From Rhizobiales bacterium Y(2018) (lineage in GTDB: Bacteria; Pseudomonadota; Alphaproteobacteria; Rhizobiales; Aestuariivirgaceae): a DNA stretch of 64,000 nucleotides. The stretch spans positions 62,001-126,000 of the forward strand of contig SCPD01000018.1 in assembly GCA_005502925.1 (NCBI GenBank). Direction: 5' to 3'. This document shows positions 1 through 64,000 of the stretch, one piece after another. The position numbers and the translations under genes were made by a program. Numbering within the stretch: the stretch's first letter is position 1; each line of letters begins with the position of its first letter. The notes under the pieces were generated by a model. The model did no database searches. It had not been told where the DNA came from and saw only the letters and a list, made by a program, of their open reading frames with translations.

Positions 1-335
1 TTGAGATTGACCGTCAGCACGCTGTCCCATTCTTCCGGCGTGATGTTCTCGATCAGCGTCCAGGGATAGATGCCGGCATTCTGCACCAGGATGTCGAGGC
101 CGCCGAAATGATCGACAGTGTCGGCGACGGCGCGCTCGACATCTTCTGGCCTGGCGATATTGACGGCGACGAAGCGGGCGCCGAGACGTTTCGCCGTCGC
201 ACTTCCGGCCTCCGCATCATGGTCGGCGAGCACCACATGGGCGCCTTCTTCGATGAAACGTTCAACGATGGCGGCGCCAATGCCGCGCGCCGCGCCGATC
301 ACCAGCGCGGTACGGTTCTTCAGTCTATGCGTCAT
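1..335 (-). CDS. SDR-family oxidoreductase, truncated by window edge
   Basis: N-terminal 111 codons of a short-chain dehydrogenase/reductase, a soluble NAD(P)-dependent oxidoreductase. A glycine-rich cofactor loop GAARGIG lies near residues 14-20, where the usual Thr before the first Gly is Ile. An Asp typical of NAD preference follows beta strand 2 (VVLADHD), and the NAG motif appears near residue 87. The start ATG overlaps the stop of the upstream permease as ATGA, so it is the last visible gene of the ROK/ATPase/binding-protein/permease operon. It probably oxidises the imported sugar or polyol. The substrate cannot be inferred because the catalytic Ser-Tyr-Lys part lies outside the window. 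Confidence 0.9.
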   Translation of the reverse strand, partial: MTHRLKNRTALVIGAARGIGAAIVERFIEEGAHVVLADHDAEAGSATAKRLGARFVAVNIARPEDVERAVADTVDHFGGLDILVQNAGIYPWTLIENITPEEWDSVLTVNL

Positions 336-1330
336 GCGAGTTTTTGCCGGATCTGGAGTTTGGCGGTGTCGAGGAGGACAGCGGCGAGCACCATGCCCCC
401 TAAGATCATCTGGGTGTAGTGCGCCGGCAATCCCATGAGGTTGATGGCGGTGTGGATGGAATAGATGAGAAGCACGCCGGCATAGACACCGGGCAACTGG
501 CCGATGCCGCCCTTGAGGCTGACGCCGCCGATCACCACCGCGGCGAAGGCATTGAACAACATGCCGACGCCGAGATTGGCGGTGGCGCCCGAGGTACGGA
601 TGGCGAGCAGCCAGCCGGCAAGGCCTGAAATGGCGCCGGCGAGCACGAAACTGATGGCCACCAGGCGGTCGACGCGGATGCCGGCGCGGAACGTCGCCAC
701 CGCATTGCCGCCGATCATGGTGATGTGGCGACCGAAGGGCATCTTGCGCATGATGAAGGTGAAGACGGCGAAGCAGAGGATCGCGACCCAGGCGATATAC
801 GGGATATAGAGGAATGTCTTGATGGCCATGAAGCGGATCTCAGGCGCCAGATCCTGCGCCGAGCGGCCGCCGGAGATCGCCACCACGAGGCCGCGCACCC
901 AGATATAGGCGGCGAGCGTCACGATGAAGGCATTCATCTTGAGCTTGACGACGAGAAAGCCGTTGAGCGCGCCGATGATGGCGCCAACGAAAAGCGCGAT
1001 GCCGAGCGACAAGGGCAGCACCAGCCAGCTGGGCGTCGTGGTGAAGCCGATGCCGATGCCATGTGAGGCGAACAATATGCCGGTGATCATGGCCGAGAGC
1101 GCCGCGGTCGATTCGATCGACAGGTCCATGTTGCCGGCGATGACGACGATGGCGAGGCCGATCGCCATGACGCCGACGAAGGTCGACTGCTCGATGATAT
1201 TGGCGAAGATGCCGATCTGGAAATAATTCGGAATGGTGAGCGAGAACACCGCCAGCACGACGATGAGCATAAGCCAGACCAGATTGTCGAGCAGGAATTC
1301 GACGAGCGCCCTTTGCCGGGAACTGATCAT
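332..1330 (-). CDS. sugar ABC transporter permease (RbsC type)
   Basis: Inner-membrane permease of 332 residues, very hydrophobic with about ten predicted helices, of the branched-chain/ribose permease family (BPD_transp_2). Family hallmarks visible are NMDLSIESTAAL near residue 67 and the C-terminal stretch VVIGGVSLKGGIGQLPG. It should form the channel for the binding protein at 1513-2556 and be driven by the ATPase at 2582-3370. It is separated from the binding-protein gene by a paired palindrome (1353-1490) and overlaps the downstream SDR by 4 bp. Substrate unknown; sugar or polyol by family. Confidence 0.93.
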   Translation of the reverse strand: MISSRQRALVEFLLDNLVWLMLIVVLAVFSLTIPNYFQIGIFANIIEQSTFVGVMAIGLAIVVIAGNMDLSIESTAALSAMITGILFASHGIGIGFTTTPSWLVLPLSLGIALFVGAIIGALNGFLVVKLKMNAFIVTLAAYIWVRGLVVAISGGRSAQDLAPEIRFMAIKTFLYIPYIAWVAILCFAVFTFIMRKMPFGRHITMIGGNAVATFRAGIRVDRLVAISFVLAGAISGLAGWLLAIRTSGATANLGVGMLFNAFAAVVIGGVSLKGGIGQLPGVYAGVLLIYSIHTAINLMGLPAHYTQMILGGMVLAAVLLDTAKLQIRQKLA

Positions 1331-1352
1331 TAGAGAAACTCCGTAGAGAGGG

Positions 1353-1490
1353 TTTTCCCCTTCGCCCGCGCGAAGCGTGGGAGAAGGTGGCCGAAGGCCG
1401 GATGAGGGCTCTTGTTTCGGTGCAGCGGCTAAGAGCCCTCACCCGCCCTTCGGGCACCCTCTCCCATCCTGCGGACGGGAGAGGGGGAAC
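1353..1490. repeat. paired inverted palindrome without gene (REP-like)
   Basis: Two inverted arms, 1353-1413 and 1431-1490, each a compound hairpin (a C-rich stem followed by a cgcccttcgggc-type stem and an aagagccctc end), are separated by only 17 bases. The same arm sequence brackets the DUF559 gene at 17682-18237 with a 407-base spacer. Here the pair sits directly downstream of a binding-protein gene and upstream of its permease, where it could form a stable mRNA structure. Confidence 0.85.
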
Positions 1491-1512
1491 AAATGTTGCT
1501 GTCTTACTTCTT

Positions 1513-2556
1513 CTATTCGACCGGCTTGATCGGGTCCGACGGGGCCTTCATGTTGCCCCAGAACTGCGGCTGGTCGACATTGTCCTTGGTGATCGCGGCG
1601 CCCGGAATCTTCAGGTTCGGGCCCCAGCTCTCGATGGTGAGCGCCGAATCGAGGCCGAGCACTTTGTAGGTGCCGGCTTTGATCTCCTGCTTGTTCACCA
1701 CCTTGTCGGCGAACATGGCGATCGCGGCGGCCTGGGCATAGAGCGGCTGCTCGACTTCGACATTCTCCCAGCCCTTGCGGATGAGGTCGAGGCCGACCGG
1801 CGCGCCGTTCGACGAGACGAGCATGACATCGCCCGGCTTCTTGCCCTTCGCTTCGAGCGAGGCCACGGCGGCGACGGCGAGATGCGCGGCATGCACGAAG
1901 ATCAGGTCGATGTCGGGATTGGCGACCAGCTGATCGGCGACGATCGAGCCGGCATTGGACGCTTCCCACTGCATCGCGGGCAGCGAGATGATCTGCACGG
2001 CCGAGAATTCCTTCATCTTCTCCTCGAAACCCTTCTGGATGTCGAGCGTGTAGGGATCGGCCGGATCGCCCAGCACTTGCAGGATCTTGCCTTTTACGTC
2101 GCCCTTCTTCTCTTTCAGCAGGCGCTGGATCTCGCCCGCCGCGACATAGCCGATCTCGACCGTGCCGGCGACCGAGGTGAGGTCGGACGGCGTCGAGGTA
2201 ATCTGCCGGTCGAAGATCATGACCGGGATGCCGGCGGCGCGCGCCTTCTCGATCGAGGGTTTCAGCGCATTGAAGTCGACGGCGGCGAGCACGATCGCGG
2301 CCGGCTTCAAAGCGATGACGTCGTTCATCTGGCTCTGCTGCAGATCGGTCTTGTTGTCGGCATTGAGCGTTACCGGCTCATAGCCGACCTGCTTCAGGAA
2401 TGTCTCGATCGCCTTGACCGATTCGGTCTGGAACTCGTCGAGCAATGTCGGGACCATGTAATAGATCTTGCCCTTCGATTGCGCGAAGGCCGGCGTCGTG
2501 AGCGCGATGGCAGCGATGGCCAAGGCACCCAGCAGGGTACTCAACAGGCGTTTCAT
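1513..2556 (-). CDS. sugar ABC transporter periplasmic binding protein
   Basis: Secreted type-I periplasmic binding protein (ribose-binding/LacI-like fold, Peripla_BP_4), 347 residues. A signal peptide has Lys-Arg, a hydrophobic core and a likely cleavage after AFA near residue 25. The mature part contains segments typical of the family, with an Asp-Arg pair (IFDRQ) near residue 140 and the early [13 protein letters not shown] region. It lies between the ATPase and the permease, in the order ROK-ATPase-SBP-permease-SDR. The 3' side carries a stable paired palindrome that may protect the upstream mRNA and raise binding-protein yield. Exact ligand unknown. Confidence 0.93.
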
Positions 2557-2581
2557 GTAAGTCTCCTCCTTGGTTCTAACT

Positions 2582-3366
<785 letters not shown>

Positions 3367-3370
<4 letters not shown>

Positions 3371-4539
3371 GCGGCTTTCTCCCGGTTGGGTTTCTGCATC
3401 AGGGGATCTGGATCGTCATCGCCGGCGCCGCCGATGCGCGGCGCCATCATGCTGGAGAAGGCGAGCGCCGCCGCCCCGCGCAGGAGCGCCGCCTTGCCGG
3501 TGATCGACAGAATGAGGCGCGGCACCTGGCGCTCGCGGCGCGCCGCAACCGACGGCAGCAAGGGTTCGGCGGCGCGCACCAGCTTCTTCATGACGCCTTC
3601 AGGCGCCAGGCCGCCGAAGATGATCGTCTCGGGATCGAAGAGATTCTCGATGGCCAGCACCGCGGTGCGCAGCAAGGGGGCGGCTTCGGCGATCCAGCCG
3701 TCCTCGCCGACGATCTTCGAACGCCGGTCGAAGGCCTCGACCGAAAGATAACGCTCGAGGCAGCCGCGATTGCCGCAGGACGGGCAATATTCGCCGTCGG
3801 GAATGAAGGGCACATGGCCGATCTCGCCGGCATTTCCGCGCGAGCCGCGCAGCACCTGGCCGCCATGGACGAGGCGGCCGCCGGTGCCGACGCCCAGATA
3901 GAGATAATAGAATTCCTGCAAGGCGCGCCCGGCGCCATAGAGGCGTTCGCTGAGCGCCGCCGAGGCGACGTCGCCGCCGACAAAGGCCGGCAGCCCGGTC
4001 ACGGCATTGAGCCGCTCGGCGATCGGCACGTCCTTCCAGCCTTGCAAGGTCGTCGGCCCGACGAAGCTCATCGCTTCCACATCGAACGGTCCCGGCATCG
4101 CCATGCCGAGGCCGAGCAGGCGGCCTTTCGGGCGCAAGGCGCGTAGCTCACTCGCGATGCGGGCGATTTCGGTGAAGGTGAGTTGGGGATCGGGATTGGC
4201 GATCTCGCGGCTTTGCTGGCCGATGATGTCGCCGGAGAGATTGACCAGCGCCACGTCGACGCCGATGGGTGATACGCTGGCGCCGATGGCGAAGCCGCCT
4301 TCCGGATTGAGGGTGAGCGCGGTCGCCGGATAGCCGCGGCCTTTCGGCTCCTCGCGCGCCCCCACAATGAATTCCTGGTCCTCGAGCTCGCGGATGATGG
4401 TCGAGACGGTCTGGACGGTGAGGCCGACGCGCCTGGCGATCTCGCCGCGCGCGATGGGGCCATGCAGCCTGATCGCTTCCAGCACGATCCTGCGGTTATA
4501 CGGCCGTCCCGATTCCTGGTTGGTCCCTCTGAGCACCAT
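3367..4539 (-). CDS. ROK-family transcriptional regulator
   Basis: DNA-binding regulator of 390 residues. The N-terminal winged helix-turn-helix (about residues 25-55, GEIARRVGLTVQTVS) is followed by a sugar-kinase-like ROK domain with GVGTGGRLVHGG and the zinc-binding CPSCGNRGCLE motif. As in other ROK repressors (NagC, XylR, Mlc), the ROK domain probably senses the sugar carried by the operon it heads. It is the first gene of the minus-strand operon, and the 326 bases upstream contain phased direct repeats that may be its binding region. Ligand not identifiable. Confidence 0.93.
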
Positions 4540-4865
4540 GTTCCTGGCGTCTCCGTCTCCCTTGACCCAAAGGCTAGCACCGTAAAAAAGATTAAGTCAA
4601 TTGGAATTCAAAAAAGCCGATACAGGGCGGATACAGGGATTTGCAGGGAAATACAGGGAATTTTCGAGAAATTCCGGGCGACGGCCAATGAGATCAAGGG
4701 CTTGACTGCCTCCGCACCGGTCGAGCAGGGAAAGTTCCTGCCGCCAGCGCCTTATTCCCTCTCCCGCTCTCGTTCCGACCATCGCGCATCGGCGCCTCCA
4801 TTTGACTCCGTGAACATAAGTGGACGAGGACAGCCCACGAATGGAAGCAGAAACGGGAGTGCCCA
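4540..4865. other. intergenic region between divergent ROK operon and DUF5681 gene
   Basis: No gene is supported here. It should hold the promoter of the ROK operon (minus) and of the DUF5681 gene (plus). The part next to the ROK gene is A+T-rich and carries phased tacaggg repeats at 4621-4658. The rest (4680-4860) shows no clear structure; reading frames crossing it have shadow composition. Confidence 0.6.
4621..4658. promoter_or_regulatory. four phased TACAGGG direct repeats
   Basis: Four copies of a 7-base word begin at 4621, 4632, 4642 and 4652 (three tacaggg, one tgcaggg). They are spaced 11, 10 and 10 bases apart, about one helical turn. They lie about 80 bases upstream of the ROK start. 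This is a plausible operator for cooperative binding by ROK or by another regulator; the assignment is inference. Confidence 0.45.
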
Positions 4866-5351
4866 ATGACCGACAATGCAAGGGGACCCGAAGGCGGCGA
4901 GGCCCAAGTGGGTTATGGCCGCCCGCCGAAATCCGGACAGTTTCGCAAAGGCGTGTCCGGTAACCCCAAGGGAAAGCCCAAAGGCGCGAAGAACCGGCCG
5001 CGCCCCGAAAGCGATCAGCTGCGCGCGCTGATCCGCCGGGAAGCCTATCGGCCCGTCAAGCTGCGTGTCGACGGGGCGGAGCTCACCATGCCGCTGGCCC
5101 AGGCCGCGCTCAGATCCCTCGGCACAGCGGCGCTGTCGGGCGAGACCCGCGCTTTGGCCATTTTCCTCAAGATGCTGAGCGCCGGCGCGGCCGAGGAAGA
5201 CGCGGTGATGGAGGAATTGCTCGAAGAGGCGCGCGAGGCGGAGAGGCCGGAGATTCGGGTGAGGATCATCGATGCCGATGGCCGCCCAACCGGCGAGGTG
5301 CTCTATCCTTATGGCGGTGGGCCTACCCCGAAGGATCGTCAAGACAAGTAG
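4866..5351 (+). CDS. DUF5681 domain-containing protein
   Basis: Protein of 161 residues with the DUF5681 N-terminal signature: KSGQFRKGVSGNPKG around residues 23-37, followed by a basic Lys/Arg-rich stretch, then a Glu-rich C-terminal half. These proteins are common in alphaproteobacterial accessory regions and often sit near phage or integrated elements. The biochemical role is unknown; the basic, Gly-rich N-terminus suggests nucleic-acid contact. No phage neighbours are present. The start follows ggagtgccc and opens a frame with coding-like composition. Confidence 0.8.
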   Translation: MTDNARGPEGGEAQVGYGRPPKSGQFRKGVSGNPKGKPKGAKNRPRPESDQLRALIRREAYRPVKLRVDGAELTMPLAQAALRSLGTAALSGETRALAIFLKMLSAGAAEEDAVMEELLEEAREAERPEIRVRIIDADGRPTGEVLYPYGGGPTPKDRQDK

Positions 5352-5572
5352 ACGGCGGCAGCGCAGGAGAATGGTCGTGCGCTTGAGTTATCGACCGCGC
5401 ACCACGCTGCGGATTCCACGGTTGTCATCCTGCACGAGATCTTCGCAAAGGAGGGCTTCCCTTTCATACTAAACTCCAATTCAGCTGGTCGTGCCTTGGA
5501 GTTCCTCGATCGGAGACCGTAGACAGTCAATTCCCTTGAAGACTGCGCCGATCTTATCTAGTCAGCGAAACA

Positions 5573-6478
5573 ATGAGCAGATTAGAATCTATTAGCTTCG
5601 ATTCCGTTCTCGCTAAAAAGCATTTCGAGCTTGGTGAAGGTCCATTTTATGACGGCGCGACTCGCGCCCTCTACTGGGTCGACATCATTGCCGGCGAGGT
5701 GTGGTCGCTGAAAACCGATTCGGGCGAGACGCGGACATGGGGCTTCGATGAGCCAGTCTCCGCTGTCGTGCCGCGACAGTCAGGCGGCCTACTGGTAGCG
5801 CTCGCCAATGGCCTAGTCTTTCTCGATCCTGAAACCGGCAAACACACGCCTTTCGTGGCGCCGGAGGGAAAAGACAGCGGCAACCGCTCGAACGAAGCGC
5901 GCGTCGATCCGCAAGGCCGGTTCTGGCTCGGCACGATGCAGAACAATATCGGCTCTGCCGGTGAGGACCTGCCGATCACGCGCTCGCAAGGGGCGCTCTA
6001 TCGCGTGATGCCCGATGGCGGGGTCACGCGCATGGAGAAGAATATCGGCATCTCCAACACGCTCTGCTGGGACGAGGCGCGGGAGCGGCTTTATTTCGCC
6101 GACACGCGGGCGGGGGTGATTTATGTCTATGACTGGGACGGCGCCACGGGTGAGATTGCCAATCGCCGCGTCTTTGCCGGGCCGCATGAGCGTGGTTTTC
6201 CCGACGGCTCGGCGCTCGATGCGGAAGGTCATCTGTGGAATGCGCGCTGGGGCGGCTCATGCCTCATCCGTTACGCGCCCGATGGCCGGATAGACCGCGT
6301 CATCGACGTGCCGGTGCAGCAGCCGACCTCCTGTGTGTTTGCCGGTGACGATCTGAAGACTCTTTATGTCACATCGGCCCGCGCCGGCCTGGGCAATACG
6401 GCGAACGAATTCGATGGCGCGTTGTTGCGGGCTTCAGCCGATGTCCCCGGCCAGGCCTGTACGGCTTTTGCTGGGTGA
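5573..6478 (+). CDS. SMP-30/gluconolactonase family lactonase
   Basis: Soluble six-bladed beta-propeller hydrolase of 301 residues, a usual length for SMP-30/GNL/LRE proteins that open sugar-acid lactones with a divalent metal. Visible family features are the metal-ligand Glu in LGEGP near residue 21, NEARVDPQGRFWLGTM near residue 110, the Asn in GISNTLCW and the Asp in FPDGSALDAEG. Such lactonases act in oxidative galactose, arabinose or gluconate routes. The SDR in this window and the KDG and KDGal kinases at 59.6-61.5 kb would fit such a route, but they are not in the same operon. Specificity unknown. Confidence 0.92.
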   Translation: MSRLESISFDSVLAKKHFELGEGPFYDGATRALYWVDIIAGEVWSLKTDSGETRTWGFDEPVSAVVPRQSGGLLVALANGLVFLDPETGKHTPFVAPEGKDSGNRSNEARVDPQGRFWLGTMQNNIGSAGEDLPITRSQGALYRVMPDGGVTRMEKNIGISNTLCWDEARERLYFADTRAGVIYVYDWDGATGEIANRRVFAGPHERGFPDGSALDAEGHLWNARWGGSCLIRYAPDGRIDRVIDVPVQQPTSCVFAGDDLKTLYVTSARAGLGNTANEFDGALLRASADVPGQACTAFAG

Positions 6479-6485
6479 CCACGTT

Positions 6486-6689
6486 TTACTGCTGTCTGCG
6501 CAGCTGATTGAGCTCGATGCGGATATGAAAGATCCGCTCACTGTCGGGCCCGGCCTCCACCAGCGCCGCCAGCTCGTCGAGGCTTTCGATATAATCGACA
6601 TGCTGGCGCGGGTCGTCCTGATACTGCCGGAACACCACCCATTTGCGCAAAGCCGGTGCAACCGCCCCCGCTCTTTTGATACTCGACAT
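6486..6689 (-). CDS. small hypothetical protein, 67 residues
   Basis: Unrecognised small basic protein converging with the lactonase gene, 7 bases apart. The internal ATG at 6689 was chosen over the longer frame because ggggaagacggcg precedes it and upstream residues look non-coding. The product has a charged, soluble composition with RKWVVFRQYQDDPRQHVDYIE followed by a Leu/Glu-rich helix; no membrane segment or Cys. The Tyr/Asp-rich core looks like a folded domain rather than a shadow. Function unknown. Confidence 0.5.
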   Translation of the reverse strand: MSSIKRAGAVAPALRKWVVFRQYQDDPRQHVDYIESLDELAALVEAGPDSERIFHIRIELNQLRRQQ

Positions 6690-7091
6690 CGCCGTCTTCC
6701 CCGCTTGGCTCTGGCGTCGGTAGCAAACTTCGTCCTGCGCCCGAGGCTGCAATCCCAGGTAGAGAAGCCGGCGTCCCTGATCTTTGCTGGATGCAATCAA
6801 CTCACGAAATTTGTGTTAATTGCACAACGCGGAACAATAGACAATCAGAAGTGACGCATCGGCAGGTTGCCTCGCCCGAACCCAGGTCCCCCTGATTTGG
6901 AGCAAATCCCGCCAAAGTTGAAGACTTTGGCAATAAGGATTTGCTCCAACATATTGATCTGGCGCGAATCCTTTTCGGCGAAGTGATTCCACTTCGCCGG
7001 GACGCGCGCTAAGCTAAAGTATCCGCATTTCCTCCCTGCTCGGCAACCGGCATGTTTTTATTCGGTTTTTCTTGGTAAATATCCACAGCCC
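6690..7091. other. intergenic region with nested hairpins
   Basis: No convincing gene. It holds a perfect 13-bp outer stem with an inner stem (6897-6949), and a second hairpin around 6984-7008 (cggcgaagtg/cacttcgccg). The element matches in architecture those at 39050-39097 and 29144-29191. Confidence 0.7.
6897..6949. repeat. nested palindromic repeat
   Basis: Outer arms ttggagcaaatcc and ggatttgctccaa pair perfectly over 13 bp. An inner stem ccaaagt/actttgg is present, and the right arm is preceded by ataag. The inner core ccgccaaagttg is shared with the element at 39050-39097, so this is one family of dispersed intergenic repeats. Confidence 0.8.
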
Positions 7092-7361
7092 TCATTCCCG
7101 CCAGAGGAAACCGGTGCGCGGATCGACGCGGAATATGTAAGTGCGGCCCTTCCTCACCGCATAGAAGGAATAGACCGGGGTGACGCAGCTCTTGATCCTG
7201 ACGGGGGAGTAGCCCTTTTCGCGCACCTTGTGGCGGGCCGTATTGCAGGAGAGCCGCCAATTGTCCTTCACGCGATATTTGACCTTGGCTTCGGCGTCTG
7301 TGCTGGTCCCGCCGAAGGCGAGAAGAGCGGCTATGGCGGCGAGGGCGACGGCTGTTTTCAT
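7092..7361 (-). CDS. small secreted hypothetical protein
   Basis: 89-residue protein with a clear Sec signal peptide: MKTAVALAAIAALLAFGG, then likely cleavage after AEA near residue 25. The mature part of about 64 residues is basic, rich in Tyr, Arg and Lys, and contains two Cys (in LSCNTA and IKSCVTP) that could form a disulfide in the periplasm. It is monocistronic. No family recognised; conserved small exported proteins of this layout are frequent in Rhizobiales. Confidence 0.75.
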   Translation of the reverse strand: MKTAVALAAIAALLAFGGTSTDAEAKVKYRVKDNWRLSCNTARHKVREKGYSPVRIKSCVTPVYSFYAVRKGRTYIFRVDPRTGFLWRE

Positions 7362-7722
7362 GGGTAAGAACTCCGGGCGGCTGAAGGTTCACCCCTATAT
7401 ACGCGGGAAAACCGGATCGCGTTCCCGCCTCGCCGCATTTCCGGCGAAGCGACGGGGCCGGCAAGAGGCGATGGTTTCCAGTTTAGCGCAGCGGCCCGTT
7501 TGCTAAACAAATAACTAAACAATAAATTCAGTAACTTCCCGCCATGCAGCAGATATGCCTTCGCATATGCACTGTTACCCGCTTGTATTGTTTAGTAATT
7601 GAGGTATCAATAAACAAAATAACTAAACAAGAATTCGGCCGTGCACCTCTGCGGGTCACGGCCGGAGCGCATCACGGGCCGCCATCCGGCGCCCGGATGC
7701 GGATGAAAACGGGAGAAACCTC
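7362..7722. other. regulatory intergenic region upstream of the dha transport operon
   Basis: No gene is supported. The region is A+T-rich compared with its surroundings and contains TAAACAA-type repeats (7502-7630) and a small inverted motif around 7550-7572 (gatatgccttcgcatatgc). It should contain the promoter of the operon starting at 7723. Confidence 0.6.
7502..7630. promoter_or_regulatory. array of ACTAAACAA operator-like repeats
   Basis: Two near-identical direct repeats, taaacaaataactaaacaa at 7504-7522 and a one-base-longer copy at 7611-7630, flank an inverted copy attgtttagtaatt at 7587-7600. The half-site resembles operators reported for ROK/XylR-type repressors (TTAGTTTGTTT). Spacing of about 107 bases between the repeats would allow looping. 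The operon has no regulator gene of its own, so the cognate protein is unknown. Confidence 0.55.
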
Positions 7723-9054
7723 ATGAAGACATTGCTGAAGCCTGCAGCGGCGCTGGGTCTCGCCGCTTTTGTCGCCGCCGTCGGCCAGTCGAAGGCCGAA
7801 GCCGCGGATCTGACCTTGTGCTGGGCCGCCTGGGACCCGGCCAACGCGCTTGTCGAACTCTCCAAGGATTTCGAGAAGCAATCCGGCATCACCATGAAAT
7901 TCGAATTCGTGCCCTGGCCGAATTTCGCCGACCGCATGCTCAACGAGATGAATTCGGGCGGCAAGCTCTGCGACCTGCTGATCGGCGACTCGCAATGGAT
8001 CGGCGGCGCCGCCGAGAACGGCAATTATGTGAAGCTCAATGATTTCTTCGACAGGCAAGGAATCAAGATGTCGGACTTCGCGCCGGCGACCGTCTATGCC
8101 TATTCGACCTGGCCCAAGGGCACGCCGAATTACTGGGCGCTGCCGGCGATGGGCGACGCCAATGGCTGGTTCTACCGCAAGGACTGGTTCGCCAGGCCTG
8201 AGCTCCAGGCCGAGTTCAAGGCGAAGTACAACCGCGACCTCAGCGTGCCCAAGACCTGGGACGAGCTCAAGCAAGTGGCGGAATTCTTCCAGGGCCGCGA
8301 CATCGACGGCAAGAAGGTCTACGGCGCGGCGATCTTCACCGAGCGCGCCTCCGAAGGCATCACCATGGGCGCCACCTCGGCGCTCTATTCCTTCGGTTTC
8401 AAGTATGAAACGGAGCCCGGCTCATACCGCATGGAGGGCGCCGTCAACTCGGACGATGCGGTCAAGGGCCTTGAATTCTACAAGTCGCTCTACAAATGCT
8501 GCACGCCGCCCGGCTACACCGACAGCTATATGGGCGAGGGCCTCGACGCGTTCAAATCGGGCCAGGTCGCCATGATGATGAACTGGTTCGCCTTCATGCC
8601 GGGCATGTACAAGGACGAGAAGGTCGGCGGTGAGCATGTCGGCTTCTTCGTCAATCCGGCCCAGAAGGTCGCCGCCTCGACGCTCGGCGGCCAGGGCATC
8701 TCGGTCGTCGCCAATACCGACAACATGGACGGCGCGCTCGCTTACATCAAATGGTTTGCGCAGCCCGACGTGCAGAAGAAATGGTGGTCGCTCGGCGGCT
8801 ATTCCTGCCTGAACGCGGTGCTGAACGACCCGTCCTTCAAGGACTCGCAGCCTTTCGCCGGCCAGTTCCTCGAGGCGATGGCGGGGGTTCAGGACTTCTG
8901 GCAGGAGCCCGCTTATGCCTCGCTGCTCCAGGCCATGCAGAAACGCCTGCATGACTATGTCGTCGCCGACCAGGGCACCGCCAAGGAGGCGCTCGACAAG
9001 CTCATCGTCGACTGGACCGAGACCTTCAAGGAAGAAGGCAAGATCAACAACTAG
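7723..9054 (+). CDS. ABC transporter extracellular binding protein, family 1
   Basis: Periplasmic solute-binding protein of 443 residues of the MalE-like cluster. The signal peptide ends near residue 27 (SKAEA). The mature protein begins ADLTLCWAAWDPAN and has the family's extended two-lobe pattern, with an FKSGQVAMMMNWFA segment near residue 280. Preceded by aaacgggagaaacctcatg. It heads the operon with two MalF/MalG-type permeases, two ATPases and the DHA kinase genes, so the ligand is probably glycerol, dihydroxyacetone or a short polyol; that is inferred only from context. Confidence 0.93.
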   Translation: MKTLLKPAAALGLAAFVAAVGQSKAEAADLTLCWAAWDPANALVELSKDFEKQSGITMKFEFVPWPNFADRMLNEMNSGGKLCDLLIGDSQWIGGAAENGNYVKLNDFFDRQGIKMSDFAPATVYAYSTWPKGTPNYWALPAMGDANGWFYRKDWFARPELQAEFKAKYNRDLSVPKTWDELKQVAEFFQGRDIDGKKVYGAAIFTERASEGITMGATSALYSFGFKYETEPGSYRMEGAVNSDDAVKGLEFYKSLYKCCTPPGYTDSYMGEGLDAFKSGQVAMMMNWFAFMPGMYKDEKVGGEHVGFFVNPAQKVAASTLGGQGISVVANTDNMDGALAYIKWFAQPDVQKKWWSLGGYSCLNAVLNDPSFKDSQPFAGQFLEAMAGVQDFWQEPAYASLLQAMQKRLHDYVVADQGTAKEALDKLIVDWTETFKEEGKINN

Positions 9055-9084
9055 CAACAGTACGGCTGTCATCCCAACTTCATC

Positions 9085-9257
9085 CTTCCCCCTTGCGGGG
9101 AAAGTGGCTTCCCGGCCTTAAGCCGGGAAGCCGGATGGGGGTCGGGTGGTTTGGCAAGAATTGCCGACAAATGGGAAGAGTAAGAAGCAGGTTCTGAAGC
9201 ACCACCCGACCCCCACCCCCGCCCTTCGGGCGTACCCTCCCCGCAAGGGGGAGGGAG
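9085..9257. repeat. paired inverted palindrome downstream of binding protein
   Basis: Left arm 9085-9150 and right arm 9201-9256 are inverted copies (cccttgcgggg / ccccgcaaggg; gggggtcgggtggt / accacccgaccccc), each with an internal hairpin. The 50-base centre has no gene. The organisation matches 1353-1490, with a related cgcccttcgggcg core. It separates the binding-protein gene from the permeases. Confidence 0.85.
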
Positions 9258-9328
9258 AAGATGCGTGCATCCGATAGCGGCGAAAGCCGGGGTGACGGTC
9301 GAGCGGGACTTTCAACGAGCATACGGAA

Positions 9329-10282
9329 ATGACCATGGCCAGCACCGAGGAAGGAACGATGGGGAGGATCGCCGCACCCGCAAGGACGCGGCGCATCCGC
9401 GGGCTCTCAGACAAGGCCATCGCATGGGCTTTCATCGCGCCGACCATGGTCCTCCTGCTCGCCATCAACATCTTTCCGCTGATCTGGACGATCTACCTGT
9501 CCTTCACCAACTATCAGGCCAACCGTCCGAACCGGCCGATCACCTATGTCGGCACGAAATGGTATCGCGACATATTGGGCTCGCCCGATGTCTGGGCGGC
9601 GATGCAGGCGACGGCGCATTTCGTCTTCTGGACCATCCTGCTGCAGACGCTGATCGGCTTCGGCCTCGCTTATCTCATCGACCGCAAATTCCGCGGCCAC
9701 GCCTTCTGGACGACCATCATCCTCGTTCCGATGATGCTGTCGCCGGCGGTGGTCGGCAATTTCTGGAAGTTCCTCTATCAGCCGCAGATCGGGCTCTTCA
9801 ACAGCATCGTCTCCTTCTTCACCGGCATCGAACCTTCTTCTTTTGAAATGCTGGGCTCGGTCAGCCTGTCGCCCTGGTCGATCATCATCGTCGATACCTG
9901 GATGTGGACGCCTTATGTGATGCTGATCTGCCTCGCAGGACTTCGCTCCATCCCCGACTATATCTATGAGGCGGCCGAGGTCGACCGCGCCTCGCTCTGG
10001 CGGCAATTCTGGTCGATCACGCTGCCCATGGCGCTGCCTTTCATCATGCTCGCGGTTCTGTTCCGCGGCATCGAGAACTTCAAGATGTTCGACATGGTCA
10101 ATCTCCTGACCGGCGGTGGTCCGGGCTCGACCACCGAGGTCGCCTCGATCACGCTCAAGCGCGAGGCCTTCGAGAAATGGCGGACCGGCTATTCCTCGGC
10201 CTTCGCCATCATTCTTTTCGTCGCCGTCTTCGGCCTCGCCAATATCTATGTGAAGGCGCTCAACCGGGTGAAGCAGCGATGA
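9329..10282 (+). CDS. sugar/polyol ABC transporter permease (MalF type)
   Basis: 317-residue inner-membrane permease with about six helices and the binding-protein-dependent transport signature (EAA loop) YEAAEVDRASLWRQFWSI near residue 215, which contacts the ATPase. It forms the heterodimeric channel with the next gene, whose ATG overlaps its stop (ATGA). The chosen start follows a weak ribosome site after cgagcatacgga; an internal Met a few codons on is possible. Substrate by context: glycerol or dihydroxyacetone type. Confidence 0.93.
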   Translation: MTMASTEEGTMGRIAAPARTRRIRGLSDKAIAWAFIAPTMVLLLAINIFPLIWTIYLSFTNYQANRPNRPITYVGTKWYRDILGSPDVWAAMQATAHFVFWTILLQTLIGFGLAYLIDRKFRGHAFWTTIILVPMMLSPAVVGNFWKFLYQPQIGLFNSIVSFFTGIEPSSFEMLGSVSLSPWSIIIVDTWMWTPYVMLICLAGLRSIPDYIYEAAEVDRASLWRQFWSITLPMALPFIMLAVLFRGIENFKMFDMVNLLTGGGPGSTTEVASITLKREAFEKWRTGYSSAFAIILFVAVFGLANIYVKALNRVKQR

Positions 10283-11235
10283 GCCAGGCTTTGACCACCG
10301 CCCATTCCGTCGTCGCCCCTTCGGTCTTGTCGAAGCGGATCGCCGGCGCCATCGTGATCCTCTATGCGCTCGTCTCGATGATCCCGCTCGCCTGGATCCT
10401 GATGACCGGCTTCAAGACGCCGCCCGATTCGATCGCCTATCCGCCCAAGATCGTCTTCGCGCCATCGCTCGAAGGCTACTGCAATCTCTTCACCACCCGC
10501 ACGCGGCAGACCCAAGAGTACATCCAGTCGCTGGGCCCGCCGCAGACGATCTGTGACGAGATCACCCGCAAGCGCGACATGGTGATCGCGGGGCCCTCCA
10601 ACTATGTGCCGCGCTTCTGGAACTCGCTCGTCATCGCCTTCGGCTCGACCTTCTGCGCGGTCTCGCTCGGCGTGCTGTCGGCCTATGCCTTCTCGCGCTT
10701 CCGCATCCCGCTTGCCGACGATCTCCTGTTCTTCATCCTGTCGACCCGTATGATGCCGCCGATCGCGGTCGCCATTCCCATCTATCTCATGTACCGCAAG
10801 CTCGGCCTCTCCGACACCGCGCTCGGCATGATCCTGCTTTATACCGCGGTCAACGTCTCGCTCGCCGTCTGGCTGCTCAAAGGCTTCATCGACGAGATTC
10901 CCCGCGAATATGAGGAGGCGGCGATGATCGACGGCTATACGCGGCTGCATGCCTTCTTCAAGGTCGTGCTGCCGCAGGCCGCGACCGGCATCGCCGCCAC
11001 GGCGATCTTCTGCTTGATCTTCGCCTGGAACGAATATGCCTTCGCGGTGCTGCTCACCTCAGGCGAGGCGCAGACCGCGCCGCCCTTCATCCCGACCATC
11101 ATCGGCGAGGGCGGCATGGACTGGCCGGCGGTCGGCGCCGGCACCACCTTGTTCCTGGTGCCGCTGCTCGTCTTCACCGTGCTGCTGCGCAAGCATCTCC
11201 TGCGCGGCATCACTTTCGGCGCGGTGCGCAAATGA
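10279..11235 (+). CDS. sugar/polyol ABC transporter permease (MalG type)
   Basis: 318-residue permease starting at the ATG that overlaps the previous stop; the frame is open further upstream but that part is shadow. It carries the EAA loop EYEEAAMIDGYTRLHAF in the C-terminal half. A periplasmic insertion of about 50 residues between helix 1 and 2 (TTRTRQTQEYIQSLGPP and onward) is longer than in MalG and typical of glycerol-type permeases such as GlpQ. Partner of the permease at 9329-10282. Confidence 0.93.
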   Translation: MSQALTTAHSVVAPSVLSKRIAGAIVILYALVSMIPLAWILMTGFKTPPDSIAYPPKIVFAPSLEGYCNLFTTRTRQTQEYIQSLGPPQTICDEITRKRDMVIAGPSNYVPRFWNSLVIAFGSTFCAVSLGVLSAYAFSRFRIPLADDLLFFILSTRMMPPIAVAIPIYLMYRKLGLSDTALGMILLYTAVNVSLAVWLLKGFIDEIPREYEEAAMIDGYTRLHAFFKVVLPQAATGIAATAIFCLIFAWNEYAFAVLLTSGEAQTAPPFIPTIIGEGGMDWPAVGAGTTLFLVPLLVFTVLLRKHLLRGITFGAVRK

Positions 11236-11420
11236 GCGATCTTCTGAACCGTTTCATGCGCTTTCGCCGCGGCCCCTGGGAAAATCTCGCGACCCTCGTC
11301 ATCGCCGCGGGCGTCCTGATGCTGATGCAGCCTCTGTCGCTGACGCTCTACACCTGGTCCTTCGCCACCATGCTCGCGGGGACCGTCATGTTCGTCATCG
11401 TGTCGAAATTTCCGGAATAG
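11232..11420 (+). CDS. small two-helix membrane protein of the transporter operon
   Basis: 62-residue protein with two hydrophobic segments, about residues 17-36 and 40-58, and a basic N-terminus. It overlaps the permease stop by 4 bp (ATGA), so it is translationally coupled. Rhizobial glycerol importer operons (glpVSTPQU) carry an accessory small membrane protein GlpU (DUF2160) beside the permeases. This product is shorter and I cannot confirm homology, but its position is comparable. Possible roles are channel stabilisation or regulation. Confidence 0.75.
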   Translation: MSDLLNRFMRFRRGPWENLATLVIAAGVLMLMQPLSLTLYTWSFATMLAGTVMFVIVSKFPE

Positions 11421-11440
11421 GCCGATGATGCCCACTTCAG

Positions 11441-11558
11441 ATATCCTCATGCTGAGGTGGCCGCGAAGCGGCCCTCGAAGCATCCACCAGGATAGAGTGA
11501 ATCTGCTGAAGCATGCCCTTCGAGGCTCGCTGCGCTCGCACCTCAGGGTGAGGGTATC
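11441..11558. repeat. paired inverted CCTCAxxxTGAGG repeat
   Basis: Two inverted arms: tcctcatgctgaggtggccgc at 11444 onward and its counterpart ending cacctcagggtgagggtat at 11558, each with an internal hairpin around a gcxxgcxxagc core. The same family occurs at 51712-51850. It splits the operon between the small membrane protein and the first ATPase. Confidence 0.85.
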
Positions 11559-11581
11559 TTCTGGGGGGACGGAGCAAGCTG

Positions 11582-12679
11582 ATGGCTGAGATCCGCGTCG
11601 AAAACCTGCATAAATCCTTCGGCGACTTCACCGCCGTCAAAGGCGAAAGCTTCACCATCGCGGACGGCTCCTTCTTCTGCCTGCTCGGGCCGTCGGGCTG
11701 CGGCAAGACGACGACCTTGCGCATGATCGCCGGCCTCGAGCTGCCGACCTCGGGGCGTATCCTGCTCGGCGGCGAGGATGTCGCCTTCAAGCGCGCCTCC
11801 GAGCGCGACATCGCCTTCGTGTTCCAGCTCTTCGCGCTCTATCCGCATATGAATGTGCGCCGCAATATCGGCTTCCCGCTTCTCTGCCAAAGCGTGCCGG
11901 CGCGCGAGATCAAGGCGCGCGTCGAGGAGACGGCGCGGCTTCTGCGCATCGACCATCTCCTCGACAAGCCGGTGTCGGGCCTTGCCGGCGGTGACCGCCA
12001 GCGCGTGGCGCTGGGCCGTGCCATCGTGCGCCGGCCGCTCGCATTCCTGATGGACGAGCCGCTCGGCACGCTCGACACGGAATTCCGCGACCTGATGTGC
12101 GAGGAGCTGCGCCTTCTGCATGAGCGCATCAAGGCCACCACCGTCTATGTGACGCATGACCAGCTCGAAGCCATGTCGATGGCCGACCGGATCGCCATCA
12201 TGAACAATGGCCGGGTCGAGCAGCTGGGCTCACCGCAGGAGATCTATGACCGCCCGGCCACTATCTTCGTCGCCGATTTCGTCGGCTCTCCGGCAATGAA
12301 TCTGATCCCGGTGACGGGCCGTCTCGGCAAGGGCGCCGCACGGCTCGAGGTCGCCGGCGCCGGCATCGCCATCCCCGAGATGCGCGAGGATGCGCCAGGC
12401 GAGGAACTGGTGTTGGGGGCACGGCCCGAGCATATCCGCTTCGACGATGCGTCCGACTATCGCGGCGAGGTCTTTGGCACCGAATATCTCGGCACCATGC
12501 AGATCGTGACGGTGAAGGTCGCGCAAGGACGGGTGAAGGTGAAAGTGCCGGCGAGCCTGCGGGTGGAGAGCGGTGAGCAGGTGGGCCTCGCCTTCCTGGG
12601 CGACCGGCTGTCGCTGTTCGACAAGGACACGGGGCGCGCGCTCAGATCGGCCCTTCATGACGGAGCAACCCATGGCTGA
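11582..12679 (+). CDS. ABC transporter ATP-binding protein 1 (MalK/UgpC type)
   Basis: 365-residue ATPase with an N-terminal nucleotide-binding domain and C-terminal TOBE regulatory domain. Walker A is GPSGCGKTTT near residues 38-47, the Q-loop is VFQLFALYP, and Walker B is LAFLMDEPLGTLD. The signature reads GLAGGDRQR instead of LSGGQ, the Ser and Gln being replaced by Ala and Asp. Rhizobial glycerol-type importers use two different ATPases (GlpS and GlpT), and one carrying a degenerate signature would fit a heterodimer. It overlaps the second ATPase by 8 bp. Confidence 0.93.
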   Translation: MAEIRVENLHKSFGDFTAVKGESFTIADGSFFCLLGPSGCGKTTTLRMIAGLELPTSGRILLGGEDVAFKRASERDIAFVFQLFALYPHMNVRRNIGFPLLCQSVPAREIKARVEETARLLRIDHLLDKPVSGLAGGDRQRVALGRAIVRRPLAFLMDEPLGTLDTEFRDLMCEELRLLHERIKATTVYVTHDQLEAMSMADRIAIMNNGRVEQLGSPQEIYDRPATIFVADFVGSPAMNLIPVTGRLGKGAARLEVAGAGIAIPEMREDAPGEELVLGARPEHIRFDDASDYRGEVFGTEYLGTMQIVTVKVAQGRVKVKVPASLRVESGEQVGLAFLGDRLSLFDKDTGRALRSALHDGATHG

Positions 12680-13685
12680 TGTCGCGCTGCGCAATGTCAC
12701 CAAACGCTTTCGGTCCGTCACGGCGATCGATGGCCTCACCCTCGACATCGCCGACGGCGAGCTGACCGTGCTCGTCGGACCCACCGGGGCAGGCAAGACG
12801 ACGGCCTTGCGCATCGTCGCCGGTCTCGAGAAACCCGATCAGGGCGAGGTGTGGATCGACGGCCGCAATGCCGCGGATCTCGAGCCCGCGGCGCGCGACG
12901 TCACCTTCGTCTTCCAGCAATATTCGCTCTACCCGCATCTGAGCGTCTTCGACAATCTGGCCTTTCCCTTGCGCAGCCCGGCGCGGCGTGTTGCCGAGCC
13001 CGAGATCCGCAAGCGCGTCGAGGAAGTGGCGTCGCTCTTGCGCATCGCCCACAAGCTCGCCAACAAATCGACGCAGCTGTCGGGCGGGGAGATGCAGCGT
13101 GTCGCCATCGGCCGGGCGCTGGTGCGCAAGCCCTCGGTCTATCTGATGGACGAGCCGCTCTCCTCGCTCGATGCGAAATTGCGCGGCGATCTGAGGGTTG
13201 AGCTCAAACGCATCCAGCAGGATCTGGGCGCCACTATTCTCTATGTGACGCATGACCAGATCGAGGCCATGACCATGGCCAACCGGATCGGCGTGATCGA
13301 CAAGGGCCGACTCATCCAGGTGGGTTCGCCGCGCCAGATCTATGAGGATCCGGTGACGCTTTATGTCGCTCAGCGTTTCGGCCAGCCGCAGATCAATGTG
13401 CTGCCGGCCGGGCTCCTCCCCAATGGCGCGTTGCCGCCGGGGGCGGTGACGGTCGGCGCCCGCACCGAGCATCTGGATCTGCGCAAGGACGGAGGTGGCG
13501 AGGCCCTGGTCGAATGGGTAGAACATCTGGGCGACCAGAATCATCTGCATGTGCGGCTCGGCGCCCATCGGATCACCACCTTGACGCCGCCCGATACGCC
13601 GTTCAAATCCGGTGACAGGGTCGCGGTCGGCCTGACGAAGCCGCTTTATTTCGATGCCCGGGGCTTGCGAGTGAGGAGTGCCTGA
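12672..13685 (+). CDS. ABC transporter ATP-binding protein 2 (MalK/UgpC type)
   Basis: 337-residue ATPase with canonical motifs: Walker A GPTGAGKTTA, Q-loop VFQQYSLYPH, signature LSGGEMQR, Walker B VYLMDEPLSSLD, H-loop VTHDQ, and a short C-terminal TOBE domain. It probably pairs with the preceding ATPase. The ATG at 12672 was chosen; an in-frame ATG at 12657 would add five residues, and both lie inside the previous gene. The gene abuts dhaL directly, linking transport to phosphorylation. Confidence 0.93.
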   Translation: MADVALRNVTKRFRSVTAIDGLTLDIADGELTVLVGPTGAGKTTALRIVAGLEKPDQGEVWIDGRNAADLEPAARDVTFVFQQYSLYPHLSVFDNLAFPLRSPARRVAEPEIRKRVEEVASLLRIAHKLANKSTQLSGGEMQRVAIGRALVRKPSVYLMDEPLSSLDAKLRGDLRVELKRIQQDLGATILYVTHDQIEAMTMANRIGVIDKGRLIQVGSPRQIYEDPVTLYVAQRFGQPQINVLPAGLLPNGALPPGAVTVGARTEHLDLRKDGGGEALVEWVEHLGDQNHLHVRLGAHRITTLTPPDTPFKSGDRVAVGLTKPLYFDARGLRVRSA

Positions 13686-14288
13686 ATGAAGCCGGATCTT
13701 GGCCGATTGCTGGAGGGGGTGGCGGCGCGCATCATCGCCCAGGCGGAAGAACTGACGGCGCTCGATTCGGCCATTGGCGATGCCGATCACGGGCTCAATA
13801 TGAAACGCGGCTTCGAGGCGGTGCTGGCCGACAAGGCGAATATTCTCGCCAAGCCGCTGCCGGAAGCGCTGAAGGCCGTCGGCATGACGCTGGTCATGAA
13901 AGTGGGCGGCGCCTCGGGCCCGCTTTATGGCACCTTGTTTCTGACGCTCGGCAAGGAATTGCCGGAAGATCCGACGCTGGCCGATCTGGCGCGGGCGCTC
14001 ACCGCCGCGGTCGAGGCGATCAAGGCGCGCGGCAAGGCCGATTTCGACAACAAGACGATGCTCGATGTGCTGGGCCCCGTCGCCCGGCATCTCAGCGACG
14101 GCACCGCCACCTTCGCCAGCGTGCGCGCCCTTGCCCATGAGCGGGCGGAAGCGACCGTGCCGATGAAAGCGATCAAAGGCCGGGCGTCTTTCCTCGGCGA
14201 GCGTTCCATCGGCCATATGGATCCGGGCGCCCGGTCGAGTGAGTTGATGATCACCACGCTATGTGATGAACTTGAGGCCTGCGCGTGA
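13686..14288 (+). CDS. dhaL: dihydroxyacetone kinase ADP-binding subunit DhaL
   Basis: 200-residue cytoplasmic subunit that holds a permanent ADP-Mg cofactor, receives phosphate from DhaM and passes it to dihydroxyacetone on DhaK. The Mg-binding acidic cluster DSAIGDADHGLN lies at residues 27-38, with Asp27, Asp32 and Asp34. The nucleotide-cap region ASGPLYGTLF and the later GRASFLGERSIGHMDPGA are also present. The length matches E. coli DhaL (about 210). The stop codon lies inside the left arm of a dispersed palindrome (14281-14328). Start is immediately after the ATPase stop. Confidence 0.96.
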   Translation: MKPDLGRLLEGVAARIIAQAEELTALDSAIGDADHGLNMKRGFEAVLADKANILAKPLPEALKAVGMTLVMKVGGASGPLYGTLFLTLGKELPEDPTLADLARALTAAVEAIKARGKADFDNKTMLDVLGPVARHLSDGTATFASVRALAHERAEATVPMKAIKGRASFLGERSIGHMDPGARSSELMITTLCDELEACA

Positions 14289-14328
14289 TCAGGAAAAGTG
14301 GATGCCGGTTTTCCGTCCGATCACGCGC
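14281..14328. repeat. GCGCGTGATC palindromic repeat, half unit
   Basis: Arms gcgcgtgatc and gatcacgcgc pair perfectly over 10 bp around a ggaaaagtgg...ccggttttcc core. The same unit is half of the composite elements at 29729-29840 and 57404-57517. It supplies the last codon and stop of dhaL and separates it from dhaM. Confidence 0.88.
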
Positions 14329-14344
14329 CAAACTTGGATAGAGG

Positions 14345-14743
14345 ATGAATATGAAGGATAAGGTTGGGATCGTCATCGTTTCGCATTCGATCGATGTGGC
14401 GCGCGGCACCGCCGACATGGTGCGCCAGATGGTGGGCGATACCGTGCCGTTGGCCTATTGCGGCGGCAATCCCGAAGGCGGGCTCGGCACCGATGTCGCC
14501 AAGATCCTGAAAGCGATCGACGAGGCCTGGTCGGACAAGGGCGTCGCCATTCTGGTCGATCTGGGCGGCGCCGAGACCAACAGCGAGATGGCGGTCGAAT
14601 TGCTTGATGCCGAGCGGCAGCCGAAGGTGGTGATCTGCAATGCGCCGATCGTCGAAGGCGCCGTGATGGCGGCGACCGAAGCTTCGGGCGGCGGCTCGCT
14701 CGAAGATGTCCGCCGCACCGCCGAGGAGCTGTCGCCGCAATGA
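14345..14743 (+). CDS. dhaM: dihydroxyacetone kinase phosphotransfer subunit DhaM (EIIA domain only)
   Basis: 132-residue mannose-type EIIA protein. The phosphorylatable His is in IVIVSHSID at about residue 14, and the GGAETNSEMA loop follows the fold. It takes phosphate from HPr and gives it to the ADP on DhaL. In E. coli DhaM this domain is fused to HPr-like and truncated enzyme-I domains; here these are separate following genes. Alternative start at the Met two codons later. It overlaps the HPr gene by 4 bp (ATGA). Confidence 0.95.
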   Translation: MNMKDKVGIVIVSHSIDVARGTADMVRQMVGDTVPLAYCGGNPEGGLGTDVAKILKAIDEAWSDKGVAILVDLGGAETNSEMAVELLDAERQPKVVICNAPIVEGAVMAATEASGGGSLEDVRRTAEELSPQ

Positions 14744-15042
14744 CCGACTGGACATCATCCTCCGTCGTGATCCGGCACAAGGTCGGGCTGCATGCCAGGC
14801 CTTCGGTCAAGCTCACCCAGCTCGCCAAGAGCTTCGCTTCCACCGTCCAGATCGCCGGCACGCCGGAAGGACCGTGGATCGATGCCAAGAGCATCGTCAA
14901 GGTCATGGCGATGAAGGTGAAGCAGGATTCGACGCTTTACCTGCGCGCGCGCGGCGGCGACGCGGCCGCCGCCGTCACGGCGCTGGCCGGCCTGGTCGAG
15001 CGCGACTTCGACGAGGACAAGGCGCATGCGGCATCCGGTTGA
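14740..15042 (+). CDS. HPr-family phosphocarrier protein
   Basis: 100-residue HPr. The active-site His18 lies in GLHARPSVKL, and a Ser in the DAKSIVKVM segment (Ser51) corresponds to the regulatory Ser46 of classical HPr. It shuttles phosphate from enzyme I to DhaM. It is coupled to dhaM by ATGA and overlaps enzyme I by 17 bp. A dedicated HPr in a dha operon suggests a phosphorelay separate from the nitrogen-type PTS usual in alphaproteobacteria. Confidence 0.95.
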   Translation: MTDWTSSSVVIRHKVGLHARPSVKLTQLAKSFASTVQIAGTPEGPWIDAKSIVKVMAMKVKQDSTLYLRARGGDAAAAVTALAGLVERDFDEDKAHAASG

Positions 15043-16624
15043 GCTCAAAGGCAGGCCGGCTGCGGACGGCATATTCGCCGGGCCGGTGTTTTTCCTGAGC
15101 ACCGCTGACGCCGTGCGCCAGCCGTCGGGTGACCCGGCCATCGAGCGCCGGGACTTCGACGCCGCGGTCGCTGCCGCCATTGCCGGCCTGGGCGCCCTGG
15201 TCGCCGGCGCCGAGGGCGAGGGCGCTGATATGCTGGCCTTCCAGATCGCACTTCTCGAAGACGATGCGTTGCTGGCGCCGGCGCGCGATCTGATCGGGCA
15301 GGGAAAACCCGCCGACATCGCCTGGCGCAAGACCGTCGATGCCGAGATCGTCGGTTATGAAATGTCGGATGACGATTATTTCCGCGCCCGTGCCGCCGAC
15401 CTCAAGGACATGCGCGACCGCGTGCTGCGCCAGTTGAGCGGCACAGGCGGCCTCGGATCGCAAGCCGGCGCCATCCTGATCGGCGACGATGTTCCGCCCT
15501 CGCTTTTCCTTGAGGCCGACTGGTCGAAGGGCGGCGCCATCGCTCTGCGCCAGGGCAGCCCCTCGAGCCATGTGGCGATATTGGCGCGCGCCCGTGGCGT
15601 GCCGATGGTCGTGGGCCTCGGCGACATCATCCGTGATGGCCATTCCGAAGCGGCGATCGACGGCGCGGCGGGCCTTCTCATCCTGAGCCCGGACTTGCCG
15701 CAGAAGCAGCTGTGGTCCGCCAAGGCCGACGCGCTCAGCGCCCGGCGCGACCGCGAGGCGCCTTTTCTCGACCGGCCGGCGCGCCTCGAGAACGGCACTC
15801 CGGTTGAGCTCCTGATCAATGTCGCCGAGCCGGAAGAGCTGGCGGTTCTCGATCCCGGCCACTGCGACGGCATCGGCCTGATGCGTTCGGAATTCCTGTT
15901 TCGCGACGGGAGACCTCTGCCGGACGAGGAGATGCAATATCGCGCTTATCGCCGTCTCCTCGACTGGGCCGGTGACAAGCCGGTCACCATCCGCACCCTC
16001 GATATCGGCGGCGACAAGCCGGTCAAAGGCCTGACGCCCGAGGGTGAACGCAATCCGTTTCTGGGCTTACGCGGTGTGCGCCTGACGCTGGCACGCAAGG
16101 ACGTGTTCACGGCGCAATTGCGCGCGCTGGCGCGGGCCGCCATGTTCGGCAATCTCAAGATCATGGTGCCGATGATCACGCTTGCAGCTGAGCTCGACGA
16201 AACGGCGGCGCTTCTCGACCAGGTCATGGCCGATCTGGCGCGCGACGGTGTCGCGGCGAAACGTCCGCCGCTCGGCATCATGGTGGAAGTGCCGGCCGTG
16301 GCGGTGGCGCCCGAGTTCCTCGCCAAGGCGGCGTTCTTCTCGATCGGATCCAACGACCTGACGCAATATGTGATGGCGGCGGGGCGGGACGAGGCTTCCG
16401 TCGCTGCTTTGGGCGACCCGTCGCATCCGGCCGTGTTGCGCCTCATCGCCCATGTCGCGAACTTTGGCCGCGAGCGGGGCATTCCCGTCAGCCTGTGCGG
16501 CGACATGGCGAGTGAGCCGAGGCATCTGGCGGCGCTCATCGCCGCGGGTTTGCGAACGCTTTCCGTGTCGCCGGCATCGATCGCGCGGGTGAAGGCGGCG
16601 CTGGCCGAGATCAAAACGAATTGA
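15026..16624 (+). CDS. PEP-protein phosphotransferase (enzyme I)
   Basis: 532-residue enzyme I that autophosphorylates from PEP and feeds HPr. The active His is His182 in GSPSSHVAILAR. The C-terminal PEP-binding barrel shows LMRSEFLF, TIRTLDIGGDKP, GIMVEVPAV, FSIGSNDLTQY and the proton-donor Cys in LCGDMA. It is slightly shorter than E. coli PtsI (575). No GAF domain is present, so it is not PtsP. The overlap with the HPr gene indicates translational coupling. Confidence 0.96.
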   Translation: MRHPVELKGRPAADGIFAGPVFFLSTADAVRQPSGDPAIERRDFDAAVAAAIAGLGALVAGAEGEGADMLAFQIALLEDDALLAPARDLIGQGKPADIAWRKTVDAEIVGYEMSDDDYFRARAADLKDMRDRVLRQLSGTGGLGSQAGAILIGDDVPPSLFLEADWSKGGAIALRQGSPSSHVAILARARGVPMVVGLGDIIRDGHSEAAIDGAAGLLILSPDLPQKQLWSAKADALSARRDREAPFLDRPARLENGTPVELLINVAEPEELAVLDPGHCDGIGLMRSEFLFRDGRPLPDEEMQYRAYRRLLDWAGDKPVTIRTLDIGGDKPVKGLTPEGERNPFLGLRGVRLTLARKDVFTAQLRALARAAMFGNLKIMVPMITLAAELDETAALLDQVMADLARDGVAAKRPPLGIMVEVPAVAVAPEFLAKAAFFSIGSNDLTQYVMAAGRDEASVAALGDPSHPAVLRLIAHVANFGRERGIPVSLCGDMASEPRHLAALIAAGLRTLSVSPASIARVKAALAEIKTN

Positions 16625-16636
16625 GGGAAAACGCCG

Positions 16637-17626
16637 ATGAAGAAGCTCATCAACGATGTCGCGAATGTCTTGGCCGAAAGCCTCGACGGCTTCGCCGCCG
16701 CCCATGCCGATCTGGTGCAATTGGGCGAGGAGCGCAAATTCATCCGCCGCAAGTCGCTGAAGGCCGGCAAGGTGGCGCTGATCTCGGGCGGCGGCTCCGG
16801 TCATGAGCCGCTGCATGGCGGCTTCGTCGGCCATGGCATGCTCGATGCGGCCTGTCCGGGCCAGGTCTTCACCTCGCCGACCCCCGACCAGATGATCGCC
16901 GCCGCCGAAGCGGTGGACCAGGGCTCAGGCATTCTCTTCATCGTCAAGAATTACGAGGGTGACCTCATGAATTTCGAGATGGCGAAGGAAATGGCCGGCC
17001 GCGACATCGAGACCGTCATCACCAATGACGATGTCGCGGTGGAGGACTCGCTCTATACGACAGGACGGCGCGGTGTCGCCGGCACGCTGGTGGTCGAGAA
17101 GATCGTCGGCGCCGCCGCCGAAGCCGGCCAGGATCTGCAGTCGCTGAAAAGCCTGGGCGAGAAGGTCAACAAGCGCTCGCGCTCGATGGGGATCGCGCTG
17201 ACCAGCTGCACCGTTCCCGCCGCCGGCAAACCGACTTTTTCGCTGGGCGAGGATGAGATGGAAATGGGCGTCGGCATCCATGGCGAGCCGGGGCGGCGGC
17301 GCGTGAAGCTGATGCCGGCCGATGCCATCGCCGAGGAGATGATCGTCGCCATCCTGGCCGATCTCGAGGCGGCGAAGAGCGATCAGGTTCTGCTTTTCGT
17401 CAATGGCTTCGGCGGCACGCCGGCGATGGAGCTCTACCTGATGTATCACGCTGCGGCCGGCGCCCTTGCGCGGCGCGGCGTGAAGGTTGCCCGCTCGCTC
17501 GTCGGCTCCTATGTGACGTCGCTCGACATGGCCGGCTGCTCGCTCACCGTGACGGCGCTCGATGAGGAGATGACCGCGTTCTGGGACGCGCCGGTGCACA
17601 CACCGGGCCTGCGCTGGGGGATGTAG
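16637..17626 (+). CDS. dhaK: dihydroxyacetone kinase substrate-binding subunit DhaK
   Basis: 329-residue subunit that binds dihydroxyacetone covalently as a hemiaminal on a His and presents it for phosphorylation by DhaL. Key residues are visible: His56 in GGGSGHEP, Asp109 in NYEGDL and the substrate-binding His215 in GVGIHGEPG. The length equals that of PTS-dependent DhaK, with no fused ATP-binding DhaL domain. Last gene of the operon, it yields dihydroxyacetone phosphate for glycolysis or gluconeogenesis. The initiation region agggaaaacgccg has a weak ribosome site. Confidence 0.97.
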   Translation: MKKLINDVANVLAESLDGFAAAHADLVQLGEERKFIRRKSLKAGKVALISGGGSGHEPLHGGFVGHGMLDAACPGQVFTSPTPDQMIAAAEAVDQGSGILFIVKNYEGDLMNFEMAKEMAGRDIETVITNDDVAVEDSLYTTGRRGVAGTLVVEKIVGAAAEAGQDLQSLKSLGEKVNKRSRSMGIALTSCTVPAAGKPTFSLGEDEMEMGVGIHGEPGRRRVKLMPADAIAEEMIVAILADLEAAKSDQVLLFVNGFGGTPAMELYLMYHAAAGALARRGVKVARSLVGSYVTSLDMAGCSLTVTALDEEMTAFWDAPVHTPGLRWGM

Positions 17627-17681
17627 ACACCTCGCCTCTCTCGCGCGCAGGACTGTTCGGGGAAACTCGCCGATATATACA

Positions 17682-17755
17682 AGCTCTTACCTGGATTCCC
17701 TTCTCCCGTTGCGCAGCAATGGGAGAAGGTGCCCGAAGGGCGGATGAGGGCTCTT
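17682..17755. repeat. left inverted arm of the DUF559 element
   Basis: Reads agctcttacctgg, then hairpin cttctcccgttg/caatgggagaag, then hairpin gcccgaagggc, then ggatgagggctctt. Reverse complement of 18163-18237 apart from a few changes. Confidence 0.88.
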
Positions 17756-18125
17756 ATTGGACTTCTGGCAGTTTGCCTTCAAGTGCGAGCAGGATCATGC
17801 CCATCACGTCGTCGAAATGACGGTAGATGTCGTCGTTCAATACACGCACCACCCTATAGCCTTGTGATTTTAGATAGGCCGTTCTTCGCTCATCATAGGC
17901 GATTTCGCTATCAGCAGAGTGGGTGGCACCATCGACTTCAACGACAAGATGTGCTTCGCGGCACAGGAAATCGACGGTAAACGGGCCAATGGGACATTGG
18001 CGAGCGAATTTGTGATCTTGCAGCCGTCGGCCGCGCAGGCCGGACCATAATCGTGTTTCAGCCGGTGTTTGAGCACGGCGGAGTCGGCGAGCTTGCGCAA
18101 GGCGTTTCTGCTCGGTGAGGGCCAT
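17754..18125 (-). CDS. DUF559 (Vsr-like endonuclease fold) protein
   Basis: 123-residue protein starting MALTEQKRLAQARRLRR. It has the DUF559 pattern: TPAETRLWSGLRGRRL near residues 20-35, then KFARQCPIGPFTVDFLCREAHLVVEVDG, whose spaced Asp and Glu (VDF and VEVDG) are the PD-(D/E)XK-like catalytic core, then YDERRTAYLKSQGYRVVRVLNDD. The fold is related to very-short-patch-repair endonucleases; no activity is established for the family. An in-frame start ten codons earlier is possible. It lies between inverted repeat arms and its neighbours are unrelated in function. Confidence 0.88.
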   Translation of the reverse strand: MALTEQKRLAQARRLRRAQTPAETRLWSGLRGRRLQDHKFARQCPIGPFTVDFLCREAHLVVEVDGATHSADSEIAYDERRTAYLKSQGYRVVRVLNDDIYRHFDDVMGMILLALEGKLPEVQ

Positions 18126-18162
18126 AACGCATTCAAATCTGCCACAGAACATCATGTCTCAA

Positions 18163-18237
18163 AAGAGCCCTCATCCGCCCTTCGGGCACCTTCTCCCATT
18201 GCTTTGCAACGGGAGAAGGGAAATCGAGGTAAGAGCT
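18163..18237. repeat. right inverted arm of the DUF559 element
   Basis: Begins aagagccctcatccgcccttcgg and ends gaggtaagagct. It lies upstream of the DUF559 start and can fold into two consecutive hairpins. Confidence 0.88.
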
Positions 18238-18285
18238 CGTGTGTTTCAGCGATTTTGGGAAACCCTGGGTAGGGCGAGGGTAAGG

Positions 18286-19011
18286 CTACCCTTTCCTGAC
18301 CAGCTTCGGATTTTGCGCGGCGAAGCTGCGGAACTCCTGGTCCACGCGTTCGAGATGTTTGCGCATCGCGTCTTCGGCCTTGGCCACGGAATGTGAGGCG
18401 ATGGCCTTGGCGATGGCGCGATGTTCATCGAGCGTGCCCGCCATGCGGCCGCGCACCGGCAGCATCAACAGGCGCACCCGGTCGAGATGGGCGCGGATCT
18501 CGTCCAGCACCATGTTGAATTTCCACAGGCCGCTCGCCTCGATGATGACGCGGTGGAATTCGACATCGAGCTCGTAGAAGCGGGTGAGATCGGCGACGCC
18601 GCGCGCCGCTTCCTGATAGGCGAGATTGCGCGCAAGCCGCTGCTCGAGATCAGGCGACGGAGTCTTCGTCGCCTCGCACACGGCCTCGACTTCGAGCGCA
18701 CGCCGGAGCCCCATGAATTGCAGGATGTCGTCGAAGACGATCGGCGCCACGAAGGAGCCGCGCTGCGGCTCGATGACCACCAGCTTCTCATAACCGAGCC
18801 GGCTGATCGCGGCGGTCACGGGTGAAAGCGAGGCGTGGAAATGCCCGCGGATATCGTTCTTGTCGATGGCGGCGCCCGGCGGCAGCGTGCCGGCGACGAT
18901 GGCGGCCTTCAGCTCCACATAGATGCGCTCGCTCACCGAGGCGCTGGCGGAATCGCGTGCCGCGAGCTTCGGCGCAAGCTTCCGTCGCACTCGTGCTGTC
19001 GTGCCGTCCAC
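18286..19011 (-). CDS. GntR/FadR-family regulator (FCD domain)
   Basis: 241-residue regulator. The N-terminal winged HTH spans about residues 25-85 (RIYVELKAAIVAGTLPPGAAID and FHASLSPVTAAISRLGYEKLV). The C-terminal FCD ligand domain has metal-binding His residues in ELDVEFHRVIIEAS and DEHRAIAKAIASH. The GTG at 19011 was selected because gagagagaac precedes it; the frame is open for more than 500 codons upstream, which is shadow of the ATPase gene on the other strand. Divergent from the importer at 19132, which it likely represses until the substrate binds. Confidence 0.92.
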   Translation of the reverse strand: MDGTTARVRRKLAPKLAARDSASASVSERIYVELKAAIVAGTLPPGAAIDKNDIRGHFHASLSPVTAAISRLGYEKLVVIEPQRGSFVAPIVFDDILQFMGLRRALEVEAVCEATKTPSPDLEQRLARNLAYQEAARGVADLTRFYELDVEFHRVIIEASGLWKFNMVLDEIRAHLDRVRLLMLPVRGRMAGTLDEHRAIAKAIASHSVAKAEDAMRKHLERVDQEFRSFAAQNPKLVRKG

Positions 19012-19082
19012 GTTCTCTCTCACCCAATCCCCAAGGTTCCGTATGCCACGCCGGCATCTTGACAGGCAAACCGTCCCTTGAG

Positions 19083-19095
19083 ATACATCCTGTAT
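19083..19095. promoter_or_regulatory. ATACA-TCC-TGTAT palindrome, candidate GntR operator
   Basis: A 5-3-5 inverted repeat sits in the 120-base divergent promoter region between the GntR gene and the ABC operon. FCD-type GntR sites are often short palindromes of this size. No other strong symmetry was found there. Assignment is inference. Confidence 0.4.
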
Positions 19096-19131
19096 AACTA
19101 GAATATTAGTCAGATCAGATGGGAGGAGCAA

Positions 19132-20712
19132 GTGGCGGAACCGGCCGCGAGCGCGGAGGCGACCGACGGCCTTTTGCGCGTCCGGCGCATCGGCAAAAGC
19201 TTCGGCGCGGCGCGCGTGCTCCAGGACGTGTCGCTCGACCTGAGGGCGGGCGAAATCCTGGCCGTCGTCGGCGAGAATGGCGCCGGCAAGTCGACGCTGA
19301 TGAAGATCCTCGCCGGCATCCATGAGGATTACGACGGCGAGATCGCGCTTTCGGGCGCGGCCGTGCGCTTCACCGGCGTGCGCGACGCCGAGCGCCGTGG
19401 CATCGCCATCATCCATCAGGAGCTCAATCTCGTTCCGGGCCTCACCGTCGCGGAAAACATCTATCTCGGCCGCGAGCCGATGCGGCTCGGCCTGCTGGTC
19501 GACCGCAAGGCGCTCGGCACCGCCGCCGGCAAGCTCCTGGCCGAGCTCGGCATCCGCATCGATCCAACGGCGCAGCTCGGCCGCCTGCGCATCGGCGAGC
19601 AGCAGCTCGTCGAGATCGCCAAGGCGATTTCGGTCGGCGCCCGCATCCTGATCATGGACGAGCCGACATCGGCCCTGTCGCCCGGCGAGACCGAGACGTT
19701 GTTCGCCATCGTCCGTCGCCTCGCCGCGGAAGGCGTGGCCGTCATTTATATCTCGCATCGCATGGACGAGATCATGGCGCTCGCCGATCAGGTCATGATC
19801 CTGCGCGACGGACGCCATGTCCTCACTGCTCCAATAGGGGATCTCACCCACGCGAGCATCATCACCGCCATGGTCGGCCGCGAGGTGACGTCGGCGCGCC
19901 AGCTCCATGAGATCAAAGCGGAAGAGCCTGTCCTGGCGGTGAAGGGCCTGTGGCTCGACGTCATGACGCGGCGGGGCGCCAAACGTGTCATCGACAATGT
20001 CACCTTTGCGGTCAGACCGGGCGAGATCTTCGGCATTGGCGGTTTGCTGGGCTCCGGCCGCACCGAGATCCTCGAGACGATATTCGGCGCAGGTACGGGT
20101 GTGAGCGGTGGCGAGATCAGGCTCGCCGGCAAGCCGGTCGATATCGCCTCGCCGCAGCGGGCGCGGGCGCTGGGCCTCGCTTTCGTGCCGGAAGATCGCA
20201 AGCTCAAGGGCCTCGTTCTCGCCGATACGATATCGGACAATATCGCTCTGCCGTCTTTTGCCGAGCTGTCGCGTTTCGGCTTCCGGCGCGTAACGCGTGA
20301 AGAACAGGCCGCCACGCGTCAGATCCGCAATCTCGCCATTGCCTGCCGCAGCCCGCGGCAGAACAGCGCCACTCTGTCCGGCGGCAATCAGCAGAAGATC
20401 GTGCTCGGCAAATGGCTGGAGACGCGGCCGCGCGTGCTGCTGCTCGATGAGCCGACACGCGGCATCGATGTCGGCGCCAAGCAGGAAATCCATGACCTCA
20501 TCCTGGGGCTGGCGCGCGACGGGCTGGCCGTCATCGTCGTGAGCTCGGAGCTGCCGGAGCTGCTGCATCTGTCGGACCGCGTCCTGGTGATGAGCGAAGG
20601 GCGGCCGCAAGGCATTCTCAACCGCGCGCAAGCGAGCGAGGAGGCGATCATGCGCCTCGCCGCACGCGGCCATCGCGATGCGACCATGGCTTTGGAGGAT
20701 CTGCCGTCATGA
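19132..20712 (+). CDS. sugar ABC transporter ATP-binding protein, tandem domain (RbsA type)
   Basis: 526-residue tandem ATPase. The first domain has Walker A GENGAGKST near residue 47, signature region LRIGEQQLVEIAKA and Walker B ILIMDEPTSAL. The second domain has the usual degenerate loop GLLGSGRTE, then [14 protein letters not shown] and VLLLDEPTRGIDVG. GTG start supported by gggaggagca just upstream. It energises the permease at 20709 (ATGA overlap) for the carbohydrate bound by the protein at 22019. Confidence 0.95.
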   Translation: MAEPAASAEATDGLLRVRRIGKSFGAARVLQDVSLDLRAGEILAVVGENGAGKSTLMKILAGIHEDYDGEIALSGAAVRFTGVRDAERRGIAIIHQELNLVPGLTVAENIYLGREPMRLGLLVDRKALGTAAGKLLAELGIRIDPTAQLGRLRIGEQQLVEIAKAISVGARILIMDEPTSALSPGETETLFAIVRRLAAEGVAVIYISHRMDEIMALADQVMILRDGRHVLTAPIGDLTHASIITAMVGREVTSARQLHEIKAEEPVLAVKGLWLDVMTRRGAKRVIDNVTFAVRPGEIFGIGGLLGSGRTEILETIFGAGTGVSGGEIRLAGKPVDIASPQRARALGLAFVPEDRKLKGLVLADTISDNIALPSFAELSRFGFRRVTREEQAATRQIRNLAIACRSPRQNSATLSGGNQQKIVLGKWLETRPRVLLLDEPTRGIDVGAKQEIHDLILGLARDGLAVIVVSSELPELLHLSDRVLVMSEGRPQGILNRAQASEEAIMRLAARGHRDATMALEDLPS

Positions 20713-22004
20713 CGCTGTGGCGCACTTTGTCGGCGACCAAGCTTTATTGGGGCCTCGTGCTCATCTTCGCCATCGGCGTGTTGTTCTCGCCCGAAACCTC
20801 GAGCGGCAAGAACATCTTTCTCTCTTACGGCAATCTCACCGATGTGCTGCGCCAGGTGTCGATCATCGGCCTCGCCGCCGTCGGCATGACCACCGTGATC
20901 CTCATCGCCGGCATCGATTTGTCGGTCGGCTCGCTGATGGCTTTCGCCTCCGTCGTCACCGGCATGCTGCTCACCCAGGAAGGCTGGACGCCGGCGGCCA
21001 CCATGGCGGTGCCGGCGCTCGCTTTCGTCGCCTTCATGATCTTCGCCGGGCTCACGCGGTTCGTCTTCACCAATCTGGCGCGCGGCGAGGCGGCGGTCGG
21101 CCATCATGAAACCGTGACACTCGATCCCTTGCGCCGCATCTGGATTCCGCTCGCCGCCGGCAGCATCGCCGCGATCCTCGCCGGACTTTATGCCGCGAGC
21201 CAGGTCTCGACTAAATTCGGCGTCATCGCCGTGCTGCTCGTTGTTCCGGCGCTCGGCCTTCTCCTCGGCGCGCTCAACGGTGTCATCATCGTGCGCGGCA
21301 GATTACAGCCTTTCATCGTGACGCTCGCGATGATGGTGGCGGCACTCGGCATCGCGCGCCTCACCGCCGGCCAGAACAGCGCGGTGCTGCCGGTCTATCC
21401 GGGCTCCAACGCCACCGCCGACTTCAACAATCTGCGCTCGATGTTGTGGGGCGTGGCGCCGGTGCCGGGCCTTTTCTTCATCGCCGCGGCGATCGTCTAT
21501 GCCGCCCTGCTGCGCTTCACCGCCTTCGGCCGTTATGTCTATGCGATCGGCGGCAATGAGGAGGCGACGCGGCTGTCGGGCGTCAAGGTCGAGCGCGTCA
21601 AGATCGCCGTCTATGCCTTTTCCGGCATGCTCGCTTCGATCGCGGGCATCCTTTATGTGGCGCAATATCGCCAGGGCAAGCCCGATGCCGGCTCAGGCCT
21701 CGAGCTCGATGCGATCGCCGCGGTGGTCATCGGCGGCACCAGCCTGATGGGCGGGCGCGGCAGCATTGCCGGCACCATCGTCGGCGTGCTCATCTTCGGG
21801 CTGCTCTCCAATATCCTGCAGCTCCACAACATCAATTCCAACCTCCAGCTCGTGCTCAAGGGTCTGATCATCGTGGTCACGGTGCTGGTGCAGGAACGCA
21901 ATCTCGACGGGCTGTTCGGCCGCTGGTCTCTGAAGAGCCAGGACCGGAAGGCGCAAGCGGGGTCGGCTGCGGTGCAGCCGGACAATGGCAAGAAATCGTC
22001 ATGA
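20709..22004 (+). CDS. sugar ABC transporter permease (RbsC type), enlarged
   Basis: 431-residue inner-membrane permease, about 100 residues longer than typical RbsC. The family core is visible: AGIDLSVGSLMAF near residue 67, then ALNGVIIVRGRLQPFIVTL, and VVIGGTSLMGGRGSIAGT near the C-terminus. The extra length lies around residues 115-180, a cytoplasmic-looking charged stretch (ARGEAAVGHHETVTLDP) plus an additional hydrophobic segment. Similar long XylH-like permeases carry such an insert. It overlaps the ATPase gene by 4 bp. Confidence 0.93.
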   Translation: MTLWRTLSATKLYWGLVLIFAIGVLFSPETSSGKNIFLSYGNLTDVLRQVSIIGLAAVGMTTVILIAGIDLSVGSLMAFASVVTGMLLTQEGWTPAATMAVPALAFVAFMIFAGLTRFVFTNLARGEAAVGHHETVTLDPLRRIWIPLAAGSIAAILAGLYAASQVSTKFGVIAVLLVVPALGLLLGALNGVIIVRGRLQPFIVTLAMMVAALGIARLTAGQNSAVLPVYPGSNATADFNNLRSMLWGVAPVPGLFFIAAAIVYAALLRFTAFGRYVYAIGGNEEATRLSGVKVERVKIAVYAFSGMLASIAGILYVAQYRQGKPDAGSGLELDAIAAVVIGGTSLMGGRGSIAGTIVGVLIFGLLSNILQLHNINSNLQLVLKGLIIVVTVLVQERNLDGLFGRWSLKSQDRKAQAGSAAVQPDNGKKSS

Positions 22005-22018
22005 CAGGAGGAAGACCC

Positions 22019-22990
22019 ATGAAACGCCGTGACTTTATCAAAGTGTCCGTGCTGGCGGCCGGGGCGCCCTTGGCCATCTATCTGCCGCAGGGTTTCACGC
22101 CCGTGCGCGCCCAGGCGAAGTGGAAGATCGGCTTCTCGCAGGTCACCACCATCGAGCCCTGGCGCGTCCAGTTCAACAAGGACATCGAGGCGGAGGCGAA
22201 GAAACATCCCGATGTCGAGCTCATCGTCACCGATGGCGAGGACAAGACCGAGAAGCAGGTCGCCGATGTCGAAAATCTCATCCGCCAGGAGATCAACGCG
22301 CTGCTCATCTCGCCCAAGGAATCGGCGGGGCTGACCGGCGTCGTCGAGCAGGCGATCGATGCGAATATCCCGGTCATCGTGCTCGACCGCAATGTCGAGA
22401 CCGATCGCTATGCGCAATTCATCGGCGGCGACAATGTGGTGATCGGGCGGGCCGCCGGCGAGCATGCGGTGAAGCTGCTGGGCGGCGCCGGCGCCGCCAA
22501 AGGCAAGCTCGTCGAGATCTGGGGCGGCCTCGGCACCCAGGCCTCGCATGACCGCCATAATGGCTTCCATGAATTCACCGACAAGGAGAAGGGCATCGAA
22601 AACCTGCTCGACCAGCAATCGGCCGATTGGAAGCAGGCGGCAGCCTATGACGTCATGGCCACCGCGTTGCGCAATCACGAGAAGATCGACATGGTCTATG
22701 GCCATAATGATCCCATGGCCTATGGCGCCTATCTCGCCGCCAAGGATGTCGGGCGCGAGAAGGAGATCAAGTTCCTAGGGGTGGACGCTCTGCCCAATGA
22801 AGGCGTGACCTGGGTTCACAATGGCGAGATCTCGGCCACCTTCCTTTATCCGACGCCCGGCGCCGAAGGCCTGCGCCAGGCGATCAAGCTCCTCAATGGC
22901 GAGAAGATCGAGAAGAAGATCGTGCTGCCCACCATGACGGTAACCAAGGAAAATGCTGATCAGATCATGAAGGACAACGGGCTGCTGTGA
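22019..22990 (+). CDS. sugar ABC transporter binding protein with Tat-type signal
   Basis: 323-residue type-I periplasmic binding protein (Peripla_BP_4). It begins MKRRDFIKVSVLAAGAP, a twin-arginine motif (RRDFIK) followed by a hydrophobic core, and likely cleavage near VRAQA at residue 30, so export in folded form is predicted. Ribose-binding-like segments include VIVLDRNVETDRYAQFIGGDN. The strong site aggaggaagaccc fixes the start. It is last in its operon and followed by a terminator hairpin. Ligand unknown. Confidence 0.93.
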   Translation: MKRRDFIKVSVLAAGAPLAIYLPQGFTPVRAQAKWKIGFSQVTTIEPWRVQFNKDIEAEAKKHPDVELIVTDGEDKTEKQVADVENLIRQEINALLISPKESAGLTGVVEQAIDANIPVIVLDRNVETDRYAQFIGGDNVVIGRAAGEHAVKLLGGAGAAKGKLVEIWGGLGTQASHDRHNGFHEFTDKEKGIENLLDQQSADWKQAAAYDVMATALRNHEKIDMVYGHNDPMAYGAYLAAKDVGREKEIKFLGVDALPNEGVTWVHNGEISATFLYPTPGAEGLRQAIKLLNGEKIEKKIVLPTMTVTKENADQIMKDNGLL

Positions 22991-22993
22991 ACG

Positions 22994-23022
22994 ACCCTCG
23001 CCCCTTTTCAAGGGGCGAGGGT
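22994..23022. terminator. bidirectional terminator between convergent operons
   Basis: A 13-bp perfect stem, accctcgcccctt / aaggggcgagggt, with a 3-base loop. It lies between the binding-protein stop and the convergent fumarylacetoacetase gene, whose TGA falls within the loop side. Confidence 0.8.
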
Positions 23023-24003
23023 AAACTTCTGCACCTTCTGCTCGATCGCGCCGAAGATCGAATGGCCGGTGGCGTCCATCATCTCGATCCTGACCTCATC
23101 GCCGAAGCGCAGGAAAGGCGTCTTGGGCTTCCCGTCGCGGATCGTCTCGATCATGCGCAGTTCGGCGATGCAGGAATGACCGCGGCTGCCCTCCGGATCC
23201 TTGTTCGACACCGTGCCCGAGCCGATGATCGATCCGGCTGAGAGCGGCCGCGTCTTGGCGGCGTGAGCGATGAGCTGGCCGAAATCGAACGTCATGTCCT
23301 CGCCTGCCTCGACGCGCCCGAAGGGTTTGCCGTTGAGATCGACGCACAAGGGGAGATGCAATTTGGCCCCGTCCCAGGCATTGCCCAGTTCATCGGGGGT
23401 CACCGCCACCGGCGAGAAGGCGGAGGACGGCTTCGACTGGAAGAAGCCGAAGCCCTTTGCAAGTTCGGCCGGGATGAGGCCGCGCAGCGACACGTCATTG
23501 ACCAGCATCACCAGCCGGATATGCGCGCGGGCATCGCTTGGTGAAACTCCCACCGGCACGTCGCCCGTCACCACGGCAACTTCGCCTTCCATGTCGATGC
23601 CCCAGGCCTCGTCCGCCATGGTGATGGCATCCCGGGGGCCGAGGAAGGAATCCGAGCCGCCCTGATACATCAAGGGATCGGTCCAGAAACTTTCCGGCAT
23701 CTCGGCGCCGCGGGCTTTGCGCACCAGTTCGACGTGATTCACATAAGCCGAACCGTCGGCCCATTGAAGCGCACGCGGCAAAGGCGAGGCGCACTTATGT
23801 TCATGGAAGCGGAAGGTCGGCACCGATCCATGCTCGAGCTGCTCGGCGAGATCGCTCAGCCTCGGCGCGACGCGGTCCCAATCATCCAGCGCCTTTTGTA
23901 GAGTAGGGGCGATGTTGAATGCCTCGGTGGCACGCGTCAGGTCGCGCGAGACGACGACGAGCCTGCCATCGCGGCTGCCATCCTTCAGCGTCGCGAGTTT
24001 CAT
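23008..24003 (-). CDS. fumarylacetoacetate hydrolase family protein
   Basis: 331-residue cytosolic enzyme expected to cleave fumarylacetoacetate to fumarate and acetoacetate, the last step of tyrosine catabolism. Metal-binding acidic residues lie in the [14 protein letters not shown] segment, then [26 protein letters not shown], and the C-terminal GSGTVSNKD motif. The ATG at 24003 overlaps the hmgA stop as ATGA; the longer frame is shadow. The size fits the bacterial short FahA form rather than the 420-residue eukaryotic type. Confidence 0.94.
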
Positions 24004-25310
24004 GGTGCGCCTGTGAATTTCTTGGTCAGGCCCGCCCAGCAGTCGATATAGTCGGTCTGCAGGGTTTCGACGCTCGCCGCATAGGAAGTGAGATGCTGCG
24101 GAAAACGTGTCTCGAACATGAAGGCCAGCGTGTCGGTGAGTTTGTGGGGTTTCAGCTCGACGGTGCTGGCTTTTTCGAAGGCGGTCGCATCGGGCCCGTG
24201 CGGCAGCATGCAATTATGCAGGCTGATGCCGCCCGGTACGAAACCATCGGGCTTGGCGTCATATTGCCCGTAAATCAGCCCCATGAATTCCGACATGATG
24301 TTCATATGAAACCAGGGCGGGCGGAATGAGTGTTCAGCGACCGACCAGCGCTCGGGGAAGATGACGAAATCGACATTGGCCGTGCCCTCTTCGCCGGAAG
24401 GCGCCGTCATCACCGTGAAGATCGACGGGTCGGGATGATCGAACAGGATGGCGCCGACGGGTGAGAAGCTGCGCAGGTCATATTTGTAGGGCGCGTAATT
24501 GCCATGCCAGGCGACGACGTCGAGCGGCGAATGGCCCATTTTGGTGACATAGAACTTGCCGCACCATTTGACGGTGAGCTCGGACGGCGTTTCCTTGTCC
24601 TCGAAGGCGGCGACTGGCGTCTTGAAATCGCGCGGATTGGCGAGGCAGTTGGCGCCGATGGGCCCACGATCGGGCAGCGTGAATTTGGCGCCGTAATTCT
24701 CGCAGAGATAGCCGCGCGCCGGCCCGTCCAGAAGCTCGGCGCGGAATTTCATGCCGCGCGGGATGATGCAGATCTCGCCGGGCGCAACCTCGATGCGGCC
24801 GAGCTCGGTCCAGAAGCGCAAGCCCCCCGATTGCGGCACCACCAGCATCTCGCCATCGGCATTGAAGAAATATTCATTCTCCATCGAGCGGTTGACGAGG
24901 AAGACCGCGGCGGCCATGCCGGTCTGGGTATTGACGTCGCCTGCCGTCGTCATGGTTCGGATGCCGGTGACGAAAGTCGTCGCCTCATTGGGCATCGGCG
25001 GCGGCCCCCAGCGCAGCTGGCCGATGGCGAGGTCATGTTCGTCGAGGCACGGCGCCGTCTTCCAGAACGGAATATCCGTCCTGGTGAAGCGCCCCGTATG
25101 TCTGACCGAAGGGCGGATGCGGTAGAGCCAGGAGCGCTCATTGATGCCGCGCGGCGCCGTAAAGGGCGAGCCCGACAATTGCTCGGCATAGAGCCCATAG
25201 GCGCAGCGTTGCGGCGAGTTCTGGCCGGCGGGCAGGGCGCCCGTCAGCGCCTCGGTTTCGAAGTCGTTGCCGAAGCCCGGCATATAGCCGGCAAGGATTG
25301 CGCTCTTCAT
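24000..25310 (-). CDS. hmgA: homogentisate 1,2-dioxygenase
   Basis: 436-residue iron(II) dioxygenase opening the homogentisate ring to maleylacetoacetate. Characteristic segments: [14 protein letters not shown] at the N-terminus, [15 protein letters not shown]-like LCENYGAKF, and the iron-ligand region [12 protein letters not shown] and [11 protein letters not shown] in the C-terminal third. The start was placed at the second Met because ggaggcgccg precedes it. Divergent from the MarR regulator across a 70-base palindromic promoter. Confidence 0.97.
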
Positions 25311-25321
25311 CGGCGCCTCCA

Positions 25322-25362
25322 TAGTTTTAAGTGCAACTATATATTAGTTGCGCCTGAAACTA
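25322..25362. promoter_or_regulatory. nested palindromic operator of the homogentisate operon
   Basis: Two concentric inverted repeats, TAGTTT (25322-25327)/AAACTA (25357-25362) and GCAACTA (25333-25339)/TAGTTGC (25345-25351), centre on TATAT. The site lies between hmgA and the divergent MarR gene, so a MarR dimer bound here could repress both. Assignment to that regulator is inference from position. Confidence 0.7.
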
Positions 25363-25381
25363 TATTTTGTCAAGATGGACC

Positions 25382-25840
25382 ATGGCCGATTTCGCGCTCA
25401 CCCATTTCCTGCCCTTCCGGTTGAACCGTCTGGCGGCGGAGATTTCCGAAGGGCTGGCGACGCTTTATGCCGAACGCTTCGACATCGACATCCCGCAATG
25501 GCGGGTGCTCGCCACCTTGTCTTCGGGCGAGACCTGGACTGCCAAGGCCATCGTCGCGTCGACCCGCACCCATAAATCGACCATCAGCCGGGCAGTCGAG
25601 GCCTTGAGCCGGCGCGGCCTCATCGAAAGCATTCAGGCACCCGACGACAAGCGCGCCTTCCATCTGCGTCTCACCGCCGCCGGCCGCAGGCTGTTCCGCC
25701 AGCTCGAGCCTTTGGTGCTCGATTATGAGCGGGACCTTCTGGCACGGTTGAGCGAAAGCGAGGGCCGCGCCCTCGCCAGAGGCATCGGGGCACTCGAAAA
25801 AGCGTTGAAGCTCGAGGAGAGGCGTGATGAAGCTGTATAG
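25382..25840 (+). CDS. MarR-family regulator, likely of homogentisate catabolism
   Basis: 152-residue winged-helix regulator with ARASTRTHKSTISRAVEALSRRGL-type recognition helix (visible as VASTRTHKSTISRAVEAL) near residue 65 and the MarR beta-wing DDKRAFHLRLTAAGR. It is divergent from hmgA and overlaps maiA by 14 bp, which matches HmgR-type control in which homogentisate releases the repressor. The ATG at 25382 was preferred to a TTG five codons upstream because MADFALTHFLPFRLNRLA is the usual beginning of the family. Confidence 0.92.
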   Translation: MADFALTHFLPFRLNRLAAEISEGLATLYAERFDIDIPQWRVLATLSSGETWTAKAIVASTRTHKSTISRAVEALSRRGLIESIQAPDDKRAFHLRLTAAGRRLFRQLEPLVLDYERDLLARLSESEGRALARGIGALEKALKLEERRDEAV

Positions 25841-26468
25841 TTATTTCCGCTCCTCGGCCGCCTATCGCGTCCGCATCGCCCTCAATCTGAAAGGCGTCGT
25901 GGTCGAGCAGGTCGGCGTGCATCTGGTGAAGGAGGGCGGCCGGCAGTATACGCCCGAATACCGCGCCCGCAATCCGCAAGGCCTTGTCCCGGCCCTTGAG
26001 CTCGATGACGGCACGGTGCTTACCCAGTCGCTGGCCATCATCGACTATCTGGACACAGTCTTCCCGGAACCGCGCCTGATCCCCGCCGATCCGGTCCTGG
26101 CGGCCAAGGCCCGGGCCGTGGCGCTGACCATCGCCTGTGACATCCATCCGCTCAACAATCTGCGCGTGCTCAACTATCTCAAAGGTCCGCTCAGGCACGG
26201 CCAGGAGGAGACGGATGCGTGGTATCGGCACTGGATTCTTGAAGGTGGCCTCGAAGCGGTAGAAGCTTTGATCAAGGGTGGGCGTTTCTGCTTCGGTGAC
26301 AGCCCGTCGGTGGCCGATATCTGTCTCATCCCGCAGGTCTTCAATGCGCGCCGCTTCAAGATCGACATCTCGCATTTGAGGAAGATCGAAGCGGTCGACC
26401 GGCACTGCAAGGAGCTGCCGGCTTTCCTGGACGCCCACCCCCGACGGCAACCCGATACTGAAATATAA
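25827..26468 (+). CDS. maiA: maleylacetoacetate isomerase (zeta-class GST)
   Basis: 213-residue glutathione-dependent isomerase converting maleylacetoacetate to fumarylacetoacetate. The zeta-class active-site motif appears as SSAAYRVRIALNLKG at residues 9-23 (usual form SSCSWRVRIAL, with Cys replaced by Ala). QSLAIIDYLD follows, then the C-terminal helical domain. The start overlaps the MarR gene; an upstream GTG would add one residue. With hmgA and the fumarylacetoacetase it completes the lower homogentisate pathway. Confidence 0.95.
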   Translation: MKLYSYFRSSAAYRVRIALNLKGVVVEQVGVHLVKEGGRQYTPEYRARNPQGLVPALELDDGTVLTQSLAIIDYLDTVFPEPRLIPADPVLAAKARAVALTIACDIHPLNNLRVLNYLKGPLRHGQEETDAWYRHWILEGGLEAVEALIKGGRFCFGDSPSVADICLIPQVFNARRFKIDISHLRKIEAVDRHCKELPAFLDAHPRRQPDTEI

Positions 26469-26506
26469 TACTCAGCTGCCGCCGGCTGGGATAGTCTGGT
26501 AAGATC

Positions 26507-27484
26507 ATGGACCTCATCAGCCTTGTCCAGCAATATGGCCTCATTCTCGTTTTCCTGAGCGCTTTCATCGAGCAGCTCGGCCTGCCGCTTCCCTCTTACC
26601 CGGTACTCGTGGCGGCGGGCGCGTTGAGCTATGCCGGCGGCGATCCGCTTGTTTTGATCATCGCCATCGGCATTGCCGGCGTCCTGATGGGCGATCTCAT
26701 TATCTATGCCGCCGGCGCCCGCTTCGGGCACCGCGCTTTGTCGGTCGTGTGCAGATTGAGCTTCGCGCGCGACAATTGCGTGCGGCGGACGCAGGACCGC
26801 TTCTCCCATCATGGCGCCTGGGCGCTGCTCTTCGTAAAATTTCTTCCGGGCTTTGCGCTGGTGCTCGTCCTTCTTTGCGGCGTCTCGAGGCTCGCTATCC
26901 CGACTTTCCTCCTCCTCGATGGGCTGGGCGCCGCGGCCTATGTGGCGCTTCCGGTCGTGCTGGGACATCTCTTCCGTAACACGGTCGATTCCGCTCTGGA
27001 GATGGTGGCGCGCTGGGGCGAATATGGCATCGCGCTCGTCGTCGGCCTTCTGCTCCTCTATGCGGCCTACCGCGTGATCGACCGGCAGCTTTTCATCCGG
27101 CGGCTCAGAATGGCCCGCATTTCGGCACAGGAGCTCGTCGGGCTTATCGATGCAGGGCAAGCTCCGATCATCTTCGATGTCCGCACCGCCGAGATGCGCC
27201 GCAAGGAGGGCATCATACCGGGATCGATCGGCGCGCATCCGGACGAGATTTCTGGTGTCGCCGCCAACTATGCGCGTGATGCCGAAATCATCATCTATTG
27301 CTCCTGTCCCAATGAAGCCTCGGCCGCCATCGCCGCCTTGCATCTGAAACGAGCGGGTTTCAGGAATATCCGGCCGCTGCAGGGTGGTATCGAAGCCTGG
27401 GCCATGGCCGGCCAGCCGATCCATGACGCCGAACCACGGAACCATCCCGCGGAAGGAAGCCTGAGCTACAGCGCCAGCAGGTGA
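26507..27484 (+). CDS. DedA-family membrane protein fused to a rhodanese domain
   Basis: 325-residue two-part protein. Residues 1-195 form a DedA/SNARE-associated membrane domain with GLPLPSYPVLVAAGAL, GDLIIYAAG and KFLPGFALVL motifs. Residues about 205-310 form a rhodanese domain with FDVRTAEMRRKEGIIPGSI and the catalytic loop YCSCPNEASA, so the active Cys is present. DedA proteins are implicated in lipid flipping and proton-motive-force maintenance; the rhodanese would face the cytoplasm for sulfur transfer. Its end overlaps the convergent Lrp gene by 19 bp. Confidence 0.92.
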   Translation: MDLISLVQQYGLILVFLSAFIEQLGLPLPSYPVLVAAGALSYAGGDPLVLIIAIGIAGVLMGDLIIYAAGARFGHRALSVVCRLSFARDNCVRRTQDRFSHHGAWALLFVKFLPGFALVLVLLCGVSRLAIPTFLLLDGLGAAAYVALPVVLGHLFRNTVDSALEMVARWGEYGIALVVGLLLLYAAYRVIDRQLFIRRLRMARISAQELVGLIDAGQAPIIFDVRTAEMRRKEGIIPGSIGAHPDEISGVAANYARDAEIIIYCSCPNEASAAIAALHLKRAGFRNIRPLQGGIEAWAMAGQPIHDAEPRNHPAEGSLSYSASR

Positions 27485-27918
27485 TCGTCGCGCAGGATCT
27501 CGAGCGCGATCTCGGATCGGACCCGGTCGACGGTCTGGTGCATCAACAGCACGCCATTGACGAGATCGCGCAGGCCGTCGAGATCGGCGACGCAGACTTT
27601 CAAGAGATAGTCGAAATCGCCGGTCACCGCATGCGCCTCCAATATGCCGGGCGTCAGGCGCACCAGGTCGCGGAAGCGCCGCGCATTGCCGTCCGAATGG
27701 CCTTTCAGCTTCACATGCACGAAAGCGGTGACGGCGAAACCTAAGGCCCGTGCGTCGAGATCGGCGCGATAGCGGCGGATCAGGCCCGCCTGCTCGAGTG
27801 CCTGGCGCCGCCTGACCGCCTGTGATTCCGACAGGCCGATCTCCTGGGCGAAATCGGCCCGCGCCAGGGCGCTGTTACGCTGAAGGGAATTCAGGATTTT
27901 CCGGTCGAATTCATCCAT
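27466..27918 (-). CDS. Lrp/AsnC-family regulator divergent from hppD
   Basis: 150-residue regulator with an N-terminal HTH (residues 3-55: MDEFDRKILNSLQRNSAL, LSESQAVRRRQALEQAGLI) and a C-terminal RAM ligand domain (AVTGDFDYLLKVCVADLDGLRDLVNGVL). It is divergent from 4-hydroxyphenylpyruvate dioxygenase with a 106-base gap, so it probably controls tyrosine degradation in response to an amino acid. The ATG giving MDEFDRK was chosen over the 7-codon longer frame by homology to the family N-terminus. Confidence 0.93.
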   Translation of the reverse strand: MDEFDRKILNSLQRNSALARADFAQEIGLSESQAVRRRQALEQAGLIRRYRADLDARALGFAVTAFVHVKLKGHSDGNARRFRDLVRLTPGILEAHAVTGDFDYLLKVCVADLDGLRDLVNGVLLMHQTVDRVRSEIALEILRDDHLLAL

Positions 27919-28024
27919 GCAATGCTCGTTTCCGTTCAAAAAAGAGAAATATGAGCGACATTATGCCCGAAAACGACAGGTCTGGCGACTTATTATGGGA
28001 CATCGCAACCCTCGAGGATTTCCC

Positions 28025-29137
28025 ATGGGCCCATATCCGCATGACGCACCGCCGCCCGAAATCGGCCCCGACAATCCAGCCGGCACCGACGGTTTCGAAT
28101 TCGTCGAATTCGCCCATCCCGAGCCCGAGAAGCTCGCCGAGCTTTTTCAGAAATTCGGCTTCACGCCAGTCGCCCGCCACAAGACCAAGAACATCACCGT
28201 CTGGCGCCAGGGCGACATCAACTACATTCTCAATGCGGAAGCCCATTCCTTCGGCATGGACTTCGTCGGCCGGCACGGGCCTTGTGCGCCGTCCATGGCC
28301 TGGCGCGTCGTCGATGCCGAACATGCTTTCCGCCACGCCGTGTCGCTCGGCGCCGAAGCCTATGAAGGTGATGACAAGACGCTCGCTGTTCCCGCCATCA
28401 AGGGCATTGGTGGCAGCCTCCTCTATTTCGTCGATCGCTACGGCGCCAAGGGCTCACCCTATGAGGCGGAATTCGACTGGCTGGGCGAGAAGGATCCGAA
28501 GCCCAAAGGCATCGGCTTCTATTATCTCGATCATCTGACCCACAATGTGTTTCGCGGCAATATGGACAAGTGGTTCGGCTTCTATGCCAAGCTCTTCAAT
28601 TTCCGCCAGATCCGCTTCTTCGATATCGAGGGTAAATTTACCGGGCTCTTTTCGCGTGCTCTCAATTCGCCCTGTGGCAAGATCCGCATCCCGATCAATG
28701 AAAGCGCCGACGACAAGAGTCAGATCGAAGAATATCTGCGCAAATACAAGGGCGAGGGCATCCAGCATATCGCCATCGCCACCGAGGACATCTATGCCGC
28801 GACTGATGCGCTGGCCGGCAATGGCGTGAAATTCATGCCGCCGCCGCCCGCGACTTATTATGAGAAATGCGCCGAGCGCGTGAAGGGCCATCAGGAACCC
28901 ATCGAGAGGCTCAAGAAACACGGCGTCCTCATCGACGGTGAAGGTGTCGTCGACGGCGGCGAGACCAAGGTGCTGTTGCAGATCTTCTCGAAAACCGTGA
29001 TCGGCCCGATCTTCTTCGAATTCATCCAGAGGAAGGGCGACGACGGTTTCGGCGAGGGCAATTTCCGCGCTTTGTTCGAAAGCATTGAGGAGGATCAGGT
29101 GCGCCGCGGCGTCCTGGGACCGCCGAAAGCTGCGTGA
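28025..29137 (+). CDS. hppD: 4-hydroxyphenylpyruvate dioxygenase
   Basis: 370-residue Fe(II) dioxygenase converting 4-hydroxyphenylpyruvate to homogentisate. The vicinal-oxygen-chelate metal ligands are visible as His in YYLDHLTHNV, His in GIQHIAIATEDI and Glu in FFEFIQRKGDDGFGEGNF; the last segment is the family signature. The start MGPYPHDAPPPEIGPD follows gaggatttccc; the frame is open 36 codons further but this is not conserved-looking. It feeds HmgA, encoded 3 kb away, and is followed by a hairpin. Confidence 0.97.
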   Translation: MGPYPHDAPPPEIGPDNPAGTDGFEFVEFAHPEPEKLAELFQKFGFTPVARHKTKNITVWRQGDINYILNAEAHSFGMDFVGRHGPCAPSMAWRVVDAEHAFRHAVSLGAEAYEGDDKTLAVPAIKGIGGSLLYFVDRYGAKGSPYEAEFDWLGEKDPKPKGIGFYYLDHLTHNVFRGNMDKWFGFYAKLFNFRQIRFFDIEGKFTGLFSRALNSPCGKIRIPINESADDKSQIEEYLRKYKGEGIQHIAIATEDIYAATDALAGNGVKFMPPPPATYYEKCAERVKGHQEPIERLKKHGVLIDGEGVVDGGETKVLLQIFSKTVIGPIFFEFIQRKGDDGFGEGNFRALFESIEEDQVRRGVLGPPKAA

Positions 29138-29143
29138 GCCTTA

Positions 29144-29191
29144 GCGCATCGGCCCGAGAAGTGTGCGCGGTTCTCGGATAAGCCGATGCGC
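29144..29191. terminator. nested hairpin between hppD and convergent Lrp gene
   Basis: Outer stem gcgcatcggc/gccgatgcgc (10 bp) and inner stem ccgagaa/ttctcgg. The right arm contains gataag as in the elements at 6897 and 39050. Position between convergent genes supports a terminator role. Confidence 0.65.
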
Positions 29192-29195
29192 AAAA

Positions 29196-29630
29196 TCAAA
29201 GCGGCGGCAGCCGCCGTTTCAAGGTCTGGGCTTTGACGATCGCGGTGTTGGTCTCGGCCTTGTCGCCGATGCGGTCGATGATCTCGTCCATCTCCTCGAT
29301 CGAGCGCACATGCAGCCTGGCAACGAGGCAGTCATCGCCCGTGACCTTGTCGCATTCGGTGAATTGCGGGATCTCCTCGATCATCTGCTGCACGCGCGAC
29401 ATCTGCGCCGGCAACGGCCTTATGCGCACGATCGCCTGCAGCGCGTAGCCGAAGGACTGCGGATTCACATCCACCGTGAAAGCGCGGATCACGCCGCGCT
29501 CCTCCAGCCGCTTCAGCCGTTCAGACGCGCTGGGCGAGGACAGGTTCACCCGGGCAGCCAGCTCTTTCAGCGACAGGCGGGCATTCTCCGCCAGGAGGTC
29601 GATGATCTGCCGGTCCACGTCATCGATCAT
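29196..29630 (-). CDS. Lrp/AsnC-family regulator divergent from an EamA exporter
   Basis: 144-residue regulator with HTH LAENARLSLKELAARVNLSSPSASERLKRLEERG and RAM domain (KVTGDDCLVARLHVRSIEEMDEIIDRIGD). Arranged divergently from the EamA exporter at 29866, with a 112-base composite palindrome in between. Lrp proteins paired with amino-acid exporters usually activate export when the amino acid accumulates. Confidence 0.93.
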   Translation of the reverse strand: MIDDVDRQIIDLLAENARLSLKELAARVNLSSPSASERLKRLEERGVIRAFTVDVNPQSFGYALQAIVRIRPLPAQMSRVQQMIEEIPQFTECDKVTGDDCLVARLHVRSIEEMDEIIDRIGDKAETNTAIVKAQTLKRRLPPL

Positions 29631-29728
29631 GTGAATTCTCTATTTTGCCTCTGCAAATGAGGATTATAGCACAATCAGCCTCATTTTATCCATATAAATT
29701 CCCTTCGCAGCCGAATAGAAAAGCGTTA

Positions 29729-29840
29729 GATCACGATCAATTCAGGTCTTACGACCTGAATTGATAAACGTGATCGGAATCTTAAGTTGGCGCGTGATCG
29801 GGCGGAAAACCGGTATCCACTTTTCCTGATCACGCGCTAG
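29729..29840. repeat. composite palindromic repeat, copy 1
   Basis: Two hairpins in tandem. Hairpin A has arms aattcaggtc/gacctgaatt with outer gatcacg/cgtgatc. Hairpin B has arms gcgcgtgatc/gatcacgcgc. The element occurs inverted at 57404-57517 with about 90 percent identity by eye, and hairpin B alone at 14281-14328. Confidence 0.9.
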
Positions 29841-29865
29841 AAGCTGGGCTTCTCAGGAGTTGACC

Positions 29866-30750
29866 GTGCAGAACAACGCAAATTGCGCCGTGGCCGAAGG
29901 CGGACCGTCGCCTGCCTCGCAGACGGGCCTTGCCGCGCTCATGGCGTTGACCGCGATGATCGTGGTGCAGGCGGGCGCCGCCTTTGCGCAGCCGACCATG
30001 GCCGTTTACGGGCCCTTCGCCACCACCTGGGGCCGGCTCGCCTGGGCGGCGATCATGCTGTTCATCATCGTGCGCCCCGATATTCGCCGCTACCGGCCGC
30101 GCGAGCTTCTGCTCACTTTGGCGCTCGGCGCCACCATGGCGGCGATGACGCTCACCTTCTTCGTGGCGATCATGCGCGTGCCGCTCGGTCTCGTCGTCGC
30201 CATCGAGCTTCTGGGCCCGCTCACCGTCGCGGCCTTCGGTTTCGCGAAGAGCTGGCGCGTGCTCTGGCTGGTGCTGGCTTTCGCCGGCGTTCTGCTTCTG
30301 GCGCTGAACCGTGAAGGCTGGACCATCGATGTCCTGGGCTTCGGCTTCGCACTTCTCGCCGGCGTCGGCTGGGGCACCTATATCGTGCTGAACAAGAAGG
30401 TCGGCCGGATATTCCGCGGGCTTGATGGGCTTGCGATTTCCTTCGTCGCCGCCGCGGTGATCGCGACGCCTTTCGGTCTCTATGAGACCGGCTTTACCTT
30501 GCCGTCGGGCCTCGTCATCGAGACGATGGGTCTCGCCATCCTGACGCCGCTTCTGCCCTATGCGCTCGAGATGATGTCGCTCCGCCGCCTGTCGCAGGCG
30601 AGCTTCGGCATCCTGATGAGTCTGGAGCCGGCGCTCGCCGCGCTCGCCGGCTACATAATCCTGAGCGAGGCTTTGAGTGTCCAGCAGCTCGCCGGCATCG
30701 CGCTCGTCGTCTGCGCCGGCGCCGGCGCGGTCATGAGCGCACGGGAATAG
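29866..30750 (+). CDS. EamA/DMT-superfamily exporter (RhtA-like)
   Basis: 294-residue inner-membrane protein with about ten helices in two EamA repeats, the layout of RhtA-type threonine/homoserine exporters. VVAIELLGPLTVAAFG and the second-repeat LSQASFGILMSLEPALAALAGYIILSE are characteristic. The GTG at 29866 was chosen as it lies 6 bases after caggag; the TTG at 29860 would be too close. Divergent from an Lrp regulator. It overlaps the convergent lyase gene by 20 bp. The exported compound is unknown. Confidence 0.9.
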   Translation: MQNNANCAVAEGGPSPASQTGLAALMALTAMIVVQAGAAFAQPTMAVYGPFATTWGRLAWAAIMLFIIVRPDIRRYRPRELLLTLALGATMAAMTLTFFVAIMRVPLGLVVAIELLGPLTVAAFGFAKSWRVLWLVLAFAGVLLLALNREGWTIDVLGFGFALLAGVGWGTYIVLNKKVGRIFRGLDGLAISFVAAAVIATPFGLYETGFTLPSGLVIETMGLAILTPLLPYALEMMSLRRLSQASFGILMSLEPALAALAGYIILSEALSVQQLAGIALVVCAGAGAVMSARE

Positions 30751-32248
30751 GTGACGGGACAAGCCCGCGAATGGCGCGCCGCAATGCGTCGCTCTTGGCG
30801 CTTAATGCTTCTGACGCCTGCGTGATCGTTCGGCCATCCATATCCAGCTGAGCGCTTTGTTCCGCAATCATCCGGGCAATCTCTCTTGCGGTCGGACCGC
30901 CCGTCGAGATGCGCCGTTCGACGCTTATCGCCGGATCCAGGCTCTGTGATATCTCCTCCCGGTCGAGCGGTACGCTGCGGCGGGCTGTCTCGAGCATTGC
31001 ATCATTGACCATCTCCGCGGTCAGTTCCCGGGCGGACTTGTTCTCCAGTATGGCCCGCCGAGCGAGGAGGCCCGCCACGTGATGAGCTTCGCGGAAGGAC
31101 AGTCCACATCGGTTCGTGATCAAATCCGCCAGGTCGGTCATTGTCGAGAAATTCGCGGCCGACAACGTCAGCATTCTCTCTTCCCGCGGAATGACGGTGC
31201 GCACCAGCAGATGCAGAAGCGTGATGCTCGAATGGCAAAGGTCGATCAGCGTCCAGGCGCCATTGAGCGACGAGCGGGTCGCGTCGATGCTGTGCGTGAA
31301 GTGGCTGGCGCGCATCGTCGCGATCATGGCGGTGAAGCCGCCGATGATCTCACCGGAATTGGCTTTCAGCGCCTCGATCACGACCGGATTCTTCTTCTGC
31401 GGCATGATGCTCGAGACGCCGGCGACGGCATCCGGGAAGTCGATCAATCCGAATTCGGCGGTCGACCAGACATAGAAGTCCTGCGCGATGCGACTCCACA
31501 GAATGGCGAGGGAGACGGCGATGGCGCCGAGGCTGATCATATAGTCACGCGAGGCGACGGCGTCCTGGCTGTGGTCAGTGACGCCCGCGAAACCGAGCAG
31601 GTCCGCGGTCAAGGCGCGATCGATCGGAAAAGAGGTGCCCGCCATCGCCCCCGCGCCGAGCGGACTGACATTGAGCCGGTCATATTCGCAAAGCAGCCGC
31701 TTCGCCTCCCGGGCGAGCGCCGTGGCGGGGCCGAGAAGGTAAAATCCGAAAGTGATGGGTTGTGACGGCTGCAGATGCGTGTATCCCGGCATCACGGTTG
31801 TGGCGTAACGCTGCGCCTGATCGAGCAGGGTTTGCCGGACATCGTTGACCTTCGCCATGAGATCCAGCACGTGCCGGCGCGCCCGCATCCTGTCGATGGT
31901 GGCGCCGATGTCGTTACGGCTGCGCCCGATATGCAGGGATCCGCCGGCTTCAACGCCGACCTGGGAGATCAGCGCAGTCTCGTAGTTGAAGTAAAGATCT
32001 TCCAACGAAGGGTCATTCGACAAGGCGGCCGGACCGAGCCGCTCCAATTCGAGAAGTCCCTGGGCCAGGATCCCGGCTGCATTGCGGGAAATGAGCCCGC
32101 GGCGCTCGAGCATGAGGAGATGTGCCTGATTGACGAGATGCATATGCTCGAGCCCGGTTGCGATTTCCCGCTGCAGGCGCGGCTGGTAGATCAGGTCCCG
32201 GACTTCGGCAGCCATCTTCTGGCCGAGGCGTTCGCCGCGTATGGACAT
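30731..32248 (-). CDS. argininosuccinate lyase-family enzyme (catabolic paralogue)
   Basis: 505-residue member of the aspartase/fumarase superfamily, longer than housekeeping ArgH (about 460). Fumarate-binding and catalytic motifs are GRSRNDIGAT at residues 108-117 (ArgH usually has Gln where Ile is), GYTHLQPSQP with His158, and the mobile loop GVSSIMPQKKN with Ser279/280. It should cleave a C-N bond releasing fumarate. The context of importer, flavin amine dehydrogenase and aldehyde dehydrogenase argues for an N-succinyl-type or aminopolycarboxylate substrate, as for ethylenediamine-disuccinate lyase, rather than arginine synthesis. Start fixed by ggaggatatc. Confidence 0.88.
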   Translation of the reverse strand: MSIRGERLGQKMAAEVRDLIYQPRLQREIATGLEHMHLVNQAHLLMLERRGLISRNAAGILAQGLLELERLGPAALSNDPSLEDLYFNYETALISQVGVEAGGSLHIGRSRNDIGATIDRMRARRHVLDLMAKVNDVRQTLLDQAQRYATTVMPGYTHLQPSQPITFGFYLLGPATALAREAKRLLCEYDRLNVSPLGAGAMAGTSFPIDRALTADLLGFAGVTDHSQDAVASRDYMISLGAIAVSLAILWSRIAQDFYVWSTAEFGLIDFPDAVAGVSSIMPQKKNPVVIEALKANSGEIIGGFTAMIATMRASHFTHSIDATRSSLNGAWTLIDLCHSSITLLHLLVRTVIPREERMLTLSAANFSTMTDLADLITNRCGLSFREAHHVAGLLARRAILENKSARELTAEMVNDAMLETARRSVPLDREEISQSLDPAISVERRISTGGPTAREIARMIAEQSAQLDMDGRTITQASEALSAKSDALRRAIRGLVPSPIPVRS

Positions 32249-32267
32249 GATATCCTCCTTCGCACCG

Positions 32268-33743
32268 TCAGCCGGCGCTATAGACCGTGCGCGAGCGGGT
32301 GAAAAAGCGGCTGACTTCCGAACCCATCTCACGGACACCGAAGCCTGAACTGCCATTGCCACCGAACGGAACATGATAGTCGGTACCGACCGTCTGCAGG
32401 TTGATCATCAGCATGCCGGCAGTGCTCCGTTGCCGAAATTCGCGGATCGCGGCATGCGAGGCAGTGAACAGACCGGCGGACAGCCCGTAAGCGGTATCAT
32501 TGGCGATCGCGATCGCATGATCGAGAGAGCTGGCGCGGATGACCGACGCGACCGGGCCGAATATCTCATGCTGGTTGACGAATGAGCTTGCATCGTCGTC
32601 GGCGAACAATGCCGGTGTGTAGTAATGACCGGGCGTGGGCCCGGACAACCTTTCACCCTTGAGCTTCAGGAGTGCTCCATCCGATACTGCTTGCTCAAGC
32701 GAGCTTTCGACACGCTCGAGCTGCTGTTCGCTGACCAGCGGACCGATCTGCGTATTCGGGTCCAGTGCGTGGCCGACCTTCAGTCCCCGTATCCGCGTGA
32801 TGAGCGCATCGACGAAGCCGTCATAGGCACCATCTTCGATGATGATGCGGCTCGATGCCGTACAGCGCTGGCCGGTGGAGTAGAAGGCGCCCTTGATGGC
32901 GGCGTCCAGCGCATTGTCCATGGGCGCATCGGCCAGAACGATGAGCGGGTTCTTGCCGCCCAGCTCCAGCTGCACTTGCGCATTGCCGCCGCTCGCGGAT
33001 TGCTTGATCCGCCGGCCCGTGGCGGAGGAGCCGGTGAAGCTCACCAGATCGACGCCGGGATTCGCCACCAGCGCCGCGCCGATATCGCCACCGCCGAGCA
33101 ACATCTGGAAAACGCCCGCCGGCAAACCGGCCGCGCCGATGATTTCCGAGAGAAGCTGGGCGCAACCACTGGTGAGTTCCGAGGGTTTCAGGATCGCGCA
33201 ATTGCCATAGGCCAGTGCCGGAGCCAGCTTCCAGGCGGGGATGACGATGGGAAAATTCCACGGTGTGATGAGCGCAGCGACACCCACCGGCTCATTGATC
33301 ACGTCGATATCGATATTCTCCCGCAACGATCGGCCATGCCGACCGGAAAGCCGTACCGCTTCACCGGCATAGAATTTGAAGACCTGACCTGCCTTGGCAA
33401 CTTCCGCGCGCGCTTCCGGTATAGTCTTGCCTTCCTCGCGCGACAGTAGCTGGGCCATCTCGTCGCGACAGTCGGCGATGAGGGTGCCGATGCGGTCGAG
33501 CATGTCAGCGCGCGCCTGTGGCGACAAGCGTGACCAGCGGGGGAATGCGGCGCGTGCCGCCTCGACCGCCCGCGCGATATCCGCCGGCACTGCGTGATGA
33601 GCGAGTGAAACGGCTTCCCGCGTGTCGGATGGGTTTCGCCGCTCTGTTACAGCGCCCTGTCCGAGGCGCTGTCCGTCGACCAGGCTGCTGCATTCGATAG
33701 GCCTGGGACCGCTCGCATTGATTAGTGGCGCCGGAGCACTCAT
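32268..33743 (-). CDS. NAD(P)-dependent aldehyde dehydrogenase
   Basis: 491-residue aldehyde dehydrogenase. ITPWNFPIVIPAWKLAPAL, cofactor FTGSSATGRRI, catalytic Glu in LELGGKNPL and nucleophile Cys in STGQRCTASSRI are present, and HEIFGPV near the C-terminus. It resembles the alpha-ketoglutarate-semialdehyde/succinate-semialdehyde group. It lies upstream of the lyase with a 19-base gap, so both form one transcript, divergent from the importer operon. Probably oxidises an aldehyde released by the amine dehydrogenase at 42-45 kb. Confidence 0.93.
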   Translation of the reverse strand: MSAPAPLINASGPRPIECSSLVDGQRLGQGAVTERRNPSDTREAVSLAHHAVPADIARAVEAARAAFPRWSRLSPQARADMLDRIGTLIADCRDEMAQLLSREEGKTIPEARAEVAKAGQVFKFYAGEAVRLSGRHGRSLRENIDIDVINEPVGVAALITPWNFPIVIPAWKLAPALAYGNCAILKPSELTSGCAQLLSEIIGAAGLPAGVFQMLLGGGDIGAALVANPGVDLVSFTGSSATGRRIKQSASGGNAQVQLELGGKNPLIVLADAPMDNALDAAIKGAFYSTGQRCTASSRIIIEDGAYDGFVDALITRIRGLKVGHALDPNTQIGPLVSEQQLERVESSLEQAVSDGALLKLKGERLSGPTPGHYYTPALFADDDASSFVNQHEIFGPVASVIRASSLDHAIAIANDTAYGLSAGLFTASHAAIREFRQRSTAGMLMINLQTVGTDYHVPFGGNGSSGFGVREMGSEVSRFFTRSRTVYSAG

Positions 33744-33965
33744 TAGTATTCCTTTCTTGTATGAATACCTTGATCAATCTAGCTTTATCGGTGTGCTGAC
33801 GATGCAGCAATGGGGTGATTGATCTGTATTTCTAATTGATTGATTGAGAGGCGACGCGAGGTCCACCGTCGAAAAAATGACGGGGCGATCGTGTTCAAGA
33901 AAAATACGGAGGACGCGGAAACCGCTGCCCTCCTAAAATCAATTGCGATGGGAAACGAACGGGTG

Positions 33966-35573
33966 ATGTGGATGAAATGGATATCAGGATTGGGACGAGT
34001 TATTGCGGCAAGTGTTGTCGTAACCGGGTTGTCGCTGATGCCGGCATCGGCGCAAAGCAAGGGCGGCGACCTCGTTTCCGTGTTGCGGGCGGATCCGAAG
34101 GGACTGGTGCTGGCATTCCCGAGCGGCGGCGATACGCAGGTCGTCTCGGGCAAGATTTATGAAGGGCTTCTCAACTATTCGACCGACTTGAAGCCGCAGC
34201 CTTCTTTGGCCAGAGATTGGCAAGTCTCCGCCGATGGACTGACCTACACCTTCAAGCTTCAGCTGGATGTCAAATGGAGCGACGGGGAGAAATTCACATC
34301 CGCGGATGTCGTATTCAGCCTGTCCGAAATGCTGCCCAACACGAATTCCAGCGCCAAACAGGCATTGGCTGAGGTCAAAACCATCGCGGCGCCGGATCCC
34401 GAGACGGTCGTCATCACCTTGAGCAAGCCCGTTCCTTATTTCCTGCTCGTCTTTCCGCGCCAGCAGATGCCGATGATGCCCAAGCATATCTATGCGGGAA
34501 CCGATTTCGCCAAGAATCCCGCCAACGCAAATCCCGTCGGCACCGGGCCGTTCAAGCTCGCCGAATGGCGGCGCGGCTCGTTCATTCGCCTGGCGCGAAA
34601 TGAATTGTACTGGAACAAGGAGCTGCCCTATCTCGATTCCATTACCTTCCGGATCATGCCGGACGCCGCTTCGCGGGCCATTGCCGTGGAAAGCGGCGAT
34701 GTGCAGGTGGCAACGTCACTGGAAATCAGCGCGACGGACATTGAACGCTTCCGGGCGAATGGCGAACTCGAAATGACATCGCAGGGTTGGGAATATTATA
34801 GCACCCAGGCCGTCCTGCAGATGAACCTGCGCAAGCCGATGTTCGATGACGTCCGTTTCCGCAAGGCGCTCTATCATGCCATCGACAGGAAGTTCGTGCT
34901 GGACCGCATCTGGCATGGGCTTGGCCGTATCGCCACCGGTCCGGTAGGGGCCGGTATTCCCTATTACACGGCAGATGTGCCCCAATATGCGTTCGATATG
35001 GGGAAAGCCAAGCAGTTGCTCGACGACATGGGATATCGCGCCGATGCGGCCGGAAAACGCCATGACCAAAAAGGCAATCCGCTGAAGGTGTCTCTCTTGA
35101 TCCTTCCCGGTGAGCCCTATGACCGCCTGGCGGAATATCTTCGCGAGGCCTGGCGGGCCATCGGCGTGGAGACGGAACTGCAGACCACCGATCTCGGCAA
35201 TTGGTATGATAGGCTGGGCAACTGGAACTTCGATATCGCAATCGCGACGCTCGGCCAACTCGCTGATCCGGGCATCGGCTGCCGCGGCTATTATCACTCG
35301 GCGAACATCAGGAAAGGTGTGATGTTCAGCAATATGGGAGGTTATGCGAATCCCGAGGTCGACGCGTGGTTCGACAAGGCCGCCGTGGAAATGGATTCGG
35401 CCAAGCGCGGCGAGTTATACGCCCGCGTCCAGCGCAAGCTCGTCGAGGATGCGGCGATGATCTGGCTGCTCGATCTCGATCGGCTGACCATATATCAGAA
35501 GAATATAAAAAACCTCGTTACCGACGGCTTTGGCCCGCGGGGCGGATGGGATCAGGCTTACATAGCCAACTGA
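33966..35573 (+). CDS. ABC transporter substrate-binding protein, family 5 (peptide/opine)
   Basis: 535-residue periplasmic protein of the DppA/OppA family. An N-terminal signal (MKWISGLGRVIAASVVVTGL) is likely cut after ASA near residue 26. Mature features: EGLLNYSTDLKPQPSLARDW, GLTYTFKLQLDVKWSDGEKFTSADVVFS and GTGPFKL. The frame extends 42 codons upstream with other Mets; the start at MWMKW places the signal at the N-terminus, though it is uncertain. First gene of a complete dpp-like importer (33966-39050). Ligand likely a short peptide, opine or chelator. Confidence 0.92.
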   Translation: MWMKWISGLGRVIAASVVVTGLSLMPASAQSKGGDLVSVLRADPKGLVLAFPSGGDTQVVSGKIYEGLLNYSTDLKPQPSLARDWQVSADGLTYTFKLQLDVKWSDGEKFTSADVVFSLSEMLPNTNSSAKQALAEVKTIAAPDPETVVITLSKPVPYFLLVFPRQQMPMMPKHIYAGTDFAKNPANANPVGTGPFKLAEWRRGSFIRLARNELYWNKELPYLDSITFRIMPDAASRAIAVESGDVQVATSLEISATDIERFRANGELEMTSQGWEYYSTQAVLQMNLRKPMFDDVRFRKALYHAIDRKFVLDRIWHGLGRIATGPVGAGIPYYTADVPQYAFDMGKAKQLLDDMGYRADAAGKRHDQKGNPLKVSLLILPGEPYDRLAEYLREAWRAIGVETELQTTDLGNWYDRLGNWNFDIAIATLGQLADPGIGCRGYYHSANIRKGVMFSNMGGYANPEVDAWFDKAAVEMDSAKRGELYARVQRKLVEDAAMIWLLDLDRLTIYQKNIKNLVTDGFGPRGGWDQAYIAN

Positions 35574-35581
35574 GGTGTGCT

Positions 35582-36547
35582 GTGGAAATGACCTCCTACA
35601 TTGGTTCGCGTCTCATCAAAGCCCTGGGCATCCTGATCGCGGTCGTTACTCTCAACTTCCTGCTCATCCGTCTGGTGCCGGGTGATCCGGCCACCGTTAT
35701 CGCTGGTGAAAGCGGCATGTCGGATCCGGCCTTCGTCGAATCGATCAGGCGTGCTTATGGCCTGGATCAGCCTCTGCTGCTTCAGTTGAAGACATATCTG
35801 TTGAATACCTTCACTTTCGACTTCGGCTTCTCCTACCGGCTGCAAAGCGACGTGATCAGTCTCATCGCCGAGCGCCTGCCGGCGACGCTGGCCCTCACCG
35901 GCGCCGCTTTTATTCTTTCCCTGGTGGTCGGCGTAAGCCTCGGCGTTGTCGCCGGAGCGAGGGCCGACGGCAAGCTCGACCTGATCATCAGGCTAGTGAC
36001 CCTGACTCTCTATTCGATCCCCGTCTTCTGGATCGGCCTTATGCTCATCCTGATCTTCTCCGTGAAGCTCAGATGGTTGCCGGCTTCCGGCACGGGCTTC
36101 GAATATGGCGATGGCGATGCGTTGACATTCCTGCGCCATTTGCTCCTTCCGGTCGTGACCTTGTCGTTGTTCTATGTGGCCGTCTATGTGCGCCTGGCGC
36201 GGACATCTGTCGTCGATGTCCTGCATCTCGATTTCATCCGCACCGCCCGATCGAAAGGCATGGCCGGCGGAAAGATCCTGCGCCGCCATGTGTTGCCGAA
36301 TGCCATGCTCCCCATCCTGACCATGGCCTCGTTGCAAGCCGGAAATCTGGTGAGTGGATCGATTGCCGTCGAAACCATCTTCGCCTGGCCGGGCGTCGGA
36401 CGGCTCGGCTACGAAGCCTTGATGCATCGGGACTACAATATGCTGCTCGGCGTGTTCCTGACGTCGGCGGCGATGGTCGTCCTCCTGAATATCGTGTCCG
36501 ATATTCTCTATGTGCTGGTCGATCCGAGGATTGAGCTGGTCAAATGA
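35582..36547 (+). CDS. peptide-type ABC transporter permease (DppB type)
   Basis: 321-residue inner-membrane permease with six helices, the N-terminal TSYIGSRLIKALGILIAVVTLNFLLIRLVPGDP signature region (helix 1 then RLVPGDP) and the ATPase-contact loop RTARSKGMAGGKILRRHVLPNA. The GTG start lies 5 bases after gaggtg; an ATG two codons later is an alternative. It overlaps the next permease by 4 bp. Confidence 0.93.
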   Translation: MEMTSYIGSRLIKALGILIAVVTLNFLLIRLVPGDPATVIAGESGMSDPAFVESIRRAYGLDQPLLLQLKTYLLNTFTFDFGFSYRLQSDVISLIAERLPATLALTGAAFILSLVVGVSLGVVAGARADGKLDLIIRLVTLTLYSIPVFWIGLMLILIFSVKLRWLPASGTGFEYGDGDALTFLRHLLLPVVTLSLFYVAVYVRLARTSVVDVLHLDFIRTARSKGMAGGKILRRHVLPNAMLPILTMASLQAGNLVSGSIAVETIFAWPGVGRLGYEALMHRDYNMLLGVFLTSAAMVVLLNIVSDILYVLVDPRIELVK

Positions 36548-37398
36548 GCCAACCGCAGGTCTTATCCCTTCGCAAGCCGGCATTCCGCCACCTGGATCTC
36601 CAGCTGGTGATCGGCTGCGCGATTCTCACCGGTCTCGGACTAACGGTGCTTCTGGCGCCGGTTATTTCGCCGTTCGGGCCCTGGGAGATAACCGGCAATC
36701 CCTATCTACCGCCACTTTCGGATGCGCATCTTTTTGGCACCGACATGCTTGGCCGTGACGTGCTGTCGGGCATCATCTATGGCGCGCGTGTCTCGTTGCT
36801 GGTCGGGATCGTGTCGGCCTTGGCGGCGATTTGTATCGGCGCGGTTGTCGGGGGCTTTGCCGGGTACTTCGGTGGTGTGGTCGACGATATCCTCATGCGT
36901 CTTACCGAGTTTCTCCAGACCATGCCGGGTCTTGGCCTGGCGTTGGTGCTGGTCGCTGTCATCGGGCCTTCCGTGTGGTCGGTGGTCCTGGCCATTGCTC
37001 TGGTCAGCTGGCCGTCGGTGGCGCGTCTGATGCGCGCCGAATTCCTTTCCTTGCGCAGCCGCGAATATGTGCTGGCCGCGACGGTACTCGGGGAAAGTCA
37101 CTGGAAGATCGTGTGGACGCACATGCTGCCCAATGCCCTCGCGCCCATCATCTCGGTCGCGTCCCTGAAGGTGGCGAGCGCCATTCTCACCGAGTCGACT
37201 ATAAGCTTCCTCGGCCTCGGCGATATGAACAATATCTCCTGGGGCATGATGATCGGCATGTCGCAAGACCAACTGCGCAATGCGTGGTGGATGAGTGTTT
37301 TTCCAGGCGTCGCCCTTCTTCTGACAATCATCGCTTTGACCCTGATCTCCGACGGCATCGGTCGCTGGCTCGGTGGTCGCCGTCAAAGCCTGCTGTGA
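36544..37398 (+). CDS. peptide-type ABC transporter permease (DppC type)
   Basis: 284-residue permease. Includes the DppC hallmarks LFGTDMLGRDVLSGIIYGARVSL (helix 2 entry), the loop REYVLAATVLGESHWKIVWTHMLPNA, and STISFLGLGD near the C-terminus. Forms a heterodimer with the preceding permease. Confidence 0.94.
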   Translation: MSQPQVLSLRKPAFRHLDLQLVIGCAILTGLGLTVLLAPVISPFGPWEITGNPYLPPLSDAHLFGTDMLGRDVLSGIIYGARVSLLVGIVSALAAICIGAVVGGFAGYFGGVVDDILMRLTEFLQTMPGLGLALVLVAVIGPSVWSVVLAIALVSWPSVARLMRAEFLSLRSREYVLAATVLGESHWKIVWTHMLPNALAPIISVASLKVASAILTESTISFLGLGDMNNISWGMMIGMSQDQLRNAWWMSVFPGVALLLTIIALTLISDGIGRWLGGRRQSLL

Positions 37399-39050
37399 GT
37401 TTGCCGATGCTGCATGTGCAAAATCTACGCGTTGGACTGCCGGTCGGGGGCGACCGTGCATTCGCCGTCGAGGGTGTCTCCTTTGAGGTGAGGCCGGGCA
37501 GCACCTTGTGCCTGGTCGGGGAATCGGGATCGGGAAAGACGGTGACAGGCCAGACCGTCGCCGGGTTGCAGCCGAAGCTCCTGCGCGAGCGGACCACCGG
37601 CATCGTTCGCCTGGGCGACGTCGAATTGTCGAAGCTCGACGAGCGCCAATGGCGGGCGATACGCGGTCGCGAGATCGGGGTGGTGTTCCAGGAGCCGATG
37701 ACCGCTCTCAATCCGATCATGCCGATCGGCCGGCAGATCGCGGAGGTTTTCGAGGCGCATGGCATGATGCTGGGCAAGGCGCAGATGCGCGAGCGGGTGC
37801 ATGGCTTGCTCGAGCGGGTCGGCATCCGCGATCCGGCCCGTATCGCCAATTCCTACAGCTTCCGGATATCGGGCGGCCAGCGGCAGCGGGTCATGATCGC
37901 CATGGCCGTGGCGCTGAAGCCCAAGCTGTTGATTGCCGATGAGCCGACGACGGCGCTCGACGTGACCACTCAGGCGCAAGTCCTGGCGCTTCTCGCCGAT
38001 CTCCAGCGCGAAACCGGCATGGGAATCCTGTTCGTCACCCATGATTTCGGCATCGTGGCGGACATCGCCACCGACGTGGCCGTAATGCAGCATGGTCATC
38101 TGGTGGAGATGGGATCCAAGGAGGCGGTGCTCAGGACGCCGAAACATCCCTATACGGCGAAGCTGCTCGAAGCGGTACCACGCCTCGGTGCCGCGCGTCC
38201 ATGCGCTGTCCGCCGCGCCGCGCCGCTTATCGAGGTCACCGGCATGTGCAAGCACTATTCGATCGCCGAAGGCTTGCTCAAGCGCCGGCGCCTCGATGCC
38301 TTGAAGGATGTGTCATTCAGTGTCTGCCGGGGCGAGGTCGTCTCTCTGGTGGGCGAGTCCGGCTCGGGAAAATCCACGATCGCCAGATGCCTCACCAAAC
38401 TGATCCCCATGGATGGCGGCACCATCAAGCTCAACGGCACGAATCTCCTCGCGCTTAAGGGAGCTGAGCTGAAGGAAGCGCGCCGCAAGATCCAGATCGT
38501 GTTCCAGGATCCCTATGGCTCGCTCGATCCGAGGCAGAAGATCATAGAGTCTGTCGCCGCGGGTCCGATCGCGCATGGCACGCCGAAAAGGCAGGCGCGT
38601 GACGAGGCGGCCGCATTGCTGGCATTGGTGGGGTTAGGAGAAAATGTACTCGAGCGATTTCCGCATGAATTCTCCGGCGGTCAGCGCCAGCGTATCGGGA
38701 TCGCCCGGGCGCTGGCGGTCAAGCCGGACCTGCTGATCGCCGATGAGGCGGTTTCGGCTCTCGACGTGACGGTGCAGGCCCAGGTCCTGCAGCTTCTGGC
38801 GGATTTGCGCGACCGGCTCGGTTTGACGATGCTGTTCATCACCCACGATCTGCGCGTGGCTGGCCAGGTCAGTGATCGCGTCATCGTATTGGAGAACGGC
38901 GGGATCGTCGAGGAGGGGCCGGCCGAGGCGGTGTTCTCGGTGCCCCGCAGCGCTTATACGCGCAGGCTTCTGGACAGCATCCCGGGGCTTCACGTGATCA
39001 GTCGGGAAAGACCCGCAGCCGACTGCCGCAAGCTGTCGGTGGCAAGCTAG
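37395..39050 (+). CDS. peptide-type ABC ATPase, DppD-DppF fusion
   Basis: 551-residue tandem ATPase with two complete domains. Domain 1 has Walker [11 protein letters not shown] near residue 42, signature [11 protein letters not shown] and Walker [13 protein letters not shown]. Domain 2 begins near residue 280, with [26 protein letters not shown] and [12 protein letters not shown]. The fused form replaces separate DppD and DppF. The GTG at 37395 overlaps the permease stop (GTGA); an ATG at 37407 is possible. The C-terminal [10 protein letters not shown] lies in the oligopeptide-type extension that can bind an iron-sulfur cluster in some members; no Cys cluster is seen at the end. Confidence 0.94.
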
Positions 39051-39097
39051 AGCGCTTCCCGCCAAAGTTGCTCGACTTTGGCGATAAGGAAGCGCTC
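39050..39097. terminator. nested hairpin after the importer operon
   Basis: Outer stem gagcgcttcc/ggaagcgctc (10 bp), inner ccaaagt/actttgg, with gataag before the right arm. Begins at the stop codon of the ATPase gene and lies before the convergent LysR gene. Confidence 0.7.
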
Positions 39098-39126
39098 CAG
39101 ACTAACGGGAAGGGCTCTAATGCAAT

Positions 39127-40038
39127 TCACTCCGCCGGATCCGGCGGCGTTTCGGCGAGCAGTCTGAGAAAATTCTTGACCCGCGCCGAGGTCTCTTCCT
39201 GCCGGCACACGGCGGCGATCTCCGCCATGCGGGGTAAGTCCTTGAGGGGACGGAAGACGACATTGGGGTGCCTGGCGAAATTCGCCACCGAAACGGGCAG
39301 GATCGCTATTCCGACCCCGCTTGCGACCAGGCCGACGATACCTGTGGTATCGGCGGTCTCCTGGGCGATGTTGGGCCGGAAGCCGGCCTGCTGGCACAAG
39401 GCAAGCAGGCGCGATTGAAAGGGAATCTCGGGATGATGATTGTGCTGCACCAGAGGCTGTCCGGCCAGATCGGCCAGCCGGAAGTCCTTCTTGCGCGCCA
39501 GCTCGTGTTTGGTGTGGATCACCGCCACGAATCCCTCGCGCACGACCACTTGCGTATAGAGCGAGGACTCGCGGATGGGCGTTCGGATGAAACCGAGATC
39601 GAGCTTCTGGCTCATGAGCTCGTCCATCTGGGTCTTCGAGTTGAGATGTCGAAGCTGCAAGGTGACGGCGGGAAATTTTTCGCGGAACCGATGAATGGCG
39701 TCCGGAAGGGTGCTGACCATCGCCGATGTGATGAAGCCGATCCGCAATTCGCCGGCGGCGCCGCGCGCCGTGAGCGCGGCGATGCGGGGCGCCGCATCGA
39801 GTGTCGCCAGCCCATCCTGGACCTGCGCCAGGAACGCTTCGCCCGCCGGCGTCAGCTTGACATTGCGCGTCGTCCGATGGAGCAGCTTGACCCCGACACG
39901 TTCTTCGAGAAGCTTGATCTGCTGGCTGATCGACGACTGCGTAACGCCCAGTCGCTCGCCGGCGCGCGCGAAGTGCAAGTCGCTCGCCACCGCCATGAAC
40001 ACGCGAAGCTGCTTGATATCCAATGAGCCATTGATCAT
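39127..40038 (-). CDS. LysR-family transcriptional regulator
   Basis: 303-residue LTTR. The N-terminal HTH (LDIKQLRVFMAVASDLHFARAGERLGVTQSSISQQIKLLE, residues 6-45) is followed by a C-terminal periplasmic-binding-like effector domain. Divergent from the M19-like gene with a 68-base A+T-rich promoter gap containing attattcgtaat. Likely activator of the catabolic island in response to its substrate or an intermediate. Confidence 0.94.
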   Translation of the reverse strand: MINGSLDIKQLRVFMAVASDLHFARAGERLGVTQSSISQQIKLLEERVGVKLLHRTTRNVKLTPAGEAFLAQVQDGLATLDAAPRIAALTARGAAGELRIGFITSAMVSTLPDAIHRFREKFPAVTLQLRHLNSKTQMDELMSQKLDLGFIRTPIRESSLYTQVVVREGFVAVIHTKHELARKKDFRLADLAGQPLVQHNHHPEIPFQSRLLALCQQAGFRPNIAQETADTTGIVGLVASGVGIAILPVSVANFARHPNVVFRPLKDLPRMAEIAAVCRQEETSARVKNFLRLLAETPPDPAE

Positions 40039-40106
40039 TATTCGTAATATATCGTCCGGGACCCGAGATTTGCAAGCGACGGGACAGGTTTCTCACTGAG
40101 GTTCGC

Positions 40107-41138
40107 ATGGAAGAGACGAAAATAAGCAAGCTGGCAGAGGCCCTATACGCATCGTCGGTGGTGTGCGATCTGACCTTGCCGTGGAGCTCGGGACCCGCTG
40201 AAGGCCGGGCTGAGGCGCTCGCCGGCGTGGTCCGTGCCGGCATTGATTTCGTGTCGCTGACCATGGGAACGGATTTTTCGACGATGGGTGACGCGCTCCG
40301 GCTGATCGCGGCCGAGCGCGCGCGGATCGCCGCCTCCGCGCATCTCGCTTTCGTCGAGACGGTGGACGACATCGCGCAGGCCAAAGCGCAAGGCAAGCTG
40401 GCGATCGGCTTTCATTTCCAGGGAGCGGGTCCGCTGGCGAACGAGATCGAGCTGATCCCGGTTTTCTATCAGCTCGGCCTGCGCCACATGATCCTCGCGT
40501 ACAACAAGCGAAATACATTCGCCGATGGATGCTACGAGGCCAATGATGGCGGCCTGAGCCGGCTGGGGATGCGCGCGGTCGCGGAACTCAATCGCGTCGG
40601 CATGATCGCCGATTGCACGCATCTGAGTTACCGCAGTACGATGCAGATCATCGATATGTCGACGGCACCGGTGATGTTCTCGCATTCGAATGCCGCTGCG
40701 CTCGTGCCGTCCTTCCGCAATATCAAGGACGATCAGATTGTCGCTTGCGCGCGGCGCGGCGGCATTATCGGCGTTTGCGGGGCCGGCAAGTTCCTCAACC
40801 CCGATCAATCATCCACCGTGGCGGGGCTCGCCGATCATATCCGCCATATTGGCGACCTCGTCGGCAATGGTCATGCCGCGCTCGGCCTGGATTCGCTCTA
40901 TTATCCGGAAGTGTTCTACAAGCTCTATGCGGAGCGCAAGGACAGCTATCCCGCCGACGTGCCGCCGCCGCCATGGAATTACTTCGATCTCGGCCAGCTC
41001 AGATATCTTCCCGATGCCCTGCTCGATCGCGGCTTCACGGAGGAAGATGTGCGGGGTGTCTTGGGCGGCAATTTCCTGAGGCTCGCCAGGGCCGTCTGGA
41101 AACCTGCCGCCGAGGCATGGCCCATCCATAAGTTTTAA
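40107..41138 (+). CDS. membrane dipeptidase (peptidase M19)-like protein, altered metal site
   Basis: 343-residue TIM-barrel amidohydrolase-like protein of the renal dipeptidase family: LGLRHMILAYNKRN, GLSRLGMRAVAELNRVGMIADCTHLS and PVMFSHSNAAAL. The latter two hold the His residues of the metal site. The N-terminal His-x-Asp of the family is replaced by CDLTLPW, and the bridging Glu position reads FHFQGAGPL, i.e. Gln. A mononuclear or non-hydrolytic role is therefore possible; a related FHFQG subfamily exists in proteobacteria. No signal peptide. Controlled by the divergent LysR gene. Confidence 0.85.
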   Translation: MEETKISKLAEALYASSVVCDLTLPWSSGPAEGRAEALAGVVRAGIDFVSLTMGTDFSTMGDALRLIAAERARIAASAHLAFVETVDDIAQAKAQGKLAIGFHFQGAGPLANEIELIPVFYQLGLRHMILAYNKRNTFADGCYEANDGGLSRLGMRAVAELNRVGMIADCTHLSYRSTMQIIDMSTAPVMFSHSNAAALVPSFRNIKDDQIVACARRGGIIGVCGAGKFLNPDQSSTVAGLADHIRHIGDLVGNGHAALGLDSLYYPEVFYKLYAERKDSYPADVPPPPWNYFDLGQLRYLPDALLDRGFTEEDVRGVLGGNFLRLARAVWKPAAEAWPIHKF

Positions 41139-41149
41139 CGAGAACCGGG

Positions 41150-42073
41150 TCAGGCGGGCGGCGCCGTCCGGATGAGCGCGGCAATTTCGAGGAAACATTT
41201 CTGCAAGGTTGCCAGCCCGGCATTCAGCTCTCTGGTCGCTTCATCCAGATAGAGATCGCGCCGCATCTCCACCTGAAGACTATAGATGCGCTTCGCTTGC
41301 GATGCGTGGCGTCGCAGCAGTTCATTGCCGCGAAAAGGCTTGTTGAAGGCGACCTCGAATCCCTGGCCGCGAAAGACGCGGGCGACGAGGTCCACATAGC
41401 TGGTTGGCGCGGTCATACCGTCGAGATCGCCCAGGCAGATTGGCGGTCGCGGAACGCCGTCCTTGGGGCCTATGGACGACATGCTGTGGCAGCTCAGCTG
41501 AAAGGCACGGCCGAACTTCTCTCGCTTTTTGGCCAGCAGTTCGCTTAGCGCATGATGATATGGCCTGTAATAGTCGGAAATTCGCCGCTCGACATCGGTG
41601 ACTGAGAGCTTGCCCTGATAGAGCGGCGTATAGTCGGATCCGAGCGTGTGGACGAGGCCGGAACCAGAAGCGAGCGATGCCTGGAGCGGCTTGAGGACGG
41701 ATGGCCACTCCGCGTCCAGGCAATCGGGGTCGAGGTCATCGACCGGCCGGTTGGGATCCACCAGCGTTGGTGGAAATTCCGCCATCAGGACCGTTGCGCC
41801 TTCCGCCACGCTGGGCAGCACGATGCGATCGACATAGGGAGATATCTTTGTATGGAGAGCGCGGAACGACGCCGGCGGGAGAAATTCCGGTGGATATCGT
41901 GTGCCGCTTCTCGATACATCGATGATCAGCGGACTGTCCTTGTCGCCGGGCGACAGACGGTAGATGCTATTGACGACGGCCTGAGCCGCTTCATGGGCGG
42001 ATTGCTGTTGCACGGCTATATCCCCGTTATGGCGAAGTGTGCGGTGGTCGGCTCGAGGTCGGGTAGACCTCAT
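41150..42073 (-). CDS. N-formylglutamate amidohydrolase-family protein
   Basis: 307-residue protein related to N-formylglutamate deformylase (FGase). Family landmarks: VDPNRPVDDLDP, LSCHSMSSIGP and FNKPFRGNELLRRHA. The family's N-terminal SPHSG appears as DVSRSG (near residue 52), lacking the His. The ATG overlaps the stop of the FAD oxidoreductase gene (ATGA); a GTG at 42013 would give 287 residues. It is last in the minus-strand operon 44919-41150. Probably removes an N-acyl or formyl group from a glutamate-like product, but the missing His leaves activity uncertain. Confidence 0.82.
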   Translation of the reverse strand: MRSTRPRADHRTLRHNGDIAVQQQSAHEAAQAVVNSIYRLSPGDKDSPLIIDVSRSGTRYPPEFLPPASFRALHTKISPYVDRIVLPSVAEGATVLMAEFPPTLVDPNRPVDDLDPDCLDAEWPSVLKPLQASLASGSGLVHTLGSDYTPLYQGKLSVTDVERRISDYYRPYHHALSELLAKKREKFGRAFQLSCHSMSSIGPKDGVPRPPICLGDLDGMTAPTSYVDLVARVFRGQGFEVAFNKPFRGNELLRRHASQAKRIYSLQVEMRRDLYLDEATRELNAGLATLQKCFLEIAALIRTAPPA

Positions 42074-43209
42074 CCCGCGCCGGCCATCTTTTGATGCGCG
42101 ACCGCGTCGAACCGGGAGATGCAGAAGGCATCGATCGGTGTCTGTGACCGGCCATCGCGGATGAGTTCGCAGAGAATCTCGCCGATCGCCGGCCCGAGCT
42201 GAAAGCCGTGTCCACAAAGTCCAAAAGCATGGACGAGATTTGGCGTCGTCCGGCTTGCCCCGATGATGGGAAGCTTGTCCGGCAGATCGCCCTCCAGGCC
42301 ACTCCACGAGCGGATGATATGGAGGCCCGACAGTTCCGGGACGAGTTCGATGGCTCTGGCGAATTGCCCGAGCGTCGTATCGGCCCGATTGCGCGACCGC
42401 TCACTTTTCAGGTCACCCCAGCCGGGGCCACCGCCCAGCACCACATTGCCGCGCTCGACCTGGCGGAAATAGACAGCGCCACCACACACGGCGATCGACT
42501 TGGTCATGAAATAGGAAACCGGTTCGGTGACGAAGAGATTTGGCGTGCGCAATGTGAGCGGCGCGCTCTCCCCGAAGAACGACAGGAACTTTCCGGCCCA
42601 GGCGCCGGCGGCATTCACCAGATGGCGGGACTTGACCACCAGCCGGGGGGCCTGGATCTCAAAATTGCTGCCGGTCCATTGGGCATGTTCCACCGGGGTG
42701 AATTCGAGGACATGCACGCCGTGACTTCTGGCGGCACGGCTATAGGCCGGAGTCACCAGACGGGGATTGGCGTGACCGTCTTCCACGGCCAATGACGAGC
42801 CGGCGATCTTGCCGCTCACCCACGGAAACATCTCCCGCGTTACCGTGCCGGAATTCAACTGGAGATATAGGCCGTGCTCGCGCGCCGTCACGGCATAGTC
42901 TTCGAGCATCTGCACATCTTGCTCCGATCGGGCCAGTCTCAGATGCCCGACCTGCCTGAACTCGACATCCTCCCCCAGAGTCTCGTGCAGACGCGGCCAC
43001 AACTTGGCGGCGCGGCGAGTCATCGGCAATTCGGTGACGTGGCGGCCTTGCTGGCGCACACCACCGGCATTTATCCCGCTCGCTTGCGCGCCGCAGAGGC
43101 CTTTTTCGAGCAAGGCGACCGTCAGCCCCGCCTTGCGTAACGCCAGCGCCGCCGCGCAGCCGACGATTCCCCCGCCGATAATGGCGACGTCAACGGAAAG
43201 CCTCTCCAC
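42070..43209 (-). CDS. FAD-dependent oxidoreductase, beta subunit of opine/D-amino-acid dehydrogenase
   Basis: 379-residue DadA/glycine-oxidase-fold flavoprotein. The FAD dinucleotide motif VDVAIIGGGIVGCAAALALRKAG is at the N-terminus (residues 6-28), and a C-terminal GLCGHGFQLGPAIGE contacts the flavin. It occurs with two partner genes (43223 and 44569) in the order of hcnABC, ooxA/ooxB and D-hydroxyproline dehydrogenase sets: small 2Fe-2S protein, NAD-type flavoprotein, DadA-type catalytic subunit. Oxidises an imino or amine C-N bond. GTG start preceded by gaggaggtcagc. Confidence 0.92.
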   Translation of the reverse strand: MERLSVDVAIIGGGIVGCAAALALRKAGLTVALLEKGLCGAQASGINAGGVRQQGRHVTELPMTRRAAKLWPRLHETLGEDVEFRQVGHLRLARSEQDVQMLEDYAVTAREHGLYLQLNSGTVTREMFPWVSGKIAGSSLAVEDGHANPRLVTPAYSRAARSHGVHVLEFTPVEHAQWTGSNFEIQAPRLVVKSRHLVNAAGAWAGKFLSFFGESAPLTLRTPNLFVTEPVSYFMTKSIAVCGGAVYFRQVERGNVVLGGGPGWGDLKSERSRNRADTTLGQFARAIELVPELSGLHIIRSWSGLEGDLPDKLPIIGASRTTPNLVHAFGLCGHGFQLGPAIGEILCELIRDGRSQTPIDAFCISRFDAVAHQKMAGAG

Positions 43210-43222
43210 GCTGACCTCCTCT

Positions 43223-44575
43223 TCAAACAACCATCGGTATCGGTTTGATCGGATGCTGGCCGCGCAGCCGCCCGACATCCGGCAATGAGGCGCCGCTTTG
43301 ACCGGCGAGAATCTCGGCCGCCATGGCGCCGCAGACGCGCCCTTGGCACCGGCCCATGCCGACGCGCGTGAAGGCCTTCAGGCGATTGACGTCGGGCGCC
43401 GATGTCTTCACGTAACTGGCGCGAAGCTCACCGACGGTGACACCCTCGCAACGGCACAGAGTGAGAGAATCGCTCATCGCATCGATCAGGTGGGTAGGGA
43501 ATGGATAAGCGGCGTCGAGCGCCTTGCGCAGCCTGGTGTGTCTGGCGAGCGTCGTTTCGATGCCTTTGAGCTCATCGGCCGCAAAGCCGATGCCCAGATC
43601 TCGCAGCACCGAATAGGCGGCCCGCTTGCCGGTCAGCTCGGCGACATCGGCGCCGCCGATGGCGGCGCAATCTCCCGCCAGATAGACGTCCGGCACGCTG
43701 CTGCGGCCACCGGCCTGGAGCGACGGAAGCCACTGGCGGGTTGCTTCGTCGAAATAGGTCGCGCAACCGGCCAGGTCCGCGAGCTGCATTTCGGGCTTCA
43801 ATCCAAACGAGGCTGCGACGGCGTCGCACGCGATCCGGTGCCACCGTCCGGCGCCATCTCGCCATTTGAGTCCGTCGACATGCCAGTTCCCTGTCACTTC
43901 GATGGCGCGCACATCATACGCCGTCGGCACACCGAATTTCTTGAGCTTGAGCAGAAGCGACAGGCCGCGCCGCGCATATTCGGGCACCGCCAGCATGCCC
44001 CTGAGCGCCCTGATCTTCGCGCCGAAAGGCGTGACGTCGAGGACGGCGGCTACATCTGCCCCGGCCTCGAGATACTGACTTGCCACCAGCGGCAGAAGGG
44101 GGCCCGCGCCGATGAGAGCCACGCGCTTGCCGATGGATACGCCTTGCGCCTTGAGCGCGATCTGCGCGCCTCCCAGCGTGAAGACGCCAGGCAAGGTCCA
44201 GCCCGGAAACGGAATGACCCGATCGAACGCTCCCGTGGCGATCAGAAGGCGATCATAAGGGACAATCCCCTGCCGGCCCTTGTGAAGGATGTTCAGAGCG
44301 TTGCTGGAGCAGTTCCAGACCAGCGTATCCGGGCGATAATCCACAGACTTGCCGAGACGCCCGAATGCTGCGTGGATATTTCGCGCCTTGCCGGCCTCGC
44401 TGCCATAGAGCGTGAACGCGTCCCGTTCAGCGCCTGGCGGCGGCTGGCGGTAGATCTGTCCGCCGGGTTGTCTGGCCTCGTCGAGGACGACAGGCTGCAA
44501 ACCCGCGCCGGCAAGCACTTCGGCGGCGCGTATGCCGGCAGGACCGGCTCCCACGATGACGATCTTCGCTAGCAA
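43223..44575 (-). CDS. FAD/NAD-binding oxidoreductase, alpha subunit of opine/D-amino-acid dehydrogenase
   Basis: 450-residue protein: the N-terminal FAD motif KIVIVGAGPAGIRAAEVLA, a central second Rossmann motif VALIGAGPLLPLVASQYLEAGADV, and a C-terminal BFD-like 2Fe-2S region with Cys pairs CRCEGVT and GRCQGRVCG. Same architecture as HcnB, OoxA and SoxA-type subunits. It relays electrons from the DadA-like subunit. Starts with TTG and overlaps the small ferredoxin gene by 7 bases; no ATG or GTG start allows the full FAD motif. Confidence 0.92.
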   Translation of the reverse strand: MLAKIVIVGAGPAGIRAAEVLAGAGLQPVVLDEARQPGGQIYRQPPPGAERDAFTLYGSEAGKARNIHAAFGRLGKSVDYRPDTLVWNCSSNALNILHKGRQGIVPYDRLLIATGAFDRVIPFPGWTLPGVFTLGGAQIALKAQGVSIGKRVALIGAGPLLPLVASQYLEAGADVAAVLDVTPFGAKIRALRGMLAVPEYARRGLSLLLKLKKFGVPTAYDVRAIEVTGNWHVDGLKWRDGAGRWHRIACDAVAASFGLKPEMQLADLAGCATYFDEATRQWLPSLQAGGRSSVPDVYLAGDCAAIGGADVAELTGKRAAYSVLRDLGIGFAADELKGIETTLARHTRLRKALDAAYPFPTHLIDAMSDSLTLCRCEGVTVGELRASYVKTSAPDVNRLKAFTRVGMGRCQGRVCGAMAAEILAGQSGASLPDVGRLRGQHPIKPIPMVV

Positions 44576-44919
44576 TTCTCAGTCTTCCCGTTTGCGTTGA
44601 AAATGCCGGTCCTGACTTCCATCCCTGGTTCGACGATGGTGTCACAGGCCCTGACGCGCCGGCCATCACCAAGGCTCACCCAGCAATCCTGACATGCCGC
44701 CATCAGGCAGTAGCCGGCCCGAAATCCATCACCGAACTCAAAACGCCGTATGGCCTTCTGGTGAAGCAGCACCGCCGTGATGATCAGGTCGCCTTGCCGG
44801 ACCGCGACGTCACGATTGTCGACGGTGATGACGAGCTGCTCACCGGATCTCTCGGCAAGGCGATGGAACTGCGGACTTTCGGATATCACGCGGCTCCTGT
44901 TCTCAGGGGGAGTTCTCAT
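44569..44919 (-). CDS. 2Fe-2S small subunit of opine/D-amino-acid dehydrogenase (HcnA/OoxC-like)
   Basis: 116-residue ferredoxin-like protein. The cluster motif CLMAACQDC (C-x4-C-x2-C) near residue 77 is followed by a fourth Cys in RVRACDT, as in HcnA and the small subunit of sarcosine-oxidase-like dehydrogenases. First gene of the minus-strand operon. The ATG at 44919 was chosen; an upstream TTG would add six residues. Confidence 0.9.
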   Translation of the reverse strand: MRTPPENRSRVISESPQFHRLAERSGEQLVITVDNRDVAVRQGDLIITAVLLHQKAIRRFEFGDGFRAGYCLMAACQDCWVSLGDGRRVRACDTIVEPGMEVRTGIFNANGKTENC

Positions 44920-45135
44920 GACGTTATTAATCAACAAGTTTCAGATGCATTTTGGTTTCCAAGGGGACCTGGAGATGAACCACTACGAATTAAAAGATTC
45001 TATTGAAATCAATATAATAGAGGCGTGATTGTCAATGTCGTGATTCTAATAGATTTATTAGACCAGGTTATGAGAAGGCCTTTCATTGCGTTTCCCATCG
45101 CTCTATCGTGAGCAGCAGGCGGGCGCCAGATCCGC

Positions 45136-46506
45136 ATGGTCTGGTCTGTTCCCACTGGAAGCATCGGTGTCGTGAGAGACGTATTTCGGAATCGGACATT
45201 TGCGACCTTGTTCGCCGCGCAGTCCCTCGGCTTGATCGGCAACGGTTTGACGACGATGGCGCTCGTATTCCTGGCCTTTCGCTTCGCGGGCGCCGAGTCT
45301 GGCGTCGTGATCAGCTTCTTCTTCATCATCAAGATGATCGCCTTCATCATTGTGGCGCCTGTTGCCGGTTTCGTCACGCAGCGCTGGGATCGCAAACGCA
45401 CCCTCATCGCATTGACGGTGGGGCGAGCCTTCATGGTGCTGGCATTGCCCTTTGTCATCGAGATCTGGCAGGCCTGCCTGCTGATCTTCATCATGCATTC
45501 CGCGACCGCGGCTTTCGCGCCGGTCCTGCAGGTGTTGTTGAGCGACGTATTCCCGGAGGAAGATAAATATACGAGCGCATTAGGTTTGATGCGCCTCTCT
45601 TATGGGCTCGAACAGCTGGTCAGCCCGCTGCTGGCCGGCATTCTTCTGTCGATTGTGCAATCCGAAGACCTGTTCTTCGGAACGGTGGTGGCATTCCTGT
45701 GCGCTGGGGCCTTGATAGCAACCGCGCCTTTCCCGAAGCAGGTCGCGCCGGATCGGGGGCGGCCGAACATTCTCAACGGATTGAGGACCTATGCGGCCAC
45801 ACCCCGGTTGAGGGCGCTTTTTCTCGCCGATTTCGCTGTCGCGATCGCCGCGGCCACGGTGTTCGTGAACACCGTGATTTTCGTTCAGAGTCGCCTGGGT
45901 CTCTCCGAACAGAGCACGTCGCTCGCCTTTGCATTCTTCGGCATGGGGTCGATCGTCGCGGCGTTATCGACGCCTGCGCTGTTGCGGGTCTGGAGCGATC
46001 GCAGCGCGATTTTACTGGCCGCTATTCTTCTCGCCGCTTCTGTGTCCTGCCAGCCTCTAGTGACTGATCTCGGCTTTCTGCTGATTCTTTGGGGGGTGAT
46101 GGGGGTTGGATACGGCATGGCCCTGGTCCCCGTCGGCAGGGTGTTGCGGAGGTCCGCCGCCCAGCGGGACCGCGTCATGCTGTTCGCCACGCAATTCATG
46201 CTCACGCATATCTGCTGGCTGGCCGCCTATGTGATCGTCGGCTGGCTGAGCTATCACTGGGGGCTCAATGCTACGGCGCTATGCATAGCCGTGCTCAGCG
46301 CAACTGCGACTATTTCAGTATTCCTCCTCTGGCCCGATCCTGACCCCGCCGAGATCGAGCATGTGCATCACGATCTGCCGTTCGATCACCCGCATCTTGC
46401 CGAAGGTGTGCCGATCTGCGCGAAGACCCATCGCCATGTCTTCATGGTGGACAAACTTCATCCGACTTGGCCAAGGCAAGACGGCCGCGAAGGAAGCCAG
46501 GGATAG
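45136..46506 (+). CDS. MFS transporter with His-rich C-terminal tail
   Basis: 456-residue major-facilitator protein with about twelve helices (DHA3-like, AFAPVLQVLLSDVFPEEDKYTSALGLMRLSYGLEQLVSPLLAG near residues 125-170). The last 45 residues are hydrophilic with His clusters (EHVHHDLPFDHPHL and KTHRHVFMVDKLHP), eight or more His, and a single Cys. Such a tail could bind divalent metal, which may mean export of a metal or metal-chelate. Divergent from the dehydrogenase operon across a 216-base gap. Confidence 0.9.
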   Translation: MVWSVPTGSIGVVRDVFRNRTFATLFAAQSLGLIGNGLTTMALVFLAFRFAGAESGVVISFFFIIKMIAFIIVAPVAGFVTQRWDRKRTLIALTVGRAFMVLALPFVIEIWQACLLIFIMHSATAAFAPVLQVLLSDVFPEEDKYTSALGLMRLSYGLEQLVSPLLAGILLSIVQSEDLFFGTVVAFLCAGALIATAPFPKQVAPDRGRPNILNGLRTYAATPRLRALFLADFAVAIAAATVFVNTVIFVQSRLGLSEQSTSLAFAFFGMGSIVAALSTPALLRVWSDRSAILLAAILLAASVSCQPLVTDLGFLLILWGVMGVGYGMALVPVGRVLRRSAAQRDRVMLFATQFMLTHICWLAAYVIVGWLSYHWGLNATALCIAVLSATATISVFLLWPDPDPAEIEHVHHDLPFDHPHLAEGVPICAKTHRHVFMVDKLHPTWPRQDGREGSQG

Positions 46507-46517
46507 GGGCGGGGGTG

Positions 46518-47405
46518 TCACGCCGCCTTCAGCAGCGTCTCCATGGTGCGGCCGATCTCGGACGGTGATGGCGAGATCGCCACACCGGCATCGCGCAGCA
46601 ATTCGACCTTCTCGCTGGCGCTTTCGCCGAAGGCCTGGATGATGGCGCCGGCATGGCCCATGCGCCGGCCCTTGGGCGCCGAGAGACCCGCCACATAAGC
46701 GGCGACGGGTTTGGTCATGTGCTCTCTGATATAGGCGGCGGCTTCGGCTTCCTGCGGACCGCCGATCTCGCCGATCATCATCACCGCATGGGTGTCGGGA
46801 TCGTTCTCGAACAATTCGAGGATGTCGCGGAAGGATGAGCCGTTGATCGGATCGCCGCCGATGCCGACGCTGGTCGAGATGCCGATGCCGAGATCCTTCA
46901 TCTGCGCCGCCGCTTCATAACCGAGCGTGCCGGAGCGGCCGACGACGCCGATATGGCCGGGGAGATAGATATGCCCCGGCATGATGCCGAGCAGCGACTT
47001 GCCGGGCGAGATGATGCCGGCGCAATTGGGGCCGACGAGCTGCATGCGGTTCTCGCGGGCGTAACGGCGCATATAACGCTTCACCCGGATCATGTCCTTG
47101 GCCGGAATGCCGTCGGTGATGGCGACGCAGAGTTTCAGCCCTGCATCGGCCGCTTCCATGATCGAATCGGCCGCGAAAGGCGGCGGCACGAAGACGATCG
47201 CCGCGCTGGCTTGCGTCTTCTCCACCGCTTCCTTGATCGTGTCGAAGACCGGCACGTTGTGGACCATGGTTCCACCCTTGCCGGGTGTGACGCCGCCCAC
47301 GATATTGGTGCCATAGGCGATCATTTCCGCCGTGTGGAAGCTGCCGATCTTGCCGGTGATGCCGAGGACGAGGACGCGGGTCGAACGGTCGAGAAGGATT
47401 GTCAT
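46518..47405 (-). CDS. mtkB: malate-CoA ligase / succinyl-CoA ligase alpha subunit
   Basis: 295-residue alpha subunit with an N-terminal CoA-binding Rossmann domain ([16 protein letters not shown]) and the phosphorylatable His251 in MGHAGAII. It forms malyl-CoA from malate, CoA and ATP together with MtkA. The assignment to malate-CoA ligase rather than SucD rests on the adjacent serine-glyoxylate aminotransferase and malyl-CoA lyase, the classical serine-cycle neighbours, and the absence of sucAB or mdh. It overlaps mtkA by 4 bp. Confidence 0.88.
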
Positions 47406-48589
47406 GAGGCCACCTTTGTCAGGCTGTCATTGCGCCACGCGGCAACCGCGCGGCTCGCCGCTTCGGCAAGTGTGCCGGCACGGATGATGGGAAGGCCGGA
47501 GCGCGCCAGGATCTTGCGCCCTTCCTCGACATGGGTACCGGCGAGGCGCACCACCACCGGCATGTTGATCGGGCTTTTCTGCAGCGCCATCACGATACCC
47601 TCCGCCACCCAGTCGCAGCGATTGATGCCGGCGAAGATGTTGACCAGGATGGCGCGCACATTCTGGTCCGAGGTGACGAGCCGGAACGCCTTGGCGACAC
47701 GCTCGGGCGTGGCGCCGCCGCCGATATCGAGGAAGTTCGCGGGCTCGCCGCCCGCCGCCTTGATCATGTCCATCGTCGCCATCGCGAGGCCGGCGCCATT
47801 GACGATGCAGCCGATCGAGCCGTCGAGCCCGACATAGGAAAGCCCGCGGTCATTGGCGCGTGTCTCGCGCGGATCCTCCTGCGACTTGTCGCGCAATTCC
47901 GCGATATGCGGCAGGCGGAACAGCGCATTGTCGTCGAAGGTCATCTTGGCGTCGAGCGCGATGAGGCGGTTGTCCTCGGTGACGACCAGCGGGTTGATCT
48001 CGACCATCGTCGCGTCGAGCTCCTCGAAGGCCTTGTAGCAGCCGAGAATGGTGTTGACCGCCTGCTGCGTCAGCGCCGGTTCGAGGCCGAGACCGAAGGC
48101 GATCTCACGCGCCTGGAATGCCGGCATGCCGACCGCCGGCTCGACGACGCTGCGGATGATCGAGTTGGGCTCGCGCTGGGCGATCTCCTCGATCTCCATG
48201 CCGCCGGCGCTCGAGGCCACCACCATCACGCGCTCCGATTTGCGGTCGAGCACCAGGCCCAGATAGATCTCGCGCTTGATGGCGACGGCGCCTTCGACAT
48301 AGACGCGATAGACGGTCTTGCCTTGAGGCCCGGTCTGATGGGTGATGAGGCGCTTGCCGAACAGTTCGTCGGCCTCCTCCTCGACCTGATGCTCGGAAGA
48401 GCAGAGCTTGACGCCGCCGGCCTTGCCGCGCCCGCCCGAATGGATCTGCGCCTTGACGATCCATTTGCTGCCGCCGATATCGCGGGCGCGATAGGCCGCC
48501 TGCTCCGGGCTGTAAGCGAGACCGCCTTGCGGCACCGCGACGCCGAAACGCGAGAGGATTTCCTTCGCCTGATATTCGTGGATGTCCAT
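47402..48589 (-). CDS. mtkA: malate-CoA ligase / succinyl-CoA ligase beta subunit
   Basis: 395-residue ATP-grasp subunit: [20 protein letters not shown] start, [16 protein letters not shown] nucleotide loop, [19 protein letters not shown], and the C-terminal ligase domain. Paired with the alpha subunit (ATGA overlap) and 2 bases after the aminotransferase gene. The 395-residue length is typical of MtkA. In the serine cycle it activates malate before cleavage by malyl-CoA lyase, encoded at 51963. Confidence 0.9.
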
Positions 48590-48591
48590 CT

Positions 48592-49782
48592 TCAAGCCGC
48601 CTTTGCGAGTTGCGCCGGTTGGGTGCGGTGGAAATGCTCGATCGCCGCGGCGACGCCGCTGCCGGCGGTGAAGGGCACGCCTTGGTCGCGCAAAGTGAGC
48701 TCGACGCCCGACAGAGCGGTCAGCACCATCAGCTCGTTGAGATCGCCCAGATGGCCGATACGAAAGACGCGGCCCGCGACCTTCGACAGGCCGACACCGA
48801 GCGAGAGCCCGTAAGCTTTGTAGGCATGGCGCACCAAGGCGTTGGAATCGAAGCCGTCCGGCAGATAGATCGCGCTCACGGTGTCGGACTGCCAATGCGG
48901 TGCCGTCGCGCAGAGTTTTAAGCCCCAGGCGGAAACCGCCTTGCGCACGCCTTCGGCGAGGCGATGATGACGCTGGAACACATGCTCGAGGCCTTCGGCG
49001 AAAAGAAGATCGAGCGAGGCGCGCAAGCCGCGCAGCATATGCGTCGGCGGCGTATAGGGGAAATAGCCGTCCTTGTTGACGCGCGCCATGTCGGCGAAGT
49101 CGAAATAGCAACGACGCGACTGCGCTTTTTGCGCCTGGGCGAGCGCCTTCTGGCTGACGCACAGAATGGCGAGGCCGGCCGGCATCATGAAGCCCTTCTG
49201 CGAGCCTGAGACGGCGATGTCGACGCGCCAGTCCTCCATGCGGAAGTCGATGCTGGCGATCGAGCTGACGCCGTCGGCGAAGAGAAGTGCGGGATGATCC
49301 GCTTCATCGAGCGCCTTGCGCACGCCCGCGATGTCGCTGGTGACGCCGGTCGCGGTTTCATTGTGGGTGACGAGCACCGCCTTGATCTTGTGATGGCGAT
49401 CGGCCTTGAGGCGGGCGGCGAAGATATCGACCGGCACGCCTTCGCCCCAGGGCGCATCGACCACATCGACCTCGAAGCCGAGACGGACGCACATGTCGAT
49501 CCACAGATGCGAGAACTGGCCGAAGCGCGCGGCGAGCACCTTGTCGCCGGGCGACAGCGTGTTGGTGAGGGCGGCTTCCCAGCCGCCGGTGCCGGAAGAG
49601 GGGAACAGGAAGGCCTGGCCGGTCCTGGACTTGAAGACCTTCTTCACATCCTCGAAGAGCGGCAGGGTGAAGGCCGGCAGGTCGGGCGCCCGCTGGTCCT
49701 CCATCGGGACATCAATGGCCCGGCGCACCGCCTCCGGCACATTGGTGGGCCCTGGAATGAAAAGGCCGCGAACACCTGGCAT
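48592..49782 (-). CDS. sgaA: serine-glyoxylate aminotransferase
   Basis: 396-residue PLP aminotransferase of class [19 protein letters not shown] at the N-terminus, the family-typical [15 protein letters not shown] phosphate loop, ADGVSSI, and the PLP-binding Lys196 in [10 protein letters not shown]. It converts serine and glyoxylate to hydroxypyruvate and glycine, a core serine-cycle step. First gene of the sgaA-mtkA-mtkB operon, whose promoter is in the 248-base gap upstream. The SgaA assignment over alanine-glyoxylate aminotransferase is from context. Confidence 0.92.
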
Positions 49783-50030
49783 GGTTTCCTCCCTCGCTGG
49801 TGATTTGCTTATGCGCGTATTATCTCACCGGGTAGGGTCCTGCCCGCAACGTTCCTATCACCTGCCTTTGGGTATCCAAATGGGTGGGGATTTTCCTATC
49901 CTTATGGATGATCAGGCGCTATAGCAGGCACAATGCACCTACCCATCAGTATGGGAAATGGGATATGACTGGGCATCGGCATCTTGGCAGCACACTCGGT
50001 GAGCCAGCGGGCACACCGGATGGGCTTGGA

Positions 50031-50936
50031 TCATGCGGCAGATGGTGCTGCCGCGTAAGCCTCGGCGGCCAGCGCGAGGGCCCTGGCCACGGCATGGTGG
50101 CCCTCGGGCGAAAGCGGTGCCTGAGGCGGCAGCGGAGCTCCCACTTTGAACCCCTGCTGCTGCAATGCGCCCTTGATGCAGGCGGCGAGCGAATGTGCCG
50201 CGAACAGCTCATTCACGCGCCACAAGCTGCGTTGCAGAGCCAAGGCGGCATCCCATTTCTGGGCGCGGCAAAGCTCATAGAGACGCACACTTTCGCGTGG
50301 AATGGCGCAAGCCGGTCCGGCCATCCAGCCGGCACCGCCGATCAGCATGACCGTGGCGGGGATATGGGCCGATGCCGCGAATATCTTCATTCGGCCGTCG
50401 GTGCGGTTGAGGATGGACAACAGCCTGCCCGTATTGGTGGAAGCGTCCTTGATGTAGCCGATACGCGGATGGCGCGAGAGCGTATCGATGGCCGGGAGGC
50501 TGAGATCGGAGCGTTGAAAGTTAGGGTTGGTGTAAAGCACTACCGGCAATTCGGTAGCGTCGGCTATGGCGCTGAAATAAGCGATCACACCGTCGTCATG
50601 GATCGGGAAGTAGGCTTCGAGGATCGCCAGGATGCCATCGGCGCCGATCGCGGCGAATTCGCGCGCCTGGCGCGTCGCCTCGGCGACGGTAGTGGCAGCC
50701 ACGCCCGCCACCACGGGAACCCGGCCCGCCGTCTGCTCGACGACGATCTCCACGATGCGGCGGCGCTGTGTCCAGTCGAGATAGGCGAACTCGCCGGTGC
50801 TTCCAAGCGGTGTCAGGCCATGCACGCCGGCGGCGACGAGGTGATCGATGAGCCGGCGCAACTCGGCCTCCAGCACGTGGCCGTCAGCGCCGATTGGCGA
50901 GACGAGATAAGGAAAAACCCCGTGGAATTCACGCAT
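50031..50936 (-). CDS. DHDPS/NAL-family aldolase or dehydratase
   Basis: 301-residue TIM-barrel class-I lyase. Schiff-base Lys163 in YIKDAST, the catalytic Tyr135 in VVLYTNPNF and GxTGE as LGSTGEF at residues 44-50 are all present. The family covers dihydrodipicolinate synthase, N-acetylneuraminate lyase, KDG aldolase and hydroxyproline-route deaminases; specificity cannot be assigned. The ATG at 50936 has gagggagctg upstream. Divergent from a LuxR-type regulator in the serine-cycle region. Confidence 0.9.
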
Positions 50937-51052
50937 CAGCTCCCTCATTTGCAAGGCAGCGCATCGTCTCGGCCGGCAGGTTCCCGTCGGCAATACCTAT
51001 ATCATCTGCCTCGGGAAACCAACGGCCCAGAGGCATCAAAAGGGAGATGTCA

Positions 51053-51688
51053 ATGACCGATCCGGCGCCCATAGACATCGCCTTGGGTGACGGCAACCCG
51101 TTGATGCTGGCGGCGCTGTCCGACTTCATCGACCGCGACAAGGCTTTCAGCCTGGTGGCGACCGCCGCCACGGCCGAAGGTTTTCTCGCCGCGGTGACCC
51201 GGGTGCCGGTCCAGGTCGGCCTCATCGACTGGAACCTGCCGGTGATGGGCGGTGAGCGCCTGCTCGACACGCTGCGCCTGCGGCCTTCGCCGCCGCGTTT
51301 GATCGTCTATGGCGCGGCCGAAGAGCCAGAGATACTGCGCCGCGCCATGGCGGCGGGTGCCGCCGGTTTCTCGCCGCGCCACCAGTCGCCGGAGCAGCTT
51401 CTGGTCATGGCGCGCGCCGTGGCGCAGGGCCAGATGATGTTCCCGTTCCTCGATGTGCGCGAGCTCACCCGCGATCCGGCGAGCGCCCTCACTTTGCGCG
51501 AGCGCACGCTGCTCGCCGCTCTGGCGCGCGGCCTCGACAACAAGTCGCTGGCGCGCGAGCTCGGCATTTCGGTGAATACGGTGAAATTTCACCTGCGCAA
51601 TCTCTATGAGAAGCTCAATCTCTCGAGCCGCGCCCAGGCCATCGCTTTCTATTACTCTTCCGGTGCGCATCGGGATGAGAGAAAGTGA
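51053..51688 (+). CDS. NarL/LuxR-type response regulator
   Basis: 211-residue protein with an N-terminal receiver domain (phospho-acceptor Asp59 in GLIDWNLPVMGG) and a C-terminal LuxR HTH (LTLRERTLLAALARGLDNKSLARELGISVNTVKFHLRNLYEKL, residues about 143-187). No partner histidine kinase in the window. It lies directly upstream of the malyl-CoA lyase gene and divergent from the DHDPS-family gene, so it probably controls one or both. Start supported by agggag seven bases upstream. Confidence 0.92.
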   Translation: MTDPAPIDIALGDGNPLMLAALSDFIDRDKAFSLVATAATAEGFLAAVTRVPVQVGLIDWNLPVMGGERLLDTLRLRPSPPRLIVYGAAEEPEILRRAMAAGAAGFSPRHQSPEQLLVMARAVAQGQMMFPFLDVRELTRDPASALTLRERTLLAALARGLDNKSLARELGISVNTVKFHLRNLYEKLNLSSRAQAIAFYYSSGAHRDERK

Positions 51689-51711
51689 AGGTAGTAACGC
51701 TGCTCTCTCAA

Positions 51712-51850
51712 CCCCTCACCCTGAGGTGCCCGCCGAAGGCGGGCCTCGAAGGGTCCCGCAGGACGCGAAGATTGACAGGCGCTGTTGAGGGTAATTCTGA
51801 CGGACCCTTCGAGGCTCGCTGCGCTCGCACCTCAGGGTGAGGATTGGGGA
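51712..51850. repeat. paired inverted CCTCAxxxTGAGG repeat
   Basis: Arms accctgaggtgcccgccgaaggc (from 51718) and its inverted partner ending cacctcagggtgagg (51842), with a spacer of about 50 bases. Same family as 11441-11558. Positioned between the response-regulator gene and malyl-CoA lyase. Confidence 0.85.
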
Positions 51851-51962
51851 GAAAATCATCCGCCAACGGACGAATTCGCCACTGCGACCGAATTGCCGCT
51901 TGACGTGATCCCGCTTCCTCCTGTTGTCTCATCGCCCTGTCACGTCACGAGAGGGATATCCC

Positions 51963-52940
51963 ATGAGCTTCCACACCGTCGAACAGGCCGCCGCAAGGCT
52001 CAACCGCAGCGAGCTCGCCGTGCCCGGCAGCCAGCCGCAGCTCTTTGAAAAGGCGGCGAAATCGGCCGCCGACGTGATCTTCCTCGATCTCGAGGACGCG
52101 GTCGCGCCGGACGACAAGGAGCAGGCCCGCAAGAACATCATCCAGGCCATCAATGACATCGACTGGGGCCGCAAATCACTCTCGGTGCGCATCAACGGCC
52201 TCGATACCCACTATATGTATCGCGATGTCGTCGACGTTCTCGAGCAGGCGGGCGACCGCCTCGACCTCATCATGATTCCCAAGGTCGGCACCGCCGCCGA
52301 TGTCTATGCCATCGACATGATGGCGACGCAGATCGAGACCGCCAAGGGCCGGAAGAAGAAGATCGGTTTCGAGCTCATCATCGAGACGGCGCTCGGCATG
52401 CAGAATGTCGAAGCGATCGCAGGCGCCAGCCGCCGCAACGAATCGCTGCATTTCGGCGTCGCCGACTATGCCGCCTCGACCCGCGCCCGCACCACCAATA
52501 TCGGCGGCGCCAATCCCGATTATTCGGTGCTGACCGACAAGCTCGACGACGGCTCACGCGCCACGCATTGGGGCGACATGTGGCACTACGCGCTCGCCCG
52601 CATGGTCGTCGCGGCCCGCGCCAATGGCCTGCGTCCCGTCGATGGCCCCTTCGGTGATTTCTCTGATGCCGACGGCTATAAGGCCGCCGCCGGCCGCGCC
52701 GCGGTGCTGGGCTGCGAAGGCAAATGGGCCATCCATCCTTCGCAAGTGACGCTCGCCAATGAGGCGATGGGCCCGAGCGAGAAGGATGTCGCGCGCGCCA
52801 AGCGTATCCTGGTGGCGATGGAAGAAGCGGCGAAGGCCGGCAAGGGCGCCGTGTCGCTCGACGGCCGCCTCATCGACTATGCATCGATCCGCCAGGCCGA
52901 AGTGCTGGTGAAGAAGGCCGAGCAGATCGCCAAGGGATAA
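51963..52940 (+). CDS. mcl: L-malyl-CoA/beta-methylmalyl-CoA lyase
   Basis: 325-residue HpcH/HpaI-citrate-lyase-family enzyme that cleaves malyl-CoA to glyoxylate and acetyl-CoA with Mg. RSELAVPGSQP, FLDLEDAVAPDDKEQARKNI, RINGLDTHYMYRD and GFELIIETALGM closely match my recollection of the Methylobacterium MclA. The acidic Mg ligands lie in FLDLEDAV and IIETALG. The Met giving MSFHTVEQ was chosen on that likeness. With mtkAB it completes glyoxylate regeneration in the serine cycle. No hpr, gck or ppc in the window. Confidence 0.95.
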   Translation: MSFHTVEQAAARLNRSELAVPGSQPQLFEKAAKSAADVIFLDLEDAVAPDDKEQARKNIIQAINDIDWGRKSLSVRINGLDTHYMYRDVVDVLEQAGDRLDLIMIPKVGTAADVYAIDMMATQIETAKGRKKKIGFELIIETALGMQNVEAIAGASRRNESLHFGVADYAASTRARTTNIGGANPDYSVLTDKLDDGSRATHWGDMWHYALARMVVAARANGLRPVDGPFGDFSDADGYKAAAGRAAVLGCEGKWAIHPSQVTLANEAMGPSEKDVARAKRILVAMEEAAKAGKGAVSLDGRLIDYASIRQAEVLVKKAEQIAKG

Positions 52941-52953
52941 GGAAGCGAGGAAT

Positions 52954-53003
52954 CTCCCTCCCCGGAACGGGAAGGGTGGCGAGCGTAGCGAGCCGGGTGG
53001 GGA
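52954..53003. repeat. single REP-like palindrome between convergent genes
   Basis: Hairpin ccctccccgg/acgggaaggg then ggcgagcg/agcgagcc-type stem then gggtgggg. Architecture like one arm of the pairs at 9085 and 1353. Lies after mcl and before the convergent dehydrogenase gene; may terminate both. Confidence 0.7.
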
Positions 53004-53009
53004 AAAGCC

Positions 53010-53903
53010 CTACAGCTTCACCCCATTCAGCTGGCACAGAAGATTGACGAGGCGCGGCACATATTTGTCGCCATAGCCATTGGTCGTGCCCAGCACCAGT
53101 GTCTGATGCACCGCTTCCGCCACGAAGGAGGACAGCGGCATTGCCTGTGTCATGGTGGTGTAATAGCGGACGTCCTTGCGGGCATTGTCGATGGCGAATT
53201 TGGCGGCGCTGTCATCATCGGCGAGCGGCACCTTGATGAGGCGCTCGAACATCACCGAGCGGGCGCCGCCTGCCATGGCGATATCGTTGAGCGCCTGCAT
53301 GTCGACCTTGGCCTTGAGCCCGGCGGCGATGCCTTCCGCCACCACCGCCGCGGTGCCGATGGCGATGTAATTGTTGATGAGCTTGAGCGTATGGCCGGCG
53401 CCGACACCGCCCGCATGGATGATCGTGTCGGCGAAACATTCAATGACCGGCCGGATCTCGGCCAGTATCTTCTCATCACCGCCCGTCATCACGCCGAGCT
53501 TGCCTTCTTCCGCTTCCTTGGGCGTGCGCACCAAAGGCGTGTCGACGAAATGCGCGCCCTTCGCTTCGATCGCCGCCGCCACCTTGAGCGTCGAGGACGG
53601 TTCTGCCGTCGAGCAGTCGGCGATGATCATGCCGGGGCGGATGCCTTCGAGGAGCCCGTCCTTGCGGAACAGCGTCTCCTCCACTTGCGGTGAGCCGGTG
53701 ACGCACAGGAACACGACATCGCTTTTCTCGGCGACCTCGCGCGGGCTTTTCGCCTCCTCGGCGCCCTTGGCGATGAGATCGTCGATCGGCGTTCGGTTGC
53801 GGTGGGCGAGCACGGTGAGCTCATAGCCCTTGGTGACGATGTTCTTGCCGATGCCGTGGCCCATGAGGCCGGCGCCGATCAGTCCGATTTTTTTCTTCGT
53901 CAT
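53010..53903 (-). CDS. NAD(P)-dependent beta-hydroxyacid dehydrogenase (3-hydroxyisobutyrate dehydrogenase family)
   Basis: 297-residue two-domain enzyme: Rossmann IGLIGAGLMGHGIGKN, AHRN after beta strand 2 (Arg suggests NADP may be accepted), substrate loop DTPLVRTPKEAEEG and catalytic Lys in GAGHTLKLINNY near residue 173. Family substrates include tartronate semialdehyde and 4-hydroxy acids. It is last in a sugar importer operon 58586-53010 and probably oxidises a product of that sugar or sugar acid. Confidence 0.92.
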   Translation of the reverse strand: MTKKKIGLIGAGLMGHGIGKNIVTKGYELTVLAHRNRTPIDDLIAKGAEEAKSPREVAEKSDVVFLCVTGSPQVEETLFRKDGLLEGIRPGMIIADCSTAEPSSTLKVAAAIEAKGAHFVDTPLVRTPKEAEEGKLGVMTGGDEKILAEIRPVIECFADTIIHAGGVGAGHTLKLINNYIAIGTAAVVAEGIAAGLKAKVDMQALNDIAMAGGARSVMFERLIKVPLADDDSAAKFAIDNARKDVRYYTTMTQAMPLSSFVAEAVHQTLVLGTTNGYGDKYVPRLVNLLCQLNGVKL

Positions 53904-53932
53904 GGAAGCTGTGCTCCTGCTTTTCGAATGGA

Positions 53933-54883
53933 CTAGCGTTGCTGCCGGTCGCCGCCGGCAATGGTGATGACCGTAATGATGATCACGCCCGTCATGATCA
54001 GGCGGATGCCGGCGCTGGCGCCGAATGTATTGAGCATCGTGTCGAGAAGATAGATGAAAAGCGCCGCCCCCCATATGCCCGGCACATTGGCGCGCCCGCC
54101 CGCCACCGAGGTGCCGCCGATGACCACGACGGCGATCGAGGCGAGGAGGAAACCTTCGCCCATATTGAGCGCGGCGCCGCCGGAAAAGCCCGACAGCACG
54201 ATGCCGGTGACGCCGGCGAGAAGCGCGCTCAAGAGATAGGTGGCGAAACGGGTAAGATCGACATTGAGCCCGGCGAGCCGGGCGGCGCGCGGGTTCTGTC
54301 CGATGGCGAGAACTGTGCGGCCATAGAGTGTGCGTTTGAGCAGGAGCGCCATGCCGATCGACAAAAGGAGGACGAAGATCGCCAGCAGCGGCACGCCCAA
54401 TATCCGCGTGGTGGCGAAATCCGCCAGCATCGGCGGCGGCTTGATGCGGATGCCGCGGCCATAGGAGATCGCCGTCGACAGAATGAGGAAGCTCGACGAC
54501 AGCGTCGCGATGATCGGCGGAATGCGCAACAGCCGGATCAGCCCGTAATTGAAGAGGCCGACCACGAAGCTCGCGCCCAGGGCAGCGACGATGCCGATGA
54601 GCAGCCTGGCATTGTCGGTGTCCATCACTTTCGTCGCCACGACGCCGGCGAGTGTGATCGTCGCCGGGATGGAGAGGTCGACATTGCCGGGGCCGGTGGT
54701 AATCACCATCATCTGGCCGAGGCCGATGATGATGGTGAAGGTGGCGAAGGAAAGTGCCGCGGTGAGGATCTCGCCCGCCCCCTGGCCGCCGGTAAAGGCG
54801 ATGGTCGCAAGCCACACCGCGATCATCGCGATGAAGGACCAGATCCAGGGCTGGCCGCGTAGCTTGCTCCACAGCGCGGTCAT
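53933..54883 (-). CDS. sugar ABC transporter permease 2 (RbsC type)
   Basis: 316-residue membrane protein with about ten helices, GPGNVDLSIPATITLAG near residue 66 and VVVIGGTSVAGGRANVPG in the C-terminal third, as in RbsC/AraH. Overlaps the preceding permease by 4 bp; probably a heterodimeric channel. The frame remains open upstream, but this is shadow of that other permease. Confidence 0.93.
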   Translation of the reverse strand: MTALWSKLRGQPWIWSFIAMIAVWLATIAFTGGQGAGEILTAALSFATFTIIIGLGQMMVITTGPGNVDLSIPATITLAGVVATKVMDTDNARLLIGIVAALGASFVVGLFNYGLIRLLRIPPIIATLSSSFLILSTAISYGRGIRIKPPPMLADFATTRILGVPLLAIFVLLLSIGMALLLKRTLYGRTVLAIGQNPRAARLAGLNVDLTRFATYLLSALLAGVTGIVLSGFSGGAALNMGEGFLLASIAVVVIGGTSVAGGRANVPGIWGAALFIYLLDTMLNTFGASAGIRLIMTGVIIITVITIAGGDRQQR

Positions 54884-55821
54884 CGCCGTGCCTCGCCGGC
54901 CGAGATGAGCGCCCGGAGCGCCAGCACGATGATCAGGATCGCGCCTTGCGCGCCGATCTGCCAGTCGGGCGAGATGCGCATGAAGATGAGGAACGAGCCG
55001 GCGAGAGTCAGAGTAAGCGCGCCGATCACCGCGCCGAAGGGCGATACCCGGCCGCCGACGAATTCGCCGCCGCCCAAGATGACGCCGGCAATGGCATAAA
55101 GCGTGTAGCGATCGGCGATATGGGCGTCGGCCGAGGTGGTGAGGCCGATGAGGGAAAGGCCCGACAACACGCCGAAGAATCCCGCCAGCGCATACATCGC
55201 CATCTTGGTCCTGAGCTCCGACCAGCCGGCCCGCGCCATGGCGCGCGGATTGCCGCCGGTGCCGCGCATGATGACGCCATAGGAAGAGGTCATGAGGCCG
55301 ATATGGACGAGAAGGGCGATGAGGAGGGCGGCGATGATCGGAAAGGGGATCAGCGGCACCTGCAGCGCCATGATGGCCTTCAGCCAGTCCGGCGCCTTGC
55401 CGCCGGGCGAAGGCAGGATCATCACCGCGATGCCGAGCCAGATGAAGGACGCGCCGAGCGTCACCACGATCGAGGGCAGGTTGCGCAGATGGATGAGCGC
55501 CGCCATGGCGGCATAGGCGCCGATGCACAGCAAAAGCGCCAGGATGCCGAGCGCCGGTGTGTCATGGAGATACGTCGCGCCGATGCAGCCGACGAGACCG
55601 ACAAAGGGACCGATCGACAGATCGAGATCGTTCACCGTGATGATGAACATCTGGGCGATGGTGGCGAGCGCGATCGGCACCGCATATTGCAGCATCAGGT
55701 TGAGGCCGAAATAGCTCATGGTGCGCGGCTGCGCATAGAAGGTAGCGGCCAGCACGAGGGCGAGCGACGCCAGGGGGAGGAGCGCCCGCAAGGTCTTCCG
55801 GTTCAGGGTGAGCGCGGACAT
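54880..55821 (-). CDS. sugar ABC transporter permease 1 (RbsC type)
   Basis: 313-residue permease of the same family, with NDLDLSIGPFVGLVG near residue 64 and VILGGGEFVGGRVSPFG near residue 240. ATG at 55821 after ggtaggtggtg; two upstream GTGs would add two residues. Two non-identical permeases in tandem as in several rhizobial sugar systems (for example the AI-2/rhamnose-type). Confidence 0.93.
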   Translation of the reverse strand: MSALTLNRKTLRALLPLASLALVLAATFYAQPRTMSYFGLNLMLQYAVPIALATIAQMFIITVNDLDLSIGPFVGLVGCIGATYLHDTPALGILALLLCIGAYAAMAALIHLRNLPSIVVTLGASFIWLGIAVMILPSPGGKAPDWLKAIMALQVPLIPFPIIAALLIALLVHIGLMTSSYGVIMRGTGGNPRAMARAGWSELRTKMAMYALAGFFGVLSGLSLIGLTTSADAHIADRYTLYAIAGVILGGGEFVGGRVSPFGAVIGALTLTLAGSFLIFMRISPDWQIGAQGAILIIVLALRALISAGEARR

Positions 55822-55830
55822 CACCACCTA

Positions 55831-55936
55831 CCGTCATCCCGGCGAAAGCCGGGATCCACAAAAGCCTCTCCATGCGACGGACGCTGCCCGCGTCGCGTGA
55901 GTTTAATGGGTCCCGACTTTCGCCGGGATGACGGGG
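55831..55936. repeat. paired inverted repeat gtcatcccggcgaaagccgggat
   Basis: Two inverted arms of about 28 bases (55831-55858 and 55908-55936) around 50 bases, between the ATPase and permease genes of one operon. A widely distributed rhizobial intergenic repeat type, seen once in this window. Confidence 0.85.
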
Positions 55937-55957
55937 TGAGAGAGAGGGCCGCTCTCA

Positions 55958-57391
55958 TCACGCGCTCTCCGCGAAGGACGCATGCAGAACCTTGTCCTCG
56001 CTGAGTTCATGGCCCTGAAGCTCGGCGACGATGGCGCCGTTGCGGAAGATATAGGCGCGGTCGCAATGTTTGAGCTCGTCGATCTCGGTCGTGTACCAGA
56101 CGAAGCTGCGGCCCGCTTCCGCCTCGGCGCGGATCATCTCATAGACTTCGAGCTTGGTGCCGATATCGACGCCGCGCATCGGGTCGTCCATCAGCACGAT
56201 ATCGGCCTTGGAACCGAGCGCCCGGGCGAACAGCGCCTTCTGCTGGTTGCCGCCCGACAGCGTCAGGATGTTGTTGTTCATGTCGGGCGTGCGTATGCCG
56301 ATGCGCTGCTTCCAGTCGCGCGCCATGCCCTGCTCCTGCTCCGGCCTGATGAGCGGCCCTTGCCGAAGATGGCGGAGCGCGCTCACCGTCACATTCTCGC
56401 CGATCGACCACAGATTGAAGACGCCGTCTGCCTGCCGGTCGCCGGCGATGAAAGCGGCGCTGTGCCTGCGGGCGCCGTCGAAGATCTGGATCAGCATGCG
56501 CGTCTGGCCGTGGCCGGCGAGGCCGGCGAGGCCGACGATCTCGCCCTTGCGCACCGAGAGTTTCCCTGTTTGCGTCGCGGTGAGCGGCGTCGCCTCAATG
56601 GCGAGCGCGCTCGAAATCTGCCGGCGCGCGGCGGTCCCGGGGCCTGCCTTCCCAGTGGTGGCGCCCATCGCGGCGACGAGCGAATGGCGCGTGAAGTCCC
56701 GGGCATCCTTCTCGGCAACAACCTTGCCGTCCTTCATCACCGCGATGCGGTCGCAATAATCGAGCACATCGCCGAGGAGATGCGAGATGAGGATCGTGCT
56801 GGTGCCGCGCGCCACCTCCTGGCGCATGAAGGTCAGGAGCTGCCTGGCGGTCACCGCATCGAGTGAGGAGGTGGGCTCGTCCAGGATGACGACACGCAGC
56901 GGCTCGTCGGTGACGGTGAAGGCGCGCGCGATCTCCGCCATCTGGCGCTGGCCGATATTGAGATCGCCCGCTTCCTGATCGACATCGATGCCATGGCCGG
57001 GAAAGATTTCGTCGAGCTTTTCGCCGATGAGCCGGCGCGCTTTCGCCTTCCAGCCGATACCTTTAAGGGCGCGGTGCACGATGCGGACATTTTCGGCCAG
57101 CGTCAGATTGGGGCAGAGCGACAATTCCTGGAACACGCAGCGTATGCCAAACGCCGAGGCATTGCTGGCGCTGTACTGCCGGCTTACATCCTGCGTGCCG
57201 ATGACGAGGCGGCCCTGGTCGGCTTTCAGCGTACCGGCGAGCACATGCATGAGCGTGCTTTTGCCGGCGCCATTATGGCCGACCAGCCCCAGGCATTCGC
57301 CGGGCTTGAGCACGAGATCGACGCCGGCGAGCGCGCGGACGGCGCCGAAGCTCTTCTCGATGGCGGTGAGTGCTACGGCAGGCTCAGACAC
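55958..57391 (-). CDS. sugar ABC transporter ATP-binding protein, tandem domain
   Basis: 477-residue tandem ATPase. Domain 1: Walker [10 protein letters not shown] near residue 38, signature [14 protein letters not shown] and Walker [13 protein letters not shown]. Domain 2: non-canonical loop [11 protein letters not shown] as usual for this subfamily, [15 protein letters not shown] and [12 protein letters not shown], where the catalytic Glu is Asp. Partner of the two permeases downstream. About 25 residues shorter than RbsA. Confidence 0.94.
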
Positions 57392-57403
57392 GCTCGCCCC
57401 GGA

Positions 57404-57517
57404 CTAGCGCGTGATCAGGAAAAGTGGACACCGGTTTTCCGTCCGATCACGCGCTAAATATAAGATTGCGATCACGTTTATCACTTCAGGTCGTAACGAC
57501 CTGAAGTGATCGTGATC
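57404..57517. repeat. composite palindromic repeat, copy 2 (inverted relative to copy 1)
   Basis: Tandem hairpins gcgcgtgatc/gatcacgcgc and cacttcaggtcg/cgacctgaagtg with outer gatcacg-type arms. Reverse complement of 29729-29840 with scattered substitutions that are mostly compensatory in the stems (attcaggtc/gacctgaat against cttcaggtc/gacctgaag). Confidence 0.9.
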
Positions 57518-57527
57518 TGGTGAATTT

Positions 57528-57558
57528 CCTCTCTCCCGCATTATACGCGGGAGAGAGG
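57528..57558. terminator. hairpin downstream of binding-protein gene
   Basis: 12-bp perfect stem cctctctcccgc/gcgggagagagg with a 7-base loop, 18 bases 3' of the binding-protein gene and inside the operon. Possible partial terminator or mRNA-stabilising element. Confidence 0.65.
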
Positions 57559-57575
57559 TAGACTGCGTCATTGAT

Positions 57576-58586
57576 CTACTTCCCGGCGACGACCTTCTCG
57601 GCGTCTGCCTTCGAATATTCGACATTGGCGACGCCGCCTTTTTCAGTCGTCTCGAGGCTCTTTTCGAGATCGGCCTGGTTGATCTGCAGGAACGGCACCA
57701 CCAGGTCCTTCGGCACTTCCTTGCCGTCGAGGATCATCTGCGCCACCCAGAAAGCGAGCGTCGAGACGCCGGGTGCGATGGAGACCGACATGGTCTCATA
57801 GCCATTGGCGTCCTTCTGCTCTTTCCACCAGGCGAGCTCGTCCTGGCGGTTGCCCATGATGATGAGCGGCGTCGGGCGGCCGGCCGCCTTGAAGGCCTGC
57901 GCCGCGCCATAACCGTCGCCACCTTGCGTCACCACGCCTTTCACTTCCGGCAGCGACGGGAGGATGCCGGCCACCGCCTTCTGCGCCACTTCCTGGGCCC
58001 AGTCGCCATGGACAGAGCCGACGATCTTGAACTGCGTGTGTTTGCCCACACCTTCCTCGATGCCCTTGTGGATCTCGTCGTCGACGAACACGCCGGCGAG
58101 GCCGCGGATCTCGAGCAGATTGCCGCCGTCTTTCATCTTTTCAGAGAGATAATCGAGCTGGACGGCGCCCATTTTCTTGAAATCGACGGCGATGCGCCAG
58201 GCGCAAGGCTCGGTCACGATGCCGTCGAAGGAGACGACGATGATGCCGGCGTCGCAGGCCTGCTTGACCACGCCATTGAGCGCGTCGGGAGAGGCGGCAT
58301 TGATGACGATGGCATTGTAACCCTGCAGGATCAGATTCTGGATCTGCGCCGCCTGCTCGGTCACCTGGTTTTCAGACGTGGTGAAGGGATCGGCCGCCGC
58401 GACGATGCCGTCGGCCACCGCCTGCTTGGTCACCTTGTCCCAGCTCTTCAGCATCGATTGCCGCCAGGAATTGCCGGCATAATTGTTGGAAAGCGCGATC
58501 TTCTTGTCTTTGGTGTCGGCCGAGGCCGGCAGGGCGAAAGTGATCGCGGCGAGTGCTCCGGCAACTAAAAGCGAAGTCTTCTTCAT
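57576..58586 (-). CDS. sugar ABC transporter periplasmic binding protein
   Basis: 336-residue type-I periplasmic binding protein with signal MKKTSLLVAGALAAITFALPASA and cleavage near residue 23. Mature part begins DTKDKKIALSNNYAGNSW and contains YNAIVINAASPDALNGVV, and VVSFDGIVTEPCAW. First gene of the importer operon, preceded by a palindromic GCTAACATGTTAGC site. Ligand unknown; the neighbouring GntR regulator and the KDG/KDGal kinases favour a sugar or sugar acid. Confidence 0.93.
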   Translation of the reverse strand: MKKTSLLVAGALAAITFALPASADTKDKKIALSNNYAGNSWRQSMLKSWDKVTKQAVADGIVAAADPFTTSENQVTEQAAQIQNLILQGYNAIVINAASPDALNGVVKQACDAGIIVVSFDGIVTEPCAWRIAVDFKKMGAVQLDYLSEKMKDGGNLLEIRGLAGVFVDDEIHKGIEEGVGKHTQFKIVGSVHGDWAQEVAQKAVAGILPSLPEVKGVVTQGGDGYGAAQAFKAAGRPTPLIIMGNRQDELAWWKEQKDANGYETMSVSIAPGVSTLAFWVAQMILDGKEVPKDLVVPFLQINQADLEKSLETTEKGGVANVEYSKADAEKVVAGK

Positions 58587-58648
58587 GATGATGGACTCCT
58601 CCCAAGGGGTATTTGTTGACTGAACGGCGTTTTTCTTAAAGCTTGCCC

Positions 58649-58662
58649 GCTAACATGTTAGC
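58649..58662. promoter_or_regulatory. GCTAACATGTTAGC palindrome, candidate GntR operator
   Basis: Perfect 14-base palindrome 63 bases upstream of the binding-protein start and 31 bases beyond the stop of the GntR gene. FadR-type GntR operators are similar in size and symmetry. Binding by the adjacent regulator is inferred from position. Confidence 0.6.
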
Positions 58663-58692
58663 AGAGCCGCGTATCCGCGCAACGCCCATTTG

Positions 58693-59493
58693 TCATACTT
58701 TTGAGAAGGCCTTATCTTTTTGTTTTGCGCTAGCTTTGCGCGCCTTCGCCTTGCCGGAGAGGCCGAGCTTGCCGCCCTCGTCGATGGTTTTCTGCGTGGT
58801 CTGCAAGAGCTTGCGCACCGCATCGCGGGCGCGGTCCGCTTTCTTCACCCGGATCGCTTCGAGAATGGCCAGATGCAGCGGCAGGACTTTCATCCGGTTG
58901 CGCAAATGGGCGACCGTCACCGAGAAGAGATTGGCGAGCAGCGATTCGATGACGCGGCCGAAAGGCGGGATAAACTCATTGCCGGACGCATTGAGGACGG
59001 CGAGATGGAATCTGACATCCGCCACGTTCCATGCCGCTTCATCGCCCACCGCATCGGCCATCGCCTGATAGGCGGCCTCGATCTCGACGAACTGTCCGGC
59101 GGTGCGATGCAGGGCGGCGAGTGCGGCCGCTTCCGGTTCGATCATCATGCGGATCTGCTGGACGTCATTGGCGAAGCGCTGGAAATCGACGGTGGTGCAG
59201 TACCAGCTCAGCACATCGCGATCGAGCAGGTTCCAGGCGTTGCGCGGCTCGACGCGCGAGCCGATCTTGGGGCGCGACTGGATCAGTCCCTTGGCGGAGA
59301 GCATCTTCACCGCCTCGCGTATCGCGGTGCGGCTCACCTTGTAGATCTGGCCGCATTCCGCCTCATTGGGCAAAAGCGCGCCCGGCTTGTAGTCGCCGCG
59401 TACGATGCGCTGGCCCAGATCATGCGCCACTTTGTTATAGAGACTTTTGCGCGAAGCACCTTTATCTGCCGGCTTGCGTTTCGTCCCCGCCAT
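58693..59493 (-). CDS. GntR/FadR-family regulator (FCD domain)
   Basis: 266-residue regulator. HTH about residues 15-75 (RIVRGDYKPGALLPNEAECGQIYKVSRTAIREAVKMLSAKGLIQSRP). FCD domain with acidic/His metal site in VADVRFHLAVLNASGN and PLHLAILEAI. Basic Lys-rich tail (KAKARKASAKQKDK). Lies upstream of the importer operon on the same strand, and divergent from the KDGal kinase gene. Start fixed at MAGTKRKP; the upstream extension is non-coding-like. Confidence 0.92.
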   Translation of the reverse strand: MAGTKRKPADKGASRKSLYNKVAHDLGQRIVRGDYKPGALLPNEAECGQIYKVSRTAIREAVKMLSAKGLIQSRPKIGSRVEPRNAWNLLDRDVLSWYCTTVDFQRFANDVQQIRMMIEPEAAALAALHRTAGQFVEIEAAYQAMADAVGDEAAWNVADVRFHLAVLNASGNEFIPPFGRVIESLLANLFSVTVAHLRNRMKVLPLHLAILEAIRVKKADRARDAVRKLLQTTQKTIDEGGKLGLSGKAKARKASAKQKDKAFSKV

Positions 59494-59576
59494 GATCGCG
59501 TCCTCACTTGCCTGAAATCCGCCCGCAGCATAAAGCAGTTCAATCATCAGACAAATGAGTTTCTGAGGCTTTCGCC

Positions 59577-60497
59577 ATGACCGCAGACATCGCCATGATC
59601 GCCGTCGATTGGGGCACCAGCAACCGGCGCGCCTGGGCGCTCGATGGCGCCGGCCATGTGCTGGCCGAGATCGGCGACGGCGAGGGCCTGCTCGCCGTCA
59701 AACAAGGCGGCTTCGCCCGCTCCTTCGCCGATTTCGCGGCACCCTGGCTTGCCGCCGGCCGGTCCGTGCCGGTCCTGATGTGCGGCATGGTCGGCAGCAA
59801 GATGGGCTGGGCCGAGGTGCCCTATATCGCCGCCCCTGCCGATCTGGCAAGTCTTTCGCGCAATCTCCATCACGTCGCCTTCGAGGGTGGCGCGCGCATC
59901 GCCATCGTGCCGGGTGTCTCGTGTAGTCATGACGGCGTGCCGGATGTCATGCGCGGTGAGGAATGTCAGGTCCTGGCCGTGCTGGCCCAGCGCAAGCTAC
60001 GCGACGCCGGCCTGCTCCTCCCCGGCACCCATTCCAAATGGGTCCAGGTGAAGGACGGCAAGCTCGCCTCCTTCCGCACCTATATGACGGGTGAGCTTTA
60101 TAATGCGCTCACCTCGTCGGGCACGCTGGCGCAGCTCATGGAGAAAGGCGAGCCCGATCGCGACGCCTTCCTGAAAGGTCTCGCCCGGGCGCGACAGGCG
60201 GACGCCGGCGCTCTTTCGCACAGCCTCTTCGGCGTGCGTACGCTGGGTCTCTTCGGCAGCCTGCCGCGCAATGGCTTGAACTCCTATCTGTCGGGGCTGC
60301 TGATTGGTACCGAGATGCGCGATGCGATCGCCTGGTCCGGCACGGATGCGGTGGTCGCCGTCGGCTCGCCGAAACTTCTCGACAATTACCGGATCGCTGC
60401 CGCGACCTTCGGCCTCGCTTTTGAGTCACATGACAACGCCGCGCTGCTGCCGCCGGCTCTGTTCATGATTGCGCGCGATGCGGGCCTTATGGCCTGA
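59577..60497 (+). CDS. dgoK: 2-dehydro-3-deoxygalactonokinase
   Basis: 306-residue DgoK-family kinase phosphorylating 2-keto-3-deoxygalactonate with ATP. The N-terminal phosphate loop IAVDWGTSNRRAWAL is characteristic, with MCGMVGSKMGW, LPGTHSKWV and TYMTGELYNAL following. It serves a De Ley-Doudoroff-type galactonate route. Divergent from the GntR gene and convergent with the KDG kinase gene. No KDPGal aldolase in the window. Confidence 0.93.
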   Translation: MTADIAMIAVDWGTSNRRAWALDGAGHVLAEIGDGEGLLAVKQGGFARSFADFAAPWLAAGRSVPVLMCGMVGSKMGWAEVPYIAAPADLASLSRNLHHVAFEGGARIAIVPGVSCSHDGVPDVMRGEECQVLAVLAQRKLRDAGLLLPGTHSKWVQVKDGKLASFRTYMTGELYNALTSSGTLAQLMEKGEPDRDAFLKGLARARQADAGALSHSLFGVRTLGLFGSLPRNGLNSYLSGLLIGTEMRDAIAWSGTDAVVAVGSPKLLDNYRIAAATFGLAFESHDNAALLPPALFMIARDAGLMA

Positions 60498-60518
60498 AGA
60501 GTGGTATTGACAGAGCTG

Positions 60519-60540
60519 ATGCCGGCCGCGGCTCCGGCAT
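60519..60540. terminator. hairpin between convergent kinase genes
   Basis: Stem atgccgg/ccggcat with an 8-base loop, followed on the plus strand by tcagtttt. Lies directly after dgoK and abuts the stop of the convergent kinase. Confidence 0.6.
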
Positions 60541-61470
60541 TCAGTTTTGCAGAAGATCCGCCATCGCGTCCCGCGCGATGACCGCGCCTGGATATTGGAT
60601 GACGCGGCTCGCCAGGGCGTGCGCCTTGCGCACACTGTCGAAAACCGAAGCACCGTTCAGCCGGGCCGCCAGATAGCCGGCATTGAAGCTGTCGCCGGCG
60701 CCCGTCGTGTCACGCGGCTGGGCGACGCGGTCGAGCATTACGCTGCCCTGCCTGGTGAAAACCGGGCCGCCGCCGGTCTTGAGCACGATTTCCTCAGGCC
60801 CCAGGGCCGAGAGCTCGCCGATCCAGTCTTCCGCGCTCTGCGTCTTGGCGAAGATCGCGTCGAGATCGTCGGAGGAGGGCAGAACATGGGTCGCCGCCGC
60901 GATCGCCTGCTGCATCCAGAGCGCCGCTTCCGAGCGGTCGGCCCACAAACGCGGCCGGTAATTGGTGTCGAAGGCGGCGAGACCGCCTCGTGACTTGAGC
61001 CGCCGCATCAGCTCGATGAGACGCTTGCGCCCGGTTGTGCCGAGAACGGCGAGCGTGATGCCGCTGGTGAAGATTGCGTCCGCGCTTGCCAGGGTTTCGG
61101 CGAGCTCAGGCTCCTCGAACATCTGCCGGACCGGCGCCTCGCCGCGCCAATAGCTGAAGGAACGTTCGCCCGTGTCGTCGGTGTCGATGATGTAGAGGCC
61201 GGGCCGGCGGCCGGGCACTCGCGCGATATGGCGGCAGTCGATGCCTTCATTCTCGAAGCTCTCGATCATCCAATCGCTCAATGGGTCATCGCCGAGGCGC
61301 GTCACATACTGGACGCGCGCCGTCTGAGCGTTGAGCAGCCGCGCCAGATAGACGGAGGTGTTGAGCGTGTCCCCGCCGATGCGGCGGTCATAGGTGAGCG
61401 GCCCGCTCAACGAACGGGCAAGCTCGATCATCGGTTCGCCAATGGCGGCGAGGGTCAGGGGCTTTGCCAT
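60541..61470 (-). CDS. PfkB-family sugar kinase (2-keto-3-deoxygluconate kinase-like)
   Basis: 309-residue ribokinase-fold enzyme: GGDTLNTSVYLARLL near residue 34, YIIDTDDTGERSFSYWRGEAPVR as in KdgK, and the ATP/catalytic motif DTTGAGDSFNAGYLAARL near residue 252 with the catalytic Asp. The RSFSYWR segment is typical of 2-keto-3-deoxygluconate kinases. With dgoK next to it, it would funnel two deoxy-keto acids. The exact substrate is by likeness. Confidence 0.9.
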   Translation of the reverse strand: MAKPLTLAAIGEPMIELARSLSGPLTYDRRIGGDTLNTSVYLARLLNAQTARVQYVTRLGDDPLSDWMIESFENEGIDCRHIARVPGRRPGLYIIDTDDTGERSFSYWRGEAPVRQMFEEPELAETLASADAIFTSGITLAVLGTTGRKRLIELMRRLKSRGGLAAFDTNYRPRLWADRSEAALWMQQAIAAATHVLPSSDDLDAIFAKTQSAEDWIGELSALGPEEIVLKTGGGPVFTRQGSVMLDRVAQPRDTTGAGDSFNAGYLAARLNGASVFDSVRKAHALASRVIQYPGAVIARDAMADLLQN

Positions 61471-61584
61471 GTCGGCTTGTTTAACCCGTGATCGGTCGAA
61501 ATGGGTATCGGTTTTCAGTTTCTCCGGCCGCTAAACCAAGGATTCCGAACAGGTTTTTGCGTTTGAGGACCACCGGGCCGCTGA

Positions 61585-61601
61585 TCTAGAACGCTTCTAA
61601 T
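61585..61601. promoter_or_regulatory. ICE-like iron-control box (candidate Irr site)
   Basis: TCTAGAACGCTTCTAAT matches the 7-3-7 symmetry of the rhizobial Irr box (TTTAGAAnnnTTCTAAA) with two end mismatches. It lies 131 bases upstream of the Cys-rich gene and about 45 bases upstream of a possible -35 ttgaca (61646). This would suit Irr acting upstream of RNA polymerase. Downstream genes are iron-linked, which supports it. Confidence 0.6.
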
Positions 61602-61715
61602 CTATTGAACATGCTGGATTTTTTGCCGCGCCCCTGGGTTAGCGATTGACAGGGATGGCCCCCATCGAATAACTGACTAAATCAGTCGGATTATTTGGTT
61701 CCCAATGGTCTCGTC

Positions 61716-62243
61716 ATGAGTGTCCAATTCTGCCCCGCGAGCTGCCCCTTGAAGCTCCTCGACCGCAAGCCCGAAAGGCTGGTGGTGACGGGCCTGCGCT
61801 GCTGCATGGCGGGCTATGCTTATGGCGATATCGAATGCTGGGAAACCGCCTGGCGCAGCTATTCGATGGAACTCGGCACCGATGATGCCCGCAAGCTCAT
61901 GGGCGAGCTGCAATATTGGGTTCGCACGCTCCGGGCGCACAGCACCCGTCCGCTTTCCGTCTTTCCGCATGGCTGCGGCCATGTCTGCCGCGACGAATGC
62001 ATGGCGCTGTCGCTGATCGCGGCGCTCCAGGATCATGACCAGCCGGCGGCGTTGCTGGCGGCGCGCCATCTCTCGGGCACCAGCGAAGGCGATGCGCCGC
62101 TGGAACTCGCGGCCGCCGGGCGAAGCTATGCCGATGCGCTGATTGCGGCCGGCCAGAAGCTGTTGAGCGTTCCCGCATCCGTCATCCACTCCATCGCCGC
62201 TTTTGGCAGCGGGCCCGCTGCGGCGCAGGAGACACTCCATTGA
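61716..62243 (+). CDS. Cys-rich hypothetical protein
   Basis: 175-residue protein of no recognised family. Eight Cys in paired patterns, FCPASC at the N-terminus, LRCCM, IEC and HGCGHVCRDEC near residue 100, with His nearby, suggest metal or iron-sulfur binding. No signal peptide; mostly helical. An upstream in-frame start is possible, but the Met at 61716 precedes the conserved-looking CPASC. It heads the imelysin operon behind the ICE-like box, so an iron-related role is inferred. Confidence 0.75.
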   Translation: MSVQFCPASCPLKLLDRKPERLVVTGLRCCMAGYAYGDIECWETAWRSYSMELGTDDARKLMGELQYWVRTLRAHSTRPLSVFPHGCGHVCRDECMALSLIAALQDHDQPAALLAARHLSGTSEGDAPLELAAAGRSYADALIAAGQKLLSVPASVIHSIAAFGSGPAAAQETLH

Positions 62244-62283
62244 GCTACCCATGCAGCGCGATCTCAGAAGGGGACTTACCATC

Positions 62284-63561
62284 ATGAAGCGGCATCTTTT
62301 GGCGTTCACCGCCGGCACAGTCCTGACACTGGCCTCGGTCATTTCGATTGCGCGCGGTGCCGAGGCGACGCCCGACTCCGTCGTCAAGCACTATGGCGAC
62401 GTCGCCGAGGCGATGTACACCGATGCTCAGTCGGCAGCCGCTGATCTCGGCAAGGCCATCGATGCTCTGATCGCCAATCCCACCGAGGACACGCTGAAGG
62501 CGGCGCGCGCCGCCTGGAAGGAAGCGCGTCCCTGGTATCAGCAGACCGAAGGCTATCGTTTCGGCAACAGCATCGTCGATGACTGGGAAGGCAAGGTGAA
62601 TTCCTGGCCGCTCGATGAGGGCCTCATCGACTACACCGACAAGGGCTCCTATGGCGAAAGCTCGGATGAGAATCCGCTCTACACCGCCAATGTCATCGCC
62701 AACAAATCGATCCGCATCGGCAATGACACGGTCGATGCGACGACGATCGACGCTGCTCTTCTCCAGAAGCTGCAGGGCGCCGGCGACAATGAAGCCAATG
62801 TCGCGACGGGTTATCACGCCATCGAATTCCTGCTCTGGGGCCAGGATCTGAACGGCACCAAAGCGGGCGCCGGCAACCGTCCCGTCACCGATTACGACAC
62901 CAAGAACTGCAGCAACGGCAATTGCGACCGCCGCGCCGCCTATCTCAAGGCCGCCAGCGATCTGCTGCAGTCCGACCTCGCCGAAATGGTTGCCAGCTGG
63001 AAGGCCGATGGCGCCGCCCGCAAGGATCTCAGCGGCAAAGGCGTCGAAGGCGGTCTGTCGACCATCCTCACCGGCTTGGGCTCCCTCTCTTATGGCGAGC
63101 TCGCCGGCGAGCGCATGAAACTCGGCCTCATTCTGCATGATCCGGAGGAAGAGCATGACTGTTTCTCCGACAACACGCATAATTCGCATTATTTCGACGA
63201 AGCCGGCATGATCTCGATCTATGGCGGCACGCTCAAGCGCCGCGACGGCTCGACGCTGGAAGGCCCGGGCCTCGCCGCCCTTGCCACTGCCAAGGCGCCC
63301 GCCGAAGCCAAGAAGCTCGACGCGCTGATGGCCGATGCCGAAAAGAAATTAGGTGCGATCCGCGACCGGGCGGAAAGCGGCAAGGAAGCCTACGATCAGA
63401 TGATCGGCCAAGACAATCCAGAGGGCAATGCACTGGTGCAGGCGGCGATCGACGCCCTTGTCGCGCAGACGCGCGGCATCGAGGCGGTGGTCGCCGCCCT
63501 CAATCTCAAGATCTCGGTCGAGGGCTCAGACAGCCTCGATGATCCGTCCAAAGTTCAGTGA
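62284..63561 (+). CDS. imelysin-family periplasmic iron-uptake protein (IrpA-like)
   Basis: 425-residue secreted protein with signal peptide MKRHLLAFTAGTVLTLASVISIARGAEA. The imelysin GxHxIE motif is GYHAIE at residues 176-181, followed by FLLWGQDLNGT. The second duplicated half holds SYGELAGERMKLGLILHDPEEEHDCFSDNTHNSHY. Imelysin proteins are iron-regulated periplasmic or outer-membrane-associated components; the peptidase activity first proposed is doubtful. A start at MKRHLL after ggggacttaccatc is chosen. Confidence 0.94.
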   Translation: MKRHLLAFTAGTVLTLASVISIARGAEATPDSVVKHYGDVAEAMYTDAQSAAADLGKAIDALIANPTEDTLKAARAAWKEARPWYQQTEGYRFGNSIVDDWEGKVNSWPLDEGLIDYTDKGSYGESSDENPLYTANVIANKSIRIGNDTVDATTIDAALLQKLQGAGDNEANVATGYHAIEFLLWGQDLNGTKAGAGNRPVTDYDTKNCSNGNCDRRAAYLKAASDLLQSDLAEMVASWKADGAARKDLSGKGVEGGLSTILTGLGSLSYGELAGERMKLGLILHDPEEEHDCFSDNTHNSHYFDEAGMISIYGGTLKRRDGSTLEGPGLAALATAKAPAEAKKLDALMADAEKKLGAIRDRAESGKEAYDQMIGQDNPEGNALVQAAIDALVAQTRGIEAVVAALNLKISVEGSDSLDDPSKVQ

Positions 63562-63571
63562 GGCCAGCGCC

Positions 63572-63847
63572 ATGCTCAGATACAGACGCCACGTCCAGTC
63601 CTTCACCGAAGCCGAGATCGCCGAAAAGCTCAAAGTCGCCGAGGCGCTCAGGGGCGAGGGCAAGCGGGTCTATGAGATCGCCCGTGTTCTGGGCGTCACG
63701 GATACCACCTATTACAACTGGCTGAAGCGGGCCGAGAAGCCGTCCCGGTCCGGTGAAGCGGAACTGCGGCGCCTGCGCCGCGAGAACGCGCAGCTGAAGC
63801 GGGCGGTCAAGTCGCTGGCCGGCATTGCCGGGGTCGCTCAGGGTTAA
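63572..63847 (+). CDS. IS3 OrfA-like helix-turn-helix protein without OrfB
   Basis: 91-residue basic protein like the IS3/IS911 OrfA: SFTEAEIAEKLKVAEALRGEGKRVYEIARVLGVTDTTYYNWLKR forms the HTH_Tnp domain, and ELRRLRRENAQLKRAVKSL is the leucine-zipper part. It ends there; no integrase OrfB, terminal inverted repeats or target duplication follow. Instead the ferredoxin gene starts 2 bases after the stop, and the imelysin stop is only 10 bases before. Either a decayed insertion sequence or a transposase DNA-binding domain recruited into the operon, possibly as a regulator. Confidence 0.85.
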   Translation: MLRYRRHVQSFTEAEIAEKLKVAEALRGEGKRVYEIARVLGVTDTTYYNWLKRAEKPSRSGEAELRRLRRENAQLKRAVKSLAGIAGVAQG

Positions 63848-63849
63848 AT

Positions 63850-64000
63850 CATGATCGTCTGCCAGTGCAACGTCATCACCTCCCGTAACATCAAGGAGGC
63901 CGTCGGCCGCCTGATGGAGCTGGACGAGCTCGAGGTGGTGACGCCGGGAGCGGTTTTCCGCTGTTGTGGCCAGCGCCCGCAATGCGGGGGCTGCATGCCG
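63850..64000 (+). CDS. bacterioferritin-associated ferredoxin-like 2Fe-2S protein, truncated
   Basis: First 50 codons of a Bfd-type protein. MIVCQCNVITSRNIKEAV and later CCGQRPQCGGCMP contain the four-Cys arrangement (C-x-C ... C-x2-C-like) of BFD domains, which deliver electrons to bacterioferritin for iron release. It starts 2 bases after the HTH gene and is coupled to it. It runs off the window end. The neighbouring imelysin and ICE-like box support an iron role. Confidence 0.88.

Follow-up and report, generated by a model that had tools for sequence, protein, structure and literature searches.

The unit at positions 17682-18238 of the window (the whole stretch of 64,000 nucleotides that was analysed) is best read as a selfish element made of a gene and its flanking repeats, which behaves in the manner of a REP/RAYT pair or of a homing gene but with an unrelated nuclease of the PD-(D/E)XK type as its enzyme. 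Judged from sequence, the DUF559 protein encoded in the unit is probably the trans-acting enzyme of the arm family. The argument draws on the layout of the unit and its generality, its specificity with regard to two control families, the matching of arm and protein subfamilies, repeat copy numbers that track the gene, turnover between close genomes, exchange at the inner arm edges, and purifying selection on the protein; from these we infer that DUF559 acts on the arms or mobilises them. Among the non-coding sequences of bacterial genomes, REP-like repeats are common, and those of the GTAG class have a known enzyme, RAYT. DUF559 is a widespread family that is still listed under “unknown function” in Pfam. 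If the reading is true, the function of a common small bacterial nuclease and the spreader of a whole group of repeats would be answered together, and the gene-plus-hairpin strategy would have arisen at least two times with unrelated enzymes.

The DUF559 gene (PF04480; 17754-18155, minus strand) codes for 133 amino acids of a Vsr/EDxHD-like nuclease and is placed between a left inverted arm (17682-17758) and a right inverted arm (18156-18238), neither of which has been assigned a strand. The arms align in inverted orientation over 75 bp with 94.7% identity (blastn), and without gaps over 67 nt at 93% (17696-17762 against 18156-18222, inverted-repeat search). The stop codon of the gene (TTA on the plus strand, 17754-17756) lies inside the left arm, while its start codon is immediately next to the right arm. 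In the direction of the gene, each arm consists of a strong C-rich outer hairpin, a short inner hairpin GCCCGAAGGGC and a tail GGATGAGGG. In the left arm, these are the outer hairpin CCTTCTCCCGTTGC..GCAATGGGAGAAGG at 17699-17729, the inner core at 17731-17741, and the tail at 17742-17750, directed at the gene; the right arm is built in the same manner, with its tail also directed at the gene, and the inner core GCCC..GGGC is present in both arms. The open reading frame between the arms is DUF559, and no DDE or other known transposase was detected in the unit.

A gene-free pair of the same arm family is located at 1353-1490 (no strand assigned), where one GGCC-core and one GCCC-core arm are inverted and separated by a 17-base spacer, GTTTCGGTGCAGCGGCT. 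The mismatch of cores in this pair is also found in most examined pairs of the genus. The stretch at 9076-9285 (likewise without strand) contains another gene-free pair, of a different arm subfamily (D type, tail ..GGATGGGGG), in place of which the related genome G001 has a pair of CGTC type. Folding of single-stranded DNA gave z-scores of -4.1 and -4.9 for the arms of the unit and -7.3 for the gene-free pair at 1353-1490. In an equivalent inverted-arm test only 2 of 241 other window positions were positive, both corresponding to one 19-bp pair; together with the strong fold z-scores, this argues that the window arms are not due to chance. Comparison of the window with Rfam at gathering cut-offs yielded zero matches. 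The first-pass annotation had described a DUF559 gene bounded by 75-bp inverted arms with its stop codon in one of them, which blastn and the PF04480 match confirm, and the gene-free pair with a 17-base spacer that it reported is real.

To assess how general the arms are, 500-bp flanks of DUF559 genes were compared by opposite-strand blastn at E up to 1e-3, with settings fixed for all groups. In the genome from which the window derives (G000, 7.1 Mb), DUF559 is represented by five intact genes and a frameshifted one, and inverted arms flank all of them (6/6), as they do 20/21 loci in other members of the genus and 75/107 in the same order. None of 29 Vsr genes (PF03852), taken as a control from the same order sample, is arm-flanked. 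With the stricter threshold of E up to 1e-6, the numbers are 6/6, 19/21 and 66/107, and Vsr remains at zero. Omitted from the genus count are L058 (a fragment beside L044), L007 (the second half of L006) and two contig-edge loci. The order sample was drawn from the matches listed, none weaker than E 1e-20; two contig-edge loci were left out of its count, and six listed matches with E below 1e-20 were omitted, contig-edge and partial ones among them. Controls comprised 29 of 30 Vsr loci (one short dropped) and 26 of 30 loci of Y1 transposases (four short dropped). It had been proposed that most DUF559 genes in relatives would be flanked by inverted arms, and this holds; the opposite outcome, homologues not enriched beside arms, was not seen, the enrichment being strong compared with 0/29 for Vsr.

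Outside the order, arms were found at E up to 1e-3 in 24/29 loci from other orders of the class and in 19/31 from other classes of the phylum, in addition to 2/7 extra loci of the same order, where some arms are just 18-25 bp long and the Vsr control covers the order only. At E up to 1e-6 the corresponding values are 19/29, 14/31 and 2/7. This sample includes all 31 listed other-class matches to E ~1e-29, 29 of the listed other-order matches, and seven from the same order. The two-sided test was failed by 32/107 order loci and 12/31 other-class loci. Among the order misses, however, a loose C-rich hairpin occurs within 300 bp in 22/32, compared with 0/29 for Vsr, and several have a pair on one side only. 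In a search of named genomes, 3 of 10 DUF559 loci (39-53% identical) are arm-flanked, in Sphingomonas, Pacificimonas and Cytophagaceae, against 4/136 control positions. In a plasmid collection, 7 of 47 records were examined and arms flank the gene in five of the seven, including Sinorhizobium meliloti, Azospirillum and Deinococcus; at the remaining two, from Neisseria gonorrhoeae and Picosynechococcus, arms were not found. The repeat family had been called rhizobial, a designation that proves too narrow, because the layout is present in other classes of the phylum as well as, in single examples, in Deinococcus and Cytophagaceae. Recurrence in many bacteria suggests that the DUF559 family spreads, or helps spread, a common bacterial repeat family. 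On a plasmid of Sphingomonas parapaucimobilis, an arm-flanked DUF559 gene (L132) is situated within the suf operon, between sufB and sufC.

The window protein matches PF04480 with E 9e-34 over residues 17-125 (116 bits, curated cut-off 20.6), and neither Vsr nor Y1 (PF01797) is among its Pfam matches up to E 1. In 65 aligned relatives, D62, F63, E73, G76 and H79 are invariant and D75 is nearly so, a set of residues that appears metal-nuclease-like. The alignment profile matched 13 structures in PDB, of which the 8 weakest (E at least 0.5) resemble chance. The best are 3hrl (endonuclease-like, 4e-39) and the mobile-intron protein 3r3p (3e-6), which we take to be I-Bth0305I, an EDxHD homing endonuclease; weaker are PvuRts1I (1e-3) and Vsr 1cw0 (0.07). 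The PADLOC profile “homing endonuclease” also matches DUF559 (E 1e-4). As indicated by the profile match to 3r3p, DUF559 is related in its predicted fold to EDxHD/Vsr-type homing endonucleases. Values of dN/dS range from 0.05 to 0.35, with a median of 0.08, in the 12 of 253 pairs whose dS was usable, among them three copies from a single genome. Such low values indicate that purifying selection maintains a functional protein, even though some copies decay, as seen in the frameshift of L006/L007 and the stop codon in L055. In the available part of PMC12907096, a DUF559 protein is assigned to the PD-(D/E)XK superfamily, and Caulobacter VsrA, which holds a DUF559 domain, is described as required for the DNA-damage response when a cytosine methyltransferase is missing. 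As far as that source goes, this speaks for the ability of a DUF559 protein to damage cellular DNA. Of the earlier characterization of DUF559 as Vsr-like in fold and without known role, the fold is supported, if weakly (1cw0), while the second part is outdated by VsrA (PMC12907096, same part).

By eye, about six arm types can be distinguished in the genus; each goes with a DUF559 group of its own, and nearly all end in GGRTGRGG beside the gene. In 25/26 genus positives the tails of both arms are directed at the gene. Among the order positives, the tag is on both sides in 42/75 and on neither in 19/75, and one-sided tags occur at 1/29 Vsr loci; tags are not as widespread as arms. Similarity of arms follows similarity of proteins, with a Spearman coefficient of 0.57 within genomes (112 pairs; 0/5000 within-genome shuffles) and 0.16 over all pairs (0/500 shuffles; 101 positive loci from 49 genomes), a correlation that owes much to recent, nearly identical copies of whole units. 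In the middle class of protein similarity, arm similarity is raised as well, with a mean of 0.41 (14 pairs) versus 0.28 (68 pairs). The within-genome result agrees with the expectation, formulated in the first-pass annotation, that arm families co-vary with DUF559 subfamilies. There are also arm types without a matching gene subfamily, such as the B and E types in G000 and G001.

The arm core is present in G000 in 88 copies at up to 3 mismatches, and a broader arm pattern in 190 copies, gene-free inverted pairs among them; the controls gave 0 in both cases. With arms at 6/6 units of the same genome, the proposed RAYT-like layout, a gene between repeats plus many gene-free pairs elsewhere, is evident. 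Counting the pattern, which is tuned to the subfamilies of G000 itself, in 150 genomes of the order gave a median of 13 copies in the 56 genomes whose DUF559 match is strong (E no higher than about 1e-20) and 0 in the 78 without any; in 16 genomes with weak matches alone the median is 2.5. At least 5 copies were counted in 38/56 strong-DUF559 genomes versus 8/78 without DUF559, and 18/56 of the former have fewer than 5, nine of them none. Since the 150 genomes are not independent, comparison was also made within families; of the 14 mixed ones, 11 have the higher mean copy number in genomes with DUF559 and 2 in those without, with 1 tie (p 0.022). After removal of genome size, the rank correlation between DUF559 and copy number is 0.57. 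Strong DUF559 gives an odds ratio of 13 for having at least 5 copies, compared with 3.8 in the case of Y1 and 1.2 in that of Vsr, and the repeats track DUF559 better than either of the other two.

Y1 transposases (PF01797, RAYT and IS200 types pooled) were detected in 23 of the 150 genomes. Their loci, which double as a method control for the arm test, have inverted repeats of other sequence in 16/26, reading GAATTACGGGGACAGTTTACT and others, and a loose C-rich hairpin within 300 bp in 0/26. At five of them (L319, L335, L336, L338 and L339) the inverted repeats resemble GAATTACGG(G/T)GACAGTTTACT. Those containing GGGGACAG fit GGGGWSAS, given as a TIRYT motif in the part of PMC3733652 available. 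In the 26 repeat-rich genomes (at least 20 copies), strong DUF559 is present in 22, any DUF559 in 24 and Y1 in 8. RAYT-type enzymes as movers of the C-rich arms were rejected for most of the 150 genomes, given the lack of the hairpin at PF01797 loci and the 18/26 repeat-rich genomes in which Y1 is missing.

Turnover of the units was followed between G000 and G001, genomes of ~94% identity. Flanks of the window unit are 94-95% identical in the two, but the unit is absent at the orthologous site in G001, where a CGTC-type REP pair was found instead. The two genomes have nine units in total, and DUF559 is missing at the orthologous site of the other genome for all 8 comparable ones (five of G000 and three of G001); L001 was left out, as no G001 counterpart was found, and for L047, where the G000 interval is 4.9 kb, absence means that no PF04480 match was found there. 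In ~126 kb of G000/G001 alignment, 11 sites with DUF559-type arms were detected in one or both genomes, of which 8 differ and 3 are common to both. Among the differing ones are all five that have the window's own arm type, while the three common sites belong to other types. At differing sites, the repeat family of one genome is often replaced by another family in the sister genome. At the window site of three further relatives the left flank alone could be aligned, followed by other sequence or repeats. The arms of this unit without the gene at this site, which would have pointed to independent insertions, were thus observed in 0/4 relatives, counting G001 with its CGTC-type pair. In a third genome, G004, the L045 site has a DUF559 gene, as does the L005 site if the left flank alone is taken as a guide, so that loss explains some of the absences.

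Alleles with and without the gene show where the exchange takes place. At the L006 site, G000 has the gene and G001 (L343) an arm pair with a 70-bp spacer; the two alleles diverge after GGATGAGGGTGT and rejoin at ACCAACACCCTCATCC, that is, at the inner arm edges. Similarly, the left half of L002 and the gene-free element L385 are 93.5% identical over 108 positions, from the element end through the left arm; clear identity stops at the inner edge of this arm, with about ten weakly matching bases beyond. The empty sites L340 and L341 have no arms at all, and some other DUF559-free sites hold other repeats. Inner cores are matched in 9/11 gene-bearing pairs and unmatched (GCCC + GGCC) in 20/22 gene-free ones (Fisher 7e-5), in a comparison that is partly pattern-selected, as most gene-free pairs come from a GCCC-core search that under-samples GGCC/GGCC. 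In an unselected listing, inspected by eye, gene-free pairs are unmatched in 10/10 cases in G000 and 7/9 in G126. This difference implies that the gene-bearing unit is not a gene-free pair into which a gene was merely inserted; at least one arm changes too. At the arm ends of 101 loci, no regular target duplication was found, and there is only a slight excess of shared words: at least 5 in length in 21 loci (~15 expected), at least 6 in 4 (~3), at least 7 in 2 (~0.6 expected from shuffled pairing) and at least 8 in none.

A second type of element accompanies some of the units. Ends of the CAGGGCTGTCCGGGGAA type are present at 27 sites in G000 (e.g. L380-L387), including 11 complete small elements of 179-400 bp, 5 of which have exact 9-10-bp target duplications. 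Most of the small elements contain gene-free arms, and the loop of another C-rich hairpin is a frequent location for them. The same ends bound L001, L002 and L057 (633-683 bp), with DUF559 inside, and L002 has a precise empty site in G001. In the window, a lone terminal repeat CAGGACTGTCCGGGGAA, the one that bounds these three other units, lies at 17648-17664 (plus strand, 1 mismatch); no second end was found at the window locus. At up to 1 mismatch the CAGGGCTGTCCGGGGAA ends are absent from G001, although this genome has three DUF559 units; the TIR element is thus a vehicle for some units and not the cause of the association. We presumed CAGGGCTGTCC ends to be of ISAs1 type; an ISAs1 transposase as their owner was rejected, as no NF033564 match was obtained in five genomes, and no transposase was found for the TIR element. 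An element of 1415 bp with CAGGGCTGTCC ends (L361, in G004) hosts another IS at about 1500-2840, presumably IS5-like by eye, which sits in the loop of an arm hairpin. Among the matches listed for the TIR element in the plasmid collection there are short pieces alone.

Concerning the mechanism, DUF559 would most likely recognise the GGRTGRGG-tagged C-rich hairpin when it is extruded as a single strand or a cruciform, and its PD-(D/E)XK-type active site would cut there. Repair of the cut, guided by arm homology, could copy an arm pair or the whole gene-bearing unit into the site. The gene would spread like a homing gene, and gene-free arm pairs as its non-autonomous passengers, in the way REPINs do with RAYTs. 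Replacement of the arms along with the gene would account for the matched cores of gene-bearing pairs.

These observations can be accounted for in other ways. DUF559 could be concerned with homing only, as a parasite that cuts arm pairs spread by something else and copies itself between the arms by conversion. The mobile-intron homing nuclease 3r3p is indeed its best-scoring relative of known role in the profile search, and the PADLOC match, the switch from gene to spacer at or near the inner arm edge in L343/L006 and L385/L002, and the contrast between matched and unmatched arm cores all agree with such a role. Against it, gene-free arms are rare in genomes lacking DUF559 (median 0); no other spreader was found, Y1 being absent from 18/26 repeat-rich genomes, and L340 and L341 are empty entirely without arms. 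We consider homing alone unlikely. Lower still is the probability we assign to a host-side nuclease, that is, a Vsr-like enzyme of repair or hairpin processing which binds or restrains the repeats and adjoins them for regulation (the hairpin acting as a terminator), with no mobilisation. What speaks for it is the damage-response role of Caulobacter VsrA (available part of PMC12907096) and the E. coli gene ycjD, with its stop codon in a C-rich hairpin and at least 80% of its segment present in 3330/5426 E. coli genomes. A fixed host gene would hardly show presence-absence turnover in 8/8 comparisons together with broken copies, which look selfish; genomes also have several unlike DUF559 copies, each with its own arms, and the Vsr genes of the same order sample lack arms (0/29).

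Arms and gene might also be passengers, either as cargo of the TIR transposon with CAGGGCTGTCCGGGGAA ends and 9-10-bp target duplications, or by landing in hairpin-rich hot spots. Three complete cases (L001, L002 and L057), one with the precise empty site in G001, and the swapping of different repeat families at the same intergenic sites fit this explanation. The window adds only a lone end to them, however; G001 has its three units without such ends (up to 1 mismatch), the five genomes have no ISAs1 transposase, and hot spots fail to explain either the arm-less Vsr (0/29) and Y1 (0/26) genes or the subfamily match. It is regarded as very improbable. We give almost no credence to the last alternative, in which the arms are moved by RAYT/TIRYT tyrosine transposases and DUF559 plays no part. 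GGGGWSAS is common to some TIRYT repeats, according to the part of PMC3733652 available, and GGGGTGAG would fit this motif; the odds ratio of 3.8 also links presence of Y1 to repeat richness. Nevertheless, the Y1 loci of the same genomes have repeats of other sequence and none of 26 has a loose C-rich hairpin within 300 bp, while in genomes without Y1, the 18/26 repeat-rich ones among them, the effect of DUF559 stays (median 8 vs 0).

We return to DUF559 as the probable enzyme of the arms, and to its resemblance to described systems. With REPtrons (RAYT/TnpA_REP with REPINs) the unit shares a gene flanked by inverted tagged hairpins, many gene-free pairs, and a gene type that matches the repeat type. 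It differs in its enzyme, DUF559 of PD-(D/E)XK/Vsr type in place of HUH-Y1, and in the gene-side tag, which as read is GGRTGRGG and not GT[AG]G. Without an HUH-Y1 enzyme and a GTAG foot, it was not filed under REPtrons. EDxHD/Vsr-fold homing endonucleases are alike in fold by profile (3r3p, 3e-6), in being small free-standing genes and possibly in having gene and no-gene alleles at one site, which L006/L343 and L002/L385 would fit, whereas DUF559 units lie between repeated hairpins in intergenic regions, several of them per genome, and no intron was noticed. Likeness to Vsr (PF03852) is limited to the weak fold match to 1cw0 (E 0.07), as the window protein has no Pfam Vsr match up to E 1 and Vsr genes have no arms (0/29). 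Inverted ends and the coexistence of gene-bearing and gene-free forms recall MITEs and TIR insertion sequences, from which the units differ by having no DDE transposase, no clear target duplication at the arms, and ends that are themselves hairpins. RIMEs are, like the arms, intergenic repeats of rhizobia, and they may include arms of DUF559 type. In contrast to DUF559 units, RIMEs are given as of unknown function and no nuclease is named for them in the available part of PMC2573895. The CGTC REPs of alphaproteobacteria (PMC3733652, Di Nocera 2013) also form inverted pairs and occupy the same intergenic sites, where they replace DUF559-type pairs between G000 and G001; they read GTCATCCCGGCGAAAGCCGGGATCC and, in the part of that paper available, have no associated transposase genes and apparently no dedicated enzyme.

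The DUF559 unit is a gene-plus-hairpin-repeat system with an unrelated enzyme, and a new form of that kind. No report linking DUF559 to such repeats was found in titles and the beginnings of abstracts of mostly open-access literature, and earlier reports may exist. On a broader scale, we give about even odds to a reading in which a third large superfamily of tagged palindromic repeats, comprised of C-rich hairpins, many with GGRTGRGG tails, and extending over several phyla, has in the DUF559 proteins the dedicated enzymes that were missing for so long. Its members would be REP-like repeats moved by a PD-(D/E)XK-type nuclease and not by an HUH transposase, the REP/RAYT lifestyle would have a separate origin here, and YcjD would be a tractable member.

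In E. coli K-12, ycjD (L397; fabI-ycjD-sapF in MG1655) has its stop codon in a C-rich hairpin, which makes the DUF559 reading testable in this strain, though ycjD fails the two-sided test and has an arm on one side only. When PF04480 was searched for, the E. coli genome included as a control gave no match. The ycjD segment is held at a cover of at least 80% by 3330/5426 E. coli genomes, and the 55-base hairpin region beside the gene has a median of 4 close copies per genome (any copy in 5100/5426). In three strains without ycjD, efflux-related genes were found beside fabI or sapF, so there is no simple empty site.

Several other repeats were noticed in the window. A CGTC-type REP pair (CGTCATCCCGGCGAAAGCCGGGATCC, inverted) is located at 55831-55934, where G001 has a pair of DUF559 type. 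Another repeat family, GCGCGTGATCAGGAAAAGTGGACACCGGTTTTCC..GATCACGCGC, is represented at 14281-14332, 29749-29840 and 57404-57496 by copies ~95% alike, and upstream of the window G000 has similar stretches that G001 lacks. Finally, an identical 38-bp sequence, CCCTTCGAGGCTCGCTGCGCTCGCACCTCAGGGTGAGG, comprised of a hairpin and a GGGTGAGG tail, occurs at 11516-11553 and 51805-51842; its copies possibly constitute one more tagged repeat family.
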